From Pimelobacter simplex (GTDB lineage: Bacteria; Actinomycetota; Actinomycetes; Propionibacteriales; Nocardioidaceae), in the NCBI GenBank assembly GCA_016803235.1, contig JADCLI010000002.1, positions 142,059 through 206,058 on the forward strand: a stretch of DNA of 64,000 nt. The letters are read 5' to 3'. Position 1 is the first letter of the stretch. The number at the start of each line of letters is the position of its first letter. Under the pieces are notes generated by a model. That model worked only from the letters and a program-made list of their open reading frames with translations, did not search any database and was not told the DNA's origin. Shown here in pieces: positions 1-64,000 of this stretch. Position numbers and translations under genes: made by a program.

Positions 1-37
1 TGTATCGACGTTCTTCGATGGGGCAACGATGGCCGAT

Positions 38-57
38 CCATCGACAGATGTCAATGG
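38..57. promoter_or_regulatory. Probable ArsR operator
   Basis: An imperfect inverted repeat, CCATCGACAG followed by ATGTCAATGG, has 8 of 10 positions complementary. ATCGACA/TGTCAAT half-sites are typical of ArsR-family operators. It lies just upstream of the ArsR gene's preferred start, so autoregulation is likely. A further short repeat, ATCGA-n6-TCGAT, sits at 4-19. Confidence 0.5.
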
Positions 58-75
58 ATGGGGCAGAATGAGGTC

Positions 76-435
76 ATGCCCGCCTCGCTGCCCGTGATCC
101 AGCCCGACGACGTCGCGGCCTGCTGCTCGCCGGTCACCGGCGGCGTGGTCAGCGACGGGGCCGCCGAGACCCTCGCCCGGATGTTCAAGGCGCTCGGCGA
201 CCCCACCCGGGTCAAGCTGCTGTCACTGATCGCCGCGTCGCCGGAGGGCGAGGCCTGCGTCTGCGACCTGACCGCGCCGGTCGCCCTCAGTCAGCCGACC
301 GTCTCGCACCACATGAAGCTGCTCGTCGATGCCGGGCTGGCCACCCGCGAGCAGCGCGGCCGGTGGGCCTACTACCGGGTCGCGCCCGAGGCGCTGCGCT
401 CGCTCGCCGGCGCGCTCGCGCCGGCCGACGGCTGA
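76..435 (+). CDS. ArsR/SmtB family metalloid- or metal-sensing repressor
   Basis: A 119-residue winged-helix repressor. The HTH region contains the ArsR signature around 'LSQPTVSHHMKLL' with a winged hairpin 'RGRWAYYRV' behind it. Cys61 and Cys63 form an E-x-C-x-C motif at the start of the DNA-recognition segment, as in arsenite-sensing ArsR proteins, and Cys16-Cys17 near the N-terminus could be extra ligands. The ATG at 76 is preferred over the one at 58, because the latter would begin inside the operator-like repeat. Its usual partner genes (arsenite transporter or reductase) are not downstream, where a manganese riboswitch begins, so its targets may lie to the left of the window. Arsenite is the likeliest effector, by inference. 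Confidence 0.88.
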   Translation: MPASLPVIQPDDVAACCSPVTGGVVSDGAAETLARMFKALGDPTRVKLLSLIAASPEGEACVCDLTAPVALSQPTVSHHMKLLVDAGLATREQRGRWAYYRVAPEALRSLAGALAPADG

Positions 436-467
436 GCCGCCGATTCGTCGTACGCCGGTCGCGTCCC

Positions 468-473
468 TAGACT
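468..473 (+). promoter_or_regulatory. Possible -10 box of the Mn-riboswitch transcript
   Basis: TAGACT fits a TAnnnT -10 element and lies about 10 nt before the 5' end of the riboswitch. No clear -35 box is seen. Confidence 0.35.
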
Positions 474-480
474 GGCGGTG

Positions 481-600
481 CGAAGGGGAGTAGTCCTCAA
501 CGGCTGTGTCGACACACTGGACCGCGAAGCTTGCGGGCCCGGCGCAGCAGGCCACCGCGAGGTGGCGGACGAGACTTTCGACCAGTTGTGCGACCCGTTG
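481..600 (+). ncRNA. yybP-ykoY manganese riboswitch aptamer
   Basis: The two conserved loops of this class are visible: GGGGAGTAG at 485-493 and GACGAGACTTTCGACC at 568-583. Between them lies a strong stem-loop (CCACC-GCGA-GGTGG, 552-565). Known yybP-ykoY RNAs bind Mn2+ and turn on manganese exporters, including UPF0016-type proteins, which is exactly the gene downstream. The outer boundaries are approximate. Confidence 0.85.
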
Positions 601-608
601 AAGTGGAC

Positions 609-662
609 GTGCCTGGTCGAAGGCACGTCATCACGACGGGTTCCTCCGGCCGGGCGCCGGAG
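609..662 (+). promoter_or_regulatory. Expression platform of the Mn riboswitch
   Basis: Two hairpins follow the aptamer: GTGCCT/AGGCAC (609-626) and CTCCGGC-CGGGC-GCCGGAG (644-662). The 3' arm of the second overlaps the purine-rich Shine-Dalgarno stretch GAGAGGAAG (660-668) of the downstream gene, so it would hide the ribosome site. This suggests translational control, opened when Mn2+ stabilises the aptamer. Confidence 0.6.
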
Positions 663-674
663 AGGAAGATCCTG

Positions 675-1259
675 ATGTACGCGTTCTTGCTGAGCACCGC
701 CGTCATCTTCGTGGCCGAGCTCGGCGACAAGAGCCAGCTGATGGCGATGACCTTCGCCACGCGCTACCGCGCCCGCGACGTGCTGATCGGCCTGACAGCC
801 GCGACCGCGGTGGTGCACCTCGCCTCGGTGGGCATCGGCTACGCGATCGGCGACGCCTTCGCCGGCTACCAGGGGACGATCGAGGTCTGCGCCGGTCTCG
901 CGTTCCTCGGCTTCGCGGCGTGGACGCTGCGCGGCGACGAGCTGACCGAGGACGACGAGCGCAAGGCGGCCAGCGCCACGGGCCGCGCGATCCTCGTGGT
1001 GGCGGTGTTCTTCTTCCTCGCCGAGCTCGGCGACAAGACCATGCTCGCGACGATCACCCTGGCCACCCAGGAGGGCTGGTTCGGCACCTGGCTCGGCTCG
1101 ACGCTCGGCATGGTCGCCGCGGACGCGCTGGCCATCGCCCTCGGCGCGGTGCTCGGCAAGCAGCTGCCCGAGAAGGCCGTCAAGTACGGCGCCGCCACGC
1201 TCTTCGCGCTGTTCGGACTTCTGCTCATCGCCAGCGGGGCTGGTTGGATCGGGGCGTGA
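675..1259 (+). CDS. UPF0016 (GDT1/TMEM165) family manganese exporter
   Basis: A 194-residue, six-helix membrane protein built from two similar halves, each carrying the family motif E-x-G-D-K-[ST]: 'AELGDKS' at residues 14-20 and 'AELGDKT' near residue 117. These acidic residues form the cation path in GDT1-type transporters, and bacterial members (MneA-like) export Mn2+. The upstream yybP-ykoY riboswitch supports manganese as substrate and predicts induction by excess Mn. The ATG at 675 is chosen because it follows GAGGAAG by about 7 nt. The stop overlaps the next gene's GTG start (GTGA), so the two are translationally coupled. Confidence 0.92.
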   Translation: MYAFLLSTAVIFVAELGDKSQLMAMTFATRYRARDVLIGLTAATAVVHLASVGIGYAIGDAFAGYQGTIEVCAGLAFLGFAAWTLRGDELTEDDERKAASATGRAILVVAVFFFLAELGDKTMLATITLATQEGWFGTWLGSTLGMVAADALAIALGAVLGKQLPEKAVKYGAATLFALFGLLLIASGAGWIGA

Positions 1260-2503
1260 CCCCGGCGCCCGTCGCACCGCCCCGACCGGTCTGGACCCCC
1301 TGGCGCACGGTCTTCGCGTTCGGCCTGGTCAGCCTCGCGGCCGACATGGTCTACGAGGGCATGCGCGCGATGGCCGGGCCCTTCCTCGGCAGCCTGGGCG
1401 CCTCGGCGCTGACGGTCGGCCTGGTGACCGGTGCGGGCGAGGCGGTCGCGCTGGTGCTCCGCCTGGTCACCGGACCGTGGGCGGACCGGAGCAACCGGCA
1501 CTGGCGGCTGACCGTCGTCGGCTACGGGATGACCGCGGTGTGCGTGCCGCTGCTCGCGGTCACTCCCTTCCTCGGCAGCGCCGGGCTCGCGGTCGCCGCC
1601 ACCCTGATCGTGCTCGAGCGGACGGGGAAGGCGGTGCGCAGCCCGGCCAAGTCCGCACTGCTCGCCCGGATGGCGACCTCGACCGGGCGCGGCAAGGGGT
1701 TCGCGGTCCACAAGGCGCTGGACCAGGTCGGGGCCTTCACCGGCCCGCTGCTGCTGGCCGGGATCGCCGCCCTCACCGGCCTGCTCTGGCCCGGCTTCGC
1801 GGTGCTGGCCGTCCCCGGTGCGCTGGCGATGCTGCTGCTGGCCCAGCTGCGCCGCCGGGCGCCGATCGCGACCCGCGCCGATCCCGATGCCGACGACCTC
1901 CCGGCCCCGGACCGGCCACCGCGCAGTGCCTGGGCCGAGGTCCGGGCCGCCGCCGTCGGTGCCGACCTGCCGCGCACCTTCCACCTGTTCTCGCTCGCCG
2001 CCGCGCTCACCACCGCCGGGCTGATGACCTTCGGCGTGATGTCCTACCGCTTCGTCGAGGCCGGCCTGGTCGCGGCGGCCGTGGTGCCGCTCGTCTACGC
2101 CCTCGCGATGGCCGTCGAGGCGCTGGCCGCCCTGGCGACCGGCGGGATGTTCGACCGCTGGGGCGGGCGGGTCCTGCTCGGCGTACCCGTCCTCGTCGCG
2201 GTCGTGCCCCTCTGCGTGTTCACCGACCGGCTCTGGCTGGTGCTGGGGGGTGTCGTCGTCTGGGGCGCGGCCTGCGGGGTCCAGGACTCGACGATCAAGG
2301 CGTACGTCGCCGACCTGGTCCCGGCGGGGCGCCGGGCCACGGCGTACGGTGTGTTCGCCGCCGTGCAGGGCATCGGTGCCCTCGTCGGCGGCGCCGTCGC
2401 GGGTGCGCTCGTCGACCGCCACACGACGTTGCTCGCCGTGGTGATCGGGGGCCTGCAGGTCGTCGCGGCGGTGCTGCTGTGGCGGACGACCCGGAGGGGA
2501 TGA
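1256..2503 (+). CDS. MFS transporter
   Basis: About 415 residues with twelve predicted hydrophobic segments and an early 'DMVYEGMRAM' stretch, typical of a bacterial MFS subfamily with a D-M-x-Y-E-G-x-R signature in its first helix. The loop 'DRSNRHWRLT' matches the MFS loop 2-3 motif. The substrate is not known. The GTG start overlaps the preceding UPF0016 stop by four bases, so it should share the manganese-responsive transcript. Whether it also moves metal is unknown. Its stop is two bases before the next start. Confidence 0.85.
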   Translation: MTPAPVAPPRPVWTPWRTVFAFGLVSLAADMVYEGMRAMAGPFLGSLGASALTVGLVTGAGEAVALVLRLVTGPWADRSNRHWRLTVVGYGMTAVCVPLLAVTPFLGSAGLAVAATLIVLERTGKAVRSPAKSALLARMATSTGRGKGFAVHKALDQVGAFTGPLLLAGIAALTGLLWPGFAVLAVPGALAMLLLAQLRRRAPIATRADPDADDLPAPDRPPRSAWAEVRAAAVGADLPRTFHLFSLAAALTTAGLMTFGVMSYRFVEAGLVAAAVVPLVYALAMAVEALAALATGGMFDRWGGRVLLGVPVLVAVVPLCVFTDRLWLVLGGVVVWGAACGVQDSTIKAYVADLVPAGRRATAYGVFAAVQGIGALVGGAVAGALVDRHTTLLAVVIGGLQVVAAVLLWRTTRRG

Positions 2504-2504
2504 G

Positions 2505-3005
2505 ATGGACGTCGTGCTCCGGCCCGTCGTGGCCGCAGACCTGCCCTTGCTCGCCGTGGGCGAGGCGCCGTACGACGACTTCGGGCCGCGGGTGCCGCGC
2601 ACCGAGCCGTACTCACCGGTGCTGCGCGAGCCCGGCGGGATGGCGGTCTGCGACGCCGAGGGCCGGCTGCTCGGCAGCGTGAGCTGGATCTGGCAGCAGT
2701 GGGGGCCGATGCCGGAGTCGCGCAACCCGATGATCGGCATAGCGCTGGTCCCGGAGGCCCGCGGTCGCGGCGCGGGGACGGCGGCGCAGCGGGCGCTGGT
2801 CGACCTGTTCTTCCGGCACACCAACGTCAACCGCATCGAGGCCAGCACCGACGTCGAGAACCTGGCCGAGCAGCGGGCCCTGGAGAAGGCCGGCTTCACG
2901 CGTGAGGGCACGGTCCGCGGCGCCCAGTGGCGCGACGGCGCCTTCCACGACTGCTACTCCTACAGCATCCTGCGCGCGGACTGGGCGGCCCAGCCCGGTC
3001 GTTGA
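2505..3005 (+). CDS. GNAT family N-acetyltransferase
   Basis: A 166-residue GNAT-fold protein. The acetyl-CoA pyrophosphate loop appears as 'PEARGRGAGTAAQRAL' and the terminal beta-strand region as 'ALEKAGFTREGTVRGAQWRDGAFHD', a layout seen in RimJ/RimL-like enzymes that acetylate amino-terminal or small-molecule amines. The start is supported by a GGAGGGG ribosome site overlapping the end of the MFS gene, so it is probably the last gene of that transcript. The substrate cannot be predicted. Confidence 0.85.
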   Translation: MDVVLRPVVAADLPLLAVGEAPYDDFGPRVPRTEPYSPVLREPGGMAVCDAEGRLLGSVSWIWQQWGPMPESRNPMIGIALVPEARGRGAGTAAQRALVDLFFRHTNVNRIEASTDVENLAEQRALEKAGFTREGTVRGAQWRDGAFHDCYSYSILRADWAAQPGR

Positions 3006-3194
3006 CAGGCAAGCCGTCACCTGCCCGCGGTGGCCGACCCCCGGAGGGCATCCCGGCTGGCGCGCGATCCCGCCCTCGCCTGCGTGGACGCACGGTTGAC
3101 GACGACGTCCAGCAAGCACCAGCGTTGAGGCCGCGCGCCCGGGAGCATCGACCGCGTGGTCCGGGGTACCGCACCGACTCGGAGGTGGACGTCG

Positions 3195-3683
3195 ATGGAG
3201 GGACTCGCTCGGGCGGTCCTGGCACTGGTGTTCGTCGCGACGGGCTTCGTCGCGACCGGGCCTGCTGCGGTGTCGTCGGCCGGTCCGGAACGGTCGGTGC
3301 GGCCGATGAGCGGCGAGTACGAGGGCGCGGTGCTGAAGGCGATCGAGCGGCGCCGGAGCCGGCGCGACCGCTCCGGGCTGCGCGCGTCGGCCTGTGTCGA
3401 CGGGTTCGCCGAGGCGCGCTCGCGGCGGATGGCGGTGCGGGACGAGATGGTGCACTACCCGGGCCTGGGCAAGGTCTTCGCCCGCTGCGGCGGCGACCGG
3501 GTCGGCGAGATCATCGCCCGCGGCAGGGGCTTCCGGGACCCGGTCGTCGTGGTCCGGGCCTGGATGGCCTCGCCCTCGCACCACGACGTGATCGTGCAGC
3601 CGTCGTACCGGGAGGCGAGCGTCGGCGCATGGCGCGACGACGCCGGCACGGTGTTCGTCAGCGTGGTCTTCCGATCGCCCTGA
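3195..3683 (+). CDS. Secreted CAP-domain (SCP/PR1-like) protein
   Basis: A 162-residue protein with an N-terminal signal peptide (hydrophobic core roughly residues 6-24, then an Ala/Ser-rich cleavage region) followed by one CAP domain. Recognisable CAP elements are the 'MVHYPGL' helix segment, 'VGEIIARG' and 'VRAWMASPSHHDVIVQPSYREASVGAW', where the last part matches the family's 'W..SP.H...ll.p.......G.' block. Bacterial CAP proteins are extracellular, and most have no assigned enzymatic function. The ATG at 3195 sits 8 nt after GGAGGT. It appears to be a single-gene transcript. Confidence 0.8.
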   Translation: MEGLARAVLALVFVATGFVATGPAAVSSAGPERSVRPMSGEYEGAVLKAIERRRSRRDRSGLRASACVDGFAEARSRRMAVRDEMVHYPGLGKVFARCGGDRVGEIIARGRGFRDPVVVVRAWMASPSHHDVIVQPSYREASVGAWRDDAGTVFVSVVFRSP

Positions 3684-3698
3684 TGAGGTGCCGGAACT

Positions 3699-3731
3699 AG
3701 TGAAGTTACTACATCATGTAGTAACTTCACT
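3699..3731. promoter_or_regulatory. 33-bp perfect palindrome, MarR operator
   Basis: The half-site AGTGAAGTTACTACAT (3699-3714) is followed by a central C and its exact reverse complement (3716-3731). The palindrome ends two bases before the MarR start codon and occupies the place of a ribosome site, so the mRNA is probably leaderless or the site is part of the operator. Its length exceeds the 16-20 bp typical of MarR boxes. Confidence 0.8.
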
Positions 3732-3733
3732 CC

Positions 3734-4183
3734 ATGACCTCGTCGACCCCTCGCGACGCCATCGACCGCCTGATGCAGCTGTCGATGCTGATCTCCAGCG
3801 ACCTCGGGCGCTACGAGAAGGAGTCCGGCCTCACCGCGCCGCGGATCCACCTGCTGTGGGAGCTCGGGCTCTCCGGGCCGCAGACCCAGCAGCGACTGGC
3901 CGCGGCGATGGACGTCACGCCGCGCAACGTGACCGGGCTCGTCGACGGCCTGGCCGCCTCCGGCCACGTCACCCGGGAGCCGCACCCCACCGACCGGCGC
4001 GCGACCCTGGTCACGCCGACCCCGGCCGGGCTCGCGGTCATCAAGGACAACCAGGACAGCTACGACGAGCTGGGCCGCCAGCTCTTCGGCGACCTTCCCG
4101 CGGGCCGCCTCGCCGACTTCACGGCCGTCCTCGACGCCACGATCGTCCGCTTCACCGCCCTCATGGAGGAGGCCGCGTCATGA
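3734..4183 (+). CDS. MarR family transcriptional regulator
   Basis: A 149-residue winged-helix protein. The recognition helix region is 'TQQRLAAAMDVTPRNVTGLVDGLAASGHVTREPHPTDRRATLV', with the classic MarR wing D-R-R. N- and C-terminal helices for dimerisation flank it. The long palindrome immediately upstream indicates autorepression. The ATGA overlap with the next gene couples it to a membrane protein of unknown role. The effector is unknown. Confidence 0.9.
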   Translation: MTSSTPRDAIDRLMQLSMLISSDLGRYEKESGLTAPRIHLLWELGLSGPQTQQRLAAAMDVTPRNVTGLVDGLAASGHVTREPHPTDRRATLVTPTPAGLAVIKDNQDSYDELGRQLFGDLPAGRLADFTAVLDATIVRFTALMEEAAS

Positions 4184-4809
4184 ACCGCACCTGGCGACTG
4201 GTCAAGGACGCCGTCCTGCTCGAGCTGGCCGTCTGGCGCTGCCTCGGCCGCTGGATCGCCCGCCGTCCCGAGGCCCCGCCCGGCGCCGTGCAGCTCGGCT
4301 ACAGCCGGCTCACCGCGCCGGTGATGTGGCTGTGGATCTTCGGTGCCTTCGCCGAGGTGGTCGCCTTCGAGCTCGTCCTGCGCAGCATCGACGCCACCTG
4401 GGCGCACGTGGTCCGGATCCCGCTGTTCGTCGTCGGCGTCTGGGGCGCCTTCTGGATGCTCGGCATGGCCGGCTCCTTCTACGTGCGCCGCCACCTCGTG
4501 CTCGCCGACCGGCTGGTGGTCCGCAACGGGCCGCGGTTCCGTGTCGAGGTGCCCCTGTCCGCCGTGGTCGGCGTCCGCGGCGCGGAGCACGAGTTCGAGG
4601 GGATGGTGCGCACCGTGCACGAGGAGGACGGGCTGCTGCTCGTCGGGCCCGGCAACCGCACCAACGTCGAGCTCACCCTCGCCGGGCCGACGGTCCTCGC
4701 GACCCACGACCGTGACCGGGTGGCCGACCGGGTCGGGCTCTGGGTCGACGAGCCGAGGGAGGTCGTGCGACTGCTGGCCGAGCGCACCCGCAGCGCCGAC
4801 GTACGCTGA
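4180..4809 (+). CDS. Membrane protein with PH-like domain, unknown function
   Basis: A 209-residue protein. An N-terminal cytoplasmic part of about 45 residues is followed by two hydrophobic segments ('VMWLWIFGAFAEVVAFELVL' and 'IPLFVVGVWGAFWMLGMAG') and then a soluble C-terminal region, 'YVRRHLVLADRLVVRNGPRFRVEVPLS', resembling bacterial PH-like domains found after paired TM helices. I recognise no enzymatic motif. It is coupled to the MarR gene by an ATGA overlap, so it is probably the main regulated target of that repressor. A role in envelope stress or drug response is only a guess. Confidence 0.75.
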   Translation: MNRTWRLVKDAVLLELAVWRCLGRWIARRPEAPPGAVQLGYSRLTAPVMWLWIFGAFAEVVAFELVLRSIDATWAHVVRIPLFVVGVWGAFWMLGMAGSFYVRRHLVLADRLVVRNGPRFRVEVPLSAVVGVRGAEHEFEGMVRTVHEEDGLLLVGPGNRTNVELTLAGPTVLATHDRDRVADRVGLWVDEPREVVRLLAERTRSADVR

Positions 4810-4843
4810 CCGCTCCGTGACCGAGCACCCCCAGGAGGCGCCG

Positions 4844-5401
4844 ATGTCCCGTTTCACGCTGCCGCCCGTCGAGGTCCTGCAGGCCCGCGAGAAGCTGGTG
4901 CTCGACCACTTCCACGACGAGGTGCGCCAGGACTGGGACGCGACCCTGGCGACCTTCCCGCACCCGCACTACGAGCTGGTCGCGTCGATGACGGTGCACG
5001 ACGGCGACGACGAGGTGCGCGGCTACTACCACGACACGCGCGTCGCGTTCCCGGACCAGGACCACGAGATCATCGCGTTCCGGCACACCCACGACGCGGT
5101 GGTCGTGGAGTTCTGGCTCACCGGCACCCATCTCGGGCCGCTCGGGAGGATGCCGCCGACCGGATCCGCCCACCGCACCCGGATGACGGCGTACTTCGTC
5201 TTCGACGAGGACGAGAACCTCGTCTCAGAGCGGATCTACTTCGACCAGCTGACCATCCTCAAGCAGCTGGTCGCCGGCCTCGACAAGCGCAAGCCGGCGG
5301 ACCTGCTCACCCTCGGCCGGGTGGTCGCGGGGGCGCTGGGCATGGCGTCGGGCGACCCCGATCCCCGGCTCACGGAGACGACGCCGCCCGACCTCGGCTG
5401 A
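4844..5401 (+). CDS. SnoaL-like (NTF2-fold) polyketide cyclase-family protein
   Basis: A 185-residue protein with a SnoaL/NTF2-like layout: an N-terminal helix pair, 'VRGYYHDTRVAFPDQDHEII' and 'AVVVEFWLTGTHLGPLGRMPPTG', then a beta strand ending '..ERIYFDQLTILKQL'. This order is characteristic of ester cyclase and SnoaL-like hydrolase families. The pocket usually binds a hydrophobic small molecule, but the reaction here is unknown. The start is preceded by AGGAGG at 7-8 nt. It is separated from the MarR pair by about 30 nt and may share their transcript. Confidence 0.82.
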   Translation: MSRFTLPPVEVLQAREKLVLDHFHDEVRQDWDATLATFPHPHYELVASMTVHDGDDEVRGYYHDTRVAFPDQDHEIIAFRHTHDAVVVEFWLTGTHLGPLGRMPPTGSAHRTRMTAYFVFDEDENLVSERIYFDQLTILKQLVAGLDKRKPADLLTLGRVVAGALGMASGDPDPRLTETTPPDLG

Positions 5402-5412
5402 ACGCTCGGCGA

Positions 5413-5892
5413 TCAGCCGGCCTGCTTCCAGCTCGGCGCGTCCGCACGCTCGCGGACCGCGACGTTGACCCGGTTGAACAGGTTGAGGGTCGCGATCTGC
5501 AGCAGCAGCGCGGCGACCTGCTTCTCGTCGTAGTGCTTGATCACCTCGCGCCACAGCTCGTCCGGCACCGGGTCGTGGCTGTCGGCGAGCCGCGTGAGGG
5601 CGTCGGTGAGGGCGAGGGCGGCGCGCTCGGCCTCGTCGAAGTACGGCGACTCGCCCCATGCCGCGACCCCGACGATGCGGTCCACGGACTCGCCGGCTCC
5701 CTGCAACGCCTCGAGGTGGCCCTGGACGCAGGCGCTGCAACCGTTCAGCTGGCTGGCCCGGAGCGCGACCAGCTCGAGAGTGGTGGCGGGGAGGCCGCCC
5801 TTGGCGACGGCGGTGAGCAGGCTGCCGATGCCCCTGAAGGCGTCGGGCAGGACCTGGGCGGGGTTGGCCATGCGGGGCTCGATGGTGGTCAT
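5413..5892 (-). CDS. Carboxymuconolactone decarboxylase family (AhpD-like) protein
   Basis: A 159-residue helical protein with the AhpD-type redox motif C-x-x-C (Cys52, Cys55) followed by His59 in 'CSACVQGH'. Such proteins act as peroxidase partners or decarboxylases. Members next to ECF41 sigma factors form the conserved COE (carboxymuconolactone decarboxylase, oxidoreductase or epimerase) partner group. It is divergent from an ECF41 sigma gene and has a matching promoter motif upstream, so it is a likely target of that sigma factor. An alternative start at 'MANPAQ' would remove seven residues. Confidence 0.9.
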   Translation of the reverse strand: MTTIEPRMANPAQVLPDAFRGIGSLLTAVAKGGLPATTLELVALRASQLNGCSACVQGHLEALQGAGESVDRIVGVAAWGESPYFDEAERAALALTDALTRLADSHDPVPDELWREVIKHYDEKQVAALLLQIATLNLFNRVNVAVRERADAPSWKQAG

Positions 5893-5934
5893 GGTGTTTC
5901 TCCTCGGATCGTCCGGTGGGTTGTTCGCCTCCCT

Positions 5935-5961
5935 GACCCGCGGCCGCGCAGGAGTGTGACC
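5935..5961 (-). promoter_or_regulatory. Putative ECF41-type promoter of the decarboxylase gene
   Basis: Read on the minus strand: GGTCACA (5961-5955), a 16-nt spacer, then GGTC (5938-5935). The sequence and spacing match the sigma-gene promoter on the other strand and the second ECF41 locus. The known ECF41 consensus is close to TGTCACA and CGTC. Confidence 0.55.
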
Positions 5962-5996
5962 GGATCCGCGAGGAGATCTGCGGAAGGATCGGGAGC

Positions 5997-6023
5997 TGTC
6001 ACATCGGGGGCCCGCTCGGGGTC
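5997..6023 (+). promoter_or_regulatory. Putative ECF41-type promoter of the sigma gene
   Basis: TGTCACA (5997-6003), a 16-nt spacer and GGTC (6020-6023) form a -35/-10 pair. The expected start site near 6030 would give a short leader containing GAGGAGAGG before the GTG at 6054. It implies positive autoregulation of the sigma factor. Confidence 0.6.
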
Positions 6024-6053
6024 AGACAGACGACCCCGAGGAGAGGACCACCC

Positions 6054-6935
6054 GTGAACGACGACGTCACCCTGGCCGCGGCCTTCGAGCAGCACCGCCG
6101 CCACCTGCACACGGTCGCCCACCGCGTGCTCGGCTCGGCCGCCGAGGCCGAGGACGCGGTCCAGGAGGCCTGGCTGCGGCTGCACCGCACCGACGCCGCC
6201 GAGATCGACAACCTCGGCGGCTGGCTCACGACGGTCGTCGGCCGGATCGCGCTCAACACGCTGCGCTCCCGCGCGACCCGCCGCGAGGATTCGCTGGAGG
6301 AGCGGGTCGAACGGCTGCCTGACCCCGTCGTGACGCCGTACGACGGCGCGTTGCCCGAGGAGCAGGCCCTGCTCGCCGACTCGGTCGGCCTGGCGCTGCT
6401 GGTCGTGCTCGACCAGCTGAGCCCGGCGGAGCGGATCGCGTTCGTGCTGCACGACCTGTTCGGCGTCCCGTTCGAGGAGATCGCACCGATCGTCGAGCGC
6501 ACGCCCGCGGCGACCCGCCAGCTCGCGAGCCGGGCGCGGCGCCGGGTCCGTGGCACCGACACCGTCCGCCCCGACCGCCCCGCGCGCCAGCGGGAGGTGG
6601 TCGACGCCTTCTTCGCCGCGGCCCACGCGGGCGACTTCGAGCGGCTGGTCGGCGTCCTCGCTCCCGACGTGGTGCTGCACTCCGACCTCGGCGCGCTGCG
6701 CGGCGGCGTCGTGACCTACCAGGGCGCCGAGACGATCGCCCGCAACGCGCTGATGTTCGCCCACCCCGACCGGGTCGTGCACCCGATGCTCGTCAGCGGG
6801 CGGGCGGGTGTGGTCGTCACGCTGCACGACGAGCTGTTCAGCGTCATGGCGTTCACCGTGGCCGGCGGCCGGATCGTCGCCGTCGACACCTGGACCGACC
6901 CGGAGGTGCTGGCGCGGGTGCCCCGTCGCACCTGA
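6054..6935 (+). CDS. ECF41-group (SigJ-like) RNA polymerase sigma factor
   Basis: A 293-residue sigma-70 family protein. Region 2 contains 'AEAEDAVQEAWLRLHRT'. The linker has 'RLPDPVV', where ECF41 proteins usually have a W-L-P-E-P motif. Region 4 is 'LSPAERIAFVLHDLFGVPFEEIA' with 'TRQLASRARRRV' as recognition helix. From about residue 180 a SnoaL-like domain is fused at the C-terminus and acts as a built-in regulator in ECF41 factors, replacing an anti-sigma factor. It is divergent from a CMD-family gene. The GTG start follows GAGGAGAGG. The last codons and stop lie inside a dispersed palindromic repeat. Confidence 0.9.
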   Translation: MNDDVTLAAAFEQHRRHLHTVAHRVLGSAAEAEDAVQEAWLRLHRTDAAEIDNLGGWLTTVVGRIALNTLRSRATRREDSLEERVERLPDPVVTPYDGALPEEQALLADSVGLALLVVLDQLSPAERIAFVLHDLFGVPFEEIAPIVERTPAATRQLASRARRRVRGTDTVRPDRPARQREVVDAFFAAAHAGDFERLVGVLAPDVVLHSDLGALRGGVVTYQGAETIARNALMFAHPDRVVHPMLVSGRAGVVVTLHDELFSVMAFTVAGGRIVAVDTWTDPEVLARVPRRT

Positions 6936-6985
6936 CGAACGGGCTGTCGATCGTCGCATCTGACGACCCATTCGTCAGGTGCGAC
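6925..6985. repeat. Dispersed palindrome family 1, copy 1
   Basis: The arms at 6925-6943 and 6967-6985 are 19 bp with one mismatch around a 23-nt loop. The 5' arm begins GTCGCACCTGACGAA and is shared with copies at 46740 and 55428. The loop here contains a near-copy of the arm, GTCGCATCTGACGA (6953-6966). The stop codon of the ECF41 sigma gene (6933-6935) lies within the 5' arm. There is no U-tract, so it is not a classic intrinsic terminator. Confidence 0.9.
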
Positions 6986-6999
6986 GCGGGCCCGGCGGA

Positions 7000-8259
7000 A
7001 TGGACATCCGACGTCTGGTGTTGCATGACTCCGTGACCGCCACCGTCTCGACCGATGCCGTGCAGGACACCCGCCTCCAGCGCCTGCTCGTCGTCCTCGG
7101 GATCGTGGTCCTCGCGTTCAACCTGCGCCCGGCCGCGTCCAGCGTCGGGCCGCTGCTGGCGGAGATCCGCGCCGGCGTGCCGCTCGGCGACACCGAGGCC
7201 GGGATCCTCACCACGCTGCCGGTCCTCTGCTTCGCCGTGGTCGGCGGCGCGGCACCCCGGCTCGGGTCCTGGCTCGGGCTGCACCGGGTCGCGCTGCTCG
7301 GGCTGCTGCTGCTCACCGGCTGCCTGTGGGCGCGCGGACACGTCCACCAGGGCTGGCTGTTCCTCGCCCTCTCGTTCGCCGCGCTCGCGGGGGCCGCGAC
7401 GGCGAACGTGCTGATGCCGTCGCTGGTCAAGCTGCACTTCCCGGCCCGGGTCGGCCAGGTCACCGCGATCTACACCACCTCGATGGCGGTCGGCCTGACC
7501 GCGTCGTCGGCGCTGAGCGTGCCGATCGCGACCGGCAGCGGCGACCAGGTCGACTACACCCGCGGACTGGTCGCGTGGTCGGTGACCGCGGCGATCGCAG
7601 TACTGCCGTGGATCGGGCTGATCCGGCACGACCTCCACGAGGGGCGGCGTACCCGCTCCCTCGGCGTCGCCGCCATCGCCCGCACCCGGCTGGGGTGGGC
7701 GATGGTGGGCGCGTTCGGGCTGCAGTCGCTGCAGGCGTACGCGATCTTCGGGTGGTTCGCACAGATGTGCCGCGACGCCGGCTACTCCGCCGAGGCGTCC
7801 GGCGTCCTGCTCGGCGTCGTGACCGGCGCCAGCATCCCTCTCTCGCTGCTCATCCCGGTCCTCGCCGGCCGGCTGCGGGACCAGCGCTGGCTGCTGACCG
7901 CGCTGATCGCCTGCTACCCGGTCGGGTACCTCGGCTTCCTCGCCGACCCGCGCCCGCTCGGCTGGCTGTGGGCGCTCGCGATCGGCGCCGGCTGCAGCAC
8001 CTTCCCGCTCGTGCTCACCCTGATCGGCCTGCGCGCCCGCACCCCCGAGGGCACGGCCGCGCTCTCCGGCTTCACCCAGTCCGCCGGCTACCTGATGGCC
8101 GCGGTCGGGCCGTTCGGCGTCGGCGCCCTGCACGCCGCCACCGGCAGCTGGACGCCGTCGGTGCTCGTGCTGCTCGCCCTGTGCGTGCCGCTCTACCTGT
8201 GCGGGCTCTACGCGACCGGCGAGCGGTACGTCGAGGACGAGCTCGCAACACGCGGCTGA
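7000..8259 (+). CDS. CynX/NimT-like MFS transporter
   Basis: About 419 residues with twelve hydrophobic helices. The first helix, 'VVLAFNLRPAASSVGPLLAEI', carries the N-x-R-P-A-x-x-x-x-G-P signature of the CynX/NimT/YeaN subfamily, linked to cyanate or nitroimidazole transport. The substrate here is unproven. Start choice is uncertain: the ATG at 7000 has little Shine-Dalgarno support, and a GTG at 7033 (protein beginning 'TATVSTDAV') is an alternative. The palindromic repeat at 6925-6985 lies just upstream and may insulate it from the sigma gene. Confidence 0.88.
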   Translation: MDIRRLVLHDSVTATVSTDAVQDTRLQRLLVVLGIVVLAFNLRPAASSVGPLLAEIRAGVPLGDTEAGILTTLPVLCFAVVGGAAPRLGSWLGLHRVALLGLLLLTGCLWARGHVHQGWLFLALSFAALAGAATANVLMPSLVKLHFPARVGQVTAIYTTSMAVGLTASSALSVPIATGSGDQVDYTRGLVAWSVTAAIAVLPWIGLIRHDLHEGRRTRSLGVAAIARTRLGWAMVGAFGLQSLQAYAIFGWFAQMCRDAGYSAEASGVLLGVVTGASIPLSLLIPVLAGRLRDQRWLLTALIACYPVGYLGFLADPRPLGWLWALAIGAGCSTFPLVLTLIGLRARTPEGTAALSGFTQSAGYLMAAVGPFGVGALHAATGSWTPSVLVLLALCVPLYLCGLYATGERYVEDELATRG

Positions 8260-8265
8260 GCGGAT

Positions 8266-8283
8266 CTGCACAGAACCTGCACA
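8266..8283 (+). promoter_or_regulatory. Tandem direct repeat, probable response-regulator box
   Basis: CTGCACA occurs twice (8266-8272 and 8277-8283) with an 11-nt period, the spacing expected for a head-to-tail OmpR-type dimer. It lies about 35-50 nt before a possible -10, TAGCCT (8316-8321), of the regulator gene, which suggests autoregulation. Confidence 0.5.
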
Positions 8284-8328
8284 CGTCGTCCCCGCAATCC
8301 ACCCTGCCTCGCTCGTAGCCTCGGAGGC

Positions 8329-9024
8329 ATGGAGAGCGCACGCCGTCGGGTCCTGGTCGTCGAGGACGACCCGGTCATCAACCAGGCGGTCGCCGATCGC
8401 CTCCAGGCCGAGGGGTACGACGTGGTGCGGGCCTTCGACGGTCCCGGCGCCGTGGCCGCGGCGGGCGAGCACGACCCGGACCTGGTGCTGCTCGACGTCA
8501 TGCTCCCCGGGTACGACGGCCACGAGGTGTGCCGGCGGATCCAGGCCGACCGCCCGGTGCCCGTGCTCATGCTCACCGCCCGCGCCGACGAGGCCGACGT
8601 GCTGGTCGGCCTCGGCGTCGGGGCGGACGACTACCTGACCAAGCCGTTCCGGATGCGCGAGCTGGTCGCCCGGGTCTCGGCGCTGCTGCGCCGGGTGGAC
8701 CGGGCCGCCTCGCTGGCGGGCCGGCGAGCCCTCAAGCTCGGCGACCTGCGCGTGGACGCTCCGGCCCGGCGGGTGTGGCGCGGGGAGGAGGAGGTGCGGC
8801 TGACGCCGACCGAGTTCGACCTGCTGCTCTGCCTGGCCGCGACCCCCGGAGCGGTCGTCACCCGCGAGAAGCTGCTCGCCGAGGTGTGGGGCTGGGACGG
8901 CGCGACCGGCACCCGCACCGTCGACAGCCACGTGAAGGGGCTGCGCGCCAAGGTCGGCGCCGACCTGGTGCGCACCGCCCACGGGGTGGGCTACGCGCTC
9001 GAGGTGCCCGGCGGCGCGGCGTGA
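8329..9024 (+). CDS. OmpR/PhoB family response regulator
   Basis: A 231-residue two-domain regulator. The receiver has an acidic pocket at 'VVEDD', phospho-acceptor Asp56 in 'LLDVMLP', and the conserved Lys in 'DDYLTKPF'. The C-terminal winged helix ends with 'SHVKGLRAKVGADLVRTAHGVGYAL', the trans_reg_C pattern. The cognate kinase gene starts within its stop codon (GTGA). A GGAGG lies only one base before the ATG, and a -10-like TAGCCT is at 8316, so a leaderless message is possible. The downstream cell-wall genes are plausible targets, by analogy with VanR. Confidence 0.93.
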   Translation: MESARRRVLVVEDDPVINQAVADRLQAEGYDVVRAFDGPGAVAAAGEHDPDLVLLDVMLPGYDGHEVCRRIQADRPVPVLMLTARADEADVLVGLGVGADDYLTKPFRMRELVARVSALLRRVDRAASLAGRRALKLGDLRVDAPARRVWRGEEEVRLTPTEFDLLLCLAATPGAVVTREKLLAEVWGWDGATGTRTVDSHVKGLRAKVGADLVRTAHGVGYALEVPGGAA

Positions 9025-11579
9025 ACGCGCCCCAGCCGCTGGTCGGCGTCCGCTCGATCAAGGTCAAGCTCGGCCTGCTCGTCGCGGCCAGCGCCACGGT
9101 CGCCGCGCTGGTCGCCGCGCTCGGACGCTCCGACGGCGTGCCGACCTGGCTGACCATCCCGGTCACGATCGGCCTTGCGCTCGCCCTCACCCAGCTGCTC
9201 GCCGTCGGCATGACCTCGCCGTTGCGGCAGATGACCGCGGCGGCGCGGCGGATGGCCACCGGCGACTACGACGTCCGGGTGCCCGACACCGCGCGCGACG
9301 AGGTCGGCGAGCTGGCCCGCGCGTTCAACACGATGGCCCGCGACCTCGCGGGCGTCGACCGGCAGCGTCGCGAGCTGGTCGCCAACGTCAGCCACGAGCT
9401 GCGCACACCGCTCGCGGGGCTCCGCGCCGTGCTCGAGAACGTCGTCGACGGCGTCGTGCCCGACGACCCGGCAGTGCTGGCGACCGCACTGGCCCAGGCG
9501 GAGCGGATGAGCGGGCTGGTCGAGGACCTGCTCGACCTCGCCCGGGTCGACGCAGGCAAGGCGCCGCTCGCGGCGCGTGCGGTCCCGCTCGCCTCGTTGC
9601 TGACCGACGCGGTCGCGGCCGCCGAGGCGCTGGGCCGCGGCGTGACCTACGACGTGCACGTGGAGCCGTCCGGGCTCGTCGTCACCGCCGACCCGGCCCG
9701 CCTGCACCAGCTCGTCGCCAACCTGCTCGACAACGCCTCGCGGCACAGTCCTTCGGGCGGCGTCGTGGTCGTGCGTGCCGAGGTCGCGGGGGAGCGGTAC
9801 CGGATCGAGGTCCGCGACTCCGGGCCCGGTGTCCCCGCGGCCGACCGGGAGCGGGTCTTCGAGCCGTTCGGCACCCTCGCCGCGTCGGGCGGCACCGGCG
9901 GCACCGGCCTGGGCCTGGCCATCGCCCGGTGGGTGAGCGACCTGCACGGCGGCACCATCGGCTTCCTCGACCCCGCCGACGGGAGCGGCGGCGCCCTCGT
10001 CCGGGTCGAGCTGCCCCTCGAGCCCGCGGCCCGCCCGGCCGTCGTACCGGTCCCGTCGATCCAGGAGGCCCGTGTGTCCGCTCCGAGCGCACCCCCACCG
10101 CCGCCCGCCCCGCTCTCGCCGCCGCCGTCGATCACCGACGACCTGCTCGGCGGCTTCTGGCCCGAGCGCGGCGTCCCGGCCCGTCCCGCGCTGCTGCTCG
10201 GTGCGCTCGGCGCCGGCCTGCTCGGCGGCCTGGTGCTGCCCGAGCGCGCGCTCGGCATCGGCACCTTCCTGGTCCTGATCGCCGCCGGAGCCGTGGTCCT
10301 GACCGCGAGCCGCGAGCGCCGCGACCCGTTCACGCTGGCCTGCGCGGGACTCTGCGTGCTGCTCGCCGCGACGGCCGTCGTCCGCGACGCCGAGTGGGTC
10401 GTCGTGCTGTGCCTGCTCGCGGGCGCCGGCCTGTGCGCGATCGGCGTGACCCGCGGCCGCAGCCTCGGCGGGTTCCTGCTCTCCGGGCTGATGTGGCCGG
10501 CCGCAGGGCTGCGCGGGATGCCGTGGCTGGGCCGGACGATCGCCGCGGTCCCGGTCGTCGGGCACGGTGCCGCGGTGCTGCGCACCGTGGTCTGGTCGGT
10601 GCTCGGCCTGGTCGTCTTCGGCGCGCTCTTCGCCTCCGCCGACGCGCTGGTCGCCGAGTGGGTCGACGCCCTGCTGCCCGACCTCAGCATCGACACCTTC
10701 GTGCTGCGGGCCTTCGTGACGCTCGCCGTCGGCGGCACGGTGCTCGCGGCGGCGTACCTCTCCCTCAACCCGCCGCGCGTCGACCGCGCCTCGGTCGGTC
10801 CACGCACCGTCGCGCGCCGGTACGAGTGGCTCGCGCCGGTCCTGGTCGTGGTCGGTGTGTTCGCGGTCTTCCTGGTCGCCCAGGCGACCGTGGTCTTCGG
10901 CGGGCACGCGTACCTGCGGCGCACGACCGGCCTGACCTATGCCGAGTACGTCCACGAGGGCTTCGCCCAGCTCACCGTCGCCACCGCCCTCACCCTGCTC
11001 GTGATCTGGGCCGCCGCACGCAAGGCGCCGCGGGAGACCGCGTCCGACCGGCTCTGGCTGCGGGTCGCGCTCGGTGCGCTGTGCGCCGAGACCCTGGTCG
11101 TGGTCGCGTCCGCGCTGTACCGGATGGACGTCTACCAGGAGGCCTACGGCTTCACCCGGCTGCGGCTGCTGGTCGACGTCTTCGAGGGCTGGCTCGGGGT
11201 TCTCGTGCTCGCGGTGATCGTCAGCGGCATCGGCCTGCGCGGTGCGTGGCTGGCGCGGTTCGCCCTGCTCAGCGGCGTCGTTGGGCTGCTCGGCCTGGCC
11301 CTGGCCAACCCGGACGCGTGGATAGCGCGGCACAACCTGGCCCGGTACGCCGACACCGGCCGCGTCGACTGGGACTACCTGCGCGGGCTGTCCGACGACG
11401 CGGTGCCGGTGCTCGCGGAGCTCCCCGGCTCCGACCGGATGTGTGCCCTCGCCGCCTGGCGACCCGCCGACGACGACTGGCTGGAGTGGAACCTCGGGCG
11501 CTCGCGCGCGGCCCACGCGGTCGACGACACCGGGCCGGTCGCGCCCTCCGTGCTGCCGGGATGTGCGTCCGACGACTGA
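9021..11579 (+). CDS. Sensor histidine kinase fused to a DUF4173 membrane domain
   Basis: An unusually long kinase of 852 residues. Residues 1-65 hold two short TM helices with almost no periplasmic loop, followed by a HAMP domain to about residue 117. His125 sits in the H-box 'ANVSHELRTPL'. The N-box ('LVANLLDNASRHS'), G1 ('DSGPGVP') and G2 ('GTGLGLAI') complete a catalytic core ending near residue 335. A proline-rich linker (about 350-372) leads to a second half with about ten more hydrophobic segments matching the DUF4173 family. Typical kinases end after the ATPase domain. The reading frame is continuous with uniform codon use, so the fusion looks genuine. It is coupled to the response regulator by GTGA. 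Confidence 0.87.
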   Translation: MNAPQPLVGVRSIKVKLGLLVAASATVAALVAALGRSDGVPTWLTIPVTIGLALALTQLLAVGMTSPLRQMTAAARRMATGDYDVRVPDTARDEVGELARAFNTMARDLAGVDRQRRELVANVSHELRTPLAGLRAVLENVVDGVVPDDPAVLATALAQAERMSGLVEDLLDLARVDAGKAPLAARAVPLASLLTDAVAAAEALGRGVTYDVHVEPSGLVVTADPARLHQLVANLLDNASRHSPSGGVVVVRAEVAGERYRIEVRDSGPGVPAADRERVFEPFGTLAASGGTGGTGLGLAIARWVSDLHGGTIGFLDPADGSGGALVRVELPLEPAARPAVVPVPSIQEARVSAPSAPPPPPAPLSPPPSITDDLLGGFWPERGVPARPALLLGALGAGLLGGLVLPERALGIGTFLVLIAAGAVVLTASRERRDPFTLACAGLCVLLAATAVVRDAEWVVVLCLLAGAGLCAIGVTRGRSLGGFLLSGLMWPAAGLRGMPWLGRTIAAVPVVGHGAAVLRTVVWSVLGLVVFGALFASADALVAEWVDALLPDLSIDTFVLRAFVTLAVGGTVLAAAYLSLNPPRVDRASVGPRTVARRYEWLAPVLVVVGVFAVFLVAQATVVFGGHAYLRRTTGLTYAEYVHEGFAQLTVATALTLLVIWAAARKAPRETASDRLWLRVALGALCAETLVVVASALYRMDVYQEAYGFTRLRLLVDVFEGWLGVLVLAVIVSGIGLRGAWLARFALLSGVVGLLGLALANPDAWIARHNLARYADTGRVDWDYLRGLSDDAVPVLAELPGSDRMCALAAWRPADDDWLEWNLGRSRAAHAVDDTGPVAPSVLPGCASDD

Positions 11580-11590
11580 CCCGGTCGGCA

Positions 11591-11638
11591 CCTGAGGACC
11601 GCGACCCGGCACCTCAGGCCGAGGCGGGGCACCCCGCC
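11591..11638. promoter_or_regulatory. Two adjacent inverted repeats before the dipeptidase gene
   Basis: CCTGAGG (11591-11597) pairs with CCTCAGG (11612-11618), and GGCGGGG-CA-CCCCGCC spans 11623-11638. They separate the kinase stop (11579) from the next gene and could be a terminator or an operator just upstream of the -10-like TAGCGT at 11646-11651. Confidence 0.4.
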
Positions 11639-11658
11639 GGATTCCTAGCGTGGACGGC

Positions 11659-12282
11659 ATGACGATCCTGCTGTCCGACCCCCGCGTCCGCGCGGTGCCC
11701 GTGGCCGAGTGCGGGGAGCCGCTCGTGCGCCTCCCGCATGACCTCTCGCCCGCCGGCGCCCTGGTGCGCGCGGACCTGGCCGACCGGCTGGTCGCCGCGG
11801 ACCGGTTGCTGCCGGCCGGCATCCGGCTCCGGGTGGTGGAGGGCTTCCGGCCGGTCGAGGAGCAGCGCGCCATCGTGGCGTCGTACGGCGCCGAGCTGGC
11901 CGCCCTGCACCCGGGGATCGGCGAGGCGGCACTCGAGCGGCTGACCAGCCGCTTCGTCGCTCCCGTCGACGTCGCACCGCACGTGGCCGGGGCGGCGGTC
12001 GACCTCACGCTGGTCGACATCACCGGCGACGAGCTCGACCTCGGCACGCCGATCGACGCGACGCCGGAGCAGAGCGACGGGCGGTGCTGGTTCGCGGCGG
12101 CCGGGATCGGCCAGGACGCGCGGGCGCACCGCACGCTCCTGGCGAAGGTGCTGCGCTCACAGGGGCTGGTGAACTACCCGACGGAGTGGTGGCACTGGAG
12201 CCACGGCGACCGGTACTGGGCGCTGCTCACCCGCGCGCCCCACGCGCTCTACGGCCCGCTCGCCTCGGCGGTGGCGGCATGA
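11659..12282 (+). CDS. D-Ala-D-Ala dipeptidase, VanX/DdpX-like
   Basis: A 207-residue zinc dipeptidase of the M15D type. The key residues are present: the H-x-x-G-x-A-x-D zinc motif as 'HVAGAAVD', the catalytic E-x-W-H as 'EWWH', and the substrate-binding Arg in 'EGFRPVEEQ'. VanX enzymes hydrolyse D-Ala-D-Ala in the cytoplasm; DdpX relatives recycle it. The ATG at 11659 follows a -10-like TAGCGT by about 7 nt, suggesting a leaderless mRNA, with a GTG at 11650 as alternative. It overlaps the racemase gene (ATGA), starting a three-gene D-Ala metabolism unit. Confidence 0.9.
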   Translation: MTILLSDPRVRAVPVAECGEPLVRLPHDLSPAGALVRADLADRLVAADRLLPAGIRLRVVEGFRPVEEQRAIVASYGAELAALHPGIGEAALERLTSRFVAPVDVAPHVAGAAVDLTLVDITGDELDLGTPIDATPEQSDGRCWFAAAGIGQDARAHRTLLAKVLRSQGLVNYPTEWWHWSHGDRYWALLTRAPHALYGPLASAVAA

Positions 12283-13427
12283 CGGGTCTCGCCGTGGCGC
12301 CCCGGCCGGCCGGGGTGTCCACCCCGCGGCTGACGGTCGACCTCGGCGCCGTCGCCCACAACACCCGCACGCTGGCGGACCGCGCAGGCGGCGAGCTGAT
12401 GGCCGTGGTCAAGGCCGACGGCTTCGGTCACGGCGCGGCCGACGTCGCGCGGACCGCGCTCGCCCACGGCGCCACCCGGCTCGGGGTCACCAGCCTCGCG
12501 GAGGCGTTCGCGCTGCGCGACGCGGGCCTCGTCGTACCGGTGCTCAGCTGGCTCAACCCGGTCGACGCCGACTTCCCCGCGGCCGCCGCGCGGGACGTCG
12601 ACGTCGCCGTCCCGAGCCTCGCCCACCTGGCCGCGGTGGCGGCCGCACCCGGCAGGCAGCGGGTCCACCTGCACGTCGACGCCGGCATGGCGCGCGACGG
12701 CGCCGAGCCCGGCGACTGGGCCGCCCTGTGTCGCGCCGCGCGCCGCGCCGAGCAGCGCGGCGAGGTCGAGGTCGTCGGCGTGATGGGCCACCTCGGCTGC
12801 GCCGACGACCCCGGCGACGCGTGCAACGCGCGCGGCCGGACCAGGTTCGCCTGGGCAGTCGAGGTCGCCCGCGCGGCCGGGCTGCGGCCCCGCGACCGGC
12901 ACCTGGCCGCGACCGCCGCCACCCTCACCGACCCGCGCACCCACCACACGATGAGCCGCGTGGGCGCCGGCCTGGTCGGCATCGACCCGTCCCGGAGCAC
13001 TGCACTGGCGCCCGCGCTGACGCTGACCGCCCCGCTGGTGCAGGTCCGTCGCGTCCGGGCCGGGACCGCGGTCGGCTACGGCCACGACCACCGCACCGCC
13101 GACGCGACCCACCTCGGCCTGCTCCCGCTGGGGTACGCCGACGGCCTGCCGCGCGTCGCGTCCGGCCGGGCCGAGGTGCTGGTCCGCGGCGTCCGGCGCC
13201 CGGCGGTCGGCCGGATCTCGATGGACCAGGTCGTCGTCGACCTCGGCAGGGCCGGAGCGGAGGCCGGGGAGACCGTCACCGTCCTCGGGCCCGGCCGCGA
13301 CGGCGAGCCGACCGTCGCCGAGTGGGCGGGGTGGGCCGACACCATCGAGCACGAGATCGTCACCGGGATCGGCGCCCGCGTCCCACGCGTGGTCCGCCCG
13401 GCGGCGTACCTGCGGAGGCTCGGGTGA
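12279..13427 (+). CDS. alr: Alanine racemase
   Basis: A 382-residue PLP-dependent racemase with an N-terminal TIM barrel and a C-terminal beta domain. The PLP lysine is Lys45 in 'AVVKADGFGHG'; canonical enzymes read K-A-N-A-Y-G-H-G, so the usual Tyr four residues on is Phe here. The second catalytic Tyr lies in 'GTAVGYGHD', and 'RISMDQVVVDLG' is the conserved C-terminal block. It lacks the membrane domain of VanT serine racemases. It is coupled to VanX upstream (ATGA) and to the ligase downstream (GTGA). It supplies D-Ala (or, less likely, D-Ser) to the adjacent ligase. It could be a second, dedicated alr copy. Confidence 0.9.
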   Translation: MTGLAVAPRPAGVSTPRLTVDLGAVAHNTRTLADRAGGELMAVVKADGFGHGAADVARTALAHGATRLGVTSLAEAFALRDAGLVVPVLSWLNPVDADFPAAAARDVDVAVPSLAHLAAVAAAPGRQRVHLHVDAGMARDGAEPGDWAALCRAARRAEQRGEVEVVGVMGHLGCADDPGDACNARGRTRFAWAVEVARAAGLRPRDRHLAATAATLTDPRTHHTMSRVGAGLVGIDPSRSTALAPALTLTAPLVQVRRVRAGTAVGYGHDHRTADATHLGLLPLGYADGLPRVASGRAEVLVRGVRRPAVGRISMDQVVVDLGRAGAEAGETVTVLGPGRDGEPTVAEWAGWADTIEHEIVTGIGARVPRVVRPAAYLRRLG

Positions 13428-14362
13428 GGACCCGGGTGGCCGTCATCGGCGGCGGGCAGAACTGCGAGCACGACGTCTCCCTCGCCTCCGCCGCCTCGGT
13501 CGCGGGCGCGCTCGACCCGGCGACCTACGACGTCGTGCCGCTCACCATCGGCCGTGACGGCACCTGGCGCGACCGCGGCCTGCGACCGATCGGGCTCAGC
13601 GGCGCCGCGCAGGTGCTGCGCGGCTGCGACGTGGTGTTCCCGGTGGTGCACGGCCCGCGCGGCGAGGACGGTGCACTGGCCGCGCTGTGCGAGCTCGCCG
13701 GCCTGCCGTACGTCGGCAGCGGCATCCGTCCCGGCGCGCTGGCGATGGACAAGTGGGCCACCAAGCTGGTCGCGCAGGAGGTCGGGATCGCCGTCGCGCC
13801 CGGCGTCCTGGTCACCCCCGCCACCGCGCGGCACCTGCGCTGGACCCATCCGGTCGTGGTCAAGCCGGTGGCGGCCGGCTCCAGCCAGGGTGTCGGCCGC
13901 GTCGACGTACCCGATGCGCTGCAGCCGGCCCTCGACGCCGCCCTCGCCCTCGACGACCGGGTGCTGGTCGAGGACCTGGTGGTCGGTCGCGAGGTCGACG
14001 TCGCGGTGCTGAAGCGTGCGGACGGCAGCCTGTTCGTCCCGCCGGCGCTGGAGATCGTGGCCGACGGGATCTTCGACTACGACGCGAAGTACGGCGGCCA
14101 TGCGGACTTCCGGCTCCCCGCGCAGCTCGACGAGGCCGACGCGAAGGCGCTCCGGAACGCCGCCACGGAGGTGTTCGAGGCGCTCGGCTGCGCCGGTGTC
14201 GCGCGGGTCGACTTCTTCCTCACCGCCGACGGCCCGGTGCTCAACGAGGTCAACACCATGCCCGGCATGACCGCGCACTCCCAGGCGCCACGGATGTTCG
14301 CCGCCGGCGGGATGACCTACGCCGAGCTGCTCGACGAGCTCGTCCGCTCCGCGCACCGGTGA
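13424..14362 (+). CDS. ddl: D-alanine-D-alanine ligase family ATP-grasp enzyme
   Basis: A 312-residue ATP-grasp ligase. Conserved elements are 'EHDVSLASA' at the N-terminus, the ATP-binding 'VVKPVAAGSSQGVGRV', an omega loop 'FDYDAKYGG', and the metal-binding 'RVDFFLTADGPVLNEVNTMPGMT'. The Y-x-x-K-Y omega loop is of the D-Ala (or D-Ser) type and is unlike the VanA D-lactate ligases. It ends a vanX-alr-ddl unit preceded by a two-component pair, a gene set reminiscent of vanG/vanE-type loci. D-Ala-D-Ala is the safest predicted product. Confidence 0.9.
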   Translation: MRTRVAVIGGGQNCEHDVSLASAASVAGALDPATYDVVPLTIGRDGTWRDRGLRPIGLSGAAQVLRGCDVVFPVVHGPRGEDGALAALCELAGLPYVGSGIRPGALAMDKWATKLVAQEVGIAVAPGVLVTPATARHLRWTHPVVVKPVAAGSSQGVGRVDVPDALQPALDAALALDDRVLVEDLVVGREVDVAVLKRADGSLFVPPALEIVADGIFDYDAKYGGHADFRLPAQLDEADAKALRNAATEVFEALGCAGVARVDFFLTADGPVLNEVNTMPGMTAHSQAPRMFAAGGMTYAELLDELVRSAHR

Positions 14363-14382
14363 GGATTGGGTGGCTCTGGTTG

Positions 14383-14445
14383 CGGTTCAACTACCGAATT
14401 TGTCGTGTCTGGAACGGTTCGGCTACAAGATCGGTAGTTGAACCG
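14383..14445. repeat. Perfect 15-bp inverted repeat with 33-nt loop
   Basis: CGGTTCAACTACCGA (14383-14397) and its exact complement (14431-14445) flank a 33-nt loop of lower GC content. It follows the ligase gene and precedes a kinase gene by 26 nt. It has no U-tract. It may be a terminator, an operator, or a unique member of a palindromic element class similar in build to family 1. Confidence 0.75.
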
Positions 14446-14471
14446 ACCCGACCAGCGGCAGGAGGACCGGC

Positions 14472-15659
14472 GTGAACCGAGCCGAGCGCTGGCTGCCGGA
14501 CCTGGTCGCCGGGGCGGCGGCCTTGGTGATCGGGCTGCTCGAGGTCAGGCGGTCCTACGAGCCCAGCCCGTGGCCCGCGCTGCTGGTCGTGGTCGGTGTG
14601 GCGATCGCGGTCGGCCTGTCCCGGCGGCTGCCCGCGGCCGCGCTCGCTGCCGCCTGGGGGACCGGAGTGGTGCAGCTCGGGCTCGGCGTCGACCCGATGC
14701 TCACCGAGGTGCTCCTGGCCGGGGTCGCCTTCGGCTGCGCCCGGTGGGGACGGCTGCCGACCGTCTGGCTCAGCGGCCTCTCCATCCCCGTGAGTGCGGC
14801 GATCGCGGTGCTGCTGTGGTCGCCGTACGCCTTCTACGAGGCGCTGCGGATGCTCGGCGTCGACCGGCTCGCGATCGACTCCTTCAGTCGCTACGACTGG
14901 CGGGTGGCCGCCGGGCTGGTCGGCTTCGCGCTGCTCGCGACGCCGTGGCTGCTCGGCCTCGCGCTGCGCTTCGCCGCCCGCTCGCAGGACTCGCGCCGCT
15001 CGCAGGTCGCGGCCGAGGCCGAGCGCGACCAGGCCGAGGAGATCGCCCGGCTGCGCGAGGAGCAGGCCCAGCTGGCCCGCGACGTGCACGACGTCGTCGG
15101 GCACTCCCTCGCCGTGATCCTCGCGCAGGCCGAGGCCGCGCAGTACCTCGAGGATGCCGACACCCAGGGTCTCAAGACCACCATGGCCAACATCGCCGGC
15201 TCGGCGCGCTCCTCGCTCGAGGACGTCCGGCAGGTGCTCGCCTCGACCGCGGGCCAGGCGGGCCCCACCGCGTCCGCGCAGCACGCGGACCTCGACAGCC
15301 TGGTCGACGGCGTGCGGGCGAGCGGGCACGAGGTGGTCACGACCGTCGTCGGTACGCCGCAGCCGATGCCGCCCGAGCTCGGCGTCGTCGCGTTCCGCGT
15401 CCTGCAGGAGATGCTGACCAACGCGATCAAGCACGGCCGGCGCGACCAGCCGGTCCAGGTGGAGCGGCACTGGGAGGGTGACTTGAGGATCGAGGTCCGA
15501 AACGCCGTGCTTCCGGGTGACCCGCCCCCGGGCGGAGGGCAGGGGCTGGACGGCATGCGCCGCCGGCTGGAGGCGGTCGGTGGCCACCTCGACGTACGCC
15601 GGCGGGCCGATCCGCCGACCTTCACGGCGACCGCGTGGGTGCCGGTGAGGAACCGATGA
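14472..15659 (+). CDS. NarL/DesK-type sensor histidine kinase
   Basis: A 395-residue kinase. The N-terminal half has about five hydrophobic segments and no obvious extracellular sensor domain, so it probably senses within the membrane. The HisKA_3 dimerisation helix carries His206 in 'ARDVHDVVGHSL', and the ATPase has the N-box 'QEMLTNAIKHG' and a glycine-rich 'GGGQGLDGMRRR'. The GTG start follows AGGAGG by about 7 nt. The response regulator starts within its stop codon (ATGA). Confidence 0.92.
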   Translation: MNRAERWLPDLVAGAAALVIGLLEVRRSYEPSPWPALLVVVGVAIAVGLSRRLPAAALAAAWGTGVVQLGLGVDPMLTEVLLAGVAFGCARWGRLPTVWLSGLSIPVSAAIAVLLWSPYAFYEALRMLGVDRLAIDSFSRYDWRVAAGLVGFALLATPWLLGLALRFAARSQDSRRSQVAAEAERDQAEEIARLREEQAQLARDVHDVVGHSLAVILAQAEAAQYLEDADTQGLKTTMANIAGSARSSLEDVRQVLASTAGQAGPTASAQHADLDSLVDGVRASGHEVVTTVVGTPQPMPPELGVVAFRVLQEMLTNAIKHGRRDQPVQVERHWEGDLRIEVRNAVLPGDPPPGGGQGLDGMRRRLEAVGGHLDVRRRADPPTFTATAWVPVRNR

Positions 15660-16312
15660 TCAGCGTGCTGCTCGTCGACGACCAGGAGCTCTTCCGCGAG
15701 GGCGTCCGGGTGATCGTCGACGCCCAGGAGGAGATGGAGGTCGTCGGCACGGCCGCCGACGGGGTCGAGGCGGTGCGCCTGGTCGACGAGCTCGCGCCCG
15801 ACGTGGTGCTGATGGACATCCGGATGCCGGAGATGGACGGCGTCGAGGCGACCAGGCAGATCTTCCTGCCCGACCGCGCCGCCCGCCGCGAGAAGCCGGT
15901 CCGCGTCGTCGTGCTCACCACCTTCAACCTCGACGACCGGGCCGCGACCGCGATCAGGTACGGCGCCAGCGGGTTCCTGCTCAAGGGCACCACGCCCGTG
16001 ATGCTGCGCGACGCGATCCGGACCGTGCACTCCGGCAACGCCGTGCTCGCGCCGACCGACCTGTCCACCCTGCTGGACAGCCAGTTCAAGGCGGCCACGG
16101 TGCCGCCGGCGTCGTACCTCGGGCTGACCGACAAGGAGCGCGAGGTCTTCGCGTCCGTCGCCCGGGGGCTGTCGAACCAGGAGATCGCCGGTCAGGTGTT
16201 CCTCAGCGAGTCGACCGTGAAGACCCACGTCGGCGCGATCCTGCGCAAGCTCGGGCTGCGTGATCGGGTGCAGATCGTGGTGTTCGCCCACGAGCACGGT
16301 CTGGCGGGCTGA
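15656..16312 (+). CDS. NarL/FixJ family response regulator
   Basis: A 218-residue regulator with a receiver (acidic 'VDDQ', phospho-acceptor Asp54 in 'LMDIRMPEMDG', Lys in 'FLLKGTTP') and a C-terminal LuxR-type HTH ('LTDKEREVFASVARGLSNQEIAGQVFLSESTVKTHVGAILRKL', residues about 155-200). It forms a coupled pair with the preceding kinase. Its targets are unknown and no obvious operator is seen nearby. Confidence 0.93.
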   Translation: MISVLLVDDQELFREGVRVIVDAQEEMEVVGTAADGVEAVRLVDELAPDVVLMDIRMPEMDGVEATRQIFLPDRAARREKPVRVVVLTTFNLDDRAATAIRYGASGFLLKGTTPVMLRDAIRTVHSGNAVLAPTDLSTLLDSQFKAATVPPASYLGLTDKEREVFASVARGLSNQEIAGQVFLSESTVKTHVGAILRKLGLRDRVQIVVFAHEHGLAG

Positions 16313-16320
16313 GGGCCGGC

Positions 16321-16926
16321 ATGCCGAGCCGCCACGACATCGTCACCTTCCACGACCCGCCCGTCCCGCCCGGCGCCTCGCCGTGGGTCGACGGCGCAGG
16401 TCCCTCGCCCGACGTGGCGGTCGTCGCGGCGGATCCCGCGTGGCCGGCGCAGTTCGAGGCGGTCGCCGCCGCGATCCGCGGCGCGCTCGGCTGGCGCGCC
16501 CTCGTCGTCGAGCACGTCGGCTCGACGGCCGTCCCCGGCCTGCCGGCCAAGCCGGTGATCGACGTCGACGTCGTCGTCGCCGACCCGGCCGACGAGGCGT
16601 CGTACGTCCCCGCACTGGAGGCGCTCGGCCTGGTGCTGCGGGTGCGGGAGCCGTGGTGGTTCGGGCACCGGCTGCTCCGCGGCAGCCAGCCGGCCTCGCA
16701 CGTCCACGTCTTCGGCCCGGACAGCCCCGAGGTCGTCCGGCACCGGATCTTCCGCGACTGGCTGCGCGGCAACCCCGACGAGCGCGACCGGTACGCCGCC
16801 GCCAAGCTCGCCGCCTCCGCCGCGGCGAGCGCCGGGGGTGAGGACGGGATGCAGTACAACGCCCGCAAGGAGCAGGTGGTGCGCGAGATCCACGCCCGGG
16901 CGTTTGCGGCGGCGGGGCTGGTCTGA
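16321..16926 (+). CDS. GrpB/UPF0157 family nucleotidyltransferase-fold protein
   Basis: A 201-residue protein whose central part, 'VVEHVGSTAVPGLPAKPVIDVDVVV', is the GrpB signature with the G-S-x-x-V-P-G-x-x-x-K-x-x-x-D pattern of minimal nucleotidyltransferases. 'HVHVFGPDSPEVVRHRIFRDWLRGNPDERDRY' is the conserved C-terminal block. An N-terminal extension of about 30 residues precedes the domain. Its function is unknown in general. It lies 8 nt behind the response regulator and may be co-transcribed. Confidence 0.88.
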   Translation: MPSRHDIVTFHDPPVPPGASPWVDGAGPSPDVAVVAADPAWPAQFEAVAAAIRGALGWRALVVEHVGSTAVPGLPAKPVIDVDVVVADPADEASYVPALEALGLVLRVREPWWFGHRLLRGSQPASHVHVFGPDSPEVVRHRIFRDWLRGNPDERDRYAAAKLAASAAASAGGEDGMQYNARKEQVVREIHARAFAAAGLV

Positions 16927-17025
16927 GAAAGAGGTCCGCGGTCGATGTCAAGGAGCGCCGATCGGCTCCGACGTAGCGGTGGACGTGGCCCACCGGGGCC
17001 GCGCACACCCGACAGGAGCAGCACC

Positions 17026-17850
17026 ATGAGTGACACGCAAACAGCCACGACCGACACCGTCACCTCCACCGACGGCACCACCATCGCCTTCGAGCAGTCC
17101 GGCGCGGGGCCGGCTGTCGTCGTCGTCAGCAACGTCGCCGAGGACCGCACCGGCGTCGCCGGTCTTGCGGCCGAGCTCGCGAAGGACTTCACGGTGATCA
17201 CCTTCGACCGGCGCGGACGGGGCGGCAGCGGTGATCCGCAGCCGTACGACCCGGAGCGTGAGGTCGAGGACATCGCCGCACTCATCGACGTCATCGGGGC
17301 GCCGGTCGCACTGATGAGCGGCTCCGGAGGCTGCGCGCTCGTTCTCGACGCCGCCAGCGCGCTCGGAGACCGCGTGTCGGCCCTCTACCTGTTCGAGCCG
17401 CCGTTCATCGTCGACGACGCCCGTCCCCCCGCCCCCGCGGGGTATGTCGAGCACCAGGAGGCGCTCGTCGCCGCGGGGCGGCGGGACGAGGCGGTCGAGT
17501 ACTTCATGGCCGAGGTGGTCGGCGTGCCTGCCGAGTACCTCCCGATGATGCGCGAGGACCCGTCGTGGGCGCAGATGGCGGCGTACGCCCACACCTATGC
17601 GTACGACGGCCGCATCCTGCGCGGCCTGCAGGACGGCCGCCCGTTGCCGGCCGACCGGTGGCACGTCGACGTGCCGGTCGCGGTGGCGGTCACCGGCAAC
17701 GGCGAGGAGTTCATCCGCCGCGGCGCCGCGGCGCTGGCCGGGCTGCTGCCGGACGTCACCGTCCTCGAGCTCGCGGACCACGACCACTCCGCGTTCTGGG
17801 CGGCTCCGCAGCCGGTCGCGGCACAGGCGCGCTCCTTCCTCCTCGCGTGA
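17026..17850 (+). CDS. Alpha/beta hydrolase
   Basis: A 274-residue alpha/beta-hydrolase fold. The strand 'VITFDRRGRGGSGDP' is the usual region after strand 4. The nucleophile elbow is 'MSGSGGCALVL' (small-x-Ser-x-small, somewhat degenerate), and the likely catalytic His is in 'ELADHDHSAFW'. Family members include esterases, haloperoxidase-like and epoxide hydrolases, so the substrate is open. The ATG at 17026 is preferred for its AGGAGCAG upstream. A longer frame opens at 16945 without support. Confidence 0.85.
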   Translation: MSDTQTATTDTVTSTDGTTIAFEQSGAGPAVVVVSNVAEDRTGVAGLAAELAKDFTVITFDRRGRGGSGDPQPYDPEREVEDIAALIDVIGAPVALMSGSGGCALVLDAASALGDRVSALYLFEPPFIVDDARPPAPAGYVEHQEALVAAGRRDEAVEYFMAEVVGVPAEYLPMMREDPSWAQMAAYAHTYAYDGRILRGLQDGRPLPADRWHVDVPVAVAVTGNGEEFIRRGAAALAGLLPDVTVLELADHDHSAFWAAPQPVAAQARSFLLA

Positions 17851-17894
17851 CGGTCGGGGTGGTGCCTGACATGATCGGTCGCGAAGGAGGCGAC

Positions 17895-18266
17895 GTGAAG
17901 TTCCTGATCCTGGGCTACACCCCGGCGGACTCGTGGGACGCCGCGACGGCCGAGACGGCCTCGGAGGACGCCCGGGCGGCGTTCGCCGAGTACCAGAGAT
18001 TCGAGGCCGAGCTGCGGGCCACCGGCGAGTTCGTCAGCGCCGAGGGCCTCGGCCACCCGGTGATGTCCACGACCGTGCAGCGCCGGGGCGGCGACGTCGT
18101 CATCTCCGACGGCCCGTACGCCGAGCTGAAGGAGGTGCTGGCCTCCTTCGCGATCCTCGACGTGTCCAGCCTGGACCGCGCCAAGGACATCGTCGCGCGG
18201 ATGGTGGCTGTGCTCGGCGAGCCCATGGAGATCCGGCCGATCATGGGTGAGGACTTCGTCCCCTGA
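17895..18266 (+). CDS. YCII-related DGPF domain protein
   Basis: A 123-residue protein with the ferredoxin-like YCII/DGPF fold. The namesake motif reads 'ISDGPYAELKEVLASFAILDV', with Tyr in place of Phe in D-G-P-F. Such proteins are the standard genomic partners of ECF42 sigma factors, and one follows directly. The GTG at 17895 is preceded by GAAGGAGG; an ATG at 17871 would place that site inside the gene. A role as signal sensor or effector for the sigma factor is inferred from conserved pairing. Confidence 0.9.
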   Translation: MKFLILGYTPADSWDAATAETASEDARAAFAEYQRFEAELRATGEFVSAEGLGHPVMSTTVQRRGGDVVISDGPYAELKEVLASFAILDVSSLDRAKDIVARMVAVLGEPMEIRPIMGEDFVP

Positions 18267-18292
18267 GCCCGCACCCGGGTGAGCTCGAGCGG

Positions 18293-19516
18293 GTGCTGCG
18301 CGCCGAGGCGCCGCATGTCGTCGGCGCGCTCGCCCGGCGGTTCGGCCGGTTCGAGGCGGCCGAGGACGCCGCGCAGGAGGCGCTCGTCGCCGCGAGCCAG
18401 CAGTGGCCGGTCTCGGGCATCCCCGATTCGCCGAGGTCGTGGCTGGTCCGGGTGGGCTATCGACGGATGGTCGACATGATCCGGGCCGAGGCCGCCGCCC
18501 GGCGACGCGAGGAGGAGGACCTCGCGCGCGACCCGCGGCTGGTGGCCGGTGGAGACGGTGCGGCCGTGCTCGCGGCCGACGACTCCCTGCACCTCCTGTT
18601 GCTGTGCTGCCACCCTGCGCTGTCGTCCGCCTCGCAGGTCGCGCTCACGCTGCGTGCGGTCGGCGGTCTCACGACAGCGGAGATCGCGCACGCCTACGGC
18701 GTCTCGGAGCAGACGATGGGTGTGCGGATCAGCCGTGCGAAGCAGCAGCTGCGCAAGGCCGGCGCCCGGTTCGAGTTCGCGGCCGCCGACGACCTGGAGG
18801 CGCGGGTGGCCTCGGTGCTGCGAGTGCTCTACCTGGTGTTCAACGAGGGGTACGCCGCCTCCGCCGGCGATCGGCTCGTGCGCGCGGACCTCGCGTCTGA
18901 GGCGCTCCGGCTGGCGCGGATGCTGCACCGGCAGGTGCCGGACGAGCCCGAGCCCGCCGGGCTCGTCGCCCTGATGCTCCTCGTCCACGCCCGGCACGAC
19001 GCGCGCACCGATGCCGACGGCGAGCTCGTGCTCCTCGCCGACCAGGATCGCAGCCGGTGGGACGCGAGGATGATCGCGGAGGGCACCGCGCTCATCGCGG
19101 CCGCGTGGCGGCGCGGGCCGGTCGGCCCCTACCAGCTGCAAGCCGCGATCGCCGCGGTGCACGCGGCGGCGCCGACCGCGGCGGAGACTGACTGGCCCCA
19201 GATCGCCGCGCTCTACCTGGCGCTCGAGCACCTTGAGCCCGGCGGTCCCACGATGCTCGCCCGGGTCGTCGCGGTCGCGCACGCCTACGGCGACGGACGG
19301 GGCCTCGCCCTGCTGGAGGAGCTCGATGCGCAGCACGGGTTGCTCGAGCATCCGCTGACCGCGCAACGTGCCCATGCCATCCGGGCGCACCTCCTCGAGC
19401 GGTCCGGCCGGGTCGAAGCGGCTCGTGACGACTACCTCACCGCCGAGCGGCTGACGGCCAACGACGTCGAGAGTCGCTACCTGCGCCGCAAGGCAGGTCC
19501 GTCCGCAGACGTGTGA
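18293..19516 (+). CDS. ECF42-group RNA polymerase sigma factor
   Basis: A 407-residue sigma factor. Region 2 ('FEAAEDAAQEALVAASQQWP') and region 4 ('LTTAEIAHAYGVSEQTMGVRISRAKQQLRKAG') are followed by a long helical DUF6596/TPR-like C-terminal half from about residue 165 ('YLVFNEGYAASAGD'), the hallmark of ECF42. The start is odd. The first in-frame GTG at 18293 gives a short N-terminus, while the in-frame codon at the stop of the DGPF gene is CTG (18263, in CTGA), which would mimic the usual coupled overlap. It is co-transcribed with the DGPF gene. Confidence 0.88.
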   Translation: MLRAEAPHVVGALARRFGRFEAAEDAAQEALVAASQQWPVSGIPDSPRSWLVRVGYRRMVDMIRAEAAARRREEEDLARDPRLVAGGDGAAVLAADDSLHLLLLCCHPALSSASQVALTLRAVGGLTTAEIAHAYGVSEQTMGVRISRAKQQLRKAGARFEFAAADDLEARVASVLRVLYLVFNEGYAASAGDRLVRADLASEALRLARMLHRQVPDEPEPAGLVALMLLVHARHDARTDADGELVLLADQDRSRWDARMIAEGTALIAAAWRRGPVGPYQLQAAIAAVHAAAPTAAETDWPQIAALYLALEHLEPGGPTMLARVVAVAHAYGDGRGLALLEELDAQHGLLEHPLTAQRAHAIRAHLLERSGRVEAARDDYLTAERLTANDVESRYLRRKAGPSADV

Positions 19517-19527
19517 CGCCGTGTCAC

Positions 19528-19533
19528 TAGAAT
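19528..19533 (+). promoter_or_regulatory. -10 box for the DUF2784 gene
   Basis: TAGAAT lies 8 nt before the ATG at 19542, a position fitting a leaderless transcript. No ribosome site is present between them. Confidence 0.5.
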
Positions 19534-19541
19534 CCGGACCC

Positions 19542-19883
19542 ATGCACCGGGTCGTCGCAGCAGGAGCCTTCGTGGTGCATGTCTTGTTCGTCGGGTTCAC
19601 GGTGGTGGGCGGCTTCCTCGCCTGGCTGATGCCGTGGGTCTTCATCCCGCACCTCGCGGCCGCGGCGTGGGGCGGGCGGATGGCCGCCACCGACGCCGCG
19701 TGCCCGCTCTCGCGGCTCGAGGACTGGGGCCGCGAGGGCGCCGGCAGGCCGCGGATGGACGAGCGCGGGTTCATCGCCCACTACTTCGAGGACCGGATCT
19801 ACCCCTCGCGGCTGGCCCGGCGGGTCGAGGTCGTCGTCGCGACCGTCATCCTCGGCTCCTGGCTCGGCTTCGCCATCCGCTGA
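19542..19883 (+). CDS. DUF2784 small membrane protein
   Basis: A 113-residue protein with three hydrophobic stretches: an N-terminal helix 'AGAFVVHVLFVGFTVVGGFLA', a second near residue 35, and a C-terminal 'VVVATVILGSWLGFAI'. The middle, 'CPLSRLEDWGREGAG', with 'GFIAHYFEDRIYP' following, is the DUF2784 signature. Its function is unknown. It has its own -10 box and appears monocistronic. Confidence 0.85.
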   Translation: MHRVVAAGAFVVHVLFVGFTVVGGFLAWLMPWVFIPHLAAAAWGGRMAATDAACPLSRLEDWGREGAGRPRMDERGFIAHYFEDRIYPSRLARRVEVVVATVILGSWLGFAIR

Positions 19884-20006
19884 GGCCGCGGCCCGGGCGA
19901 GTGCCCGACCGGCGGCACGTCGTGCCTGCCCACCCGTTTCGGTGACATCGCGGCCAGCGCGGCGTAGGTTGCGTTTCTTGGGAGGGCTTACCGAAAGGTT
20001 GACGCG

Positions 20007-20897
20007 ATGAAGATCCACGCTCGGGTGGCCGCCGTGCTCGCGGCCGCGACGACCGTCGTCCTCGGACTCCTGGCAGCGCCGGGGGCCCTCCCAGCCGCGG
20101 GGGCGGCCGCCCCGCGGCTGCCCTCCAGCAGCGACGACTGCGGTGTCCTGATCCCCAAGCCGGGCGGGGGCAACTGGTCGTGCACCTTCCACGACGAGTT
20201 CGACGGCAGCGCCCTCGACCGCACGAAGTGGGTGCCGCAGACGAACTTCGTGAACGGCTCGCCCACGCGCTACGCCTGCTACGTCGACGATCCCGCGGTC
20301 GTCTCCGTCTCGGGCGGAAGCCTGCGCCTCTCGGTGAAGGACACCGGCGCACCGGTCGCCTGCCCGGCCGGCCTGTCGTCGACGTACGCCGCCGGTCAGG
20401 TCTCGACCTTCTACAAGTTCTCACAGCAGTACGGGCGCTTCGAGGCTCGGATGAAGGTGCCCGCCGCGACCCAGCCCGGGCTCCAGGAGGCCTTCTGGCT
20501 GTGGCCGGACGTGCGCTACCACGACACCTCGACCTGGCCGCTGTCCGGCGAGATCGACATCGTCGAGACCTACTCGCAGCACCCGACCTTGGCGATCCCG
20601 TTCCTGCACTACTCCGCAGACGCCGGGGGCCCGCAGCCCGGCCTCAACACGGCCTGGAACTGCGCCGCGTCGCGCGGCGTGTGGAACACCTACACCCTGG
20701 AGTGGTCGGCGAGCAGGATCGAGATCTTCGTCAACGGCGTCTCGTGCCTGGTCAACACCTCCGGCGACGCCGCGTTCCAGAAGCGCTACATCGTCGCTCT
20801 GACCCAGGCTCTCGGCCGTGGTGGCAACGCATGGGACGGCAGCGGCGGGCTGCTCCCGGCGACCACGGAGGTCGACTACGTGCGCGTGTGGCAGTAG
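20007..20897 (+). CDS. Secreted glycoside hydrolase family 16 enzyme
   Basis: A 296-residue secreted protein. The signal peptide covers about residues 1-35 (Ala/Leu-rich core ending near 'AAGAAA'). The GH16 catalytic motif E-x-D-x-x-E is 'EIDIVE', with Glu182 as nucleophile, Asp184 and Glu187 as acid/base. The flanking 'YGRFEARMKVP' and 'YTLEWSASRIEIFVNG' are also typical. GH16 enzymes cleave beta-1,3/1,4-glucans or related polymers, and laminarinase-like activity is the default guess. A GAAAGG ribosome site precedes the ATG. It is a single gene. Confidence 0.92.
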   Translation: MKIHARVAAVLAAATTVVLGLLAAPGALPAAGAAAPRLPSSSDDCGVLIPKPGGGNWSCTFHDEFDGSALDRTKWVPQTNFVNGSPTRYACYVDDPAVVSVSGGSLRLSVKDTGAPVACPAGLSSTYAAGQVSTFYKFSQQYGRFEARMKVPAATQPGLQEAFWLWPDVRYHDTSTWPLSGEIDIVETYSQHPTLAIPFLHYSADAGGPQPGLNTAWNCAASRGVWNTYTLEWSASRIEIFVNGVSCLVNTSGDAAFQKRYIVALTQALGRGGNAWDGSGGLLPATTEVDYVRVWQ

Positions 20898-20913
20898 TCG
20901 GCCTCTCCGGGGG

Positions 20914-21540
20914 TCAGTGGGCGACCCGGGCGGCCTCCCAGGCGAAGCCGTCCGGGTCGGTCGCCGCGGTGGCGCCGCCGACGAGGACGACGCGGTGCGA
21001 GCCGCTGCCCTCGATCGGCACGCCGGCGTCCTTGGCCAGCGCCTTGCGGGGCAGCAGGCCGAGGGTCACCGCACCCGAGCCGGGCTCGAACTCGACGTAC
21101 TTCTTGCCGAAGCTGCGAGCGATCGCGAACCCGCGCTCGACGTAGAACGCCTTGGTCGCGGTGATGTCGTCGGTGCCGATCAGGAGCACGATGCTCTCGT
21201 ACGCGCGGCTGACCGGGCCCTTGTTCCTCTTCGACGAGCTGACGACCTTCCAGATCGAACCGTCGGGCGCGCGCAGCACGCCGCCGTAGCCCCAGAGGGA
21301 CTTGGTGACCGGCTTGATGACGGTCGCACCGGCCGCGAGGGCCGTCTCGGCGAGGCTGTCGACGTCGGCCGGCTGGGCCATGGTCAGGGAGACGTGGAAG
21401 CCGCGGAACCCCTCGGTGGGGGCGTCGGAGGTGCGGAAGTCGAGCGGCAGGTCCGGGCCGAAGGCCCGGGCGTAGAAGTCGCGAGCGGCGGCCGGGTCGG
21501 CCACCTCGAGGAGGAGGGTGTCCAGGGAGTTCGTGTTCAT
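20914..21540 (-). CDS. Two-domain glyoxalase/VOC family protein
   Basis: A 208-residue protein made of two VOC modules: residues about 5-100 ('LDTLLLEVADPAAARDFYARAF', ending 'RAPDGSIWKVV') and about 112-205 ('ESIVLLIGTDDITATKAFYVERGF', ending 'DPDGFAWEAA'). Metal ligands are not all evident and no substrate can be assigned. It reads towards the GH16 gene with a 16-nt convergent gap. Confidence 0.85.
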   Translation of the reverse strand: MNTNSLDTLLLEVADPAAARDFYARAFGPDLPLDFRTSDAPTEGFRGFHVSLTMAQPADVDSLAETALAAGATVIKPVTKSLWGYGGVLRAPDGSIWKVVSSSKRNKGPVSRAYESIVLLIGTDDITATKAFYVERGFAIARSFGKKYVEFEPGSGAVTLGLLPRKALAKDAGVPIEGSGSHRVVLVGGATAATDPDGFAWEAARVAH

Positions 21541-21600
21541 GTCCCCGACGCTAGGGCCGACCCGACCGCCGCTGCTTCTCGATTCCTGACGCCTTCGCCC

Positions 21601-21699
21601 GGTGGTCGAGGAGGTCGCGCAGCGACCGTCTTGTGACGCGCCACGACCTCGCTTGCTTCGCGGCGCGAGCTCGCCGGCGCTCCTCGACCTTCGGCCGCT
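21601..21699. repeat. Degenerate family-2 repeat with inverted ends
   Basis: It begins GGTGGTCGAGGAGGTCGCGC. GGTCGAGGAG (21604-21613) is exactly complementary to CTCCTCGACC (21680-21689). The sequence resembles the 'GGTGGTCGAGG...GCGAGC' repeats at 48122-48327 and 55740-55777. It fills the gap between two reverse-strand genes and codes for nothing recognisable. Confidence 0.6.
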
Positions 21700-21716
21700 G
21701 ACCGCGGCTTCGTCCC

Positions 21717-23978
21717 TCAGCCGCGGGCGGCCTTGAACGAGCGCAGTCGCAGGCTGTTCGACACCACGAACACCGACGAGAACGCCATCGCGGCGCCGGC
21801 CAGCATCGGGTTGAGCAGGCCGGCCGCGGCGAGCGGCAGGGCGGCGACGTTGTAGGCGAAGGCCCAGAACAGGTTGCCCTTGATCGTGGCCAGCGTCCGC
21901 CGGGAGAGGCGGATCGCGTCGACCGCGACCTGCAGATCACCGCGCACCAGGGTGAGGTCGCTGGCCTCGATCGCCACGTCGGTGCCCGTGCCCATCGCCA
22001 GGCCGAGGTCGGCCTGGGCGAGCGCGGCGGCGTCGTTGACGCCGTCGCCGACCATGGCCACCACACGGCCCTCGTCCTGCAGCCGCTTGACGACGTCGAC
22101 CTTCTCGGAGGGGAGTACGTCGGCGATCACGTCGGCCTCGGCGACACCGACCTCCGCAGCCACCGTCCGGGCCACCACCGCGTTGTCGCCGGTGAGCAGC
22201 ACGGGCCGGAGGCCGAGCTCGCGGAGCTGGGCGATGGCGGTGGCCGAGGTCGGCTTGATCGCGTCCGCGACCACGACCACACCACGCGCCTTGCCGTCCC
22301 AGCCGACCGCGACCGCCGTACCTCCCGTCTCCTGTGCCTCGGTCAGTGCGTCGGCCAGGGCGGGCGAGAGGTGCTGCGACCACTCCTCCAGCAGCCGCGG
22401 CCGTCCCACGAGCACCGCGTGCGACACCTCGCCGTCGAGCAGCACGCCCTGGACGCCGAGGCCCTCCACGTTCGCGAAGTCCTCGACCACCGGCAGGGTG
22501 CCGTGCTCGTCGCGGGCCGCGTCGGCGATGGCACGGGCGATCGGGTGCTCCGAGGAGTCCTCCAGCGCCCCGGCGTACCGCAGCACCTCGGCGGCGTCCT
22601 CGCCGTCGTCGGCCACCACCGAGCGCAGCGTCATCCGCCCCGTCGTGACCGTGCCGGTCTTGTCGAGGACGACGGTGTCGACGGCCTTCGTCGACTCCAG
22701 CACCTCGGGACCCTTGATCAGGATGCCGAGCTGGGCGCCGCGGCCGGTGCCGACCATGAGGGCCGTCGGCGTGGCCAGGCCCAGGGCGCACGGGCAGGCG
22801 ATGATGAGGACGGCGACCGCGGCCGTGAACGCCGCCGCGAGCCCGTTGCCCGTGCCGAGCCAGAAGCCGAGGGTGCCGGCCGCGAGCAGGATGACGATCG
22901 GCACGAAGATGCCCGAGATCCGGTCGGCCAGGCGCTGGACCTGGGCCTTGCCGTTCTGGGCGTCCTCGACCAGCCGCGCCATCTGCGCGAGCTGGGTGTC
23001 GGCGCCGACCCGCGTCGCGCGGACGACCAGCCGGCCCCCAGCGTTGACCGTAGCCCCGACCACCGCGTCGCCCTCGCCGACCTCGACCGGCACGGACTCG
23101 CCGGTCAGCATCGAGGCGTCGACCGCGGAGCTGCCGCGCTCGACCACGCCGTCGGTGGCGATCTTCTCGCCCGGCCGGACGACGAACCGGTCGCCCACCC
23201 CGAGCTCCTCGACGGGGACTCGCCGCTCGACGTCGTCCGGCCCGAGGACCGCGACCTCCTTGGCGCCGAGCTCCAGCAGCGCCTTGAGCGCCGCTCCGGC
23301 CCGCCGCTTCGAGCGCTGCTCGAAGTAGCGCCCGGCCAGGATGAACGTCGTCACGCCGGCCGCGGCCTCGAGGTAGATGTTGCCGCTGCCGTCGCTGCGC
23401 TCGATCGTGAGCTCGAACGGGTGCTTCATGCCGGTGGTGCCGGCGGTGCCCCAGAACAGCGCGTACAGCGACCAGCCCAGCGCGGCGAGCGTGCCGAGCG
23501 AGATCAGTGTGTCCATGGTGGAGGTGCCGTGGCGCAGGTTGGTCCAGGCCGCCTTGTGGAACGGGAAGGCGCCCCACACCACGACCGGCGCGGCCAGGGT
23601 CAGCGAGAGCCACTGCCAGTTGTCGAACTGCAACGCCGGCACCATCGCCATCGCGATCACCGGCACGCTCAGCAGCGCCGAGACGACCAGCCGCTGCCGC
23701 AGCGGCGCGACCGGGTCCGCCTCCGCTGCGGGCTCCTGGCCCTCCGCGGTGGGCGGCTTCGGCAGCGAGGCGCCGTAGCCGGCGGCCTCGACGGCGGCGA
23801 CCAGGTCGTCGGGGGAGACGCCGCCGGCGTAGGTCACCTTCGCCTTCTCGGTCGCGTAGTTGACCGTCGCCGTGACGCCGTCGAGCTTGTTGAGCTTGCG
23901 CTCGATCCGGTTGGCGCACGACGCGCAGGTCATTCCGGTCAGCGCCAGCTCGACCTGCTGGTCAGTGTCCGTGCTCAC
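21717..23978 (-). CDS. copA: Copper-translocating P1B-type ATPase
   Basis: A 753-residue P-type ATPase. An N-terminal heavy-metal-associated domain has C-x-x-C at Cys18/Cys21. Eight TM helices are predicted, with the ion-binding '[10 protein letters not shown]' in helix 6, phosphorylation site 'DKTGTVTTG', ATP-site '[10 protein letters not shown]' (HP motif) and hinge '[10 protein letters not shown]'. The CPC motif with the HMA domain indicates Cu(I) export. It is the last gene of the csoR-copZ-unknown-copA set and overlaps the upstream gene by 17 bases. Confidence 0.96.
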
Positions 23979-24891
23979 CGTTGCCTCCGTGCTTCTCCTC
24001 GGTGACCCCGGTGCCCCCGGCGGTGACGGTGAACGCCGCGGTGCGGACGACGCCGTCGTGCTGGAAGTCGAGGTAGAGGTGGTAGGTCCCGCTGCTGGGG
24101 ACGGCGGTGTGGAAGACGACTTCCGGCCCCGGCTCGGTCCGCCCGTCGCCCGGCTCGCCGTCCGGGTGGACGTGGAGGTAGGCGAGGTCGCCGCTGCGCA
24201 GCGCGACCAGGTGGCCGTAGGCGCCGAGGTAGGGCTGCAGGTCGGTGACCGGCTTTCCGTCCTTGCTGACGCTCAGGGTCAGCTTCGCGTCGGCGCCGGC
24301 GCTGAGGTCGCCGTCGAGGGTCACCTCGTAGCCGTCGACCGTGGCGGTGCGAGTCTCCTCCGCCGGCGCCGCCGACTCGAACGCACCGTCGACCGCGAGG
24401 TCGGTGCCGAGGGTGAGCGCGTCGCCGCCGGTGGCCTTGAAGTCGGCGAACAGCCGCCACGACCCGGGCGTCAGCGCGAGGTCGGTCGACCAGGTGCCGT
24501 CGGCGAGGGTGGGGTGGACGTGCTGGAAGCCGCTGAAGTCCCGCCGTACGGCGATCAGGTGGAGCTGCTTCTCGTGCTGGACCTCGTACGACGTCACGGG
24601 GGCGCCGTCGGGTCCGGTGATGGTGAAGCTCACCGGCACCGCCCCGCCGGGCTCGGCCCGGCTGTCGGTGAGGGCGAGGGTGTAGCCGTCCTGCGAGGTC
24701 ATGAGTCCTCCGGGGATCTCGGTCCCCCCGGCCGGCGCGGGCGTGAGGTGCGTGGGCTCCGCGTGCGTGTCGTGGGCCGGCTCCGCGGGGTCCGCGTCGA
24801 ACGGGCCGACGGCCCGCCCGACGAGGACCGCGAGGCCGAACACGGCCGCGGCGGAGGCGGCGAAGCCCGCCAGCCTGACCGGGGTGTTCAT
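23962..24891 (-). CDS. Copper-associated exported membrane-anchored protein, unknown role
   Basis: A 309-residue protein with an N-terminal hydrophobic segment (residues about 7-28, signal anchor) followed by a His/Asp-containing linker ('[10 protein letters not shown]') and two beta-rich domains. The repeated '[19 protein letters not shown]' and '[19 protein letters not shown]' blocks suggest an internal duplication and metal-binding histidines, and the tail is His-rich ('[10 protein letters not shown]'). It sits between copZ and copA, overlapping both, which makes a periplasm-like-side copper-binding or sensing role likely. I know related proteins in other actinobacterial copper operons but no established biochemical function. 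Confidence 0.82.
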
Positions 24892-25094
24892 GCGAGCTGG
24901 TAGCCGGCCTCCTCGACGGCGGCCTTCACGGCGGACTCGTCGAGGGGGGCGGCGCTGGTGATCGTGACCGCACCGGTGGGCAGGTCGACCGCGACGTCCT
25001 GGACGCCGGAGATCTCCTGCACCTCCTCGGTGACGGAGGCGACGCAGTGGCCGCAGGTCATGCCGGTGACGGTGAAGGTCTGGGTGGTGCTCAT
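24888..25094 (-). CDS. copZ: CopZ-like copper chaperone
   Basis: A 68-residue single HMA domain with the metal-binding loop 'GMTCGHC' (Cys14, Cys17) and the typical 'AVEEAGYQL' ending. It carries Cu(I) to CopA in the cytoplasm. It overlaps the next gene by four bases and lies 45 nt downstream of csoR. Confidence 0.94.
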   Translation of the reverse strand: MSTTQTFTVTGMTCGHCVASVTEEVQEISGVQDVAVDLPTGAVTITSAAPLDESAVKAAVEEAGYQLA

Positions 25095-25139
25095 CGGAGG
25101 GTTCCTCTCGCTGGATGGGTGATGTCAGATCGGGACGCG

Positions 25140-25457
25140 TCAGGAACGGACCAGGCGGGCGATGGCGTCGGAGGCCTCCTTGAGCTTGATGGCGGCCTCC
25201 TCACCTCCCTCCTGGGCGGCGTTCACGACGCAGTGCGCCATGTGCTCGTCGAGCAGGCCGAGGGCGACGGACTGGAGGGCCTTCGTCATGGCGGAGACCT
25301 GGGTGAGGATGTCGATGCAGTACTGCTCCTCCTCGACCATCCGCTGCAGACCCCGCGCCTGGCCCTCGATGCGGCGCAGCCGCTTGAGGTAGTCGTCCTT
25401 GGTGCGGTTGGCGATGTAGCTGTGCTGGTGCTCCGCGCCGGTGTCGCTGTGTGCCAT
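25140..25457 (-). CDS. csoR: CsoR-family copper-sensing repressor
   Basis: A 105-residue all-helical repressor with the C-H-C Cu(I) ligand set at Cys47, His72 and Cys76 ('QYCIDIL', 'DEHMAHC'). Copper binding releases DNA. It heads the reverse-strand copper operon, and two CsoR-type operators lie in the divergent intergenic region. An N-terminal His-containing extension ('GAEHQHSY') is present. A GAAGGA ribosome site precedes the ATG. Confidence 0.94.
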   Translation of the reverse strand: MAHSDTGAEHQHSYIANRTKDDYLKRLRRIEGQARGLQRMVEEEQYCIDILTQVSAMTKALQSVALGLLDEHMAHCVVNAAQEGGEEAAIKLKEASDAIARLVRS

Positions 25458-25503
25458 GGCCCTGTGTCCTTCGTGTGCTGGGGAATCGACCTGCCCGAAC
25501 AGG

Positions 25504-25520
25504 ATACCCCCCTGCGGTAT
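25504..25520. promoter_or_regulatory. CsoR-type operator 1
   Basis: ATACC-CCCCTGC-GGTAT: 5-bp inverted ends around a C-rich centre, the usual form of CsoR sites. It lies closest to csoR and probably controls the copper operon. Confidence 0.75.
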
Positions 25521-25550
25521 TCCGTGGTAGCGTCCCGATCCGTTCCATAC

Positions 25551-25569
25551 GGTACCCCCCTAGGGTACC
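25551..25569. promoter_or_regulatory. CsoR-type operator 2
   Basis: GGTACCC-CCCTA-GGGTACC has exact 7-bp arms. It lies 23 nt before the MFS start codon, ahead of its AAGGAG ribosome site, so the MFS gene should be repressed by CsoR as well. Confidence 0.78.
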
Positions 25570-25592
25570 TATACGTCAAGAAGGAGATCGAG

Positions 25593-27005
25593 ATGTCAGT
25601 CCTCACCCCGCCGGAGGCCGGCCGCCGGAGCCGCCGCTGGCTCGGGCTCGCGGTCATCGCCGCCGCCCAGTTCATGGTCATCATGGACACGTCGATCATC
25701 GGCGTGGCCCTGCCCGAGATGCAGCGCGACCTCGGCTTCACGCCGGAGAACCTGTCCTGGGTCTTCAACGCCTACGTCGTCGCGTTCGGCGGCCTGCTGC
25801 TGCTCGGCGGCAAGGTGTCCGACGTCCTCGGCGCCCGCACCGTCTTCGCGGCCGGCTGGGTCGTCCTCGCCGCCGGCTCGCTGGTCGCCGCGGTCGCCGG
25901 CAACGTCGAGGTCGAGCTCGCCGGCCGCGCGATCCAGGGAGCGGGCGCCGCGCTCATCGCCCCGTCCGCCCTGGCCCTGCTGATGATGCTGTTCGGCGGC
26001 AACCCGCGCGAGCTGACCAAGGCCCTTGCCCTGTACGGCGCCGCCGCGCCCGCCGGTGGCACGGCCGGCGTCTTCCTCGGTGGCGTGATCACCGAGTACC
26101 TCAGCTGGCCGTGGGTGTTCGCCATCAACCTCCCGATCGCGCTGCTGATCCTCGCCCTCGTGCCGTCGTCGATGCCGGCTGGTCGCTCGGGTGGATCGCG
26201 TCGGGTCGACGTGGTCGGCGCGATCACGGTGACCGCCGGTCTCGCTGCCCTCGTGTACGCCGTGGTCCAGGCTCCCGAGATCGGCTGGGGTGCCGCGCGC
26301 ACCTGGTGGGTCCTCGCCCTGGGTGCGGTGCTGGTCGCCGTCTTCGTCGCCCAGCAGGCACGCGGCCGCGACCCGCTGGTCCGCCTCGGCATCCTCCGCG
26401 CGCCCGACCTGGCCGCCGCCAACCTGGCCCAGCTCCTGCTCGGCGCCGCGTGGATCCCGATGTGGTTCTTCCTGAACCTCTACCTGCAGCAGGTCCTCGG
26501 CTTCACCGCGTTCCCCAGCGGCGCCGCCCTGCTGCCGATGACGCTGCTGATCATGGTCGGCATGGTCGTCCTGGCGCCTCGCGTCCTCGCCGTGCTCGGC
26601 GTACGGACCGCGACCGTCACCGGCCTGGTCCTGCTCGCCGCCGGCATGGCCTGGCTGGCGATGATCGACCCGGACGGCAGCTACGCGGTCGACGTGCTCC
26701 CCGCCTCACTGGTCGCCGCCCTCGGCATGTCGCTCGCCTTCATCCCCACCCTCGGCACGGCGATCTCCGCCGCGCCGCCGGAGGAGGGCGGCCTCGCCTC
26801 GGGCATCGTCAACACCAGCTACCAGGTCGGCTCGGCCCTCGGCCTCGCCGTGATGACCGCGATCGCGGCCGGCGCCGGCGCCGACCGGCTCGGTGACCCC
26901 GCTGCCCTCACCGACGGCTACTCGGCTGCGTTCGTCGGCGCCGCGGTCGTGGCCGCGGTGGGCGCGCTGGCCTCCGGCGTGCTGCTGAGGGGCCGGTCCT
27001 CGTGA
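25593..27005 (+). CDS. DHA2 (EmrB/QacA-type) MFS transporter, probably copper-regulated
   Basis: A 470-residue protein with fourteen predicted helices. 'QFMVIMDTSIIGVALPEM' is the DHA2 motif in helix 1 (D-x-x-I-x-x-V-A-L-P), and 'GKVSDVLGARTVFAAG' is the loop 2-3 motif. The ATG at 25593 follows AAGGAG by 6 nt; a longer open frame back to 25047 runs through csoR and copZ and is rejected. A strong CsoR-like operator upstream suggests induction by copper. Substrates of this family are normally drugs or lipophilic cations. A metal or metallophore role is possible. Confidence 0.88.
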   Translation: MSVLTPPEAGRRSRRWLGLAVIAAAQFMVIMDTSIIGVALPEMQRDLGFTPENLSWVFNAYVVAFGGLLLLGGKVSDVLGARTVFAAGWVVLAAGSLVAAVAGNVEVELAGRAIQGAGAALIAPSALALLMMLFGGNPRELTKALALYGAAAPAGGTAGVFLGGVITEYLSWPWVFAINLPIALLILALVPSSMPAGRSGGSRRVDVVGAITVTAGLAALVYAVVQAPEIGWGAARTWWVLALGAVLVAVFVAQQARGRDPLVRLGILRAPDLAAANLAQLLLGAAWIPMWFFLNLYLQQVLGFTAFPSGAALLPMTLLIMVGMVVLAPRVLAVLGVRTATVTGLVLLAAGMAWLAMIDPDGSYAVDVLPASLVAALGMSLAFIPTLGTAISAAPPEEGGLASGIVNTSYQVGSALGLAVMTAIAAGAGADRLGDPAALTDGYSAAFVGAAVVAAVGALASGVLLRGRSS

Positions 27006-27095
27006 CCGCTCGCGACGTCCTCCGGGTCGCCGCCGCGTGCGCGCTGCGCTGCGCGGCGGCGGCCCTGGCCGGGGCGGTCGTGCCACGATCCTCCG

Positions 27096-27644
27096 GTGGC
27101 ACCGGTGACCGTCCGCCCCCGACGTGCTGCTGACCTGCCGGCGCTGGCCGCGGTGCTGAGGGAGCAGCAGCCGGCGACCCGGTACCCCTTCCGTGACCCG
27201 CTGCCGGTCCCGGTCGAGCAGTTCCTCCACGCCGACGACGCGGTGGCGGCCTGGACCGCGGAGGTCGAGGGCCGTCCGGTCGGCCACGTGTGCCGGACCG
27301 GGCCGGTCGCCGGCTTCCCGGACGCGGCGGCGTTGAACGGCGCCTGCGCCCGGGCCCACGGCTGCGAGGTCGCCGACCTCGGCTGGGTGAGCACGCTGTT
27401 CGTGGGCGCCGAGGTGCGCGGCCGGGGCGTCGGTCGGCTGCTGCTCGACGCCGTGGTCGCCGACCTCCGGGCGGCGGGCCTGCGCCCGTGCCTCGAGGTG
27501 CTGCCGGTCCACCCCGCGGCGCTGGCGCTCTACCGCCGGTCCGGGTGGACCGAGGTGCTCAGCCTGCGCCCGGACTGGCTGCGGGACGCGGTCGGCGAGG
27601 AAGGCCCGGACGTCGTCGTGATGGCGCTGCTGTCGCCTGGCTAG
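27096..27644 (+). CDS. GNAT family N-acetyltransferase
   Basis: A 182-residue GNAT protein. Acetyl-CoA binding is seen in 'LGWVSTLFVGAEVRGRGVGRLLLDAVV' and the final strand in 'HPAALALYRRSGWTEV'. The GTG at 27096 has no clear ribosome site and may be leaderless. Its TAG stop lies in the palindrome CTAG, which also serves as the stop of the convergent chromate transporter gene. The substrate is unknown. Confidence 0.85.
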   Translation: MAPVTVRPRRAADLPALAAVLREQQPATRYPFRDPLPVPVEQFLHADDAVAAWTAEVEGRPVGHVCRTGPVAGFPDAAALNGACARAHGCEVADLGWVSTLFVGAEVRGRGVGRLLLDAVVADLRAAGLRPCLEVLPVHPAALALYRRSGWTEVLSLRPDWLRDAVGEEGPDVVVMALLSPG

Positions 27645-29017
27645 CTGACCAGCCCCACCACGAAGGTCCCCACCCCGAGCGCCGCACACAGGCCGAGCGT
27701 CCGCAGCGGGCTCCAGCCGAGCCGGAACATGACGCCGAGCGCCACCGCGGTGATCGCGAAGGCCACCGGGTCCCAGGACGACAGGACGGGTACGTCGACG
27801 TGGAGCCACTCGGCATCGACGGCGCGGTTGCGGTCGAACAGGTTGTGCAGCGCGAAGAACACCGCGAGGTTCGCGATCACGCCGACCACGGCCGCGGTGA
27901 TGCCGGTCAGTGCGGCGCCCAGGCCGCGGTTGTCGCGGAGCCGCTCGACGTACGGCGCCCCGAGGAGCACGAACAGGAAGCACGGCACGAAGGTCACCCA
28001 GGTGACCAGCAGGGAGGCGAGCACGGCGGCGAGCCAGGGGTCCAGCGAGCCCGGGTTGCGGTAGGCACCGACGAAGGCGACGAACTGGACCACCATGATC
28101 AGCGGTCCGGGCGTCGTCTCGGCGAGGGCGAGGCCGCGGACCATCTCGCCGGGTGCGAGCCAGTGGTAGACGCCGACGGCCTGCTGGGCGACGTACGAGA
28201 GCACCGCGTAGGCGCCGCCGAAGGTGACCACCGCGGCCCCGGAGAAGAACAGGCCCTGGTCGACGAAGACGGGTGTGCCGGTGGTGCCGGCGAGGGCGGC
28301 GAAGGCCACGACCGGAGCGAACCAGGTGAACAGCCCGATCGCCAGGACGATGCCCGAGCGGCGCACGGTCGGCAGCTCGTGGTGCAGCGCGTCGTCGCTG
28401 ATCAGCGGCTCGGGCCCGTCGGCAGCGGCATGGGCAGGTGCCTCACGCAGGGCGGGAAGGCGCAGGCTGAGCAGCCAGCCGAGCAGCCCCGCCGCGAACA
28501 CCACGGCGGGGAAGGGCACGGCGAAGAAGGTGAGCGCCACGAAGGACGCGACGGCGAGGGCGACCAGCGCCGGGTGGTGCAGTGCCCGCTTCCCGACCCG
28601 GTGCACGGCCTGGACGACGATCGCGATCACGGCGGGCGCGACGCCGGCGAAGAGCGCGGTGACGAAGTCGGTCTCGCCGTACCCGACGTAGATGCCGGAC
28701 AGGGCGAGCAGGGCGAGCATCCCGGGCAGCACGAACAGGCCGCCCGCGATCAGGCCGCCGCGGATCCCGTTGAGCAGCCAGCCGGTGTAGATCGCGAGCT
28801 GCTGGGCCTCGGGGCCGGGCAGCAGCATGCAGAAGTTCAGCGCGTGCAGGAACCTCTTCTGCCCGATCCAGCGCTTCTCGTCGACCAGCTTGTGCTGCAT
28901 GACCGCGATCTGGCCGGCCGGCCCGCCGAAGGTCTGCAGCGAGATCTCGAACCAGGCCCGGGTCGCCTCGCGCAGGGGGATCACGTCGCCGCCGACAGGG
29001 CGGGGTTGACTGGTCAC
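27641..29017 (-). CDS. chrA: Chromate efflux transporter, two-domain CHR family
   Basis: About 458 residues consisting of two homologous CHR halves. Each half carries the family FGG motif ('TFGGPAGQIAVMQ' in the first, 'TFGGAYAVL' in the second), and 'LPGPEAQQLAIYTGW' is another conserved ChrA block. It would export chromate using the proton-motive force. The start is uncertain: GTG at 29017 ('TSQPRPV') is used here, with a TTG at 29029 as alternative. No ChrB-like regulator is adjacent. Confidence 0.9.
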   Translation of the reverse strand: MTSQPRPVGGDVIPLREATRAWFEISLQTFGGPAGQIAVMQHKLVDEKRWIGQKRFLHALNFCMLLPGPEAQQLAIYTGWLLNGIRGGLIAGGLFVLPGMLALLALSGIYVGYGETDFVTALFAGVAPAVIAIVVQAVHRVGKRALHHPALVALAVASFVALTFFAVPFPAVVFAAGLLGWLLSLRLPALREAPAHAAADGPEPLISDDALHHELPTVRRSGIVLAIGLFTWFAPVVAFAALAGTTGTPVFVDQGLFFSGAAVVTFGGAYAVLSYVAQQAVGVYHWLAPGEMVRGLALAETTPGPLIMVVQFVAFVGAYRNPGSLDPWLAAVLASLLVTWVTFVPCFLFVLLGAPYVERLRDNRGLGAALTGITAAVVGVIANLAVFFALHNLFDRNRAVDAEWLHVDVPVLSSWDPVAFAITAVALGVMFRLGWSPLRTLGLCAALGVGTFVVGLVS

Positions 29018-29035
29018 GGGACCATTCAACCGGTC

Positions 29036-29200
29036 TCAGGTGGCAGCCGGGGGAACGTGCACGACCACGGACTCCAGGTGGGGTACGGCGTCGTGCAGCG
29101 ACCGCGTGCGCCTCGCGCACGCCCAGCTCGTTGCCGAGGGAGCCGACCACGCCGGCGGCGAGGACCCAGATCAGGTGGGTGACCTGGCGGGGTGCACGAG
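29036..29200 (-). pseudogene. Relic of a CDF-family cation transporter
   Basis: On the reverse strand one frame reads 'THLIWVLAAGVVGSLGNELG', matching a mid-protein CDF helix, and a second frame reads 'LHDAVPHLESVVVHVPPA' then a stop at 29036-29038, matching the CDF C-terminal cytoplasmic end. The segments are adjacent but in different frames, so the middle of the gene has been deleted. No start remains. Confidence 0.5.
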
Positions 29201-29214
29201 GGCGTCACGCAGCC

Positions 29215-30209
29215 TCAGCGCGCCGGGACCAGGCCCCAGCCCTCCAGCGCGGACCGCACCTCCTCGGCCGCGTCGACGTTCAGCGGGCCGCTGGTCCACA
29301 TCGCGTACGGCAGGTTGAGGAAGCGCTCCTCCCGCACGGCGGGCAGGTCCCTCGTCGCCGGGTTGGCCCGCAGCACCGCGACCTTCTGCTCGAAGGTCTG
29401 GCCGGGGTAGTCGACGAAGACGAAGGCGTCCGGCCGCGAGGTCGCGAGCCTCTCCCAGGAGACCTCCGTCCAGGTGTCCTTCGTCCCCGCCATCGCGTTG
29501 ACGCCGCCGCCCGACTCGATGATCGCCTGGGGAGCTCCGAACGCGCCGGAGGTGAACACCGCCTTCTCGCCGCTGTCGAAGACGAACACCACGGGTGGCT
29601 CCTCCGGCTGCGGGGCGGCGGCGAGGGCGGCGAGGCGCTGGTCGAGGTCGGCGACCACCTCGCTCGCCCGGTCCTCGCGGCCGGTGATCACGCCGAGGTT
29701 GGTGAGGTCCTCGCGCAGCGCGGTCCACGGGTCGACGATCCCGCGCGCCTCGCTGCCGGCCTGGCGGCAGGACTCGGTGAGGACGTACGCCGCGATGTCG
29801 CGGCCCGCGAGGCTGTCCGGGGTGAGCTGCTTGGTCTCGTCGTACCCGTAGCTCCAGCCCGCGACCATCACGTCGGGGCGGGCGGCGACCACGGTCTCCA
29901 GGCCCGGGTAGTCGTCGGAGACCTGGTCCAGCCCGGCGACGGCGTCGCCGTAGTGCTCGGTCAGCACCTCCTCGTCGCGGCCGATGCCGGAGACCGCGGC
30001 GACCTGGTCCTCGGCGCCGAGCGCCAGGACCATCGAGACCAGGTTCGAGTCGTTGACGAAGATCCGCCGGGCGGGGGTGGGGAAGTCGACCTGGCGGCCG
30101 CAGTTGGTGATCGTCGTCGAGGCCCGCTGCGCGGCCTCCTCGGCGCCGGCCGAGCAGCCGGCGAGGAGGAGGACGGCCGCGGTGGCCAGGGCGCTGGAGG
30201 AACGCAGGT

Positions 30210-30213
<4 letters not shown>
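29215..30213 (-). CDS. btuF: Cobalamin/Fe-type ABC transporter substrate-binding lipoprotein
   Basis: A 332-residue lipoprotein with lipobox 'LLAGC' (Cys20). It has the two-lobe fold of periplasmic binding protein type III: 'FPTPARRIFVNDSNLVSMVLALG' in lobe 1 and 'KDTWTEVSWERLATSRPDAFVFVDYP' in lobe 2. It is the third gene of a permease-ATPase-binding protein operon preceded by a cobalamin riboswitch, which points to B12 or a corrinoid rather than a siderophore. It overlaps the ATPase gene by four bases. Confidence 0.88.
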
Positions 30214-31024
<811 letters not shown>

Positions 31025-31028
<4 letters not shown>

Positions 31029-32092
31029 CCGTCCTCCCCGAACCGGTAGCGACGCCGTCCGAGCAGCACCAGGAAGACCGGGGCACCGATCAGCCCGGTC
31101 ACCACGCTGAGCGGGATCTCGGTCGGCCGGACCGCGACCCGGGCCGCGACGTCGACCCACACCAGGAACACGGCGCCGGCGAGCGCCGCGACCGGCAGCG
31201 CCACCCGGTGCCGTGGCCCCACGACCATCCGGGCGAGGTGCGGCACGACCAGACCGACGAAGCCGATCCCCCCGGCGACCGCGACGAGGACGCCGACCAG
31301 GACGGCGAGCAGGGCGAACAGGCCGATCCGCAGCCCCGCGACGGGTACGCCGAGCGCTGCCGCGGTGTCCGGCCCGACCGCGAGCGCGTCCAGCCAGCCG
31401 CTGACCGCCAGGAGCAGCCCGAGGCTCACCACGACCGCCACGCAGGGCAGCCACAGCTGGGCCCAGGTCGCGCCCGAGACCGAGCCGAGCAGCCAGAACA
31501 ACACCGACTGGGCCGCCTGCGGCTCGGCGCTGCGGAACACCAGGAAGCTGGCCATCGACGAGAACGCCGCCGACAGGACGGTGCCGGTCAGGACCAGGCG
31601 CAGCGGGGTGAGCCCGCCCTGCAGCATCGCGATGCCGAAGACCAGGAGCGAGGCGAGCAGCGCACCGACCAGGGCGCCGAGGGACAGCGCCCACAGCCCG
31701 GCGCCGGCCAGCACCCCGGTGGTGATCACCGCGGTGGCGCCGACGCTGGCGCCGGAGGAGACGCCGAGCAGGTAGGGGTCCGCCAGCGGGTTGCGCACCA
31801 GCGTCTGGATGCCGGTGCCGGCCACCGCCAGGCCCGCCCCGACCACCAGGGCGAGCAGCGTCCGGGGCAGCCGGATCTCCCACACGATGACGTCGTACGC
31901 CGGGTCGGCCGGTGATCCCGAGAACCGCGCCGCGAGCGTGTCCACGACGACGCGCAGGGGCAGCGGCTCCGCGCCGAACCCGGTCGAGGCGACCACCGTG
32001 GCGACCGCCACCGGGAGGAGGACGGCGACCAGCACCGTCACGGGGAGGCGGCGCGCGTCGGGCCGACGCTCCACCGCATCGAGGTTGTGCAT
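31025..32092 (-). CDS. btuC: ABC transporter permease (BtuC/FecCD family)
   Basis: A 355-residue permease with about ten TM helices. 'EIRLPRTLLALVVGAGLAVAGTGIQTLVRNPLADPYLLGVSSGAS' is the FecCD hallmark, and 'GGIGFVGLVVPHLARMVVG' is the coupling region with the ATPase. It is the first gene after the cobalamin riboswitch, so B12 import is the predicted role. The ATG at 32092 has only a weak AGGT as ribosome site, which itself can be paired by the riboswitch. Confidence 0.93.
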
Positions 32093-32093
32093 C

Positions 32094-32102
32094 GAAGACC
32101 TG
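32094..32102 (-). promoter_or_regulatory. Riboswitch expression-platform element before btuC
   Basis: On the minus strand CAGGTCTTC (32102-32094) ends one base before the start codon region. It is exactly complementary to GAAGACCTG (32160-32152) inside the aptamer core. The element covers the only AGGT resembling a ribosome site, so the two pairings are mutually exclusive. Confidence 0.6.
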
Positions 32103-32143
32103 TCGGGGCCGGGAGCTCAAGTCGCGAAGCTCGTTGGACACGT

Positions 32144-32303
32144 CGAGCCAGCAGGTCTTCGGACTCGGGGTCAATCGGACGAGGCGCCTTCCCAGGCCAG
32201 CGTGCGGCCCAGTGGCTTCGTGCCTCGCCCGTCGCCCTCACCGCTGCGCGACAGTTCCGGACTCTCACCGGATTCCCTCACCCCGGGGGGTGTGACTGGC
32301 TCG
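32144..32303 (-). ncRNA. Cobalamin (B12) riboswitch aptamer
   Basis: On the minus strand the aptamer is closed by an exact 8-bp P1 helix, CGAGCCAG with CTGGCTCG (32303-32296 with 32151-32144). Inside are class hallmarks: 'GGGAATCCGGTGAGAGTCCGG', 'CGCAGCGGTGA', 'AGCCACTG', 'CTGGGAAGG' and 'GAGTCCGAAGACCTGC'. It precedes the B12 importer operon, as expected for repression by adenosyl- or aquocobalamin. Confidence 0.93.
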
Positions 32304-32359
32304 CAGCGGAATCTACGCACCCCGGGCCGGGGCGACAAGGGCGGGGGGTGTCGGAAGGC

Positions 32360-33109
32360 TCACGCCAGCCGCGAGAGCCGGTGGGCCTCCTCGAGCAGCA
32401 GCCGGCCCAGCACCGGCTGCCGGTCGCGGCGGAAGCGCTGCTCGACGCCGGTCAGGGTGAGCGCCCACTCCGGTCGCCCCGACGCGTCGAAGACGGCGGC
32501 CGCCATCCCCCAGGAGCCCTCGACCACGTGGCCGGGGTTGAGCGACCAGCCGGTACGACGAGTCGCGGCCAGCCGCTTGCGGATCGCCGCGGCCGAGTGC
32601 TGGGGTCCCCACTCGGCGGTCAGGTCGACCCGGGCGAGGAAGGCGTCGATCTCCCGGTCCGGCAGGTGGGCGAGGATCGCGATGCCGGCGGAGACGACGC
32701 CGAGGGGGAAGCGGGCACTCTCGTAGAGGACGTACGAGCGGATCGGGAAGTCGCCGTCCTCGCGGAGCAGGACCACGGTCTCGTCGCCGCGGCGCACCGA
32801 GAAGAACGCACTCTCGCCGGTCTCCTTCGCCAGCCGGTGCACGCTCGCCCTGGCCTCGTTGGTCAGGTCGTAGCGGGCGGCGGCCGCCATGCCGAGCACG
32901 TAGGTCTCGGGGCCGAGGAACCAGCGCCCGGTCTGCGGGTCGCGGTCGACGAGCCCCTCGGCGGCGAGCGACTCGAGCAACCGGTGGGTGGTCGCCCGGG
33001 GCTGGTCGGTGGTGGTGGCGAGCACCGTGGTCGTCGTGCCGGACTCGGCGGTAGACAGTGCGCGGAGCAGGGCGGCGACCTTCTCGACGACTCCGGGCGG
33101 GCGCTCCAC
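32360..33109 (-). CDS. IclR family transcriptional regulator
   Basis: A 249-residue regulator with an N-terminal winged helix ('ATTHRLLESLAAEGLVDRDPQTGRWFLG') and a C-terminal effector-binding domain ('GESAFFSVRRGDETVVLLRED' to 'RFRRDRQPVLGRLL'). IclR proteins of the PcaR/PcaU branch control beta-ketoadipate catabolism. Here the divergent target is a 3-oxoacid CoA-transferase, which fits. A perfect 21-bp palindrome lies between the two genes. Confidence 0.92.
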   Translation of the reverse strand: MERPPGVVEKVAALLRALSTAESGTTTTVLATTTDQPRATTHRLLESLAAEGLVDRDPQTGRWFLGPETYVLGMAAAARYDLTNEARASVHRLAKETGESAFFSVRRGDETVVLLREDGDFPIRSYVLYESARFPLGVVSAGIAILAHLPDREIDAFLARVDLTAEWGPQHSAAAIRKRLAATRRTGWSLNPGHVVEGSWGMAAAVFDASGRPEWALTLTGVEQRFRRDRQPVLGRLLLEEAHRLSRLA

Positions 33110-33121
33110 GACGCGATCCTA

Positions 33122-33142
33122 CGCGTCCACTGAGTGGACGCG
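33122..33142. promoter_or_regulatory. IclR operator, 21-bp perfect palindrome
   Basis: CGCGTCCACT-G-AGTGGACGCG lies 13 nt upstream of the iclR start and 70 nt before the CoA-transferase gene. Its position and symmetry suit a dimeric IclR site controlling both directions. Confidence 0.72.
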
Positions 33143-33212
33143 CCTGCCTGACGGCATCCGCTGCCCGGTCACTTCGTTGACGGCGGGGCTGGGGGTCGGC
33201 GGTGATGGGGGC

Positions 33213-33917
33213 ATGACGAAGCTGGTGGACGACGCCCGCTCGGCCGTGGCCGAGCGGGTCCGGGACGCAATGACGATCGCGGTGGGCGGCTTCGGCCTGT
33301 GCGGCATCCCGCGCGACCTGATCGAGGCGGTGCGCGACAGCGGGGCGCGGGACCTGACCATCGTGTCCAACAACATGGGCGTCGACGGCAAGGGGCTCGG
33401 CGTGCTGCTGGAGAACAACCAGGTCGCCAAGGTGATCGCGTCCTACGTCGGAGAGAACAAGCTCTTCGCGCAGCAGTACCTCGACGGTGCGCTCGAGGTC
33501 GAGTTCTGTCCGCAGGGAACGCTCGCCGAGCGGCTGCGCGCCGGCGGTTCCGGCATCGCCGGGTTCTACACCCGCACCGGCGTCGGCACCGAGGTCGCGG
33601 AGGGCAAGCCGCACGAGGTGTTCGACGGCGAGACCTTCGTCCTCGAGCGCGGCATCGTCGCCGACCTCGCCCTGGTCCACGCCCACACCGCGGACGCCGA
33701 GGGCAACCTGCGCTACCGGGCGACCGCCCGCAACTTCAACCCGCTGGTCGCGATGAGCGGGCGGGTCTGCATCGCCGAGGCCGAGCACGTCCTCGACGGC
33801 TTCCTCGACCCGGACGAGGTCGTCACCCCGGGCATCTTCGTCGACGTCACCGTGCAGGCGAGCGACCGGCCCAAGGACATCGAGCAGCGCGTCGTGCGCG
33901 AGAAGGTGGGTGCCTGA
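33213..33917 (+). CDS. 3-oxoacid CoA-transferase subunit A
   Basis: A 234-residue family I CoA-transferase alpha subunit: '[18 protein letters not shown]' is the glycine-rich CoA-binding start, and '[14 protein letters not shown]' and '[49 protein letters not shown]' are strongly conserved. It transfers CoA from succinyl-CoA to a 3-oxoacid (3-oxoadipate, as PcaI, or acetoacetate, as ScoA). Subunit B follows after one base. The IclR neighbour favours 3-oxoadipate, but no other pca genes are in the window. Confidence 0.93.
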
Positions 33918-33918
33918 C

Positions 33919-34569
33919 ATGGCCTGGACCCGTGAGGAGATGGCGGCGATCGCCGCCCGCGAGCTCAACGACGGCGACTACGTCAACCTCGGCATCGGCA
34001 TCCCGACGCTGGTCGCCGACCACCTGCCGCCGGGCGTCAACGTGCTGCTGCAGAGCGAGAACGGCCTGCTCGGCATGGGTCCCTTCCCCTACGAGGGCGA
34101 GGAGGACGCCGACCTGATCAACGCCGGCAAGCAGACCGTCACCACCGCGCCGGGCGCGTCGTTCTTCGACTCCGCGACCAGCTTCGCCATGATCCGCGGC
34201 GGCCACGTCGACATCGCGATCCTCGGCGCGCTGCAGGTCGCGAGCAACGGCGACCTCGCCAACTGGACCGTCCCCGGCAAGCTCGTCAAGGGCATGGGCG
34301 GTGCGATGGACCTCGTCGCGGGCACCCGCCGGGTCGTGGTCATCACCGACCACGTCGCCAAGGACGGGACGCCCAAGATCGTCGAGACCTGCACGCTGCC
34401 GCTCACCGGCGCCGGCGTCGTCGACCGGATCATCACCGACCTCGCCGTCCTCGACGTCACTCCCGAGGGGCTCGTGCTCGTCGACGTCGCGCCCGGCACG
34501 GACGCCGCCAAGGTCCGCGAGCTGACCGGCGCGCCGATCCTCGACCCGGTAGCCGACCGGCGGTCGTGA
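33919..34569 (+). CDS. 3-oxoacid CoA-transferase subunit B
   Basis: A 216-residue beta subunit carrying the catalytic glutamate Glu47 in 'LQSENGLLG', which forms the covalent CoA thioester. '[15 protein letters not shown]' and '[14 protein letters not shown]' are the conserved flanks. It starts one base after subunit A and completes the A2B2 enzyme. Confidence 0.94.
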
Positions 34570-34584
34570 GACGGGCTCGCACCC

Positions 34585-34980
34585 TCACCCCAGATCGAGC
34601 CGCTGCGCGAGCGCGGTGACGACGTCGGACGGGCTGTGGACCTTGTCGAACGACCGGTCGACGCCGACCCGGGCCAGGACGGTGGGGTCGACGTCCGCTG
34701 AGCTGTAGGTGACGACGACCAGCTCGGGGTGGCGCGCCCGGAGCCGGGGGATGAGGTCCAGGCCGCTCATGTCGGGCAGGTGGATGTCGCAGATGGCGGC
34801 GTCCAGCCGTCCCTCGGTGCTGACCGCGAGCGCGGTCACGGCGTCCGTGGCGGCGCCGGCGAGCGACAGGGGCGCCGTGGCCCCGACGAGCTCGGACAGC
34901 ACGAGCAGCAGCAGCGGGTTGTCCTCGACCACCAGCACGGACGCCGTCCGGCTCACCGTGACCTCGGGGACCGGGTTCAT
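34585..34980 (-). CDS. Stand-alone response regulator receiver
   Basis: A 131-residue CheY-like receiver with no output domain. The acidic pair is Glu19/Asp20 in 'VVEDNP', the probable phospho-acceptor is Asp65 in 'ICDIHLPDMSG', Thr/Ser are in 'VVTYSSAD', and the conserved Lys is in 'SFDKVHSP', so it should be phosphorylatable. It overlaps the stop of the acyl-CoA ligase gene (ATGA) at the end of a four-gene catabolic operon, with no kinase nearby. It may modulate a protein partner or act as a phosphate sink. Confidence 0.85.
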   Translation of the reverse strand: MNPVPEVTVSRTASVLVVEDNPLLLLVLSELVGATAPLSLAGAATDAVTALAVSTEGRLDAAICDIHLPDMSGLDLIPRLRARHPELVVVTYSSADVDPTVLARVGVDRSFDKVHSPSDVVTALAQRLDLG

Positions 34981-36512
34981 GCCAGCTGCTCCTTGATGGC
35001 GGTCTTGAGGACCTTGCCGACCTTGGAGCGCGGCAGGTCGGCCCAGACCTCGACCTGCTTGGGCGCCTTGACGCTGCCGATGCGCTCCTTGGCGAAGGCC
35101 CGCACCTCCTCGGGCGAGACCTGCTGCCCCGGCCGGAGCTGGAGGACGGCGGTCACCCGCTCGCCCCACTTCTCGTCGGGCAGGCCGATCACGGCGCAGT
35201 CGGCGACCGCGGGGTGGGCCATTAGGGCCTGCTCGACCTCGGTGGAGTAGACGTTGAACCCGCCGGTGATCACCATGTCCTTGGCCCGGTCGACGACGTG
35301 CAGGAAGCCCTCGGCGTCCAGGTAGCCGATGTCGCCGGTGTGGTGCCAGCCGTGAGCCGCGGCCTCCGCGGTCGCCTCGGGGTTCTTGTAGTACCCGCGC
35401 ATCACCAGCGAACTGCGGACCACGATCTCGCCGCGCTCGCCGTCGGGCAGCAGGGTGCCGTCGCCGGCCATGATGGAGACCGTCACCAGCGGTGCGGGCC
35501 GCCCCGCTGATGACAGCCGTTCGAGGGCGACCGATCCGTCGGCGCGGAAGTGGTCGCGGGGCGCCATGGTCGAGATCATCATCGGTGCCTCGGTCTGGCC
35601 GAACAGCTGCGCCATCACGGGCCCGATCCGGGTGAGCGCCTCCTCGAGCCGGCGCGACGACATCGGCGCGGCGCCGTACCAGAAGCACTGCAGCGAGGAC
35701 AGGTCCGTGGTCGCCAGGTCCGGGTGGTCGAGGACCATGTAGATCAGCGTCGGCGGCAAGAAGGTGTGCGTCACCCGGTGCTCGGCGATCGCCGCCAGGA
35801 AGCCACCGACGTCGGGAGTCCGCATCACCACGATCGCGCCGCCCGAGGCCAGCACCGGGAAGCAGAGCACGCCGGCGGCGTGGGTGAGCGGTGCGAGGGC
35901 GAGGTACGTCGGCCGGTCGGGTCGCTCGGGCCACGGGTAGCCGATCAGGGTCAGCGCCGTCATCGTCTCGAGGTTCGTGCCGGTGAGCATCACCCCCTTG
36001 GGTCGGCCGGTGGTGCCGCCGGTGCCGACGATCATCGCCAGGTCGTCGTCGGCCGGGTGGTCGACGACCTGATCGCCCCCGACCGCGAGGAAGTCGTCCC
36101 ACCCGAGCGCCCAGTCGAGGTCCGCGTCGAGGCAGACCAGCGTGGTCACGTCCGGCAGGTCGCCGCGGACCTGGTCGACGAGACCGGCGTACGAGGCCTG
36201 GAAGATCAGGGTCGTGCACTCGAACAGGTCGAGCAGCTCGCGGTTCTCGGCCGCCTCGTTGCGCGGGTTGATCGGGCACCACACCGCACCGGCCCGGCTG
36301 ATCCCGAAGACGCAGGTGAAGGCCACCGGGTCGTTCGAGGAGAGGATGGCGACCTTGTCGCCGGGTCGGACGCCCCGTCCTGCGAGGGCGGACGCGACCC
36401 GTCCGGCGAGGTCCCGCACCTCGTCGTACGTCCACGTCCGCCCGTCGCAGACCAGGCAGGGCGCGTCGCCCCCCAGCGACGCTCCCTTGTCCAGGTAGTC
36501 GACCAGCCGCAC
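34977..36512 (-). CDS. AMP-dependent acyl-CoA ligase
   Basis: A 511-residue ANL-superfamily enzyme. The ATP loop is 'IVGTGGTTGRPKGVML', the A5-like motif 'FGQTEAPMMI', then 'GWHHTGDIGYLDAEGFLHVVDRAKDMVITGGFNVYSTEVEQAL', and the C-terminal catalytic Lys in 'PRSKVGKVLK'. It activates a fatty or aromatic carboxylate as its CoA thioester. It lies in an operon with an SDR and a saccharopine-dehydrogenase-like reductase, suggesting degradation or modification of a lipid or cyclic acid. Confidence 0.92.
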   Translation of the reverse strand: MRLVDYLDKGASLGGDAPCLVCDGRTWTYDEVRDLAGRVASALAGRGVRPGDKVAILSSNDPVAFTCVFGISRAGAVWCPINPRNEAAENRELLDLFECTTLIFQASYAGLVDQVRGDLPDVTTLVCLDADLDWALGWDDFLAVGGDQVVDHPADDDLAMIVGTGGTTGRPKGVMLTGTNLETMTALTLIGYPWPERPDRPTYLALAPLTHAAGVLCFPVLASGGAIVVMRTPDVGGFLAAIAEHRVTHTFLPPTLIYMVLDHPDLATTDLSSLQCFWYGAAPMSSRRLEEALTRIGPVMAQLFGQTEAPMMISTMAPRDHFRADGSVALERLSSAGRPAPLVTVSIMAGDGTLLPDGERGEIVVRSSLVMRGYYKNPEATAEAAAHGWHHTGDIGYLDAEGFLHVVDRAKDMVITGGFNVYSTEVEQALMAHPAVADCAVIGLPDEKWGERVTAVLQLRPGQQVSPEEVRAFAKERIGSVKAPKQVEVWADLPRSKVGKVLKTAIKEQLA

Positions 36513-36522
36513 GGTGCGGACC

Positions 36523-37653
36523 TCAGCCCTCGACCGTGAGGACCGGCTCGGACACCAGGCCGAAGGCGCGCAGCTGACCGAGCAGCACGCGGTGCCCGAA
36601 GGCCTTGCAGCCCGACGCGAACCCGACCCGCAGCGGTGGCTGCTGCAGCAGGGAGTAGGCCGCGAACGCCTGCAGCAGGCCGGTCTGCTTGTAGTTCTGG
36701 TTGCCGTGGATCACGCAGTGGGCGCGGCCGAGCGGGCCCGAGGCGTGCACCGAGTCGAGCGACTTGTTGAGCCGCGGGTTCTCGCGGGGCGGCATCTGGT
36801 TCATCACCTGCGCCGCAGTGGCCGTGAGCGCGGCGTCGCGGTCCGCCTCGTTCATGTCCTTGGTCGCCTCCAGGGCGCCGGCGACGATCTGGGGGACGCC
36901 GTTCATCAGCGCCGCGTTGAAGACGCCGCCCTGCGCCTTGCAGTTCGCGACCCGGGGGTCCTTGCGGTACCAGACGGGGTGCGACGTGCCGCCCCACGGC
37001 AGCGAGAGCGCGAGCTCGTGCTGTCCCGGGACGACGAGCGGCACCAGGCCCTGGGTGGGGTCGAACTCGACGTACTGGTTCTGCTGCAGGTAGTGGGCCC
37101 TCGACGTCGCGGCGTTGACCAGGATGGTCTGGGTCGAGGCGATCGTGGGGGATCCGCCCCAGAACACCGCGATGTCGAGGGAGTCCAGGCCCGGCTTCTC
37201 CAGGCACAGCTCGGCGGCGATCTCACCGGTCGTGTACATCTGCGCGATGCCGGGCGACAGCAGCAGGCCGACGGCGGCGAAGTCGGCGCCGTACCTCTCG
37301 TCGCAGGTGATCAGCCAGTCCTGCTCGCCGGTCGTGTCGAGGTAGTGGACATCGGCCGCCAGGCAGGCCTCGACCACCTCGGGGCCGTACTTGGAGAACG
37401 GGCCGACCGTGTTGCACACGACGGAGGCGCCGCGGAACAGCTCGGTCAGCGCGGCGACGTCGTGGGTCACCTCGACGATCTCGTAGTCGGCGGTCTCGAT
37501 GCCGGGGACGTTGGCCTCCATCGACGCCTTGAGCTTGCCGCTGTCGCGGCCGGCGGCCACGAACGGGACGCCGAACTCGCGGAGGTACTCGCAGATCAGC
37601 CGGCCGGTGTAGCCGGACGCGCCGTAGACGACGACGGGCTTGGTGGTGGTCAT
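36523..37653 (-). CDS. Saccharopine dehydrogenase-like NAD(P)-binding reductase
   Basis: A 376-residue protein. The N-terminal Rossmann fold starts 'VVVYGASGYTGRLICEYL', the signature shared with saccharopine dehydrogenases and mycobacterial trans-acting enoyl reductases. The C-terminal half ('NYKQTGLLQAFAAYSLLQ') matches a subfamily found with lipid-metabolism genes. The reaction is not known. It lies 1 nt downstream of the SDR gene and 10 nt upstream of the ligase gene on the reverse strand. Confidence 0.85.
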   Translation of the reverse strand: MTTTKPVVVYGASGYTGRLICEYLREFGVPFVAAGRDSGKLKASMEANVPGIETADYEIVEVTHDVAALTELFRGASVVCNTVGPFSKYGPEVVEACLAADVHYLDTTGEQDWLITCDERYGADFAAVGLLLSPGIAQMYTTGEIAAELCLEKPGLDSLDIAVFWGGSPTIASTQTILVNAATSRAHYLQQNQYVEFDPTQGLVPLVVPGQHELALSLPWGGTSHPVWYRKDPRVANCKAQGGVFNAALMNGVPQIVAGALEATKDMNEADRDAALTATAAQVMNQMPPRENPRLNKSLDSVHASGPLGRAHCVIHGNQNYKQTGLLQAFAAYSLLQQPPLRVGFASGCKAFGHRVLLGQLRAFGLVSEPVLTVEG

Positions 37654-37654
37654 C

Positions 37655-38443
37655 TCACATCCCCATCCCGCCGTCGACCGGCAGGCCGATGCCGTTGACG
37701 AAGCGCGCGCGGTCGGAGGCGAGGAAGACGACCGCGTCGGCGATCTCGTCCTCGGTCGCCAGCCGGCCGGACGGGGTGAGGGCGACGACGCCGGCGACCG
37801 CCTCCTCCGGTGAGGGGAACAGCCCCAGCGCGGTCATCTCGTTGGCCAGGCCGGCGCCCATCTCGTTGGGCACCAGGCCGGGGTAGACGCAGTTGACCCG
37901 GACGCCCAGGCCGAGCTTGCCGCTCTCCATCGCCGCGATCCGGGTGATCCGGTCGACGGCGGACTTGGAGGCGGAGTACGCCGAGAGCGCCGGGAACGCG
38001 ATGGTGGCGGCGACCGAGGCGATGTTGATGACGACGCCGCCGTTGCCGGCTGCTCCGCCCGGTCCCATCGTGCGGAAGGCGTGCTTGATGCCGAGCGAGG
38101 TGCCGACCACGTTGACGTCGAAGATCCGCCGGACGACGTCGGGGTCGAGGTCGAGGAAGAGCCCGGCGATCTCGATCCCGGCGTTGTTGACCAGGATGTC
38201 GAGGCCGCCGACCTCGCGCACCGCCTGGGCGACGGCCGCCTCCCACGACGCGTCGTCGGTGACGTCGAGGTGGACGAAGGCGCCGCCGATCGACTCGGCG
38301 ACCTCCTTGCCCTTCTCGTCCTGCAGGTCGGCGACGACGACGGTCGCGCCCGCCGCGGTCAGGAGCTCGGCGAACTTGCGGCCCAGGCCCTGGGCCCCGC
38401 CGGTCACCAGGGCGGTCCGCCCGGCCAGCTCACGTTCGGTCAT
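37655..38443 (-). CDS. Short-chain dehydrogenase/reductase
   Basis: A 262-residue classical SDR: cofactor motif 'TGGAQGLGRKFAELL', Asp at the end of strand 2 in 'VVVADLQDEKG' (indicating NAD preference), 'NNAGIEIAG', catalytic 'SAYSASK' with Ser upstream in 'NIASVAA', and 'CVYPGLVPNEM'. The start at 38443 follows GAAGGAG by about 8 nt, with a longer upstream frame rejected. It leads the four-gene operon and is divergent from a TetR gene. Confidence 0.93.
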   Translation of the reverse strand: MTERELAGRTALVTGGAQGLGRKFAELLTAAGATVVVADLQDEKGKEVAESIGGAFVHLDVTDDASWEAAVAQAVREVGGLDILVNNAGIEIAGLFLDLDPDVVRRIFDVNVVGTSLGIKHAFRTMGPGGAAGNGGVVINIASVAATIAFPALSAYSASKSAVDRITRIAAMESGKLGLGVRVNCVYPGLVPNEMGAGLANEMTALGLFPSPEEAVAGVVALTPSGRLATEDEIADAVVFLASDRARFVNGIGLPVDGGMGM

Positions 38444-38502
38444 GGGGTGCGACTCCTTCGTCGGTGGGGCTGCGAGTGATGCAGGACACACAACTCCCGC
38501 GC

Positions 38503-38518
38503 CTTGACGACTGTCAAG
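38503..38518. promoter_or_regulatory. TetR operator half 1 (CTTGAC palindrome)
   Basis: CTTGAC-GACT-GTCAAG is an exact inverted repeat located between the SDR and TetR genes. It shares its half-site with the larger repeat at 38525-38562. Confidence 0.6.
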
Positions 38519-38524
38519 ACTTCT

Positions 38525-38562
38525 CTTGACAAATGCCCAGAAAAATCTGGGCGAGTGTCAAG
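38525..38562. promoter_or_regulatory. Nested palindromes between SDR and TetR genes
   Basis: The outer pair is CTTGACA (38525-38531) with TGTCAAG (38556-38562). Nested inside is GCCCAGA-AAAA-TCTGGGC (38535-38552), an exact 7-bp inverted repeat. Two different half-site types suggest sites for two proteins, or one extended operator. The GC content drops locally, in keeping with promoters. Confidence 0.6.
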
Positions 38563-38593
38563 AAGGCGCCGATCTCGGGTAGTGTCCGGCGAC

Positions 38594-39244
38594 ATGACGA
38601 CTGCCACGGCTCGTCGTACGCCGGCCGACAAGCACGACGAGCGCCGCCGCGCCCTCGCCGACTCCGCGCTGCGGACCCTCGGGGAGCTCGGCTACGCGCG
38701 GGCCAGCCTGCGCGAGATCGCCAACAACTCCGAGTTCTCCCACGGCGTCGTCCACTACTACTTCCACGACAAGCTCGAGCTGATCGTCTACTGCGTGCGC
38801 CAGTACAAGGCGACCTGCGTCCACCGCTACGACGGTGTGGTCGCGGACGCGACGACGGCCGAGGGACTGGTCGAGGCGTTCGCCGACAAGCTCGCCGAGA
38901 CGATCGTCGACGAGGCCCCGATGCACCGGCTCTGGTACGACCTGCGCTCGCAGAGCATGTTCGAGGAGAGCCTGCGCGAGGCCGTGCTGCAGATCGACCA
39001 GACCCTCGAGGACATGGTCTGGCGGGTGGTGTCGACCTACGCCGCACTCGCAGCGCGGCCGGTCGGGATGACGCCGCACGTCACCTACGGCCTGCTCGAC
39101 GGCCTGTTCCAGCAGGCCCTGCTCGGCTACCTCTGCGAGAGGGAGGGCGTGCTCGACGACCTCCGCGACCAGGTGCGCGAGCTGATGCCGGTGCTGCTGG
39201 CGCCGGCGCCGTCGTCGAGCCGCCGGGCGAAGTCCGAGCGGTAG
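38594..39244 (+). CDS. TetR family transcriptional regulator
   Basis: A 216-residue regulator. The N-terminal HTH is 'ALRTLGELGYARASLREIANNSEFSHGVVHYYFHDKLELI', followed by an all-helical ligand domain. It is divergent from the SDR operon, with TGTCAAG-type palindromes in between, so it is its probable repressor with an acyl-CoA or substrate ligand. Its 3' end overlaps the convergent AraC-type gene by 118 bases. Confidence 0.92.
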   Translation: MTTATARRTPADKHDERRRALADSALRTLGELGYARASLREIANNSEFSHGVVHYYFHDKLELIVYCVRQYKATCVHRYDGVVADATTAEGLVEAFADKLAETIVDEAPMHRLWYDLRSQSMFEESLREAVLQIDQTLEDMVWRVVSTYAALAARPVGMTPHVTYGLLDGLFQQALLGYLCEREGVLDDLRDQVRELMPVLLAPAPSSSRRAKSER

Positions 39245-40170
39245 CGGGTCGGGGTCACCCCGACCGCGGCGGTGAAGTGGGACCGCAGCCGGGCCGCCGT
39301 GCCGAAGCCGACCCGGCGGGCGACCTCGTCGACCCCGAGGCCGGTCGTCTCCAGCAGGTCGCGCGCCCGCGCCACGCGCTGGGCCACCAGCCACGGGTGC
39401 ACGCTCGAGCCCGTGCGCGCCCGGAACGCGCGGGTGAAGGCGCTGCGGCTCATGCACGCGTGCCCGGCGAGGGCGTCGATGCCGAGCGGGGCGTCGAGGC
39501 AGCCGACCGCCCAGGCCATGGCGCGGGCGACGGCGTCGTCGGCGGCCTCGGGGACGGGCGTCTCGATGTACTGCGCCTGGCCGCCGGCCCGGTGCGGCGC
39601 GGCGACGATGCGGCGCGCGACCCGGGTGGCCGTGGACTGCCCGGACCGCTGGGCGAGGACGTGCAGGCAGGTGTCGACGCCCGCGGTCGCACCAGCGCCG
39701 GTGATGATCGAGCCCTCGTCGACGTACAGCGTCTCGGGCCGCAGGTCGACGTCGGGGAACCGGCGCCGGAAGGTGTCGGCCCACTGCCAGTGCGTGGTCG
39801 CGGCCCGGCCGTCGAGCAGGCCGGCGTCGGCCAGCACGAACACCCCGAGGCACAGGCCGACGACCTGGGCGCCGCGGTCGTGGGCGGCGCGCAGGGCCGC
39901 GAGGACCGGCTCGGGTGCGGGCCGCTCGGGGTCGTCCCACCACGGCATCACCACGATGTCGGCCCGCTCCACCGCGTCGAGGCCGTGCTCGACGCTGATC
40001 GCGTAGCCGGCCGAGGTCCGCAGCGGACCGGGCCGTACGGCGACCAGCTCGATCGGCCACGGGGGCTGCTCGCCGACCGGCTGCTCGGCGCCCCACACCA
40101 GGGACGGCACGGACAGGTGGAAGGGGCTGATCCCCTCCACGGCGATCACGGCGACCCGGGGTGGGGCCAC
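39127..40170 (-). CDS. AraC-type regulator with DJ-1/GATase1-like domain (FtrA-like)
   Basis: A 347-residue regulator. Residues about 5-170 form a DJ-1/PfpI-like domain ('VAVIAVEGISPFHLSVPSLVWG', 'QVVGLCLGVFVLADAGLLDGR' with the nucleophile-position Cys). Residues about 225-325 are an AraC double HTH ('GHACMSRSAFTRAFRARTGSSVHPW' and 'VGFGTAARLRSHFTAAVGVTPTRYR'). The C-terminal tail of about 25 Ser/Arg-rich residues is read antisense to the TetR gene and is unusual. The GTG at 40170 follows GGGAGGT. It is divergent from the isochorismatase gene, its likely target. Confidence 0.9.
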   Translation of the reverse strand: MAPPRVAVIAVEGISPFHLSVPSLVWGAEQPVGEQPPWPIELVAVRPGPLRTSAGYAISVEHGLDAVERADIVVMPWWDDPERPAPEPVLAALRAAHDRGAQVVGLCLGVFVLADAGLLDGRAATTHWQWADTFRRRFPDVDLRPETLYVDEGSIITGAGATAGVDTCLHVLAQRSGQSTATRVARRIVAAPHRAGGQAQYIETPVPEAADDAVARAMAWAVGCLDAPLGIDALAGHACMSRSAFTRAFRARTGSSVHPWLVAQRVARARDLLETTGLGVDEVARRVGFGTAARLRSHFTAAVGVTPTRYRSDFARRLDDGAGASSTGISSRTWSRRSSSTPSLSQR

Positions 40171-40201
40171 GTCGTACCTCCCGGCCGAAGTGGATGACAG
40201 G

Positions 40202-40237
40202 CGACCCGATCCGACCTGTTGAGGCGGATTCGGGTCG
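40202..40237. promoter_or_regulatory. Inverted repeat between AraC-type gene and isochorismatase
   Basis: CGACCCGA (40202-40209) pairs with TCGGGTCG (40230-40237), and the stem continues as TCCG/CGGA after one bulge. It is placed in the divergent promoter region and is a candidate operator. Confidence 0.45.
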
Positions 40238-40278
40238 GCGACCATGGAAGCACCCCGCCCCGTGGAAAGGAAACCCCC

Positions 40279-40869
40279 ATGACCTCGACGCCCCTGCGGA
40301 CGCTCTCCGGAGTGGCCGACGTCCCCGCCTCGCTCGCCGACGCGACGGTGGTGCTCATCGACTACCAGACCACCTACACGACCGGCGCGATGGAGCTGGA
40401 CGGCTGGGACGCCGCGCTCGACCAGGCCGCGGACCTGCTCGGCAAGGCCCGCGCGGCCGGCGCGACCGTGGTGCACGTCCAGCACGACGACGGGCCTGGC
40501 AGCCTCTACGACGTCTCCGCGCCGATCGGTGCGATCCACGACCGGGTGCGCCCGGTCGACGGTGAGGCCGTGGTCACCAAGGCTGCCCCGAACTCCTTCC
40601 ACGGCACCGAGCTGGCCGACCTGCTGGAGGCCGCCGGCCACCAGCAGATCGTCCTCGCCGGGTTCATGACGCACATGTGCGTCACCTTCACCGCCGAGGG
40701 TGCCCTCCTGCGCGGGTACGACGTCACCGTGGTCGCCGACGCCTGCGCGACCCGCTCGCTGCCGAGCGCCGCCGGCGACGTCCCGGCCGCCCAGTTGCAC
40801 GCGGCGGCGCTGGCGACCATCGGCGACGTGTACGGCACCGTGGTCCGCTCGGTCGCCGACCTGCGCTGA
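40279..40869 (+). CDS. Isochorismatase-family cysteine hydrolase
   Basis: A 196-residue hydrolase with the Asp-Lys-Cys triad: Asp in 'VLIDYQTTY', Lys in 'VVTKAAPNSF' and Cys in 'GFMTHMCVTFTAEGAL'. Related enzymes hydrolyse nicotinamide, isochorismate or N-carbamoyl compounds, and the substrate cannot be chosen. The GTGGAAAGG ribosome site is well placed. The divergent AraC/DJ-1 regulator suggests induction by the substrate. Confidence 0.92.
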   Translation: MTSTPLRTLSGVADVPASLADATVVLIDYQTTYTTGAMELDGWDAALDQAADLLGKARAAGATVVHVQHDDGPGSLYDVSAPIGAIHDRVRPVDGEAVVTKAAPNSFHGTELADLLEAAGHQQIVLAGFMTHMCVTFTAEGALLRGYDVTVVADACATRSLPSAAGDVPAAQLHAAALATIGDVYGTVVRSVADLR

Positions 40870-40884
40870 CTCCGAGGACACGCC

Positions 40885-41760
40885 CTACGGCTGAGCCGCC
40901 CGGCTGAGCACGAACTCCTCCGTGAGGGAGGTCAGCTTGGCCGGGTTGCGGACCACGAGGATCTTGCTGATCCGGCCGTCCGCGAGCTCCAGGCTGATCG
41001 CGGTGACCTCGCCGCGCGCGTCGATCCGGGCGCCGAGAGAGCCGTTGATCCACACCGGCTCGATGACGCCGTCGGGCGCGAAGGTCGCGAAGTTCGCCAG
41101 CAGCCGCGCGACCGGCTCCGAGCCGTGCAGCGGCTTGCGGATCGCCTGTGCCACGCCGCCGTGGTCGGCCAGCAGCACCACGTCGGGCGCGAGCGCGTCG
41201 AGCAGGCCCTGGAGGTCCCCGCCCTGCACCGCGGCGAGGAAGCTCTCGACGACCGCCTGCTGCTCGCCCCGGTCGACGTCGACCCGCGGCCGCCGTGCGG
41301 CCACGTGGTTGCGGGCCCGGGTGGCGATCTGGCGGACCGCGGCCGACGTCTTGCCGACGGCGGCCGCGATCTCGTCGTACGGGGTGTCGAAGACCTCCCG
41401 CAGCACGAACACCGCGCGCTCGGTCGGCCCCAGCGTCTCGAGCACGGTGAGCATCGCCATCGACACGCTCTCGGCGAGCTCGACGTCCTCGGCGACGTCG
41501 GGCGCGGTCAGCAGGGGCTCGGGCAGCCACTCGCCGACGTAGTCCTCGCGCCGCCGGGACAGCGTGCGCAGCCGGTTGAGTGCCTGGCGGGTGACGATCC
41601 GGACCAGGTACGCCCGCGGGTCGCGGATCTCGTCGCGGTCCACCTCCGCCCACCGCAGCCAGGTCTCCTGAACGACGTCCTCGGCGTCGGCCGCGGAGCC
41701 GAGCATCTCGTAGGCGACCGTGAAGAGCAGGTTGCGGTGGGCGACGAAGGGATCGCTCAT
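40885..41760 (-). CDS. ECF41-group RNA polymerase sigma factor (second copy)
   Basis: A 291-residue sigma factor. Region 2 is 'AADAEDVVQETWLRWAEVD'. The linker carries the ECF41 hallmark W-L-P-E-P in 'VGEWLPEPLLTAPD'. Region 4 is 'LGPTERAVFVLREVFDTPYDEIAAAVGKTSAAVRQIATRAR'. The C-terminal SnoaL-like domain (from about residue 175) contains 'INGSLGARI', equivalent to the conserved N-G motif that controls activity. It is coupled to the preceding CMD gene by ATGA and is a paralogue of the sigma factor at 6054. Confidence 0.94.
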   Translation of the reverse strand: MSDPFVAHRNLLFTVAYEMLGSAADAEDVVQETWLRWAEVDRDEIRDPRAYLVRIVTRQALNRLRTLSRRREDYVGEWLPEPLLTAPDVAEDVELAESVSMAMLTVLETLGPTERAVFVLREVFDTPYDEIAAAVGKTSAAVRQIATRARNHVAARRPRVDVDRGEQQAVVESFLAAVQGGDLQGLLDALAPDVVLLADHGGVAQAIRKPLHGSEPVARLLANFATFAPDGVIEPVWINGSLGARIDARGEVTAISLELADGRISKILVVRNPAKLTSLTEEFVLSRAAQP

Positions 41761-42350
41761 GCGGGCGAGCCTACGGCGGGCCGCTCGGCCAGGGGCTTCA
41801 TGCCGCACGCGGCCGCGAAGCCCTCGGACTCGATGCCCAGTGCGGTGTTGGACCGGGTCGTCATGTTCGCGAAGCCGATCACGTTGGTCAGCTCGATCAG
41901 GCCCGCCGGCCCGAGCGCGGCGAGCAGCGGCTCGACCATCTCGTCGGTGACCGTGGGGGGCGTCTGGCTGGCGGCCTCGGCGTACTCCATCACCTGGCGC
42001 TCGAGCGTGGAGAAGACCGTCGAGGCCCGCCAGTTCGGGACCTCGCGCGCCTTGTCGAGGTCGAGACCCTTGTCGCGGGCCATGAAGTAGTTGAAGTCGA
42101 GGCACCAGGAGCAGCCGACCAGGGAGGCGACCGCCATGTGCGCGTAGGTCTTGAGGGTCTCGTCGCAGGCATCCCACTTCTGCAGCTTCTGGCCGAAGGA
42201 CATGCTCGCCTTGAGGACCGGCTGGTGGTGCCACAGCACGCCGATCGACTCGGGCACACTGCCGAACATCTTGGTGGCGAACTTCTTCACCAGGGCGCCG
42301 TAGAGGCCGGTGATCGGGGCGGCGGGGATGCGGGTTCCTGTCGTGGTCAT
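41757..42350 (-). CDS. Carboxymuconolactone decarboxylase family protein (ECF41 partner)
   Basis: A 197-residue AhpD-like protein with 'VGCSWCLDFNY', where C-x-x-C is followed by Asp/Asn rather than His. 'LKTYAHMAVASLVGCSWC' and 'ANMTTRSNTALG' are typical of the longer CMD subfamily. It is the first gene of a two-gene operon with the ECF41 sigma factor, and its -10-like element lies only 9 nt before the ATG, so the mRNA is probably leaderless. Confidence 0.9.
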   Translation of the reverse strand: MTTTGTRIPAAPITGLYGALVKKFATKMFGSVPESIGVLWHHQPVLKASMSFGQKLQKWDACDETLKTYAHMAVASLVGCSWCLDFNYFMARDKGLDLDKAREVPNWRASTVFSTLERQVMEYAEAASQTPPTVTDEMVEPLLAALGPAGLIELTNVIGFANMTTRSNTALGIESEGFAAACGMKPLAERPAVGSPA

Positions 42351-42358
42351 GCCATGAA

Positions 42359-42385
42359 GACACCGGAGCTCCACGGTGTGTGACA
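42359..42385 (-). promoter_or_regulatory. Putative ECF41-type promoter of the CMD-sigma operon
   Basis: On the minus strand TGTCACA (42385-42379), a 16-nt spacer and TGTC (42362-42359). The same sequence and spacing occur twice at 5935-6023. The -35 element sits in the centre of a long palindrome (42368-42398). Confidence 0.6.
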
Positions 42386-42398
42386 CACACCGTGGAGC
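42368..42398. promoter_or_regulatory. 31-bp perfect palindrome over the ECF41 -35 element
   Basis: The arms of 15 bp (42368-42382 and 42384-42398) surround a single central A, with half-site GCTCCACGGTGTGTG. It lies 8 nt past the DUF305 stop and before the CMD gene. It could be an operator for a dimeric repressor or a terminator for the DUF305 gene. No U-tract follows. Confidence 0.7.
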
Positions 42399-42406
42399 AC
42401 CGGGGC

Positions 42407-43063
42407 TCACTGCCGGTCGAGCAGCTCCTCCATGGTGTCGATCTCGGCGGCCTGGCCCTCGGCGATCGCCTTCGCCAGCTCGATCGCGTCGGGGAACCTG
42501 CCGTCCTCCTGCTCGGTCTCGGCCATCGTGATCGCGCCTTCGTGGTGCTCGATCATCATCTCCATCCACAACGCCGGGAAGTCCGCGTCGGAGGACTCCT
42601 CGAGCTCGGCCATCTGCTCGGCCGACATCATGCCGGGCATGTCGTGACCGGGCATCTCGCTGTCGTCCGCGCCCTCCATGTCCTCCATGTCCTCCATGTC
42701 ATGGCCGGCGTTGGCGTGGTCCATCGACGTGGCCGGGACCTCCTTGTCCCAGTCCATCAGCCAGGTGGTCATCGTCTCGACCTCCGGCGTCTGGGCAGCC
42801 TGGATCTGGTCGACGAGCGCGCGGACCTCCGGCGACAGCGGGCGGTCCTGGGCGAGCAGTGCCATCTGCAGCGCCTGCGCGTGGTGGGGGATCATCATCG
42901 TCGCGAACTCGACGTCCGCCTCGTTGAAGACGTCGCCGTTGCGGGCCGTCTCGACGGCAGCCGGCTTCGCGTCGTCCTTCCCCTCGCCGCAGGCGGCGAG
43001 GCTCAGGGCAAGGGCGATCGCGCCGGTGGCGGAGGCCAGCCGGCGGAGGGTGGTGGGGTGCAT
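42407..43063 (-). CDS. DUF305 family lipoprotein
   Basis: A 218-residue lipoprotein with lipobox 'LAACG' (Cys25). Two DUF305 halves are visible, each with the ferritin-like H-H motif: 'ATMMIPHHAQALQMALLA' and 'MEMMIEHHEGAITMAETE'. Between them is a Met/Asp/His-rich stretch ('HDMEDMEDMEG', 'MPGHDMPGMM') able to bind copper or silver. It is thought to act outside the membrane. GGAGAA precedes the ATG. It lies downstream of the DUF6153 gene with a 53-nt gap. Confidence 0.9.
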   Translation of the reverse strand: MHPTTLRRLASATGAIALALSLAACGEGKDDAKPAAVETARNGDVFNEADVEFATMMIPHHAQALQMALLAQDRPLSPEVRALVDQIQAAQTPEVETMTTWLMDWDKEVPATSMDHANAGHDMEDMEDMEGADDSEMPGHDMPGMMSAEQMAELEESSDADFPALWMEMMIEHHEGAITMAETEQEDGRFPDAIELAKAIAEGQAAEIDTMEELLDRQ

Positions 43064-43116
43064 CTGGTTCTCCTGGTCTGTTCGGTGTGCGTCGGGTGCT
43101 GGGAGCCGGGGGCTCC

Positions 43117-43470
43117 TCAGCAGCGCTGCACCGACAGCCGGTGGAGGTCGGGTGGGTCGCGGAACCGCGCGGCGCGGGCCACCAGGATCCGCCAGCGCAC
43201 GGGCACCTCGCGCGGCGCGAGCAGCGGACGTCGTACGGCGACCACGCCGGTCGCCAGGCCCGCGGCCATCACCAGCAGGGCCAGGCACAGCTCGGCCAGG
43301 TCGTGCCCGGTGGTGCCGCCGTGGTCGGGCGGCACGTCCTCGTGGTGGCTGGCCGCCGCGGCCGGGAGCGGCGCAGAGGCCACGCCGTGATCGGCCATCC
43401 CGTGCATCGCGAACAGCCCCGCCAGGGCGGCGATCGTGACGAGGAGCCGGCGCAGCAGGTCAGGTCGCAT
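43117..43470 (-). CDS. DUF6153 family membrane protein
   Basis: A 117-residue protein with two hydrophobic helices ('LLVTIAALAGLFAMHGMA' and 'ELCLALLVMAAGLATGVV') and a His-rich external loop ('ASHHEDVPPDHGGTTGH'). The 'MHGMADHG' segment is the DUF6153 signature. It is usually paired with a DUF305 protein, as here. The function is unknown, and the His/Met-rich loop hints at metal binding. It overlaps the upstream gene by 11 bases. Confidence 0.8.
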   Translation of the reverse strand: MRPDLLRRLLVTIAALAGLFAMHGMADHGVASAPLPAAAASHHEDVPPDHGGTTGHDLAELCLALLVMAAGLATGVVAVRRPLLAPREVPVRWRILVARAARFRDPPDLHRLSVQRC

Positions 43471-44263
43471 AGCCGAGGCCGCGCTCGCTCATCGCCGCCT
43501 CGAGCCGGTCGAGCGCGATCGGCCCGACGCCGTGCAGCGCGGCGAGGTCGGCGCGGGTCCAGCCGCTGACGGCTTCGAGGGTGTGCACGTCCACCGCACG
43601 CAGGGCGCGGGTGGCGGGGGCTCCGATGGTGCGCGGCAGCGGAGTCCCGGGGCGGCGCGGCGCGCGCTCGCGTGGGCCGTCCTCGTGGTCGAGGACCGCC
43701 TCGCCGCGCGGCGAGAGCCGGTAGCCGATCGCCAGCGACTCGGTCAGCCCGCGCTCCTTGAGCTTGCGCACGTCCTTCTTGAAGTCGGGCGTCTCGCGGC
43801 CCAGCTCCGCGGCCAGGTCGGGCGCGCGCACCTCCGGGTTGCGGTCGATGATCCGCAGCGTGGCGCGGGTCCACGGCCCGATCGGCGAGGCGGCGTCCAG
43901 GCGGTCGAGGCCGGCGAGGATGGTGACGATCTCGCCCGGCTGGGGGACCGTCTCGCGCAGGGTCTCGCGGGGGTCGGTGCCGCCGTAGCGCAGGCCGACC
44001 CGGAACACCGGCCGGTCCGCCCGCGCCTCGAGGGCCTGCCTGAGTGCGGCCAGCGAGGCGGCGCCGGCGCGGCGGGCGTCGTCGGCGCGCAGCCTCGACA
44101 GCGCGACCTCCTCGACGCTGACCACCTCGACGACCCCGACCGCGGTGCGCAGCCGGGTGCCGACCTTGACCCGCGGGCGGTCCCAGCGGCGGAAGGCGAG
44201 GTCGACCGTGCCGGCGCGCACGCCCTCGAGCTCGGCCGGTCGCATCATCACGGTGCCGAGCAT
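43460..44263 (-). CDS. ASCH-like and helix-hairpin-helix domain protein
   Basis: About 267 residues. The N-terminal part ('MMRPAELEGVRAGTVDLAFRRWDRPRVKVGTRLRTAVGVVEV') has the shape of an ASCH/PUA-like RNA-binding domain. The middle ('APDLAAELGRETPDFKKDVRKLKERGL') resembles a winged helix. The C-terminus ('DLAALHGVGPIALDRLEAAM') is a helix-hairpin-helix. I know related actinobacterial hypotheticals but no function. The start is either ATG 44263 or ATG 44248. Confidence 0.75.
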   Translation of the reverse strand: MLGTVMMRPAELEGVRAGTVDLAFRRWDRPRVKVGTRLRTAVGVVEVVSVEEVALSRLRADDARRAGAASLAALRQALEARADRPVFRVGLRYGGTDPRETLRETVPQPGEIVTILAGLDRLDAASPIGPWTRATLRIIDRNPEVRAPDLAAELGRETPDFKKDVRKLKERGLTESLAIGYRLSPRGEAVLDHEDGPRERAPRRPGTPLPRTIGAPATRALRAVDVHTLEAVSGWTRADLAALHGVGPIALDRLEAAMSERGLGYAT

Positions 44264-44324
44264 AGGCGGCGGGGTGATGTGACTTCTCCTTGCGAGGTGC
44301 CGCATCCGGGCGGATCGTGGGGAT

Positions 44325-44744
44325 GTGTCCGTCGTCGTCCCCGGTGCCGCACTGGCCGCGGTGCTGATCGCCGGAGGCGCGGCCGGCTGGGACGTGTTCG
44401 TCGAGCCGACGCCGCTGGAGCGGTGCATCGCCACGGCGGCGCACAAGCTCGACCGCCTCGAGCAGATCGCGGAGGAGCGTTTCGGCGCCGTGGAGCACAC
44501 GACCCTCCGGGCTGACTGGTGCGACGACACCGGTCGCCCCGGCGCCACCCTCCACGTCCGGGTGGACGGTTGGACCCGGCGACGGGAGGGGGTCGCGTAC
44601 CTGCACCACCCGCCCTGGCGGTGGCACGCGGCGGGCGAGCGCTGGACGCTCCCGGGCCAGGCTCGCCTGAACGTCGGCGTCGGCATGACGGTCGACGTCG
44701 AGGGGAGCCGGCACGTCGAGGTCACGCTCTCCCTCCCGCCTTGA
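44325..44744 (+). CDS. Hypothetical exported or anchored protein
   Basis: A 139-residue protein with an N-terminal hydrophobic segment (residues about 5-22) and a soluble C-terminal part with two Cys ('LERCIATA', 'RADWCDD') and a beta-rich end ('HVEVTLSLPP'). I recognise no family. The GTG start has a weak GGGGAT upstream. Codon use is like its neighbours, so it is probably real. Confidence 0.6.
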   Translation: MSVVVPGAALAAVLIAGGAAGWDVFVEPTPLERCIATAAHKLDRLEQIAEERFGAVEHTTLRADWCDDTGRPGATLHVRVDGWTRRREGVAYLHHPPWRWHAAGERWTLPGQARLNVGVGMTVDVEGSRHVEVTLSLPP

Positions 44745-44767
44745 CGTTCTTCGCCATCGGGTGATTA

Positions 44768-44785
44768 CATCGCCGTATGGCGATG
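44768..44785. promoter_or_regulatory. ArsR/CmtR-type operator over the start codon
   Basis: CATCGCC-GTAT-GGCGATG has exact 7-bp arms and contains the ATG at 44777. A further TCGCCAT half-site lies at 44751-44757. A -10-like TTACAT (44765-44770) adjoins it, consistent with a leaderless transcript repressed by bound CmtR-like protein. Confidence 0.6.
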
Positions 44786-45166
44786 AATCTGGACGACGCG
44801 CTCCCCGAGGCGCCTACCGAGGTCGACGCGCTCGTCGCGGCCGCCTGCCTGCTGCACGGACTGAGCGACCCCAGCCGGCTCGCGATCCTGCAGCACCTCG
44901 CCCTCGGCGAGCACCGCGTCGTCGACCTCACCGCCCATCTCGGACTGGCTCAGTCGACGGTGTCCAAGCACCTCGCGTGCCTTCGTGACTGCGGTCTCGT
45001 GGTGTCGCGGCCCAGCGGCCGGGCCTCGGTGATCTCCCTCGCGCACCCCGAGCTGACTCGCGACATCCTGCGCGCCGCCGAGCGGCTGCTGGCGGCCACC
45101 GGCGACGCGGTCGTGCTCTGCGAGAACTTCGGCCCCGAGGCGCTGCACACGCTGGAGGAGCAGTGA
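44777..45166 (+). CDS. ArsR/SmtB family metal sensor, CmtR-like
   Basis: A 129-residue repressor. HTH 'LTAHLGLAQSTVSKHLACLRDCGLV' places Cys68 and Cys72 within the recognition helix, and Cys115 sits in 'VVLCENFG' near the C-terminus. This three-Cys arrangement is that of CmtR (Cd/Pb sensor of mycobacteria). An alternative start is the ATG at 44783. Two CDF transporters follow, the first coupled by overlap, fitting a cadmium/zinc/lead efflux operon. Confidence 0.9.
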   Translation: MAMNLDDALPEAPTEVDALVAAACLLHGLSDPSRLAILQHLALGEHRVVDLTAHLGLAQSTVSKHLACLRDCGLVVSRPSGRASVISLAHPELTRDILRAAERLLAATGDAVVLCENFGPEALHTLEEQ

Positions 45167-45807
45167 CCGCCACTCTCGACCTCGCCCCGACCCCGCGCAG
45201 TCGCCTCGCCCGGCAGGCGCGACTCCTGGCGGCGGCGTCGGTCGCCTACAACCTGGTCGAGGCCGTCGTCGCACTGGCGGCGGGCCTCGTGGCCGGCTCG
45301 GTCGCCCTCGTCGGGTTCGGGCTCGACTCGGTCGTCGAGGTCTCCAGCGGGCTGGTCGTGCTGTGGCAGTTCCGCCACCCGTTGCCGGAGTCGCGGGAGC
45401 GCAGGGCACTGCGCCTGATGGCGATCTCCTTCCTCGCGCTCGCGGCCCTCGTCGGCGTCGAGTCGGTCCGCGTCCTGGCGAGTGGGCACGAGCCCGATCC
45501 GTCCACCGTCGGCATCGCTCTCGCGGCGGCGTCGCTCGTCGTGATGCCCCTACTCTCCAAGGCGCAGCGCCGGACCGGTCGTGCCCTGGGCTCGAACGCC
45601 GTCGTCGCCGACGGCACTCAGACCCTGCTGTGCACCTGGCTGTCGGCCGCGCTGCTCGCCGGGCTGTTGCTCAACGCGCTGCTCGGCTGGACCTGGGCAG
45701 ATCCGGTGGCCGGCCTGGTCATCGCCGCGGTCGCCGCTCGGGAGGGCATCCAGGCCTGGCGTGGCGACGGCTGTTGCGGGAGCTGCGCGCGAACGGAAGG
45801 GGACTGA
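45163..45807 (+). CDS. CDF-type cation transporter lacking the C-terminal domain
   Basis: A 214-residue protein with six predicted helices. 'ASVAYNLVEAVVALAAGLVAGSVALVGFGLDSVVEVSSGLVVLW' contains the CDF site-A D-S-x-x-E in helix 2, and 'LGSNAVVADGTQTLLCTWLS' provides the helix 5 Asp. The usual cytoplasmic ferredoxin-like domain is missing, replaced by a Cys-rich tail 'DGCCGSC' that may bind soft metals. The GTG start overlaps the CmtR-like stop (GTGA). Confidence 0.88.
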   Translation: MTATLDLAPTPRSRLARQARLLAAASVAYNLVEAVVALAAGLVAGSVALVGFGLDSVVEVSSGLVVLWQFRHPLPESRERRALRLMAISFLALAALVGVESVRVLASGHEPDPSTVGIALAAASLVVMPLLSKAQRRTGRALGSNAVVADGTQTLLCTWLSAALLAGLLLNALLGWTWADPVAGLVIAAVAAREGIQAWRGDGCCGSCARTEGD

Positions 45808-45808
45808 T

Positions 45809-46729
45809 ATGGGCGTCGGGCACGGCCACGGCCACGGCGGCGGCACCCCCGGGCACGCCGGCGGTCGGCACCGCTGGCGGCTGGGTGTCTCGTTCGGGCT
45901 GATCGCGGCCTTCTTCGTCGTCGAACTGGTCGTCGGCCTGGTCAGCGGCTCGCTCGCGCTGATCTCCGACGCCGGCCACATGGCCGCCGACGTCGTCACC
46001 CTCGGGGCGGCGCTGGTCGCGACCAAGATCGCGACCCGCGCCGACAGCACCGGGCGGCGTACCTACGGGTCCTACCGGGCCGAGGTCTTCGCCTCGGGCC
46101 TGGCGGTGCTGATGATGCTCGGCGTCGCGGTCTACGTCGTGGTCGAGGCGATCGGCCGGATGGGCAGCCAGCCCGACGTCGAGACCGGCCCGATGCTCGT
46201 CGTCGGCTTCCTCGGGCTGGTCGTCAACCTGGTCGCGATGGCGCTGCTGCGCGGTGGGTCGCAGGACTCGCTCAACGTGAAGGGTGCCTACCTCGAGGTC
46301 GTCGCCGACACCGCCGGCAGCGTCGGGGTGTTGGTCGCGGGCGGCCTGATCGTCGCCACCGGCAACGGCGTGTGGGACACGGTCGTCGCCTTCCTCATCG
46401 GTGCCTTCGTCGCGGTCCGCGCGGTGATGCTCGGCCGCGAGGTGCTCGCCGTCCTCGGCCAGCACGTCCCCGCCGGCGTCGACATCGACACCGTCGCCGT
46501 CGCCCTCGGCGGCATCGACGGGGTGTGCGACGTCCACGACCTGCACGCCTGGACCCTCACGTCCGGCATGCACGTCGCCACCGCCCACCTCGTCCTCGTC
46601 GAGGGTGCCGACGGCACCGGAGTGCTCCGGCAGGGCCAGCTGCTGCTGCGCGAGCGGTTCCAGATCGAGCACGCCACGCTGCAGGTCGAGGGCCACCGCT
46701 CCGCCGCCTGCGACGCCGTCACGTGGTGA
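45809..46729 (+). CDS. CDF family Zn/Co/Cd efflux transporter (CzcD-like)
   Basis: A 306-residue CDF protein. A His/Gly-rich N-terminus ('GHGHGHGGG') precedes six helices with 'LALISDAGHMAADV' (site A H-x-x-x-D pattern) and 'LEVVADTAGSVGVL' in helix 5. The cytoplasmic domain 'DIDTVAVALGGIDGVCDVHDLHAWTLTSG' is intact. It exports Zn, Cd or Co in exchange for protons. GGAAGGGG supports the ATG at 45809. It is the third gene of the CmtR-like operon, ending 10 nt before a family-1 palindrome. Confidence 0.93.
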   Translation: MGVGHGHGHGGGTPGHAGGRHRWRLGVSFGLIAAFFVVELVVGLVSGSLALISDAGHMAADVVTLGAALVATKIATRADSTGRRTYGSYRAEVFASGLAVLMMLGVAVYVVVEAIGRMGSQPDVETGPMLVVGFLGLVVNLVAMALLRGGSQDSLNVKGAYLEVVADTAGSVGVLVAGGLIVATGNGVWDTVVAFLIGAFVAVRAVMLGREVLAVLGQHVPAGVDIDTVAVALGGIDGVCDVHDLHAWTLTSGMHVATAHLVLVEGADGTGVLRQGQLLLRERFQIEHATLQVEGHRSAACDAVTW

Positions 46730-46739
46730 CCTTCTCGAA

Positions 46740-46800
46740 GTCGCACCTGACGAACTGGCTGCGAATTGGGGCGTTCCGCAGCCCATTCGTCAGGTGCGAC
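46740..46800. repeat. Dispersed palindrome family 1, copy 2
   Basis: The 21-nt arms at 46740-46760 and 46780-46800 have two mismatches and a 19-nt loop; loop ends GCGAA and TTCCGC can extend the stem. It fills the gap between two convergent genes, 10 nt after one stop and 8 nt before the other. The arms share GTCGCACCTGACGAA with the other copies. Confidence 0.92.
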
Positions 46801-46808
46801 GCGGGGAC

Positions 46809-47465
46809 TCAGGCGTGCGCGAGGGAGAGCTTGACCGCGAACCCGAGGAAGATCGCGCCGACCGCCGACGTGCCCGCGGCCGAGAGGCCCTTGCGGCGGC
46901 GGAAGGCCGCGGCCAGGCGGGTCCCCCCGAAGATGAGCGCGCTGAGGTAGGCGACGCTGGCGACCTGGGCGAGCGTGCCGAGCACGAGGAAGGACAGCGC
47001 CGGGTGGGCGTAGCCGGGGTCCACGAACTGCACGAAGAAGGCGACGAAGAACAAGATCGCCTTCGGGTTGAGCAGGCTGACGACCAGCGCGCGACGGTAC
47101 GGACGCTCGCCCGGTACCGGGGGCGGCGCGCCCTCCTCCACGGCCGCGACCGCGCGGCGGCGCTGGCGCCACATGAGGACCGCGCCGCGCAGCATGGTGA
47201 AGGCGAGATAGCCGAGGTAGCCCGCGCCGACCCACTTCACGATCGAGAACGCGACGTCGTTGGCCTGCAGCAGCGACGCCACCCCAGCCGCCGACAGCGT
47301 CATCAGCACCGCGTCGCCGGTCCACACGCCGGCCGCGGCGGCGTACCCGTCCCGCACGCCGCGGCGCGCGGCCACCGAGAGGACGTAGAGCGAGTTCGGG
47401 CCGGGCAGCAGGATGATCATGATCAGGCCGACGAGGTACGTCGACAGGTCGGTGATGCCCAGCAC
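46809..47465 (-). CDS. LysE/RhtB family amino-acid exporter
   Basis: A 218-residue protein with six predicted helices. 'IILLPGPNSLYVLSVAARRGVRDGYAAAAGVWTGDAVLM' is the RhtB/LeuE N-terminal block with P-G-P-N-x-L, and 'VSLLNPKAILFFVAFFVQFV' the conserved N-P-K region. It exports amino acids such as leucine, lysine or homoserine. The GTG start lacks a clear ribosome site. Confidence 0.92.
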   Translation of the reverse strand: MLGITDLSTYLVGLIMIILLPGPNSLYVLSVAARRGVRDGYAAAAGVWTGDAVLMTLSAAGVASLLQANDVAFSIVKWVGAGYLGYLAFTMLRGAVLMWRQRRRAVAAVEEGAPPPVPGERPYRRALVVSLLNPKAILFFVAFFVQFVDPGYAHPALSFLVLGTLAQVASVAYLSALIFGGTRLAAAFRRRKGLSAAGTSAVGAIFLGFAVKLSLAHA

Positions 47466-47524
47466 GGACCGAATTCTCCCACGGGTCGCGATGAGTCGGC
47501 TCGCCGTTCCCGGTCAGCACCGGC

Positions 47525-48139
47525 ATGGGCATCGTGACCGCGGACATCAGCACCACCCTCGACGGCTTCGGCGCCGCGACCGACCAGTCGCGGGAGCACC
47601 CGTTCGGGTCCATCGACGAGGAGCAGCTGCACCGCTGGATGTTCAAGCACGGCGACGACAACGCCGTCGAGGTGGCGGCGATCGTCGACGCCGGCGCGTT
47701 CGTGATGGGCCGCAACATGTTCACGCCGGGGCGCGGGGAGTGGGACCTCGATTGGCGTGGCTGGTGGGGTGAGGACCCGCCGTACCACGCGCCGGTCTTC
47801 GTGCTCACCCACCACGAGCGGCCGCCGCTGGAGATGGACGGCGGCACCACCTTCCACTTCGTCACCGACGGTCTCGACTCCGCGCTCGCGCAGGCGCGCG
47901 CGGCCGCCGGCGACCGCAACGTCGCCGTCGCCGGCGGGGCGTCGACGATCAACGACTGCCTGGCCGCGGGGGTGCTCGACGAGCTGCGACTGCACGTCGT
48001 GCCGTACGTCGCCGGGCTGGCCGCCGGCTCCCGGATGTTCGACGGGGTCGGTCCGCTCGGGCTGGAGCCGGTCGCGACCCGGGCCACGCCGCACGTCACC
48101 CACCTGACCTACCGACGCTCGCCGGTGGTCGAGGTGTGA
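47525..48139 (+). CDS. Dihydrofolate reductase/RibD C-terminal domain family protein
   Basis: A 204-residue protein with the RibD_C fold: 'VTADISTTLDGFGA' at the N-terminus, 'FVMGRNMFTPG' and 'VAVAGGASTINDCLAAGVLDELRLHVVPYVAG' as NADPH-binding segments. Such stand-alone proteins are common in actinobacteria and have unknown substrates. The final residues 'SPVVEV' and stop are encoded by a partial family-2 repeat (CCGGTGGTCGAGGTG at 48122-48136), so its end has been reshaped by the repeat. Confidence 0.88.
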   Translation: MGIVTADISTTLDGFGAATDQSREHPFGSIDEEQLHRWMFKHGDDNAVEVAAIVDAGAFVMGRNMFTPGRGEWDLDWRGWWGEDPPYHAPVFVLTHHERPPLEMDGGTTFHFVTDGLDSALAQARAAAGDRNVAVAGGASTINDCLAAGVLDELRLHVVPYVAGLAAGSRMFDGVGPLGLEPVATRATPHVTHLTYRRSPVVEV

Positions 48140-48153
48140 GGCCGCTCGCGGCC

Positions 48154-48233
48154 GAGCCTCGAAACCACCGGACAGGCTGCCGGAAGGCTCCCGTGGTCAG
48201 GTCCCGGCAGCAGCCCCGGTGGTTTCGAGGCTC
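48154..48233. repeat. Large inverted repeat of family-2 sequence
   Basis: GAGCCTCGAAACCACCGG (48154-48171) is exactly complementary to 48216-48233. An inner pair CTGCCGG/CCGGCAG (48177-48183, 48204-48210) would extend the cruciform. The 18-bp arms carry the core of the family-2 repeat. Confidence 0.85.
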
Positions 48234-48237
48234 CTCG

Positions 48238-48327
48238 CTGGCGCTCGTCGCACCTCAACCACCGGGGCTGGCGCTCGTCGCACCTCGACCACCGGGGCTC
48301 GCGCTCGTCGCACCCCGACCACCGGGA
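48238..48327. repeat. Three tandem copies of a 30-bp family-2 repeat
   Basis: Units at 48238-48267, 48268-48297 and 48298-48327 follow the pattern CTGGCGCTCGTCGCACCTCG then ACCACCGGGG, with a few differences between copies. The period is exactly 30 bp without spacers, so it is not CRISPR. The last unit ends just before the stop of the Cache-domain gene. Confidence 0.92.
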
Positions 48328-48329
48328 TG

Positions 48330-49046
48330 TCAGTCGATCGCCACCACCGCGAGCGGCAGGTCGCCGACCCGCTGCTCGCCGGGGAGCTGGTCGAGGTCGA
48401 CCCCCTCGAGCAGGTCGCCGCACAGGTGCCGCCCGCTGTTGCTCGACAGGATCCGGCCGAAGCCGTTGACCACGGCGATCCGCTGCCCGCTGGCGCGCAG
48501 CGCGGGCAGCAGTGCCTGCTCCGCGCTCTTCACCGCGACGTCGGCGCCGCCGACCCCGCAGAACCGGCCGTCGACGAGGACCGGGACCGTGAAGGTGAGG
48601 GTGTACTCCTCGGTGCACAGGTAGTCGACGTACGGCCCGGTCACGTGGCGCTGCCCGCTCTCGCGCGGGACGACGTACCAGGGCAGGTGCTGGTAGTCGT
48701 AGAAGCCGATCGCCTGCGGCTCGGAGTGGGTGATCAGCCGCTGCGGGCGACCGTCGGCGTCGCGCGCGAACCACTCCAGCCACCACTCGACGTCCTGCAG
48801 GACGCCCGGCGCGGCGACGAAGCCGGCGCCCTGCACCGGTTGGTTGCCGTCGCCCAGCACCGGGACCACGAGGGGCTCGACCGCCGCGAGGTCGGTACGA
48901 CGCGGCGCGGGTCGGCCGGTGAGCGCCTTCTCCACGGCGGTGCCGATCGCCGTGGCCACCCCGAACGCGTGGTCGGCGATCTCGGCGACGGCCGCGATCA
49001 CGGGGGCGATGTCGGTGGGGGAGAGGCGGGTGTTCGGAGCGTTCAT
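48330..49046 (-). CDS. Soluble Cache-domain protein
   Basis: A 238-residue protein without signal peptide or TM helix. An N-terminal helix bundle (residues 1-45) precedes a Cache/PDC-type sensor domain with 'FYDYQHLPWYVVPRESGQRHVTGPYVDYLCTEEYTLTFTVPVLVDGRFCGVGGADVAV', the usual order for small-molecule (amine or amino acid) binding. Cache domains are normally extracellular parts of receptors, so a cytoplasmic stand-alone form is unusual. It overlaps the GntR gene by four bases (ATGA) and probably works with it. Confidence 0.82.
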   Translation of the reverse strand: MNAPNTRLSPTDIAPVIAAVAEIADHAFGVATAIGTAVEKALTGRPAPRRTDLAAVEPLVVPVLGDGNQPVQGAGFVAAPGVLQDVEWWLEWFARDADGRPQRLITHSEPQAIGFYDYQHLPWYVVPRESGQRHVTGPYVDYLCTEEYTLTFTVPVLVDGRFCGVGGADVAVKSAEQALLPALRASGQRIAVVNGFGRILSSNSGRHLCGDLLEGVDLDQLPGEQRVGDLPLAVVAID

Positions 49047-49789
49047 GCGCGGGCCTCGCTCAGCTGGTAGTCGATGAGGCGGGCGGTGGAGTCGGCCACC
49101 CGCTGCTCGGCCGCCTCGCGGGCGGCGCGCGGGTCGCGGTCGGCGATCGCGGCGACGACGGCCCGGCAGCTGCGGACCATCTGCGCGTGGCTGCCGTCGT
49201 CGCCGAAGGCGAGCCACAGCAGGGTGCCGAACTCGGCCTGCAGGCTGACCTCCTCGTGGTAGAGGCGCGGCGACTGGGCGGCCGTGGCGACCTCGATGTG
49301 GAACTGCGCGTCGGCCCGGCGCCGGGCGTCGGGCTTCTCGGCGTGCTCGAGAGCGTCGGCGACGCGCTGCAGCCGGGCGACGTCGTCGGGACTGGAGCGG
49401 CGGGCGGCGAGGGCGGCGCTGGCGCCGCAGATGGCGGAGTACACGTCGCCGAGGTCGCGCAGCTCGCCGAGGCTGAACCTGTCGAGCCGGCGCCGGGCGA
49501 GGTGCCCGATCCCGTCCTCCGGCGTGCGGACGAAGCTGCCGCCGCCGCGTCCGCGGCGGGTCTCGATCAGTCCCTCCGAGCGCAGTACGGACAGCGCCTC
49601 GCGCACCGTGACCGTGGAGACGCCGAAGATCCCGGCGAGGTCGAGCTCGCCGGGGAGCTGCTCGGCGTCGGGCAGCAGGCCGAGCGCGATCGCGTCCGTC
49701 AGCCGACGGACGACGAGCTCCGAGCGGCTCAGCGACTCCAGCGGCGAGAACACCGCCGCAGATGCTCGCCCGTAGAACGGCACGGCCAC
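49043..49789 (-). CDS. GntR family regulator, FadR/FCD subfamily
   Basis: A 248-residue regulator with an N-terminal winged helix ('LPGELDLAGIFGVSTVTVREALSVLRSEGLIETRRGRGGGSFV') and an all-helical FCD ligand domain ('ARRRADAQFHIEVATAAQSPRLYHEEVSLQAEFG'), including a D-x-x-x-H pattern used for metal/acid binding. The GTG at 49789 follows GGGAGG; a frame opening at 49849 lacks one. It is divergent from the polyamine-type transporter and coupled to the Cache gene. Confidence 0.88.
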   Translation of the reverse strand: MAVPFYGRASAAVFSPLESLSRSELVVRRLTDAIALGLLPDAEQLPGELDLAGIFGVSTVTVREALSVLRSEGLIETRRGRGGGSFVRTPEDGIGHLARRRLDRFSLGELRDLGDVYSAICGASAALAARRSSPDDVARLQRVADALEHAEKPDARRRADAQFHIEVATAAQSPRLYHEEVSLQAEFGTLLWLAFGDDGSHAQMVRSCRAVVAAIADRDPRAAREAAEQRVADSTARLIDYQLSEARA

Positions 49790-49919
49790 CGTCTCGCCTC
49801 CCAGTCCCTCGTCCCCGCCTTGTCGCCGCAATCTAGCCCGCACTTCCACGAGGCTCTTGTGCTTTGAACTGTGAAGTCATATGTTATCGCCAATCCGAAC
49901 GTGACGAAAGGCACATCCG

Positions 49920-50990
49920 ATGTCTCTCTCGACCAGTGCTCCCGCTGAGGCCGCTGCCGTCGACCGCACCCCCGCGATCACCCTCCGCGGCCTGCGCAAG
50001 ACCTACGGCGACGTCGTCGCCGTGGACCACGTCGACCTCGACATCGCCGACGGCGAGTTCTTCTCGATGCTCGGGCCGTCCGGGTCGGGGAAGACCACCG
50101 TGCTGCGGTTGATCGCCGGCTTCGAGCAGGCGACGGCGGGGACGGTGGACCTCGGCGGCGTCGACGTCACCCGCTCCGCGCCCTTCGAGCGCGACGTGCA
50201 CACCGTCTTCCAGGACTACGCGCTCTTCCCGCACATGAGCGTGCTCGACAACGTGGCCTACGGGCTCCGGGTGCGCAAGATGGGCAAGAAGGAGCGCCGG
50301 GAGCGGGCCCAGCAGGCGCTCGACACCGTCCGCCTCGGCCACCTCGGCGCCCGGCGCCCGGCCCAGCTCTCCGGCGGCCAGCGCCAGCGGGTCGCGCTGG
50401 CGCGCGCGATCGTGCTCCAGCCGCGGGTGCTGCTCCTCGACGAGCCGCTGGGCGCGCTCGACCTCAAGCTGCGCGAGCAGATGCAGGTCGAGCTCAAGCA
50501 GCTGCAGCGCGAGCTCGGCATCACCTTCGTGTTCGTCACCCACGACCAGGAGGAGGCGCTCACGCTCAGCGACCGGATCGCGGTCTTCGACGCGGGCCGC
50601 ATCCAGCAGCTCGGCACACCGCGCGAGATCTACGAGAACCCGGCCTCGGCGTACGTCGCCGGCTTCGTCGGCACCACCAACCTGTTCGACGCCGCGACCT
50701 CCCAGCGGGTGCTGGGTGTCGCCGGCGAGCACGCCGTGCGTCCCGAGCGGCTGCGGCTCTCGCCGGGCACCGACACGGCGGCCGCCCGCGACGGCGAGGT
50801 CCGGCTCGAGGCGGTCGTCGTCGAGACAATCTACCTCGGCACCGGCAACCGGGTGCACCTGCGCACCCCCGACGGCGTCGAGCTGGTCGCGCTCGAGCAG
50901 TCGACCGGCTCGCTCGACACCCGCGAGCACCGCGGCGAGGACGTCACGGTCCGGTTCGCGCGCGCGGACGTCGTCCCCCTCAGCTCCTGA
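49920..50990 (+). CDS. potA: Spermidine/putrescine ABC transporter ATP-binding protein
   Basis: A 356-residue ATPase. Walker A 'GPSGSGKTTVLRLIAGFE', Q-loop 'VFQDYALFPHMSVLDNVAYGLRV', signature 'LSGGQRQRVALARAI', Walker B 'VLLLDEPLGALD' and H-loop 'VTHDQEEAL' are present, followed by a C-terminal TOBE domain. The 'GFE' and 'YALFPHM' features are typical of PotA/CysA-type importers. It is the first gene of a four-gene transport set. Confidence 0.92.
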   Translation: MSLSTSAPAEAAAVDRTPAITLRGLRKTYGDVVAVDHVDLDIADGEFFSMLGPSGSGKTTVLRLIAGFEQATAGTVDLGGVDVTRSAPFERDVHTVFQDYALFPHMSVLDNVAYGLRVRKMGKKERRERAQQALDTVRLGHLGARRPAQLSGGQRQRVALARAIVLQPRVLLLDEPLGALDLKLREQMQVELKQLQRELGITFVFVTHDQEEALTLSDRIAVFDAGRIQQLGTPREIYENPASAYVAGFVGTTNLFDAATSQRVLGVAGEHAVRPERLRLSPGTDTAAARDGEVRLEAVVVETIYLGTGNRVHLRTPDGVELVALEQSTGSLDTREHRGEDVTVRFARADVVPLSS

Positions 50991-51026
50991 ATGCTCCCTG
51001 CAACCAACGAGAAAGCGGAGAACCCG

Positions 51027-52208
51027 ATGAAGAACACCCTCCGGAAAGGCCGTGTGGCCGCGGCCTGTCTGACCCTGCTCTCGGTCTCCGTGCTGAGCGC
51101 CTGCGGCAGCGGTGACGACGACAAGAAGACCGAGGCCGTCGAGAAGATCGGCAAGACCGAGGGCAAGGTCTCGATCCTGGCCTGGCCCGGCTACGTCGAG
51201 GACGGCAGCAACGACCCGGCCGTCGACTGGGTCTCCGCCTTCGAGGAGGAGACCGGCTGCGAGGTCACCAGCAAGAGCTACGGCACCTCCGACGAGGCGT
51301 TCAACCTCGCCAAGTCCGGCGAGTACGACGTCATCGCCGCCTCGGGCGACCTGTCGCTGCGCCTGGTGGCGTCCAAGGAGGCCCAGGCGATCAACACCGA
51401 CCTGGTCCCCAACTACGCCAACGTCTACGACTTCCTCAAGAACACCGAGTGGAACACCGTCGACGGCAAGAACTACGGCGTCCCGCACGGCTACGGCGCC
51501 AACCTGCTGATGTTCAACAAGAAGAACTTCGCCGAGGCGCCCACCTCGTGGGGCGCGGTCTTCGACAAGGCCGAGCTGGAGAGGAACAAGGGCAAGGTGA
51601 CGGCGTACGACTCGCCGATCTACATCGCCGACGCCGCGCTGTACCTGATGAAGACCCAGCCCGAGCTGGAGATCGAGAACCCGTACGCGCTCGACCAGGA
51701 GCAGCTCGACGCCGCGGTCGCCCTGCTCAAGGAGCAGCGCCAGTACGTCGGCGAGTACTGGTCGGACTACCTCAAGGAGATCCAGGCCTTCGAGACCGGT
51801 GACTCGGTCGTCGGCACCACCTGGCAGGTGATCAAGAACAACATCAAGAACAAGGACGTCGACGTCACGCTGCCCACCGAGGGCGCCACCGCGTGGAACG
51901 ACACCTGGATGCTGTCGTCGCAGGCCAAGAACCCCAACTGCGCCTACAAGTGGATGGACTACATCCTCTCGCCCGAGGCCAACGCGCAGGCGACCGAGTA
52001 CTTCGGCGAGGCGCCCAACAGCCCCGAGGCCTGCGCCAAGACGGTCGACCCGAAGCACTGCGAGACCTTCCACGCCGGTGACCAGGAGTACGCCGAGCAG
52101 CTGTGGTTCTGGCGCACGCCGGTCAAGGAGTGCCTCGACGGCCGCACCGACGTCGAGTGCACCGACTACGCCCAGTGGACCGAGGCGTGGACGGAGATCA
52201 AGGGCTGA
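51027..52208 (+). CDS. potD: Polyamine-type ABC transporter substrate-binding lipoprotein
   Basis: A 393-residue lipoprotein with lipobox 'VLSAC' (Cys26). 'VSILAWPGYVEDGSNDPAVDWVSAFEEETGC' and 'DVIAASGDLSLRLVASKEAQAI' match the PotD/PotF type; bound amines are held by Asp, Glu and Trp residues. A cluster of Cys residues at the C-terminus (NCAYKW, PEACAK, HCETF, VKECLDG, VECTD) is unusual and may form disulphides. Substrate could be putrescine, spermidine or an opine. AGCGGAGAA precedes the ATG. Confidence 0.9.
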   Translation: MKNTLRKGRVAAACLTLLSVSVLSACGSGDDDKKTEAVEKIGKTEGKVSILAWPGYVEDGSNDPAVDWVSAFEEETGCEVTSKSYGTSDEAFNLAKSGEYDVIAASGDLSLRLVASKEAQAINTDLVPNYANVYDFLKNTEWNTVDGKNYGVPHGYGANLLMFNKKNFAEAPTSWGAVFDKAELERNKGKVTAYDSPIYIADAALYLMKTQPELEIENPYALDQEQLDAAVALLKEQRQYVGEYWSDYLKEIQAFETGDSVVGTTWQVIKNNIKNKDVDVTLPTEGATAWNDTWMLSSQAKNPNCAYKWMDYILSPEANAQATEYFGEAPNSPEACAKTVDPKHCETFHAGDQEYAEQLWFWRTPVKECLDGRTDVECTDYAQWTEAWTEIKG

Positions 52209-52210
52209 TC

Positions 52211-53134
52211 ATGTCCGCCACGTCCTCGTCGCCCAGCGACATCCGGCCCGGCCGGACCACCGACCCCGCGCTGCGGGGGCCGGTGGCCCGGCCGGGGTCC
52301 CGGCTGCTGCACCGCATGGTGTGGCTCCGGCTCTCGCTCCTGCTCTCCGCGCCGCTCGCCTGGATGCTCCTGGTGTACGTCGTCGCGCTGGCGGCCCTGC
52401 TGATCACCTCGCTGTGGTCGGTGGACAGCCTGACCAGCGAGATCGACCGGACGTGGACGTTCGACAACTTCCGCACGCTCCTCGACAACGAGGTGTACCG
52501 CACGGTCACCTTCCGCACGCTCGGCGTGGCGCTCGCGGTGACCGTCATCGACGTCGCGATCGCGCTGCCGATCGCGTTCTACATGGCCAAGATCGCCTCG
52601 CCCCGGGTCCGCCGGATGCTGGTGGTCGCGGTGCTCACCCCGCTGTGGGCCAGCTACCTGGTCAAGGTGTTCTCCTGGCGCGTGGTGCTCTCCGAGGGCG
52701 GGCTCGCGGACTGGACCGGGCTCGGCTCGCCGGGCTACGGCCTGACCGCGGTGATCATCACCCAGGCCTACATCTGGCTGCCCTACGTCATCCTGCCGAT
52801 CTTCGCCTCGCTCGAGCGGGTCCCGGACTCGCTGCTCGAGGCGGCCGGCGACCTCGGCGCCCCGAGTGGCATGGTGATGCGCTCCATCGTCTTCCCGCTG
52901 CTCGTCCCCGGCATCGTCGCCGGCGCGATCTTCAGCTTCTCGCTGACCATGGGCGACTACATCACCGTCAACATCGTCGGCGGCGCCAACCAGATGCTCG
53001 GCAACCTCGTCTACATCAACGCCGGCGCGGCCAACAACCTGCCGCTGGCCGCGGCCATCGCGATGATCCCGATCGTCGTGATGCTGGTGCTGCTGACCGC
53101 GATCCGTCGTACCGGCGCCCTGGACAACCTCTGA
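52211..53134 (+). CDS. potB: ABC transporter permease (PotB type)
   Basis: A 307-residue permease with six TM helices after a 40-residue cytoplasmic N-terminus. The EAA loop 'LERVPDSLLEAAGDLGAPSGMVMRSIVFPLLVPGI' contacts the ATPase. It starts 2 nt after the binding-protein stop. Its partner permease follows after 28 nt. Confidence 0.92.
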   Translation: MSATSSSPSDIRPGRTTDPALRGPVARPGSRLLHRMVWLRLSLLLSAPLAWMLLVYVVALAALLITSLWSVDSLTSEIDRTWTFDNFRTLLDNEVYRTVTFRTLGVALAVTVIDVAIALPIAFYMAKIASPRVRRMLVVAVLTPLWASYLVKVFSWRVVLSEGGLADWTGLGSPGYGLTAVIITQAYIWLPYVILPIFASLERVPDSLLEAAGDLGAPSGMVMRSIVFPLLVPGIVAGAIFSFSLTMGDYITVNIVGGANQMLGNLVYINAGAANNLPLAAAIAMIPIVVMLVLLTAIRRTGALDNL

Positions 53135-53162
53135 TGGCCACGCACCTGAGAGAAGGCCTCCG

Positions 53163-53963
53163 ATGACCCTCAGTCCGCTCTCCCGACGCGTCCTGGCCGG
53201 CCTCACCTTCGGTGTGCTCGCGCTGATCTACGTCCCGCTGCTGGTCGTCGTCGCGAACTCGGTCAACCCGAGCCAGTCGATGACCTGGCCGCCCGACGGC
53301 GTCACCCTGGAGTGGTGGCGCCGGGCCGCCGACAGCGCCGGTGCCCGCGAGGCGCTGGTGACCAGCCTGCAGGTCGCGGCGGTCGCGACCGCGCTCTCCC
53401 TGGTCCTCGGCACCTTGCTCGCGCTCGCCCTGCAGCGCTACTCCTTCTTCGGCAAGAACGCCGTCAACCTGCTGGTGATCCTGCCGATCGCACTGCCGGG
53501 CGTGGTCACCGGCATCGCCCTCAACAACGGGTTCAAGGGGATCCTCGGCGTCGACCTCGCCCTGTGGACCATCGTCGTGGCCCACGCGACCTTCTGCATC
53601 GTCACCGTCTTCAACAACGTCCAGGCCCGGCTGCGTCGGATGGGCACCAGCCTCGAGGAGGCCTCGGCCGACCTCGGCGCGGGCGTCCTCACCACGTTCC
53701 GGCTGGTCACCCTCCCGCAGCTGCGCTCCGCGCTTCTCGCCGGTGGCATGCTGGCCTTTGCACTGAGCTTCGACGAGATCATCGTGACGACGTTCACGGC
53801 CGGACAGGGGGCGACCACGCTTCCCATCTGGATCCTCAACAACATGTTCCGCCCGAACCAGGCCCCCGTGGTCAACGTCGTCGCGGTCGTGCTGATCATC
53901 TTCTCGATCATCCCGGTCTGGCTCGCGCAGCGCCTGTCCTCCGACGTCGAGGGCGTCCGTTGA
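53163..53963 (+). CDS. potC: ABC transporter permease (PotC type)
   Basis: A 266-residue permease with six TM helices and the EAA loop 'GTSLEEASADLGAGVLTTFRLVTLPQLRSALLAG'. 'SFDEIIVTTFTAG' is typical of PotC/PotI proteins. Together with the preceding gene it forms the membrane channel of the importer. Confidence 0.92.
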   Translation: MTLSPLSRRVLAGLTFGVLALIYVPLLVVVANSVNPSQSMTWPPDGVTLEWWRRAADSAGAREALVTSLQVAAVATALSLVLGTLLALALQRYSFFGKNAVNLLVILPIALPGVVTGIALNNGFKGILGVDLALWTIVVAHATFCIVTVFNNVQARLRRMGTSLEEASADLGAGVLTTFRLVTLPQLRSALLAGGMLAFALSFDEIIVTTFTAGQGATTLPIWILNNMFRPNQAPVVNVVAVVLIIFSIIPVWLAQRLSSDVEGVR

Positions 53964-54024
53964 TCGACCCCAGCCGGTGCGCCATCCTGAACCACCGACC
54001 GTCCACCCGAAGGAGCCCCACCCC

Positions 54025-55368
54025 ATGACCGAGTACGCCGTCCGCAACCCCGCGACCGGGGAGCTGGTCGAGACCTTCCCGACCGCCACCGACGCCGACA
54101 TCGCCGCCGCGATCGGCGCGGCCGCCGCGGCGTACGGCTCGTGGGGCCGGACCTCCAGCGTCGCCGACCGCGCGGCGCTGATCCGCCGCGTCGCCGAGCT
54201 GCACCGCGAGCGCAGCGCCGAGCTGTCCGCCGCGATGGTGGAGGAGATGGGCAAGCCGCTCGCCGACGCCGAGGGCGAGGTCGACTTCTCCGCGTCGATC
54301 TACGAGTTCTACGCCGACAACGCCGAGCGCTTCCTGGCCGACGAGCCGATCGAGCTCGGCGAGGGCGAGGGCACCGCGGTCGTCCGCAAGATGCCGGTCG
54401 GCGTGCTGCTCGGGATCATGCCGTGGAACTTCCCCGTCTACCAGATCGCCCGCTTCGCCGGCCCGAACCTGATCATCGGCAACACGATCCTGCTCAAGCA
54501 CGCGCCGCAGTGCCCGCGCTCGGCCGCCCTGCAGGAGCAGATCTTCAAGGACGCCGGCTTCCCCGAGGGCGCCTACGTCAACATCTACGCCACCAACGAG
54601 CAGATCGCCGACGTCATCGCCGACCCGCGCGTCCAGGGCGTCTCGCTCACCGGCTCCGAGCGGGCCGGCGCGGCCGTCGCCGAGATCGCCGGCCGCAACC
54701 TGAAGAAGGTCGTGCTCGAGCTCGGCGGCTCCGACCCGTTCATCGTGCTGTCCTCCGACGACCTCGACGCGACCGTCGAGGCCGCGGTCTTCGCGCGGAT
54801 GGACAACGCCGGCCAGGTCTGCAACGGCGGCAAGCGGTTCATCGTGGTCGACGGCCTGTACGACGAGTTCGTCGCCAAGTTCACCGAGAAGCTGCTCGAG
54901 GCCTCCGGCGGCTCCCCGCTGTCCTCGGTCACCGCCGCGGAGAACCTGGCCAAGCAGGTCGACGAGGCGGTCGCCGGCGGCGCGACGCTGGCCACCGCGG
55001 GCGAGCGCAACGGCGCGTTCTACCCCAGCGGTGTGCTCTCGGGCATCACGGCCGACAACCCGGCGTACCGCCAGGAGCTGTTCGGCCCGGTCGCGATGGT
55101 GTTCCGCGCGGCCGACGAGGCCGAGGCGGTGGAGATCGCCAACGACACGCCCTACGGCCTCGGCTCCTACGTCTTCTCCACCGACGCCGCGCAGGCCCAG
55201 CGGGTCGCCGACCAGATCGACGCCGGCATGGTCTTCGTCAACGGTGTCGGCCTCGACGCGGCCGAGCTGCCCTTCGGCGGCATCAAGCGCTCCGGCTTCG
55301 GTCGCGAGCTGAGCCGCTACGGCATGGAGGAGTTCGTCAACAAGAAGCTGATCCGCACCGTCGGCTGA
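54025..55368 (+). CDS. NAD(P)-dependent aldehyde dehydrogenase (succinate-semialdehyde type)
   Basis: A 447-residue ALDH. 'PWNFPVYQIARFAGPNLIIGNTILLKHAPQCP' binds the cofactor. The general base Glu is in 'VVLELGGSDPFIV' and the nucleophile Cys in 'AGQVCNGGKRF'. The C-terminal 'LPFGGIKRSGFGRELSRYGMEEFVNKK' is typical of succinate-semialdehyde/GabD-like enzymes. Behind a polyamine importer it probably oxidises an amine-derived aldehyde. AAGGAG is at 54010-54015. Confidence 0.93.
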   Translation: MTEYAVRNPATGELVETFPTATDADIAAAIGAAAAAYGSWGRTSSVADRAALIRRVAELHRERSAELSAAMVEEMGKPLADAEGEVDFSASIYEFYADNAERFLADEPIELGEGEGTAVVRKMPVGVLLGIMPWNFPVYQIARFAGPNLIIGNTILLKHAPQCPRSAALQEQIFKDAGFPEGAYVNIYATNEQIADVIADPRVQGVSLTGSERAGAAVAEIAGRNLKKVVLELGGSDPFIVLSSDDLDATVEAAVFARMDNAGQVCNGGKRFIVVDGLYDEFVAKFTEKLLEASGGSPLSSVTAAENLAKQVDEAVAGGATLATAGERNGAFYPSGVLSGITADNPAYRQELFGPVAMVFRAADEAEAVEIANDTPYGLGSYVFSTDAAQAQRVADQIDAGMVFVNGVGLDAAELPFGGIKRSGFGRELSRYGMEEFVNKKLIRTVG

Positions 55369-55402
55369 GCACGCGCTGGTCGGGACGAGGAGCGCCAGCG
55401 GC

Positions 55403-55423
55403 GAGCCTCGGAACCTCAGGCTC
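55403..55423. terminator. Possible hairpin downstream of the aldehyde dehydrogenase gene
   Basis: GAGCCT (55403-55408) pairs with AGGCTC (55418-55423) around a 9-nt loop, 35 nt after the stop. The 6-bp stem without a U-tract makes this weak as a terminator. Confidence 0.3.
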
Positions 55424-55694
55424 CACCACGCACCTGACGAATGGGCTCCGTTTCGGGTTGATACCCAGCCCATTCGTCAGGTGCGTCGCTGTACCGGGCC
55501 GCGAGCAGGTCGACCAGCCCCGGCACGTCCTCGAGGGCGAGCTGGAAGCTGCCGGTGCAGACGTTGTCGCGCCACAGCGAGAGGACGACCACCTCGGCCT
55601 CCGCGTGCCAGCTCACCCGCATCGCGCGGCCGTCCCCGCGGGCGTCGAGGTAGGCAGCGCCCGCGCTCGGGAGGGGCTGGTGGACCCGGCGCAT
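55416..55694 (-). CDS. Small conserved actinobacterial protein with repeat-derived tail
   Basis: A 92-residue protein. The body 'MRVSWHAEAEVVVLSLWRDN' with 'CTGSFQLALEDVPGLVDLLAARYSDA' is a conserved actinobacterial hypothetical, predicted to be a small alpha/beta protein. From about residue 67 to the end, the sequence ('PDEWAGYQPETEPIRQVRGGA') is encoded by family-1 palindrome copy 3, so the natural C-terminus has been replaced. Function is unknown. Confidence 0.75.
   Translation of the reverse strand: MRRVHQPLPSAGAAYLDARGDGRAMRVSWHAEAEVVVLSLWRDNVCTGSFQLALEDVPGLVDLLAARYSDAPDEWAGYQPETEPIRQVRGGA
55428..55486. repeat. Dispersed palindrome family 1, copy 3
   Basis: Perfect 20-bp arms (55428-55447 and 55467-55486) flank a 19-nt loop with a small GGGT-TGAT-ACCC hairpin inside. 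The arm reads ACGCACCTGACGAATGGGCT. It lies between convergent genes and is translated as the end of the small protein on the minus strand. Confidence 0.93.
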
Positions 55695-55739
55695 GGCCCC
55701 ATCATGAGCCGGGGTGCGCCGGCCTGTCACCGGTTCGAG

Positions 55740-55777
55740 GGTTTCGAGGCTCGCTGGCGCTCGCACCTCAACCACCG
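55740..55777. repeat. Family-2 dispersed repeat, single copy
   Basis: A 38-bp unit beginning GGTTTCGAGGCTCGCTGGCG and ending CACCTCAACCACCG, matching the arms and tandem units at 48154-48327. It lies between two reverse-strand genes and directly before the stop of the glyoxalase gene. Confidence 0.85.
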
Positions 55778-55786
55778 AGTTGACCG

Positions 55787-56176
55787 TCAGGCCTCCTGCG
55801 GCGGGCACAGGCAGAACGGGTGCCCGTCGGGGTCGAGCATGACCCGCCACGCGCCGCCCGCCTCGGCGGCGGGCTGGGTGTCGGCCACGGTCGCGCCGAG
55901 CGAACGGGCGTGCTCGGTCGCGGCCTCGAGGTCGGGGACCCGGAAGTCCAGGTGGAACTGCTGCGGGTGGGCCTGGCCGGGCCACTGCGGGCGGGAGAAG
56001 TCCTCGACCGTCTGGAAGTTGAAGGTGGCGCCGAGGACGGAGGCGGAGGCGTAGCCGTACTCCGGGTAGTCCCCGGTCACCTCGCCGCCGGTCAGGTCGG
56101 CGTAGAAGCGGGCCAGCGCGGCGGCGTCGGCCGAGTCGATGGTGAACGCGATGAGCTCGGTCACGGGAGAGGTCAT
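55787..56176 (-). CDS. Glyoxalase/VOC family protein
   Basis: A 129-residue single-domain VOC protein: 'LIAFTIDSADAAALARFYADLTGG' at the start, 'QFHLDFRVPDLEAATEHARSLGA' in the middle and 'WRVMLDPDGHPFCLCPP' at the end, the last being typical of a widespread actinobacterial subfamily without known substrate. It is divergent from an AraC-type regulator that may control it. Confidence 0.9.
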   Translation of the reverse strand: MTSPVTELIAFTIDSADAAALARFYADLTGGEVTGDYPEYGYASASVLGATFNFQTVEDFSRPQWPGQAHPQQFHLDFRVPDLEAATEHARSLGATVADTQPAAEAGGAWRVMLDPDGHPFCLCPPQEA

Positions 56177-56227
56177 GTCCCCACCTTCTCCCGGCGCACC
56201 GACACCGGTCTTGAAAGAATCCGACAC

Positions 56228-57070
56228 GTGCGCTGGACACCGGACGGACCGCTCGACGTGGTCGAGCCCGCCGCCCTGCGCGACGTCCGCGGCTTCGCCC
56301 CCTCGCTGCGCCGCTACGCCCCACCGCCGGCGCTCGCCGACGCGGTGCGCCGGTTCTGGGTGCCCGTCTGGTCGCTGCCCCCGGGGCAGACCTCGGTGCA
56401 GCGGGTGCTGCAGTACCCCGTGTGCCAGGTCGTCGTCGGCCCGGACGGCGGGCAGCTGGTCGGCCCGCACGCCGGGCTGGGCACCGAGGAGCTCTCGGGG
56501 TCCGGGTGGGTGGTCGGGGTCATGATGCAGCCGGCCGCCGGTCAGGCGCTGGTCGGGGGCCCGGTGGCCGAGCTCACCGATCGCCGGCGCTCCCTGGCCG
56601 ACGTGGCGGGCCTCGACGCGGCGGGGCTGGTCGCCGCGGTGAGGGATGCCCTCGGGGACGACCCCGCGGAGGTCGCCCGGCAGCAGGAGGCGTGCGCACT
56701 GGTCGCCGAGGCGCTGGCCGTGCTCGTGCCCGTGGACGACGAGGGGCGGTTGGTCAACGCGATCGTGGAGTACGTCGAGGGCGAGCGCGACGTGCAGCGG
56801 GTCTCCCAGGTGTGCGAGAAGTTCGACCTCGGCGAGCGGGCGCTCCAGCGGTTGACCCGGCGCCGGATCGGCCTCTCGCCGAAGTGGCTCGTGCAGCGCC
56901 GCCGGCTGCATGACGCGGCCGACCTGCTCCGCGCGGGCGATCGGGTCGACCTGGCGCGGGTCGCCGCCGAGCTGGGGTACGCCGACCAGGCGCACTTCAC
57001 CCGCGACTTCCGCTCGGTCACCGGCGTCACGCCGGGGGAGTTCAGCGCGGAGCCGCCGGCTCGAGCCTGA
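56228..57070 (+). CDS. AraC family regulator with DUF6597-type N-terminal domain
   Basis: A 280-residue regulator. The N-terminal half ('LADAVRRFWVPVWSLPPGQTSVQRVLQYPVCQVVVG') matches the cupin-like DUF6597 domain. The C-terminal HTH region, 'VSQVCEKFDLGERALQRLTRRRIGLSPKWL' and 'VAAELGYADQAHFTRDFRSVTGVTPGEF', is a normal AraC pair. The GTG start has no ribosome site and follows an AAGAAT-like -10, so it is probably leaderless. Its 3' end overlaps the convergent GNAT gene by 29 bases. Confidence 0.88.
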   Translation: MRWTPDGPLDVVEPAALRDVRGFAPSLRRYAPPPALADAVRRFWVPVWSLPPGQTSVQRVLQYPVCQVVVGPDGGQLVGPHAGLGTEELSGSGWVVGVMMQPAAGQALVGGPVAELTDRRRSLADVAGLDAAGLVAAVRDALGDDPAEVARQQEACALVAEALAVLVPVDDEGRLVNAIVEYVEGERDVQRVSQVCEKFDLGERALQRLTRRRIGLSPKWLVQRRRLHDAADLLRAGDRVDLARVAAELGYADQAHFTRDFRSVTGVTPGEFSAEPPARA

Positions 57071-57512
57071 TCTCCAGCTGGGGGAGCAGCCGTCCGGGGA
57101 CCGACCCCGAGGGGACCGCGGAGACCCGGACCGCGCCGTGTGCGAGGTAGAAGGCCTCGGCGTTCGGGTCGGCGTCGATGGTGAGCAGCGTGAAGCCGCT
57201 CGCGCGGGCCCCGGCCAGGAGGTGATCGAGCAGGGACGAGCCGATGCCGCGGCCGATCGCGGCCGGGTCGACGAAGAGCATCCCGAGCTCCCCGCTCGGC
57301 GGCTCGCCCTCGAGGGTGACGAACCCGGCGACGGTGCCGTCGAGCTCGGCGACCGTCGTACGGCGGCCGGCGAGCTCGTCGTCGCGCAGGGTCAGCTCCT
57401 CGCGGCACGACGCGAGGAAGTCGGCGTCGTAGCCCCAGTGGCCCTTCGACCGCAGCGCGAGGTCGGACAGGAGGGCGGCCTCGCCGGGGCGCGCCGGCCG
57501 GAGCAGCGTCAC
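57042..57512 (-). CDS. GNAT family N-acetyltransferase
   Basis: A 156-residue GNAT. 'LGMLFVDPAAIGRGIGSSLLDHLLAGAR' is the acetyl-CoA loop and 'DPNAEAFYLAHGAVRV' the end. The GTG at 57512 overlaps the upstream gene's stop (GTGA). An alternative start at 57533 would add seven residues. It is the third gene of a TetR-GNAT-GNAT string. The substrate is unknown. Confidence 0.87.
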   Translation of the reverse strand: MTLLRPARPGEAALLSDLALRSKGHWGYDADFLASCREELTLRDDELAGRRTTVAELDGTVAGFVTLEGEPPSGELGMLFVDPAAIGRGIGSSLLDHLLAGARASGFTLLTIDADPNAEAFYLAHGAVRVSAVPSGSVPGRLLPQLEIRLEPAAPR

Positions 57513-57976
57513 GTCAGCTCGCGCAGGTAGCACAGCATCCGGAAGTCCTCGCCGGGCTGGATGTTCGTGAAGCCGTGCCGCTCGTAGAACCGCCGGGTGT
57601 CGACGTCGATCTCGTCGACGTTGATGTGCACCTCGATCCCACCGCGCTCCTCGACCTCGGCGACCGCCCGGGTCAGCAGGGCGGTGCCGATGCCCTGGTC
57701 GCGCAGGGGCGGCACGACGTACAGCTCCTCGAGCTGGGCGAGCGGGCCGTCGCCGTACGGCGTGGGGCGCAGGGTGAGGAGGCCGAACCCGGTCGCGTCG
57801 CCGGTGGCCGGGTCCTCGGCCAGGACGACGAAGACGTCCGGGCGGGCCAGGAGCGTGGTGAACCGGTCGCCGAAGTCCGCCGCCGTCGGTGTCGGGGTGT
57901 CGAACTCGGTATTGAAGTCGAAGAGCAGCCCACCGACGACGAATGCGTCGGCGGAGGTCGCGAGGCGCACCGTCAT
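57509..57976 (-). CDS. GNAT family N-acetyltransferase
   Basis: A 155-residue GNAT with the acetyl-CoA loop 'LYVVPPLRDQGIGTALLTRAVAEV' and 'DTRRFYERHGFTNI' near the C-terminus. The ATG at 57976 overlaps the TetR stop (ATGA); an upstream ATG at 57985 is less likely. It is coupled on both sides, so it belongs to the TetR operon. Confidence 0.88.
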   Translation of the reverse strand: MTVRLATSADAFVVGGLLFDFNTEFDTPTPTAADFGDRFTTLLARPDVFVVLAEDPATGDATGFGLLTLRPTPYGDGPLAQLEELYVVPPLRDQGIGTALLTRAVAEVEERGGIEVHINVDEIDVDTRRFYERHGFTNIQPGEDFRMLCYLRELT

Positions 57977-58590
57977 GGGATCCATGCCCCGATCATCGCG
58001 CGTGCGGAGGCGGTGAGGCGCTCGGCGGTGAACTGCTCGGGCTCGGCGAGCACCAGCTGCCCGAAGTGCTCGAGCAGCGCGAGGACGGCGTGCGCGAGCA
58101 CGTCGGCGTCCGCGCCCGGGACCACCGCGGCGACCATCATCCGGATCATGCCGAGCACCCGGCTCCGGTCGCCCTCGATCCGCTCCCGCACCGGGTCCGG
58201 GGCGTTGCCGGGCGGCTGGAGGATCGCGCGCCAGGTGACCGGGTCGGCGAGCACCATCGCGTGCAGCGCCGGGATCCCCTGCTCGACGATCCCGACCGGG
58301 GTGCCGGCGAGGGAGGTGAGGGGGAGGGCGCCGTACAGCTGGGTGATGGCGCGCTGCTGCTGCCGGTCGAGCAGCGCGCTCAGCAACGGGCCGAGACCGT
58401 CGAAGGCGCCGTACACGACCGGGCGGGTGACCCCGACCTCCCGGGCGATGGCGTCGATCGAGACGCCGTCGTACCCGTCGCGGTCGATGATCGTCAGGGC
58501 GGCGTCGAGGAGCTGCTCGCGGCGCTCGGCCATGGGCACGCGCGGGGCGTACGGGCGGCGCTTGCGGGCGGTCGCGGACACGGTGCCCAC
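57973..58590 (-). CDS. TetR family transcriptional regulator
   Basis: About 205 residues. The HTH reads 'AALTIIDRDGYDGVSIDAIAREVGVTRPVVYGAFDGLGPLLSAL', with a helical C-terminal domain. A GTG at 58590 behind GGGAGGA is used here; GTG 58581 and ATG 58614 are alternatives. It is divergent from a DUF2236 oxygenase gene with a 14-bp palindrome between them, its probable operator. Confidence 0.88.
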   Translation of the reverse strand: MGTVSATARKRRPYAPRVPMAERREQLLDAALTIIDRDGYDGVSIDAIAREVGVTRPVVYGAFDGLGPLLSALLDRQQQRAITQLYGALPLTSLAGTPVGIVEQGIPALHAMVLADPVTWRAILQPPGNAPDPVRERIEGDRSRVLGMIRMMVAAVVPGADADVLAHAVLALLEHFGQLVLAEPEQFTAERLTASARAMIGAWIP

Positions 58591-58617
58591 CCTAGATCGT
58601 CCTCCCTCTTCCATTTA

Positions 58618-58631
58618 CTACACAGGTGTAG
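58618..58631. promoter_or_regulatory. TetR operator, CTACAC-AG-GTGTAG
   Basis: A 14-bp palindrome with exact 6-bp arms. It overlaps the -10-like TAGCAT (58629-58634) of the plus-strand gene, so bound TetR would block its promoter. The minus-strand -10-like TAGTAA lies next to it as well. Confidence 0.7.
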
Positions 58632-58643
58632 CATTCTGGGTGC

Positions 58644-59708
58644 ATGGCGATCCTGAAGCGCTCTCGCGAGATCACGCCCGCCGAGGACTACGGCTTCTTC
58701 GGCCCGGACTCCGTGGCCTGGAGGGTGTGGGGCTACCCGACGTCGTTGACCATCGGCTTCAGCAGGGCGGTCGTCGTCGAGGAGCTCGACCCCAACCTGG
58801 TCGCCTCGGTCGACCGGACCCAGGACATCTACCGGCGGCCCAGGACCCGCTACGACCGCACCATCCACTACTTCGCCCTCGTCGCGTTCGGCGACAGCCG
58901 GACCACCGCCCGCGCCGCCGACGTGCTGGTCAAGGTGCACAGCAAGGCGATCGGCACCGAGCCCTACGGCGGCGGGCGGTACGACGCCAACGACCCCGAC
59001 TCGCAGCTGTGGATCCTCGTGACGGGGTGGCACTCGGTGCTCAAGGCCTACGAGATGTACGGCCCGGGCCGGCTCTCCGAGGCCGAGGAGGCGCAGTACT
59101 GGGAGGAGTGCGCCCGGGCCGCCGAGCTGCAGACCTGCTCGCCCGACGACGTGCCGCGCTCGCGGGCCGAGCTGCACGCGTACTACGAGCGGATGCGCCC
59201 GGTGATGTCCGGCTCGCCGATCGCGCAACGGGCGATGAAGCACCTGATGGACGTCGGCCAGCTGGTCGACGACGTGCCGCTCGTGCTGCGTCCTGCTCGG
59301 TGGGTCGTCGGCCGGTTCTTCCGGGCCGGGGTGATCGCGACCCTGCCGCACTGGATGCGGCAGATGGGCGATGTCACCCAGCCGCGCGTCCTGGACGTCG
59401 TCGCGCGGCCGGTGCTGCGGACGACCTTCGCGGGCATCGCGGTGAGCAGGCGGCTCCAGCTGCGGATCCTCGCCCTGCTCTCCCCCAGCACGGTCCCGGT
59501 GGTCGCGCCGGTCCTGCTCGGCGTGCCGCCGGTGACCCCGGAGGTGATGACACCGACGCAGGCCCAGGCGCGCTACGGCTACGACCGACCGGCCGAGGCG
59601 CACCTCGCCTGGCGTGCCCAGCAGCACGAGAGGGTCTTCGGCCGGGGCGAGGCGCCGAGTGACGCCGGGCTCCGCGAGTCGGAGTCCGTGCTGGGTCGCC
59701 TGGCCTGA
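58644..59708 (+). CDS. DUF2236 (MpaB-type) oxygenase-family protein
   Basis: A 354-residue helical protein with the DUF2236 core: 'FGPDSVAWRVWGYPTSLTIGFSRAVVVEELDP', 'RTIHYFALVAFGDSRTTARAADVLVKVHSKAIG' and 'SQLWILVTGWHSVLKAYEMYG'. Conserved His in 'TIHYF' and 'KVHSK' are expected haem or iron ligands, as in latex-clearing and MpaB oxygenases. The start lies 10 nt after TAGCAT, so the message is probably leaderless. A divergent TetR likely regulates it. Confidence 0.9.
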   Translation: MAILKRSREITPAEDYGFFGPDSVAWRVWGYPTSLTIGFSRAVVVEELDPNLVASVDRTQDIYRRPRTRYDRTIHYFALVAFGDSRTTARAADVLVKVHSKAIGTEPYGGGRYDANDPDSQLWILVTGWHSVLKAYEMYGPGRLSEAEEAQYWEECARAAELQTCSPDDVPRSRAELHAYYERMRPVMSGSPIAQRAMKHLMDVGQLVDDVPLVLRPARWVVGRFFRAGVIATLPHWMRQMGDVTQPRVLDVVARPVLRTTFAGIAVSRRLQLRILALLSPSTVPVVAPVLLGVPPVTPEVMTPTQAQARYGYDRPAEAHLAWRAQQHERVFGRGEAPSDAGLRESESVLGRLA

Positions 59709-59747
59709 CAGAGTGACCCTCCCGCCGTCCGTCCCGAAGGAGAACCC

Positions 59748-60017
59748 GTGGGCCTGAACCCCGTCGCCGACGTCCTCAAGCGCACCGACAAGGTGCTCAA
59801 GAACGCCGAGGCCGCCCTCGCCAGCGTCGACACCACGCTGGTCGACGTCGACGGCAAGCTGACCACCGTGGACACCACGCTCGCGGAGACCCGTGAGGTG
59901 CTCGGCCAGGTGCAGACGCTGCTCGGCGACCTGAACGACAAGCTCGTGCTGCTGGACGAGGTGCCCGACCTCAAGGCCAAGCTCGACACCGTGCTGGCCG
60001 TGGTCCAGCAGGGCTGA
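59748..60017 (+). CDS. Small coiled-coil protein
   Basis: An 89-residue protein made almost wholly of a heptad-like helix with repeating 'TTLVDVDGKLTTVDTTLAETREVL' spacing, resembling the short coiled-coil proteins found with DUF948-like or phasin-like families. No signal peptide or enzymatic motif is present. The GTG start is preceded by GAAGGAGAA. Its role is unknown. Confidence 0.75.
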   Translation: MGLNPVADVLKRTDKVLKNAEAALASVDTTLVDVDGKLTTVDTTLAETREVLGQVQTLLGDLNDKLVLLDEVPDLKAKLDTVLAVVQQG

Positions 60018-60021
60018 CGGG

Positions 60022-60663
60022 TCAGCCCCCGGGGGTCGGGGGCAGGTCCTCCTCCACCCGGAGGCCGAGCGCCCGCACCAGCACGACGGCCTGGTCGAGG
60101 TCGATGACGGCCTTGCCGAGCGAGGCGGCCGCCGGGTCGACCGAGGACAGGTCGGAGCCGCGCAGGTCGGCGCCGGCCAGGTCGGCCTGGTGCAGCCACG
60201 CGCCACCGAGGTCGACGTGGTGCAGCGTCGCGCCGGACAGTCGCGCGCCGGTGAGGTCGGCCTCCCGGAAGCTCGCGCGCCGGATCACGGCCTGGCGCAG
60301 GTCGGCGCCGGGCAGACCGACGAACTGCCAGTTGCCGCCGACCACCTCGACCGGCCCGAACCGGCAGCGGTCGAACATGGAGCCGACCAGCTTGCAGCCC
60401 TCGAACCGGGCCCCGAAGAAGCCGGACTTCGTGAAGGTGCAGTTGAGGAAGCCCGTGTCGGTGTAGCGCCCGCCGTTGAGGTCGCAGTCGCGGAAGGTGC
60501 ACTCGTCGAAGGTCGCGCCGCGGGCGACCACGTCGGTCAGGTCGACGTCGACGAACGCGACCCGCTCGAAGGTCCGGCCGGACAGGTCCTCGCCGTCCCA
60601 GCGCTCGGCGACCACCTCGGAGTCGGTCGGCGGGGTCGGGGTGCCGTGTCGTCGCTCAGCCAT
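60022..60663 (-). CDS. Pentapeptide repeat protein
   Basis: A 213-residue protein with repeated A-x-L-x-x motifs ('CTFTKSGFFGARFEGCKLVG', 'ADLTGARLSGATLHHVDLGGAWLHQADLAGADLRGSDLSS') expected to form a right-handed beta helix. The family includes DNA-gyrase-protecting proteins (Qnr, MfpA), but most members, likely this one too, are of unknown function. It is convergent with the coiled-coil gene. Confidence 0.9.
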   Translation of the reverse strand: MAERRHGTPTPPTDSEVVAERWDGEDLSGRTFERVAFVDVDLTDVVARGATFDECTFRDCDLNGGRYTDTGFLNCTFTKSGFFGARFEGCKLVGSMFDRCRFGPVEVVGGNWQFVGLPGADLRQAVIRRASFREADLTGARLSGATLHHVDLGGAWLHQADLAGADLRGSDLSSVDPAAASLGKAVIDLDQAVVLVRALGLRVEEDLPPTPGG

Positions 60664-60693
60664 GGGGAGGAGTCTGCGCGCAGGGTCCGACGG

Positions 60694-60724
60694 TTGACAG
60701 GCCGCCCTCCGAAGGTTCTAAATA
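60694..60724 (+). promoter_or_regulatory. Promoter of the folE gene
   Basis: A consensus -35 TTGACA (60694-60699) is followed after 19 nt by TAAATA (60719-60724). The predicted transcript would begin close to the GTG at 60731, so it is leaderless. Confidence 0.5.
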
Positions 60725-60730
60725 GTAAGC

Positions 60731-61336
60731 GTGACAGTTTTAGAGGAGAGGTGGCGGCCCCGGGTCGTCACCGACGGACCGTCGATCGACCACGCGGGCG
60801 CCCACCGGGCCGCGGTCGACCTGCTCACCGCGCTCGGCCTGGACCTCACCGTCGAGCACCTCGCCGACACCCCACGGCGGATGGTCGACGCGCTGGCCGA
60901 GCTGACGTCGCCGCCGGAGTTCGAGATGACGACCTTCCCCAACGAGGACGAGTACGACGAGCTGGTGCTCGTCGAGGACATCCCGGTCCAGTCCCTGTGC
61001 GAGCACCACATGCTGCCGTTCGTCGGGGTGGCGCACGTCGGCTACCTGCCGGGCGGCCGGATCCTGGGCCTGTCGAAGTTCGCTCGCATGGTCGACCACC
61101 ACGCGCGTCGCCCGCAGACCCAGGAACGGCTGACCAAGCGGATCGCCGACCACCTGCAGCGTGCGCTCGAGCCGCGCGGTGTCGGCGTCGTCATCGACGC
61201 CCAGCACACCTGCATGAGCCTGCGCGGTGCGCGCGCCACCGGGGCACGGACGCTGACCTCGGCGATGTTCGGGCAGCTGCGTGACGACGCCCGCAGCCGT
61301 TCGGAGTTCCTGGACCTGACGAGGGGGCGGCGATGA
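60731..61336 (+). CDS. folE: GTP cyclohydrolase I
   Basis: A 201-residue type I enzyme. Zinc ligands are Cys in 'QSLCEHHMLPF' (with the following His-His) and Cys in 'QHTCMSLRG'. 'HVGYLPGGRILGLSKFARMV' is the conserved central block. It makes 7,8-dihydroneopterin triphosphate from GTP. It overlaps a FAD-dependent reductase gene (ATGA), unlike housekeeping folE loci with folP/folB/folK, so it may be a second copy for a specialised pterin use. Confidence 0.94.
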   Translation: MTVLEERWRPRVVTDGPSIDHAGAHRAAVDLLTALGLDLTVEHLADTPRRMVDALAELTSPPEFEMTTFPNEDEYDELVLVEDIPVQSLCEHHMLPFVGVAHVGYLPGGRILGLSKFARMVDHHARRPQTQERLTKRIADHLQRALEPRGVGVVIDAQHTCMSLRGARATGARTLTSAMFGQLRDDARSRSEFLDLTRGRR

Positions 61337-62553
61337 ACGTCGTCGTGATCGGCGGCGGCCTGGCCGCGGCCAACGCCGCCGGCGAGCTGCGCGAGCAGGG
61401 CCACACCGGCGACATCGTGGTCGTGGGCGGCGAGCCGCACCCGCCGTACGAGCGACCCCCGCTGTCCAAGGGCCTCCTCCTCGGGTCGTCCGAGCCCGAC
61501 GACGCCCTCGCCCACCCCCGGGAGTGGTACGACGAGCACCAGGTCGACCTCCGCGCCGGGGCCGTCGCGACGGCGATCGACCTCGACCGGCGGCGCGTGC
61601 AGGTCGGGACCGAGCAGCTGCCGTACGACCGGCTGCTGCTCGCGACCGGTGCGACCCCGCGGCACCTGCCGATGGCCGACGCGTCCGGCGCACCGGTGCT
61701 CCACCTGCGCACCCTCGACGACGCGCTCGCCCTGCGCGAGCGGCTCACCGACGGTGCGCGGATCGCGATCATCGGCGCCGGCTGGATCGGGCTCGAGGTC
61801 GCCTCGGCCGCCCGTCAGCGGGGCGCGTCGGTGACCGTGCTCGAGTCCGCGCCGCTGCCGCTGCAGCGTGTGCTCGGCGACGAGATCGCGACCGTCTTCG
61901 CCGACCTGCATCGCGAGCACGGCGTCGACCTGCGCCTCGGCGTCCAGGTCGCCGGCGTCGAGAACGAGCACGGTGAGGTGGTCGTCCACGTCGAGGGCGC
62001 CGACCCCGTCGTGGCCGACCTGCTCCTCGTGGCCGTCGGCGTCTCGCCCACCGACGAGCTCGCGGCCCGTGCGGGCCTGGCCGTCGACAACGGCATCCTC
62101 GTCGATGCCTGGCTCCGCACCCCCGACCCCCACGTGCTCGCCGCCGGTGACGTCGCCAACCACGACCATCCCGTGCTCGGCACCCACGTGCGCGTCGAGC
62201 ACTGGGACACCGCGATCCAGCACGGCCGTCACGCGGCCCGTGTGCTGCTCGGCAGCGACGAGCCGTACACGCGACTGCCGTACTTCTTCACCGACCAGTA
62301 CGACCTCGGCATGGAGTACGTCGGCCACGGCGCCGGGTACGACGACCTCGTCGTCCGTGGCGACCTCGCCGCCCGGCAGGCCAGCGTGCTGTGGCTGCGC
62401 GGGGACCGCGTCGTCGCGGGGATGCACCTCAACGACTGGGACGCGATCGGGCCGCTGCGGGCGGTGGTCGGCCGGCCGGTCACCGACGCGGTGCGCGACC
62501 CGGCGGTGCCGCTCGCCGACCTGGCCGGCGACGAGCAGGACGGGCGCGACTAG
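61333..62553 (+). CDS. NAD(P)/FAD-dependent ferredoxin reductase-like oxidoreductase
   Basis: A 406-residue flavoprotein with two dinucleotide-binding motifs, 'VVIGGGLAAANAAGEL' (FAD) and 'IAIIGAGWIGLEVASAA' (NAD), plus 'DAWLRTPDPHVLAAGDVAN' and a C-terminal reductase domain. The order matches the rubredoxin/putidaredoxin reductase class. It is coupled to folE, suggesting it acts in the same pathway, for instance reducing a pterin or a partner ferredoxin. No ferredoxin gene is adjacent. Confidence 0.9.
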   Translation: MNVVVIGGGLAAANAAGELREQGHTGDIVVVGGEPHPPYERPPLSKGLLLGSSEPDDALAHPREWYDEHQVDLRAGAVATAIDLDRRRVQVGTEQLPYDRLLLATGATPRHLPMADASGAPVLHLRTLDDALALRERLTDGARIAIIGAGWIGLEVASAARQRGASVTVLESAPLPLQRVLGDEIATVFADLHREHGVDLRLGVQVAGVENEHGEVVVHVEGADPVVADLLLVAVGVSPTDELAARAGLAVDNGILVDAWLRTPDPHVLAAGDVANHDHPVLGTHVRVEHWDTAIQHGRHAARVLLGSDEPYTRLPYFFTDQYDLGMEYVGHGAGYDDLVVRGDLAARQASVLWLRGDRVVAGMHLNDWDAIGPLRAVVGRPVTDAVRDPAVPLADLAGDEQDGRD

Positions 62554-62562
62554 GCACACGGC

Positions 62563-63501
62563 CTAGGAGGCAGCGGGCAGCGGCGCCCTGATTCCGTCGA
62601 TGATGCGGGTCCAGCCGTCGGCGCCACCACCGCCGGCGATCGCGCGCCGGTAGTGCTCCTGCACGGCCCGGGGGAGGGCGGTGTCGATCCCCACGCTCGT
62701 GCTGGCCGCGTGCACGTGGTCGGCGGTGGCACCCATCATCGTGACGTTGCTGCCCTCGCCCGGGTGGTCGTCGGCGTCGATGCGAGCGCCGAGCCCGGCG
62801 ATCCCGTCCGGCGCGATCATGTCGGGGATGGCGTGGAACAGCTCCATCACCTCGGGCAGGAACTCGGCGGCGCTGATGCCGGCCGTCCCGACGAGCGCGG
62901 TCGCGTGCGCCAGCCCGGACAGAGTGGTGAGGAAGACGTCGAGGTGCGCCTGGTACATCAGCTGGGCCCGGCCGGGGTCGCTGCCCAGGAACCGCGGCTG
63001 TCCGAGGTGCGCCAGCGTGGACCGGTGGGCGGCGAAGGCCTCCTCGTCCCCGCTGTAGAAGACGTACGAGCGGTCGGTGCCGAGCATGGGCGCGGGCACC
63101 ATCACGCCGCCGGTGAGGAACGAGGCACCGTGCTGCCGGGCCCAGGTCGCGGCGTCCCGGGTCGCGGTGGGCGTGTCGGAGCCGAGGTTGGCCAGCGTGC
63201 GGCCGGCCAGCTCTGCCGTCGCCTCGCCCAGGACCTCGTACATCGCCTGGTGGTCGGTCAGGCTGAGGACGACCAGGTCGCTGGCCGCCACCGCCTCGCA
63301 CGGTGACCCGGCCAGTCGCGCGCCGGCCGCCACGACGTCGGCGGCGCGTCCCGGCGTGCGGTTCCACACCGTGACCGGGTGTCCGGCCTCGAGCAGGGTG
63401 CGGACCATCGCCTGCCCCATGGGACCGAGGCCGATCAGGGTGACCGACGGGGCGGGAGCGGTGGGGGTGGGAGCGGTGGGGGTGGGGGTTGCGTGCGTCA
63501 T
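62563..63501 (-). CDS. NAD(P)-dependent oxidoreductase, imine reductase-like
   Basis: A 312-residue protein. A Thr/Pro-rich N-terminus ('TPTPTAPTPTAPAPS') precedes a Rossmann domain beginning 'VTLIGLGPMGQAMVRTLLEAG' and 'VWNRTPGRA'. The all-helical C-terminal domain has 'ARIDADDHPGEGSNVTMMGATADHVHAASTSVGIDTALPRAVQEHY'. The layout fits 6-phosphogluconate dehydrogenase-like and imine reductase families, with G-L-G-P-M-G typical of the latter. It is divergent from an HxlR regulator. Confidence 0.88.
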   Translation of the reverse strand: MTHATPTPTAPTPTAPAPSVTLIGLGPMGQAMVRTLLEAGHPVTVWNRTPGRAADVVAAGARLAGSPCEAVAASDLVVLSLTDHQAMYEVLGEATAELAGRTLANLGSDTPTATRDAATWARQHGASFLTGGVMVPAPMLGTDRSYVFYSGDEEAFAAHRSTLAHLGQPRFLGSDPGRAQLMYQAHLDVFLTTLSGLAHATALVGTAGISAAEFLPEVMELFHAIPDMIAPDGIAGLGARIDADDHPGEGSNVTMMGATADHVHAASTSVGIDTALPRAVQEHYRRAIAGGGGADGWTRIIDGIRAPLPAAS

Positions 63502-63520
63502 GCCACCATGCTGGGTGAGA

Positions 63521-63564
63521 ACCGGCCGGCCGGTAAGTACCCACCATTTACTGCGGTACTTACC
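63521..63564. promoter_or_regulatory. HxlR operator region
   Basis: GGTAAGTAC (63532-63540) and GTACTTACC (63556-63564) are exact complements with a 15-nt spacer. Beside it ACCGGCCGGCCGGT (63521-63534) is a 14-bp self-complementary sequence. The block lies between the imine-reductase-like gene and the HxlR gene and probably regulates both. Confidence 0.7.
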
Positions 63565-63583
63565 TTTTCGTGAGGAGGGCGCC

Positions 63584-63949
63584 ATGGCGAAGGCACCGCG
63601 CTCAGGTCCGTACATCTGCGGGATCGACGCCGCGCTCGACGTCGTGAGCGGCAAGTGGAAGGGGCTGGTGCTGTGGGAGCTGCACGCCCACGGCGTGCGC
63701 CGGTTCGCCGAGCTGCGTCGCGCGCTGCCGGGCGTCAGCGAGAAGATGCTCACCCAGCACCTGCGCGAGATGGAGGCCGACGGGCTCGTCCACCGCGAGG
63801 TGTACGCCGAGGTGCCGCCGAAGGTCGAGTACTCGCTGACCGACGCCGGCGCGTCGCTCAACGAGGCGCTGCGCCCGCTGGGCGACTGGGGTCGGGAGCG
63901 ACTCCAGCGCCAGGGGCTCGAGGTCAGGCCGGTCGCGGAAAGGCCCTAG
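63584..63949 (+). CDS. HxlR family transcriptional regulator
   Basis: A 121-residue winged-helix protein with the HxlR signature: Cys in 'YICGIDAALDVVSGKWKGLVLWEL' (a redox or electrophile sensor position), 'RFAELRRALPGVSEKMLTQHLREMEADGLVHREVY' and 'PPKVEYSLTDAG'. The ATG follows GAGGAGG. It probably controls the divergent imine-reductase-like gene in response to an aldehyde or imine, by inference. Confidence 0.92.
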   Translation: MAKAPRSGPYICGIDAALDVVSGKWKGLVLWELHAHGVRRFAELRRALPGVSEKMLTQHLREMEADGLVHREVYAEVPPKVEYSLTDAGASLNEALRPLGDWGRERLQRQGLEVRPVAERP

Positions 63950-64000
63950 CTTTCGCGCCGCGAGTCAAGAGTGAGGTCGGGCGTGGGGCGTCGGCCGAGC

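Follow-up and report, generated by a model that had tools for sequence, protein, structure and literature searches.

Dispersed 63-bp palindromes in Pimelobacter simplex and a cognate AbiEi/nuclease-like gene: a probable REPIN-like partnership with an enzyme other than RAYT

Among the known systems closest to the palindromes reported here is REPIN/RAYT, with which our family shares, going by the relevant passages of PMC3116915, two inverted near-invariant ends, a spacer conserved in length more than in sequence, compensatory changes, an extragenic location and linkage to a partner gene. A second comparison is offered by the CGTC repeats of Di Nocera et al. 2013, which lack a dedicated transposase according to extracts from that paper (PMC3733652). 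A third concerns the protein: the portion of PMC7319586 drawn on here reports that the site bound by Streptococcus agalactiae AbiEi consists of two 23-bp inverted repeats with 3 bp between them, and that this protein and Rv2827c do not bind each other's repeats. We consider it probable that the palindromes of Pimelobacter simplex are REPIN-like non-autonomous repeats whose copying is driven by an AbiEi–PD-(D/E)XK nuclease-like partner in place of RAYT. The family resembles a type of tiny genomic parasite that is already known, with a different enzyme. Its palindromes in the window, by which we mean the whole stretch of 64,000 nucleotides that was analysed, are the following:

6924-6986, type-1 palindrome, copy 1, 63 bp, between tandem genes
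14383-14445, type-2 palindrome, 63 bp, with the CGGTTCAACTACCGAATTTG arm, between tandem genes
46739-46801, type-1 palindrome, copy 2, between the convergent genes 45809-46729 (+) and 46809-47465 (-)
55426-55488, type-1 palindrome, copy 3, downstream of gene 54025-55368 (+)

The type-1 copies had been picked out in an earlier note (at 6925, 46740 and 55428), and all three were located there as 63-bp units, each with both of its 12-nt cores exact. With up to two mismatches allowed, the window holds 18 cores, 6 of them exact, against 6.3 expected in shuffles, and none of 100 shuffles reached 18. The TGA at 6933-6935 in copy 1 serves the upstream gene (6054-6935) as stop codon, and this gene by eye we take to be sigma-factor-like; judged in the same way, the neighbours of copy 2 are presumably cation-efflux-like (45809-46729) and LysE-like (46809-47465), and the gene upstream of copy 3 (54025-55368) aldehyde-dehydrogenase-like. 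The centre of copy 1 contains a third arm-like stretch, GCATCTGACGAC, at 6956-6967, which gives a nested smaller palindrome. Copy 3 is also found at the same place in Nocardioides sp. SLBN-35, and a minus-strand ORF (55416-56324) reads through it. Elsewhere in the window, a palindrome spanning 80 bp (GAGCCTCGAAACCACCGG...) adjoins three 30-bp tandem repeats, GCTGGCGCTCGTCGCACCTCGACCACCGGG, at 48154-48326, apparently another repeat type, and a perfect 16-bp inverted repeat (AGTGAAGTTACTACAT) with a 1-nt spacer, a possible operator, lies at 3699-3731 just upstream of an ORF at 3734 that we take, by eye, to be MarR-like. An Rfam scan of the window matched only a cobalamin riboswitch (RF00174; 32133-32315, minus strand).

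The genome to which the window belongs (G000; 5.36 Mb, a draft of 82 contigs) contains 19 exact core-gap-core copies of the type-1 unit, and every gap is 31 nt, when 10-40 nt were allowed, which corrects the variable-length loop first described. Fixing the gap at 31 and allowing up to three mismatches added 6 further copies, so that a family thought to number three has 25, and a reversed-pattern control gave 0 matches in the same genome. A covariance model with indels allowed, trained on the 25 own copies and one of G014 (26 in all), found the same 25 (68-90 bits on the best strand) and then just two weak matches of 38 and 36 bits; the arm uniformity in this genome is therefore not made by the search pattern. 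The unit measures 55 bp between core ends and ~63 bp overall, with 12-nt near-invariant arm cores (perfect in 48 of 50 arms) and a drifting centre. Column conservation over the 25 copies falls from 0.98-0.99 in the cores and 0.93-0.94 in the feet to 0.82-0.86 in the inner arms and 0.61 in the centre, with 0.43-0.55 in the flanks, and the CGTC foot pairs with GACG in most copies. Since the centres have a mean pairwise identity of 0.47 vs 0.25 when shuffled, the copies seem to derive from one another. Base pairs are intact in 92% of cells and 8 of the 25 pairs show double changes; five measures of pairing were matched in 1 to 26 of 500 shuffles.

Positions relative to genes were called with a simple, crude codon-usage gene caller, by which 13 of the 25 own copies lie between convergent genes, 8 between tandem genes and none between divergent genes; a further 3 fall within called ORFs, and the last one lies at the edge of a contig. 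The 70 gene junctions of the window divide into 10 convergent, 51 tandem and 9 divergent, so convergent junctions are enriched among the intergenic copies (13/21 vs 10/70, P 7e-7). The stem recurs across the genome, as the earlier note had proposed to check, and its copies are not scattered at random inside genes. That note had placed all three window copies at gene 3' ends, two of them between convergent genes: this holds for copy 2, copy 1 lies between tandem genes, and for copy 3 the two runs of the caller disagree, as a convergent neighbour 298 bp away in one run is missing from the window-wide run. One of the copies (L020) lies in frame within a 538-aa ORF, the downstream part of which we take, by eye, to be menD-like.

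The location of the copies, crude as the gene calls are, is one of three observations in favour of regarding the palindromes as immobile elements which the host selects, where genes end in convergent or tandem order, to terminate transcription in both directions or to stabilise mRNA 3' ends; the others are the strong RNA folds computed for the window copies, which for all three lie between -41.2 and -44.5 kcal/mol (z -7.5 to -8.9), and the use of the arm's own TGA (CACC-TGA-CG) as a stop codon at 8 gene ends in 7 copies. Nevertheless, we regard such a role as an unlikely explanation of the family. The GC-rich stem followed by a T run of an intrinsic terminator was not found around copy 2, where a scan of 46500-47000 returned 0 T-tract terminators, and no T run is visible at copies 1 and 3 on inspection of the sequence. 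Moreover, the core sequence is fixed beyond pairing, with 10 of the 25 pairs never varying. Two further observations against a pure terminator, the absence of copy 2 from its junction in relatives and the bracketed gene, are taken up below.

Strict matches in named genomes occur in Nocardioides sp. SLBN-35 (two), N. carbamazepini (one) and Nocardioides sp. Root682 (one), and among 39 near genomes strict arms were present only in the own genome and G014. Relatives recognised by the covariance model (R1) are more widespread, in 62 of 147 Nocardioides genomes, own included, so the stem is found in relatives as well. In the between-genome comparison, which took in a fetched part of the covariance matches, arms vary among genomes yet still pair, for example CGTCGTACCGGACGAAATGG in G099, CGTCGTACCTGAAGTTTCGG in G065 and GGTAGTCCCTGACGAATTGG in G092. 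For ten own copies, both flanks can be aligned with those of a copy in a relative (G153, G137, G048, G014 or SLBN-35); 14 candidate pairs were considered, and those left out of the count are L003/L083, which is not orthologous, and L005/L078, L021/L077 and L022/L087, in which the alignment is limited to a single flank or to the surroundings of a gap. Both arms differ between the two genomes, and remain matched, in 7 of these ten pairs (e.g. L010/G014, L015/G014, L024/G137), and in the other 3 the core is essentially unchanged (L005/G137, L009/SLBN-35, L013/G048). With ten own copies shared in position with a relative, movement would be slow; there may also have been independent insertion at orthologous spots.

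Gain or loss of a copy can be seen at an orthologous junction. At the junction of window copy 2, aligned in 10 genomes, the element is present in G000, G048 and G153 and missing from the same convergent junction in six relatives (G137, G047, G070, G099, G159, G113), which argues against a terminator maintained by the host. The filled and empty sites at this junction yielded no clean junction and no clean target-site duplication, and the analysis turned up no transposition event, no intermediate and no target-site duplication. A second candidate empty site, at window 27071-27647, was rejected as not clean, the own genome having extra sequence with an open frame there. In G056, the junction orthologous to window 46730-46808 carries a different palindromic insert (L172, of the GAGGTGTTGGTTCTGG... 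type); this genome has no member of the partner family described below at E 1e-10.

In four genomes (G000, G153, G107, G111), two copies ~1.15 kb apart have one homologous gene between them, encoding a protein of ~344 aa. The earlier note had seen no linked transposase, which is true of the three window copies; elsewhere, another pair of copies thus brackets a gene, and that gene is nuclease-like. At E 1e-10, a profile of the four proteins has relatives in 132 of 147 Nocardioides genomes, each with 1 to 5 of them. We take the gap between these 132 genomes and the 62 with R1 palindromes to reflect the narrowness of the R1 model, as checked for the fetched loci. The flank test took the best palindrome in the 250 bp next to either end of a gene and asked for a score of at least 13 and a span of at least 45, criteria fixed after an earlier palindrome scan of the same loci. 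By this test, palindromes flanked 23 of the best 30 matches on both sides and 29 of the 30 on at least one side. By comparison, of 238 control pieces (260 bp each) cut from these loci at a distance from the gene, 2 passed, as did 10 of 246 pieces of the window, its own elements included. A second set of 20 further genes, taken later from profile matches without a fetched locus, gave 18/20 on both sides and 20/20 on at least one.

The two palindromes of one gene belong together. In 25 of 25 loci with palindromes of score 11 on both sides (L104, L106, L108, L111 and L117 being left out), the upstream and downstream arms share a 14-mer (13-14 of 14); a 16-mer comparison with limited offset gave three low values, and without that limit the match is 13-14 of 14 in all 25. 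Protein identity correlates with arm similarity (Mantel r 0.48, 0/5000 permutations), and arms are sometimes common to different genes, with 43 of 600 cross pairs reaching 15 of 16. The two flanking copies show no overall preference of orientation (10 direct and 11 inverted of 25). In L101, L122, L110 and L096 the flanking pairs have near-identical centres (23-nt identity 0.78-0.96) and all are direct, as if one copy had been duplicated. In a sample of 296 Actinomycetota genomes, 21 (own included) have relatives at E <=1e-8, and among the 28 loci outside the own genome, which hold distant homologues, flanking is weaker, with palindromes on both sides in 10 and on at least one side in 21 (control, 3/166), and arms that match in 7 of the 10 flanked on both sides. 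We regard the association of gene and cognate palindrome as well supported. A role as terminator or in RNA is an insufficient account, because the partner gene and its matching arms, the lineage-specific arms and the fixed length are left unexplained; terminator action may be a side effect.

The pairing is clearest where one genome holds several genes. G153 has five gene copies and, among the 42 of 43 listed R1 copies that were sorted, five arm families, one per gene; one of these families consists only of the two copies beside its gene. Three of the genes were seen first, with three families, and the remaining two genes carry the remaining two arm types; the presence of these last two pairings had been predicted and was borne out, in the order opposite to our guess. 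For the CAACTACCG type in G153, three foot bases distinguish the arms beside the gene (CGGTTCAACTACCG) from those of the dispersed copies (CGTCGCAACTACCG). In the own genome, a second gene copy (C14:63418-64440) is flanked by TCAACTACCG palindromes, the type of which window 14383-14445 is a dispersed member; this type-2 family has 4 strictly matching own-genome copies and one flank of the C14 gene with a mismatch. A third, weak member of the partner family is found at C11:282035. Perfect cores, in genomes with the gene, number 11/22 (type 1), 3/40 (type 2) and 7/12 (type 3) in G153 and 21/32 (type 2) in G048, and, for type 1 where no intact cognate gene was seen, 7/12 in G048 (without rows L263, L264 and L268 in the core-decay counts, their register being shifted) and 6/16 in G137, so that core uniformity does not separate genomes with the gene from those without it. 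One member of the partner family in G137 (L259, G137:C1:2181057-2181716) matches profile positions 127-347 only, its N-terminal part being unmatched, with an R1 palindrome ~0.3 kb away.

Thirty Nocardioides members of the partner family gave stray single-member matches only against Pfam, NCBIfam and PHROGs (the best in Pfam being DUF2726, 0.0016, one member); none of the 30 matches DUF559 to E 10 or AbiEi in Pfam. Matches to the PDB obtained with a 4-row profile (best 0.018) were gone with a 30-row profile and were set aside. The AbiEi profiles of PADLOC match up to 21 of the 30 members (to E 10; best 3.6e-8), over about residues 103-183 of the first member. Farther along, E194, N195, W197, E201, P234-D235, D238, E246-Y247-x-G249 and H252 are invariant or near-invariant. 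Of ten distant homologues scanned, two (L155, L157) match DUF559 above the Pfam cut-off, one (L161) passes the cut-off for AbiEi_4, and eight match the restriction-endonuclease-like MTES_1575 below the cut-off; L155 has a palindrome on one side, and L157 and L161 on both. In hhalign, the profiles of the 30 Nocardioides proteins and of 12 distant ones align over 297 columns (E 8e-39), which, as judged from these sequence profiles, makes the Nocardioides family a remote, full-length homologue of the AbiEi/DUF559 proteins of other families. The C-terminal region is predicted to be PD-(D/E)XK nuclease-like, from the hhalign link and the features of the DUF559/Vsr fold; the canonical catalytic lysine of that fold is, to our eye, not evident.

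If the partner protein were an AbiEi-type regulator, or a nucleoid-type protein, the upstream palindrome would be its own operator, the dispersed copies would be regulatory sites, and the protein would copy nothing. Consistent with this, a distance of 51-159 nt separates the end of the upstream palindrome from the matched start of the gene, the cores are conserved by sequence, and, within the sections of PMC7319586 used here, AbiEi antitoxins bind inverted repeats at their own promoter, two of them without cross-binding. However, none of the 21 intergenic own copies lies between divergent genes, the downstream palindrome overlaps or follows the gene end, the partner retains a conserved nuclease-like region, and the centres share ancestry, unlike independently arisen sites. 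We therefore find it improbable that regulation accounts for the family. That the palindromes are MITE or IS remnants, or REPINs moved by an undetected RAYT or other transposase, with the bracketed gene a passenger, seems to us very unlikely, even with a REPIN-like anatomy (as far as PMC3116915 is excerpted here) and a draft genome of 82 contigs. The RAYT-like transposase suggested at the outset did not materialise: Y1_Tnp (PF01797) has 0 matches in the own genome vs matches in 5 of 14 control genomes, and the linked gene is of another family. Besides, palindromes of different kinds bracket members of this one gene family in many genomes, some of them from other families of the phylum, and neither plasmid searches by DNA and by one family protein, nor a phage search by the same protein, nor a search of viral contigs by peptide patterns found a relative.

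We infer, then, that a partner protein binds and cleaves its own palindrome and drives its copying. The substrate would be the ~63-bp unit of two inverted arms, the centre being held for length and pairing more than for sequence, and the enzyme the cognate protein encoded between two palindromes of the same type, with its AbiEi-type DNA-binding part and its DUF559/PD-(D/E)XK-type nuclease-like part. Binding most likely involves one protein domain per arm, a natural guess since two inverted arms of AbiEi-site-like length surround a short centre. The nuclease might then nick or cut the palindrome as duplex, cruciform or single-strand hairpin, after which copies would be excised, copied or inserted, by hairpin excision as proposed for REPINs or by repair-driven copying. 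Those that survive would mostly lie immediately after stop codons or where two genes converge. The arm cores, constrained by the protein's recognition of them, would shift with it between lineages. Of the options listed in the earlier note, a mobile REP-like element combined with a protein site fits best, a RAYT does not, and an effect on termination or on RNA may follow as a consequence. We also lean slightly towards a bolder statement, that every paralogue of this large, mostly unannotated Actinomycetota family founds and maintains a ~63-bp population with private arms, which would make it the first non-HUH REPIN-like engine. If true, several protein-palindrome pairs would co-evolve in one genome, a widespread unannotated actinobacterial family would gain a function, and the REPIN way of life would have arisen with an unrelated enzyme. 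The pairs would form a natural series for studying recognition by AbiEi-type domains, with arm-by-arm specificity, and the family would be a candidate dedicated gene for short palindromes, some families of which have no known mover.

Searches of open-licence PMC papers, outside which subscription journals and preprints mostly lie, brought up no report of palindrome-bracketed AbiEi/DUF559 genes. With the AbiEi antitoxins of type IV toxin-antitoxin systems, the partner shares an AbiEi-like part, recognised through PADLOC, and a repeat geometry similar to that of two studied members (PMC7319586, in the extracts considered), but it has a nuclease-like C-terminal region and its cognate repeats are dispersed genome-wide. 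With the DUF559/Vsr-like PD-(D/E)XK proteins it shares the conserved E...PD-L-x-D...E-Y-x-G-xx-H pattern and profile-profile homology to DUF559-matching proteins, although the Nocardioides members themselves miss the Pfam model. The CGTC-tagged REPs resemble the type-1 palindromes, whose arms start CGTC (many other Nocardioides arms start GGTAG or GATAG), and also in their 3'-end location and intragenic copies, as passages of PMC3733652 describe them; those passages give them as 20-40-bp stem-loops with an unpaired tag at one end, whereas the unit here is 63 bp, with a paired foot, and has a dedicated gene. The words Nocardioides and actinobacteri- do not occur in the text of PMC3733652. REPIN/RAYT differs in its Y1/HUH transposase, where the partner here is AbiEi-DUF559-like, and in that here the whole 63 bp are one palindrome; REPs, moreover, usually exceed 100 copies (PMC2817692, in the part cited), against 25 of type 1. 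We call the family REPIN-like and do not file it under REPIN/RAYT because no RAYT was found in the own genome and the copy number is low. Its type-1 palindromes nevertheless have the conserved inverted ends and length-conserved spacer of a REPIN, and its partner gene is flanked by the repeats as a RAYT gene is, with another gene family in that place.
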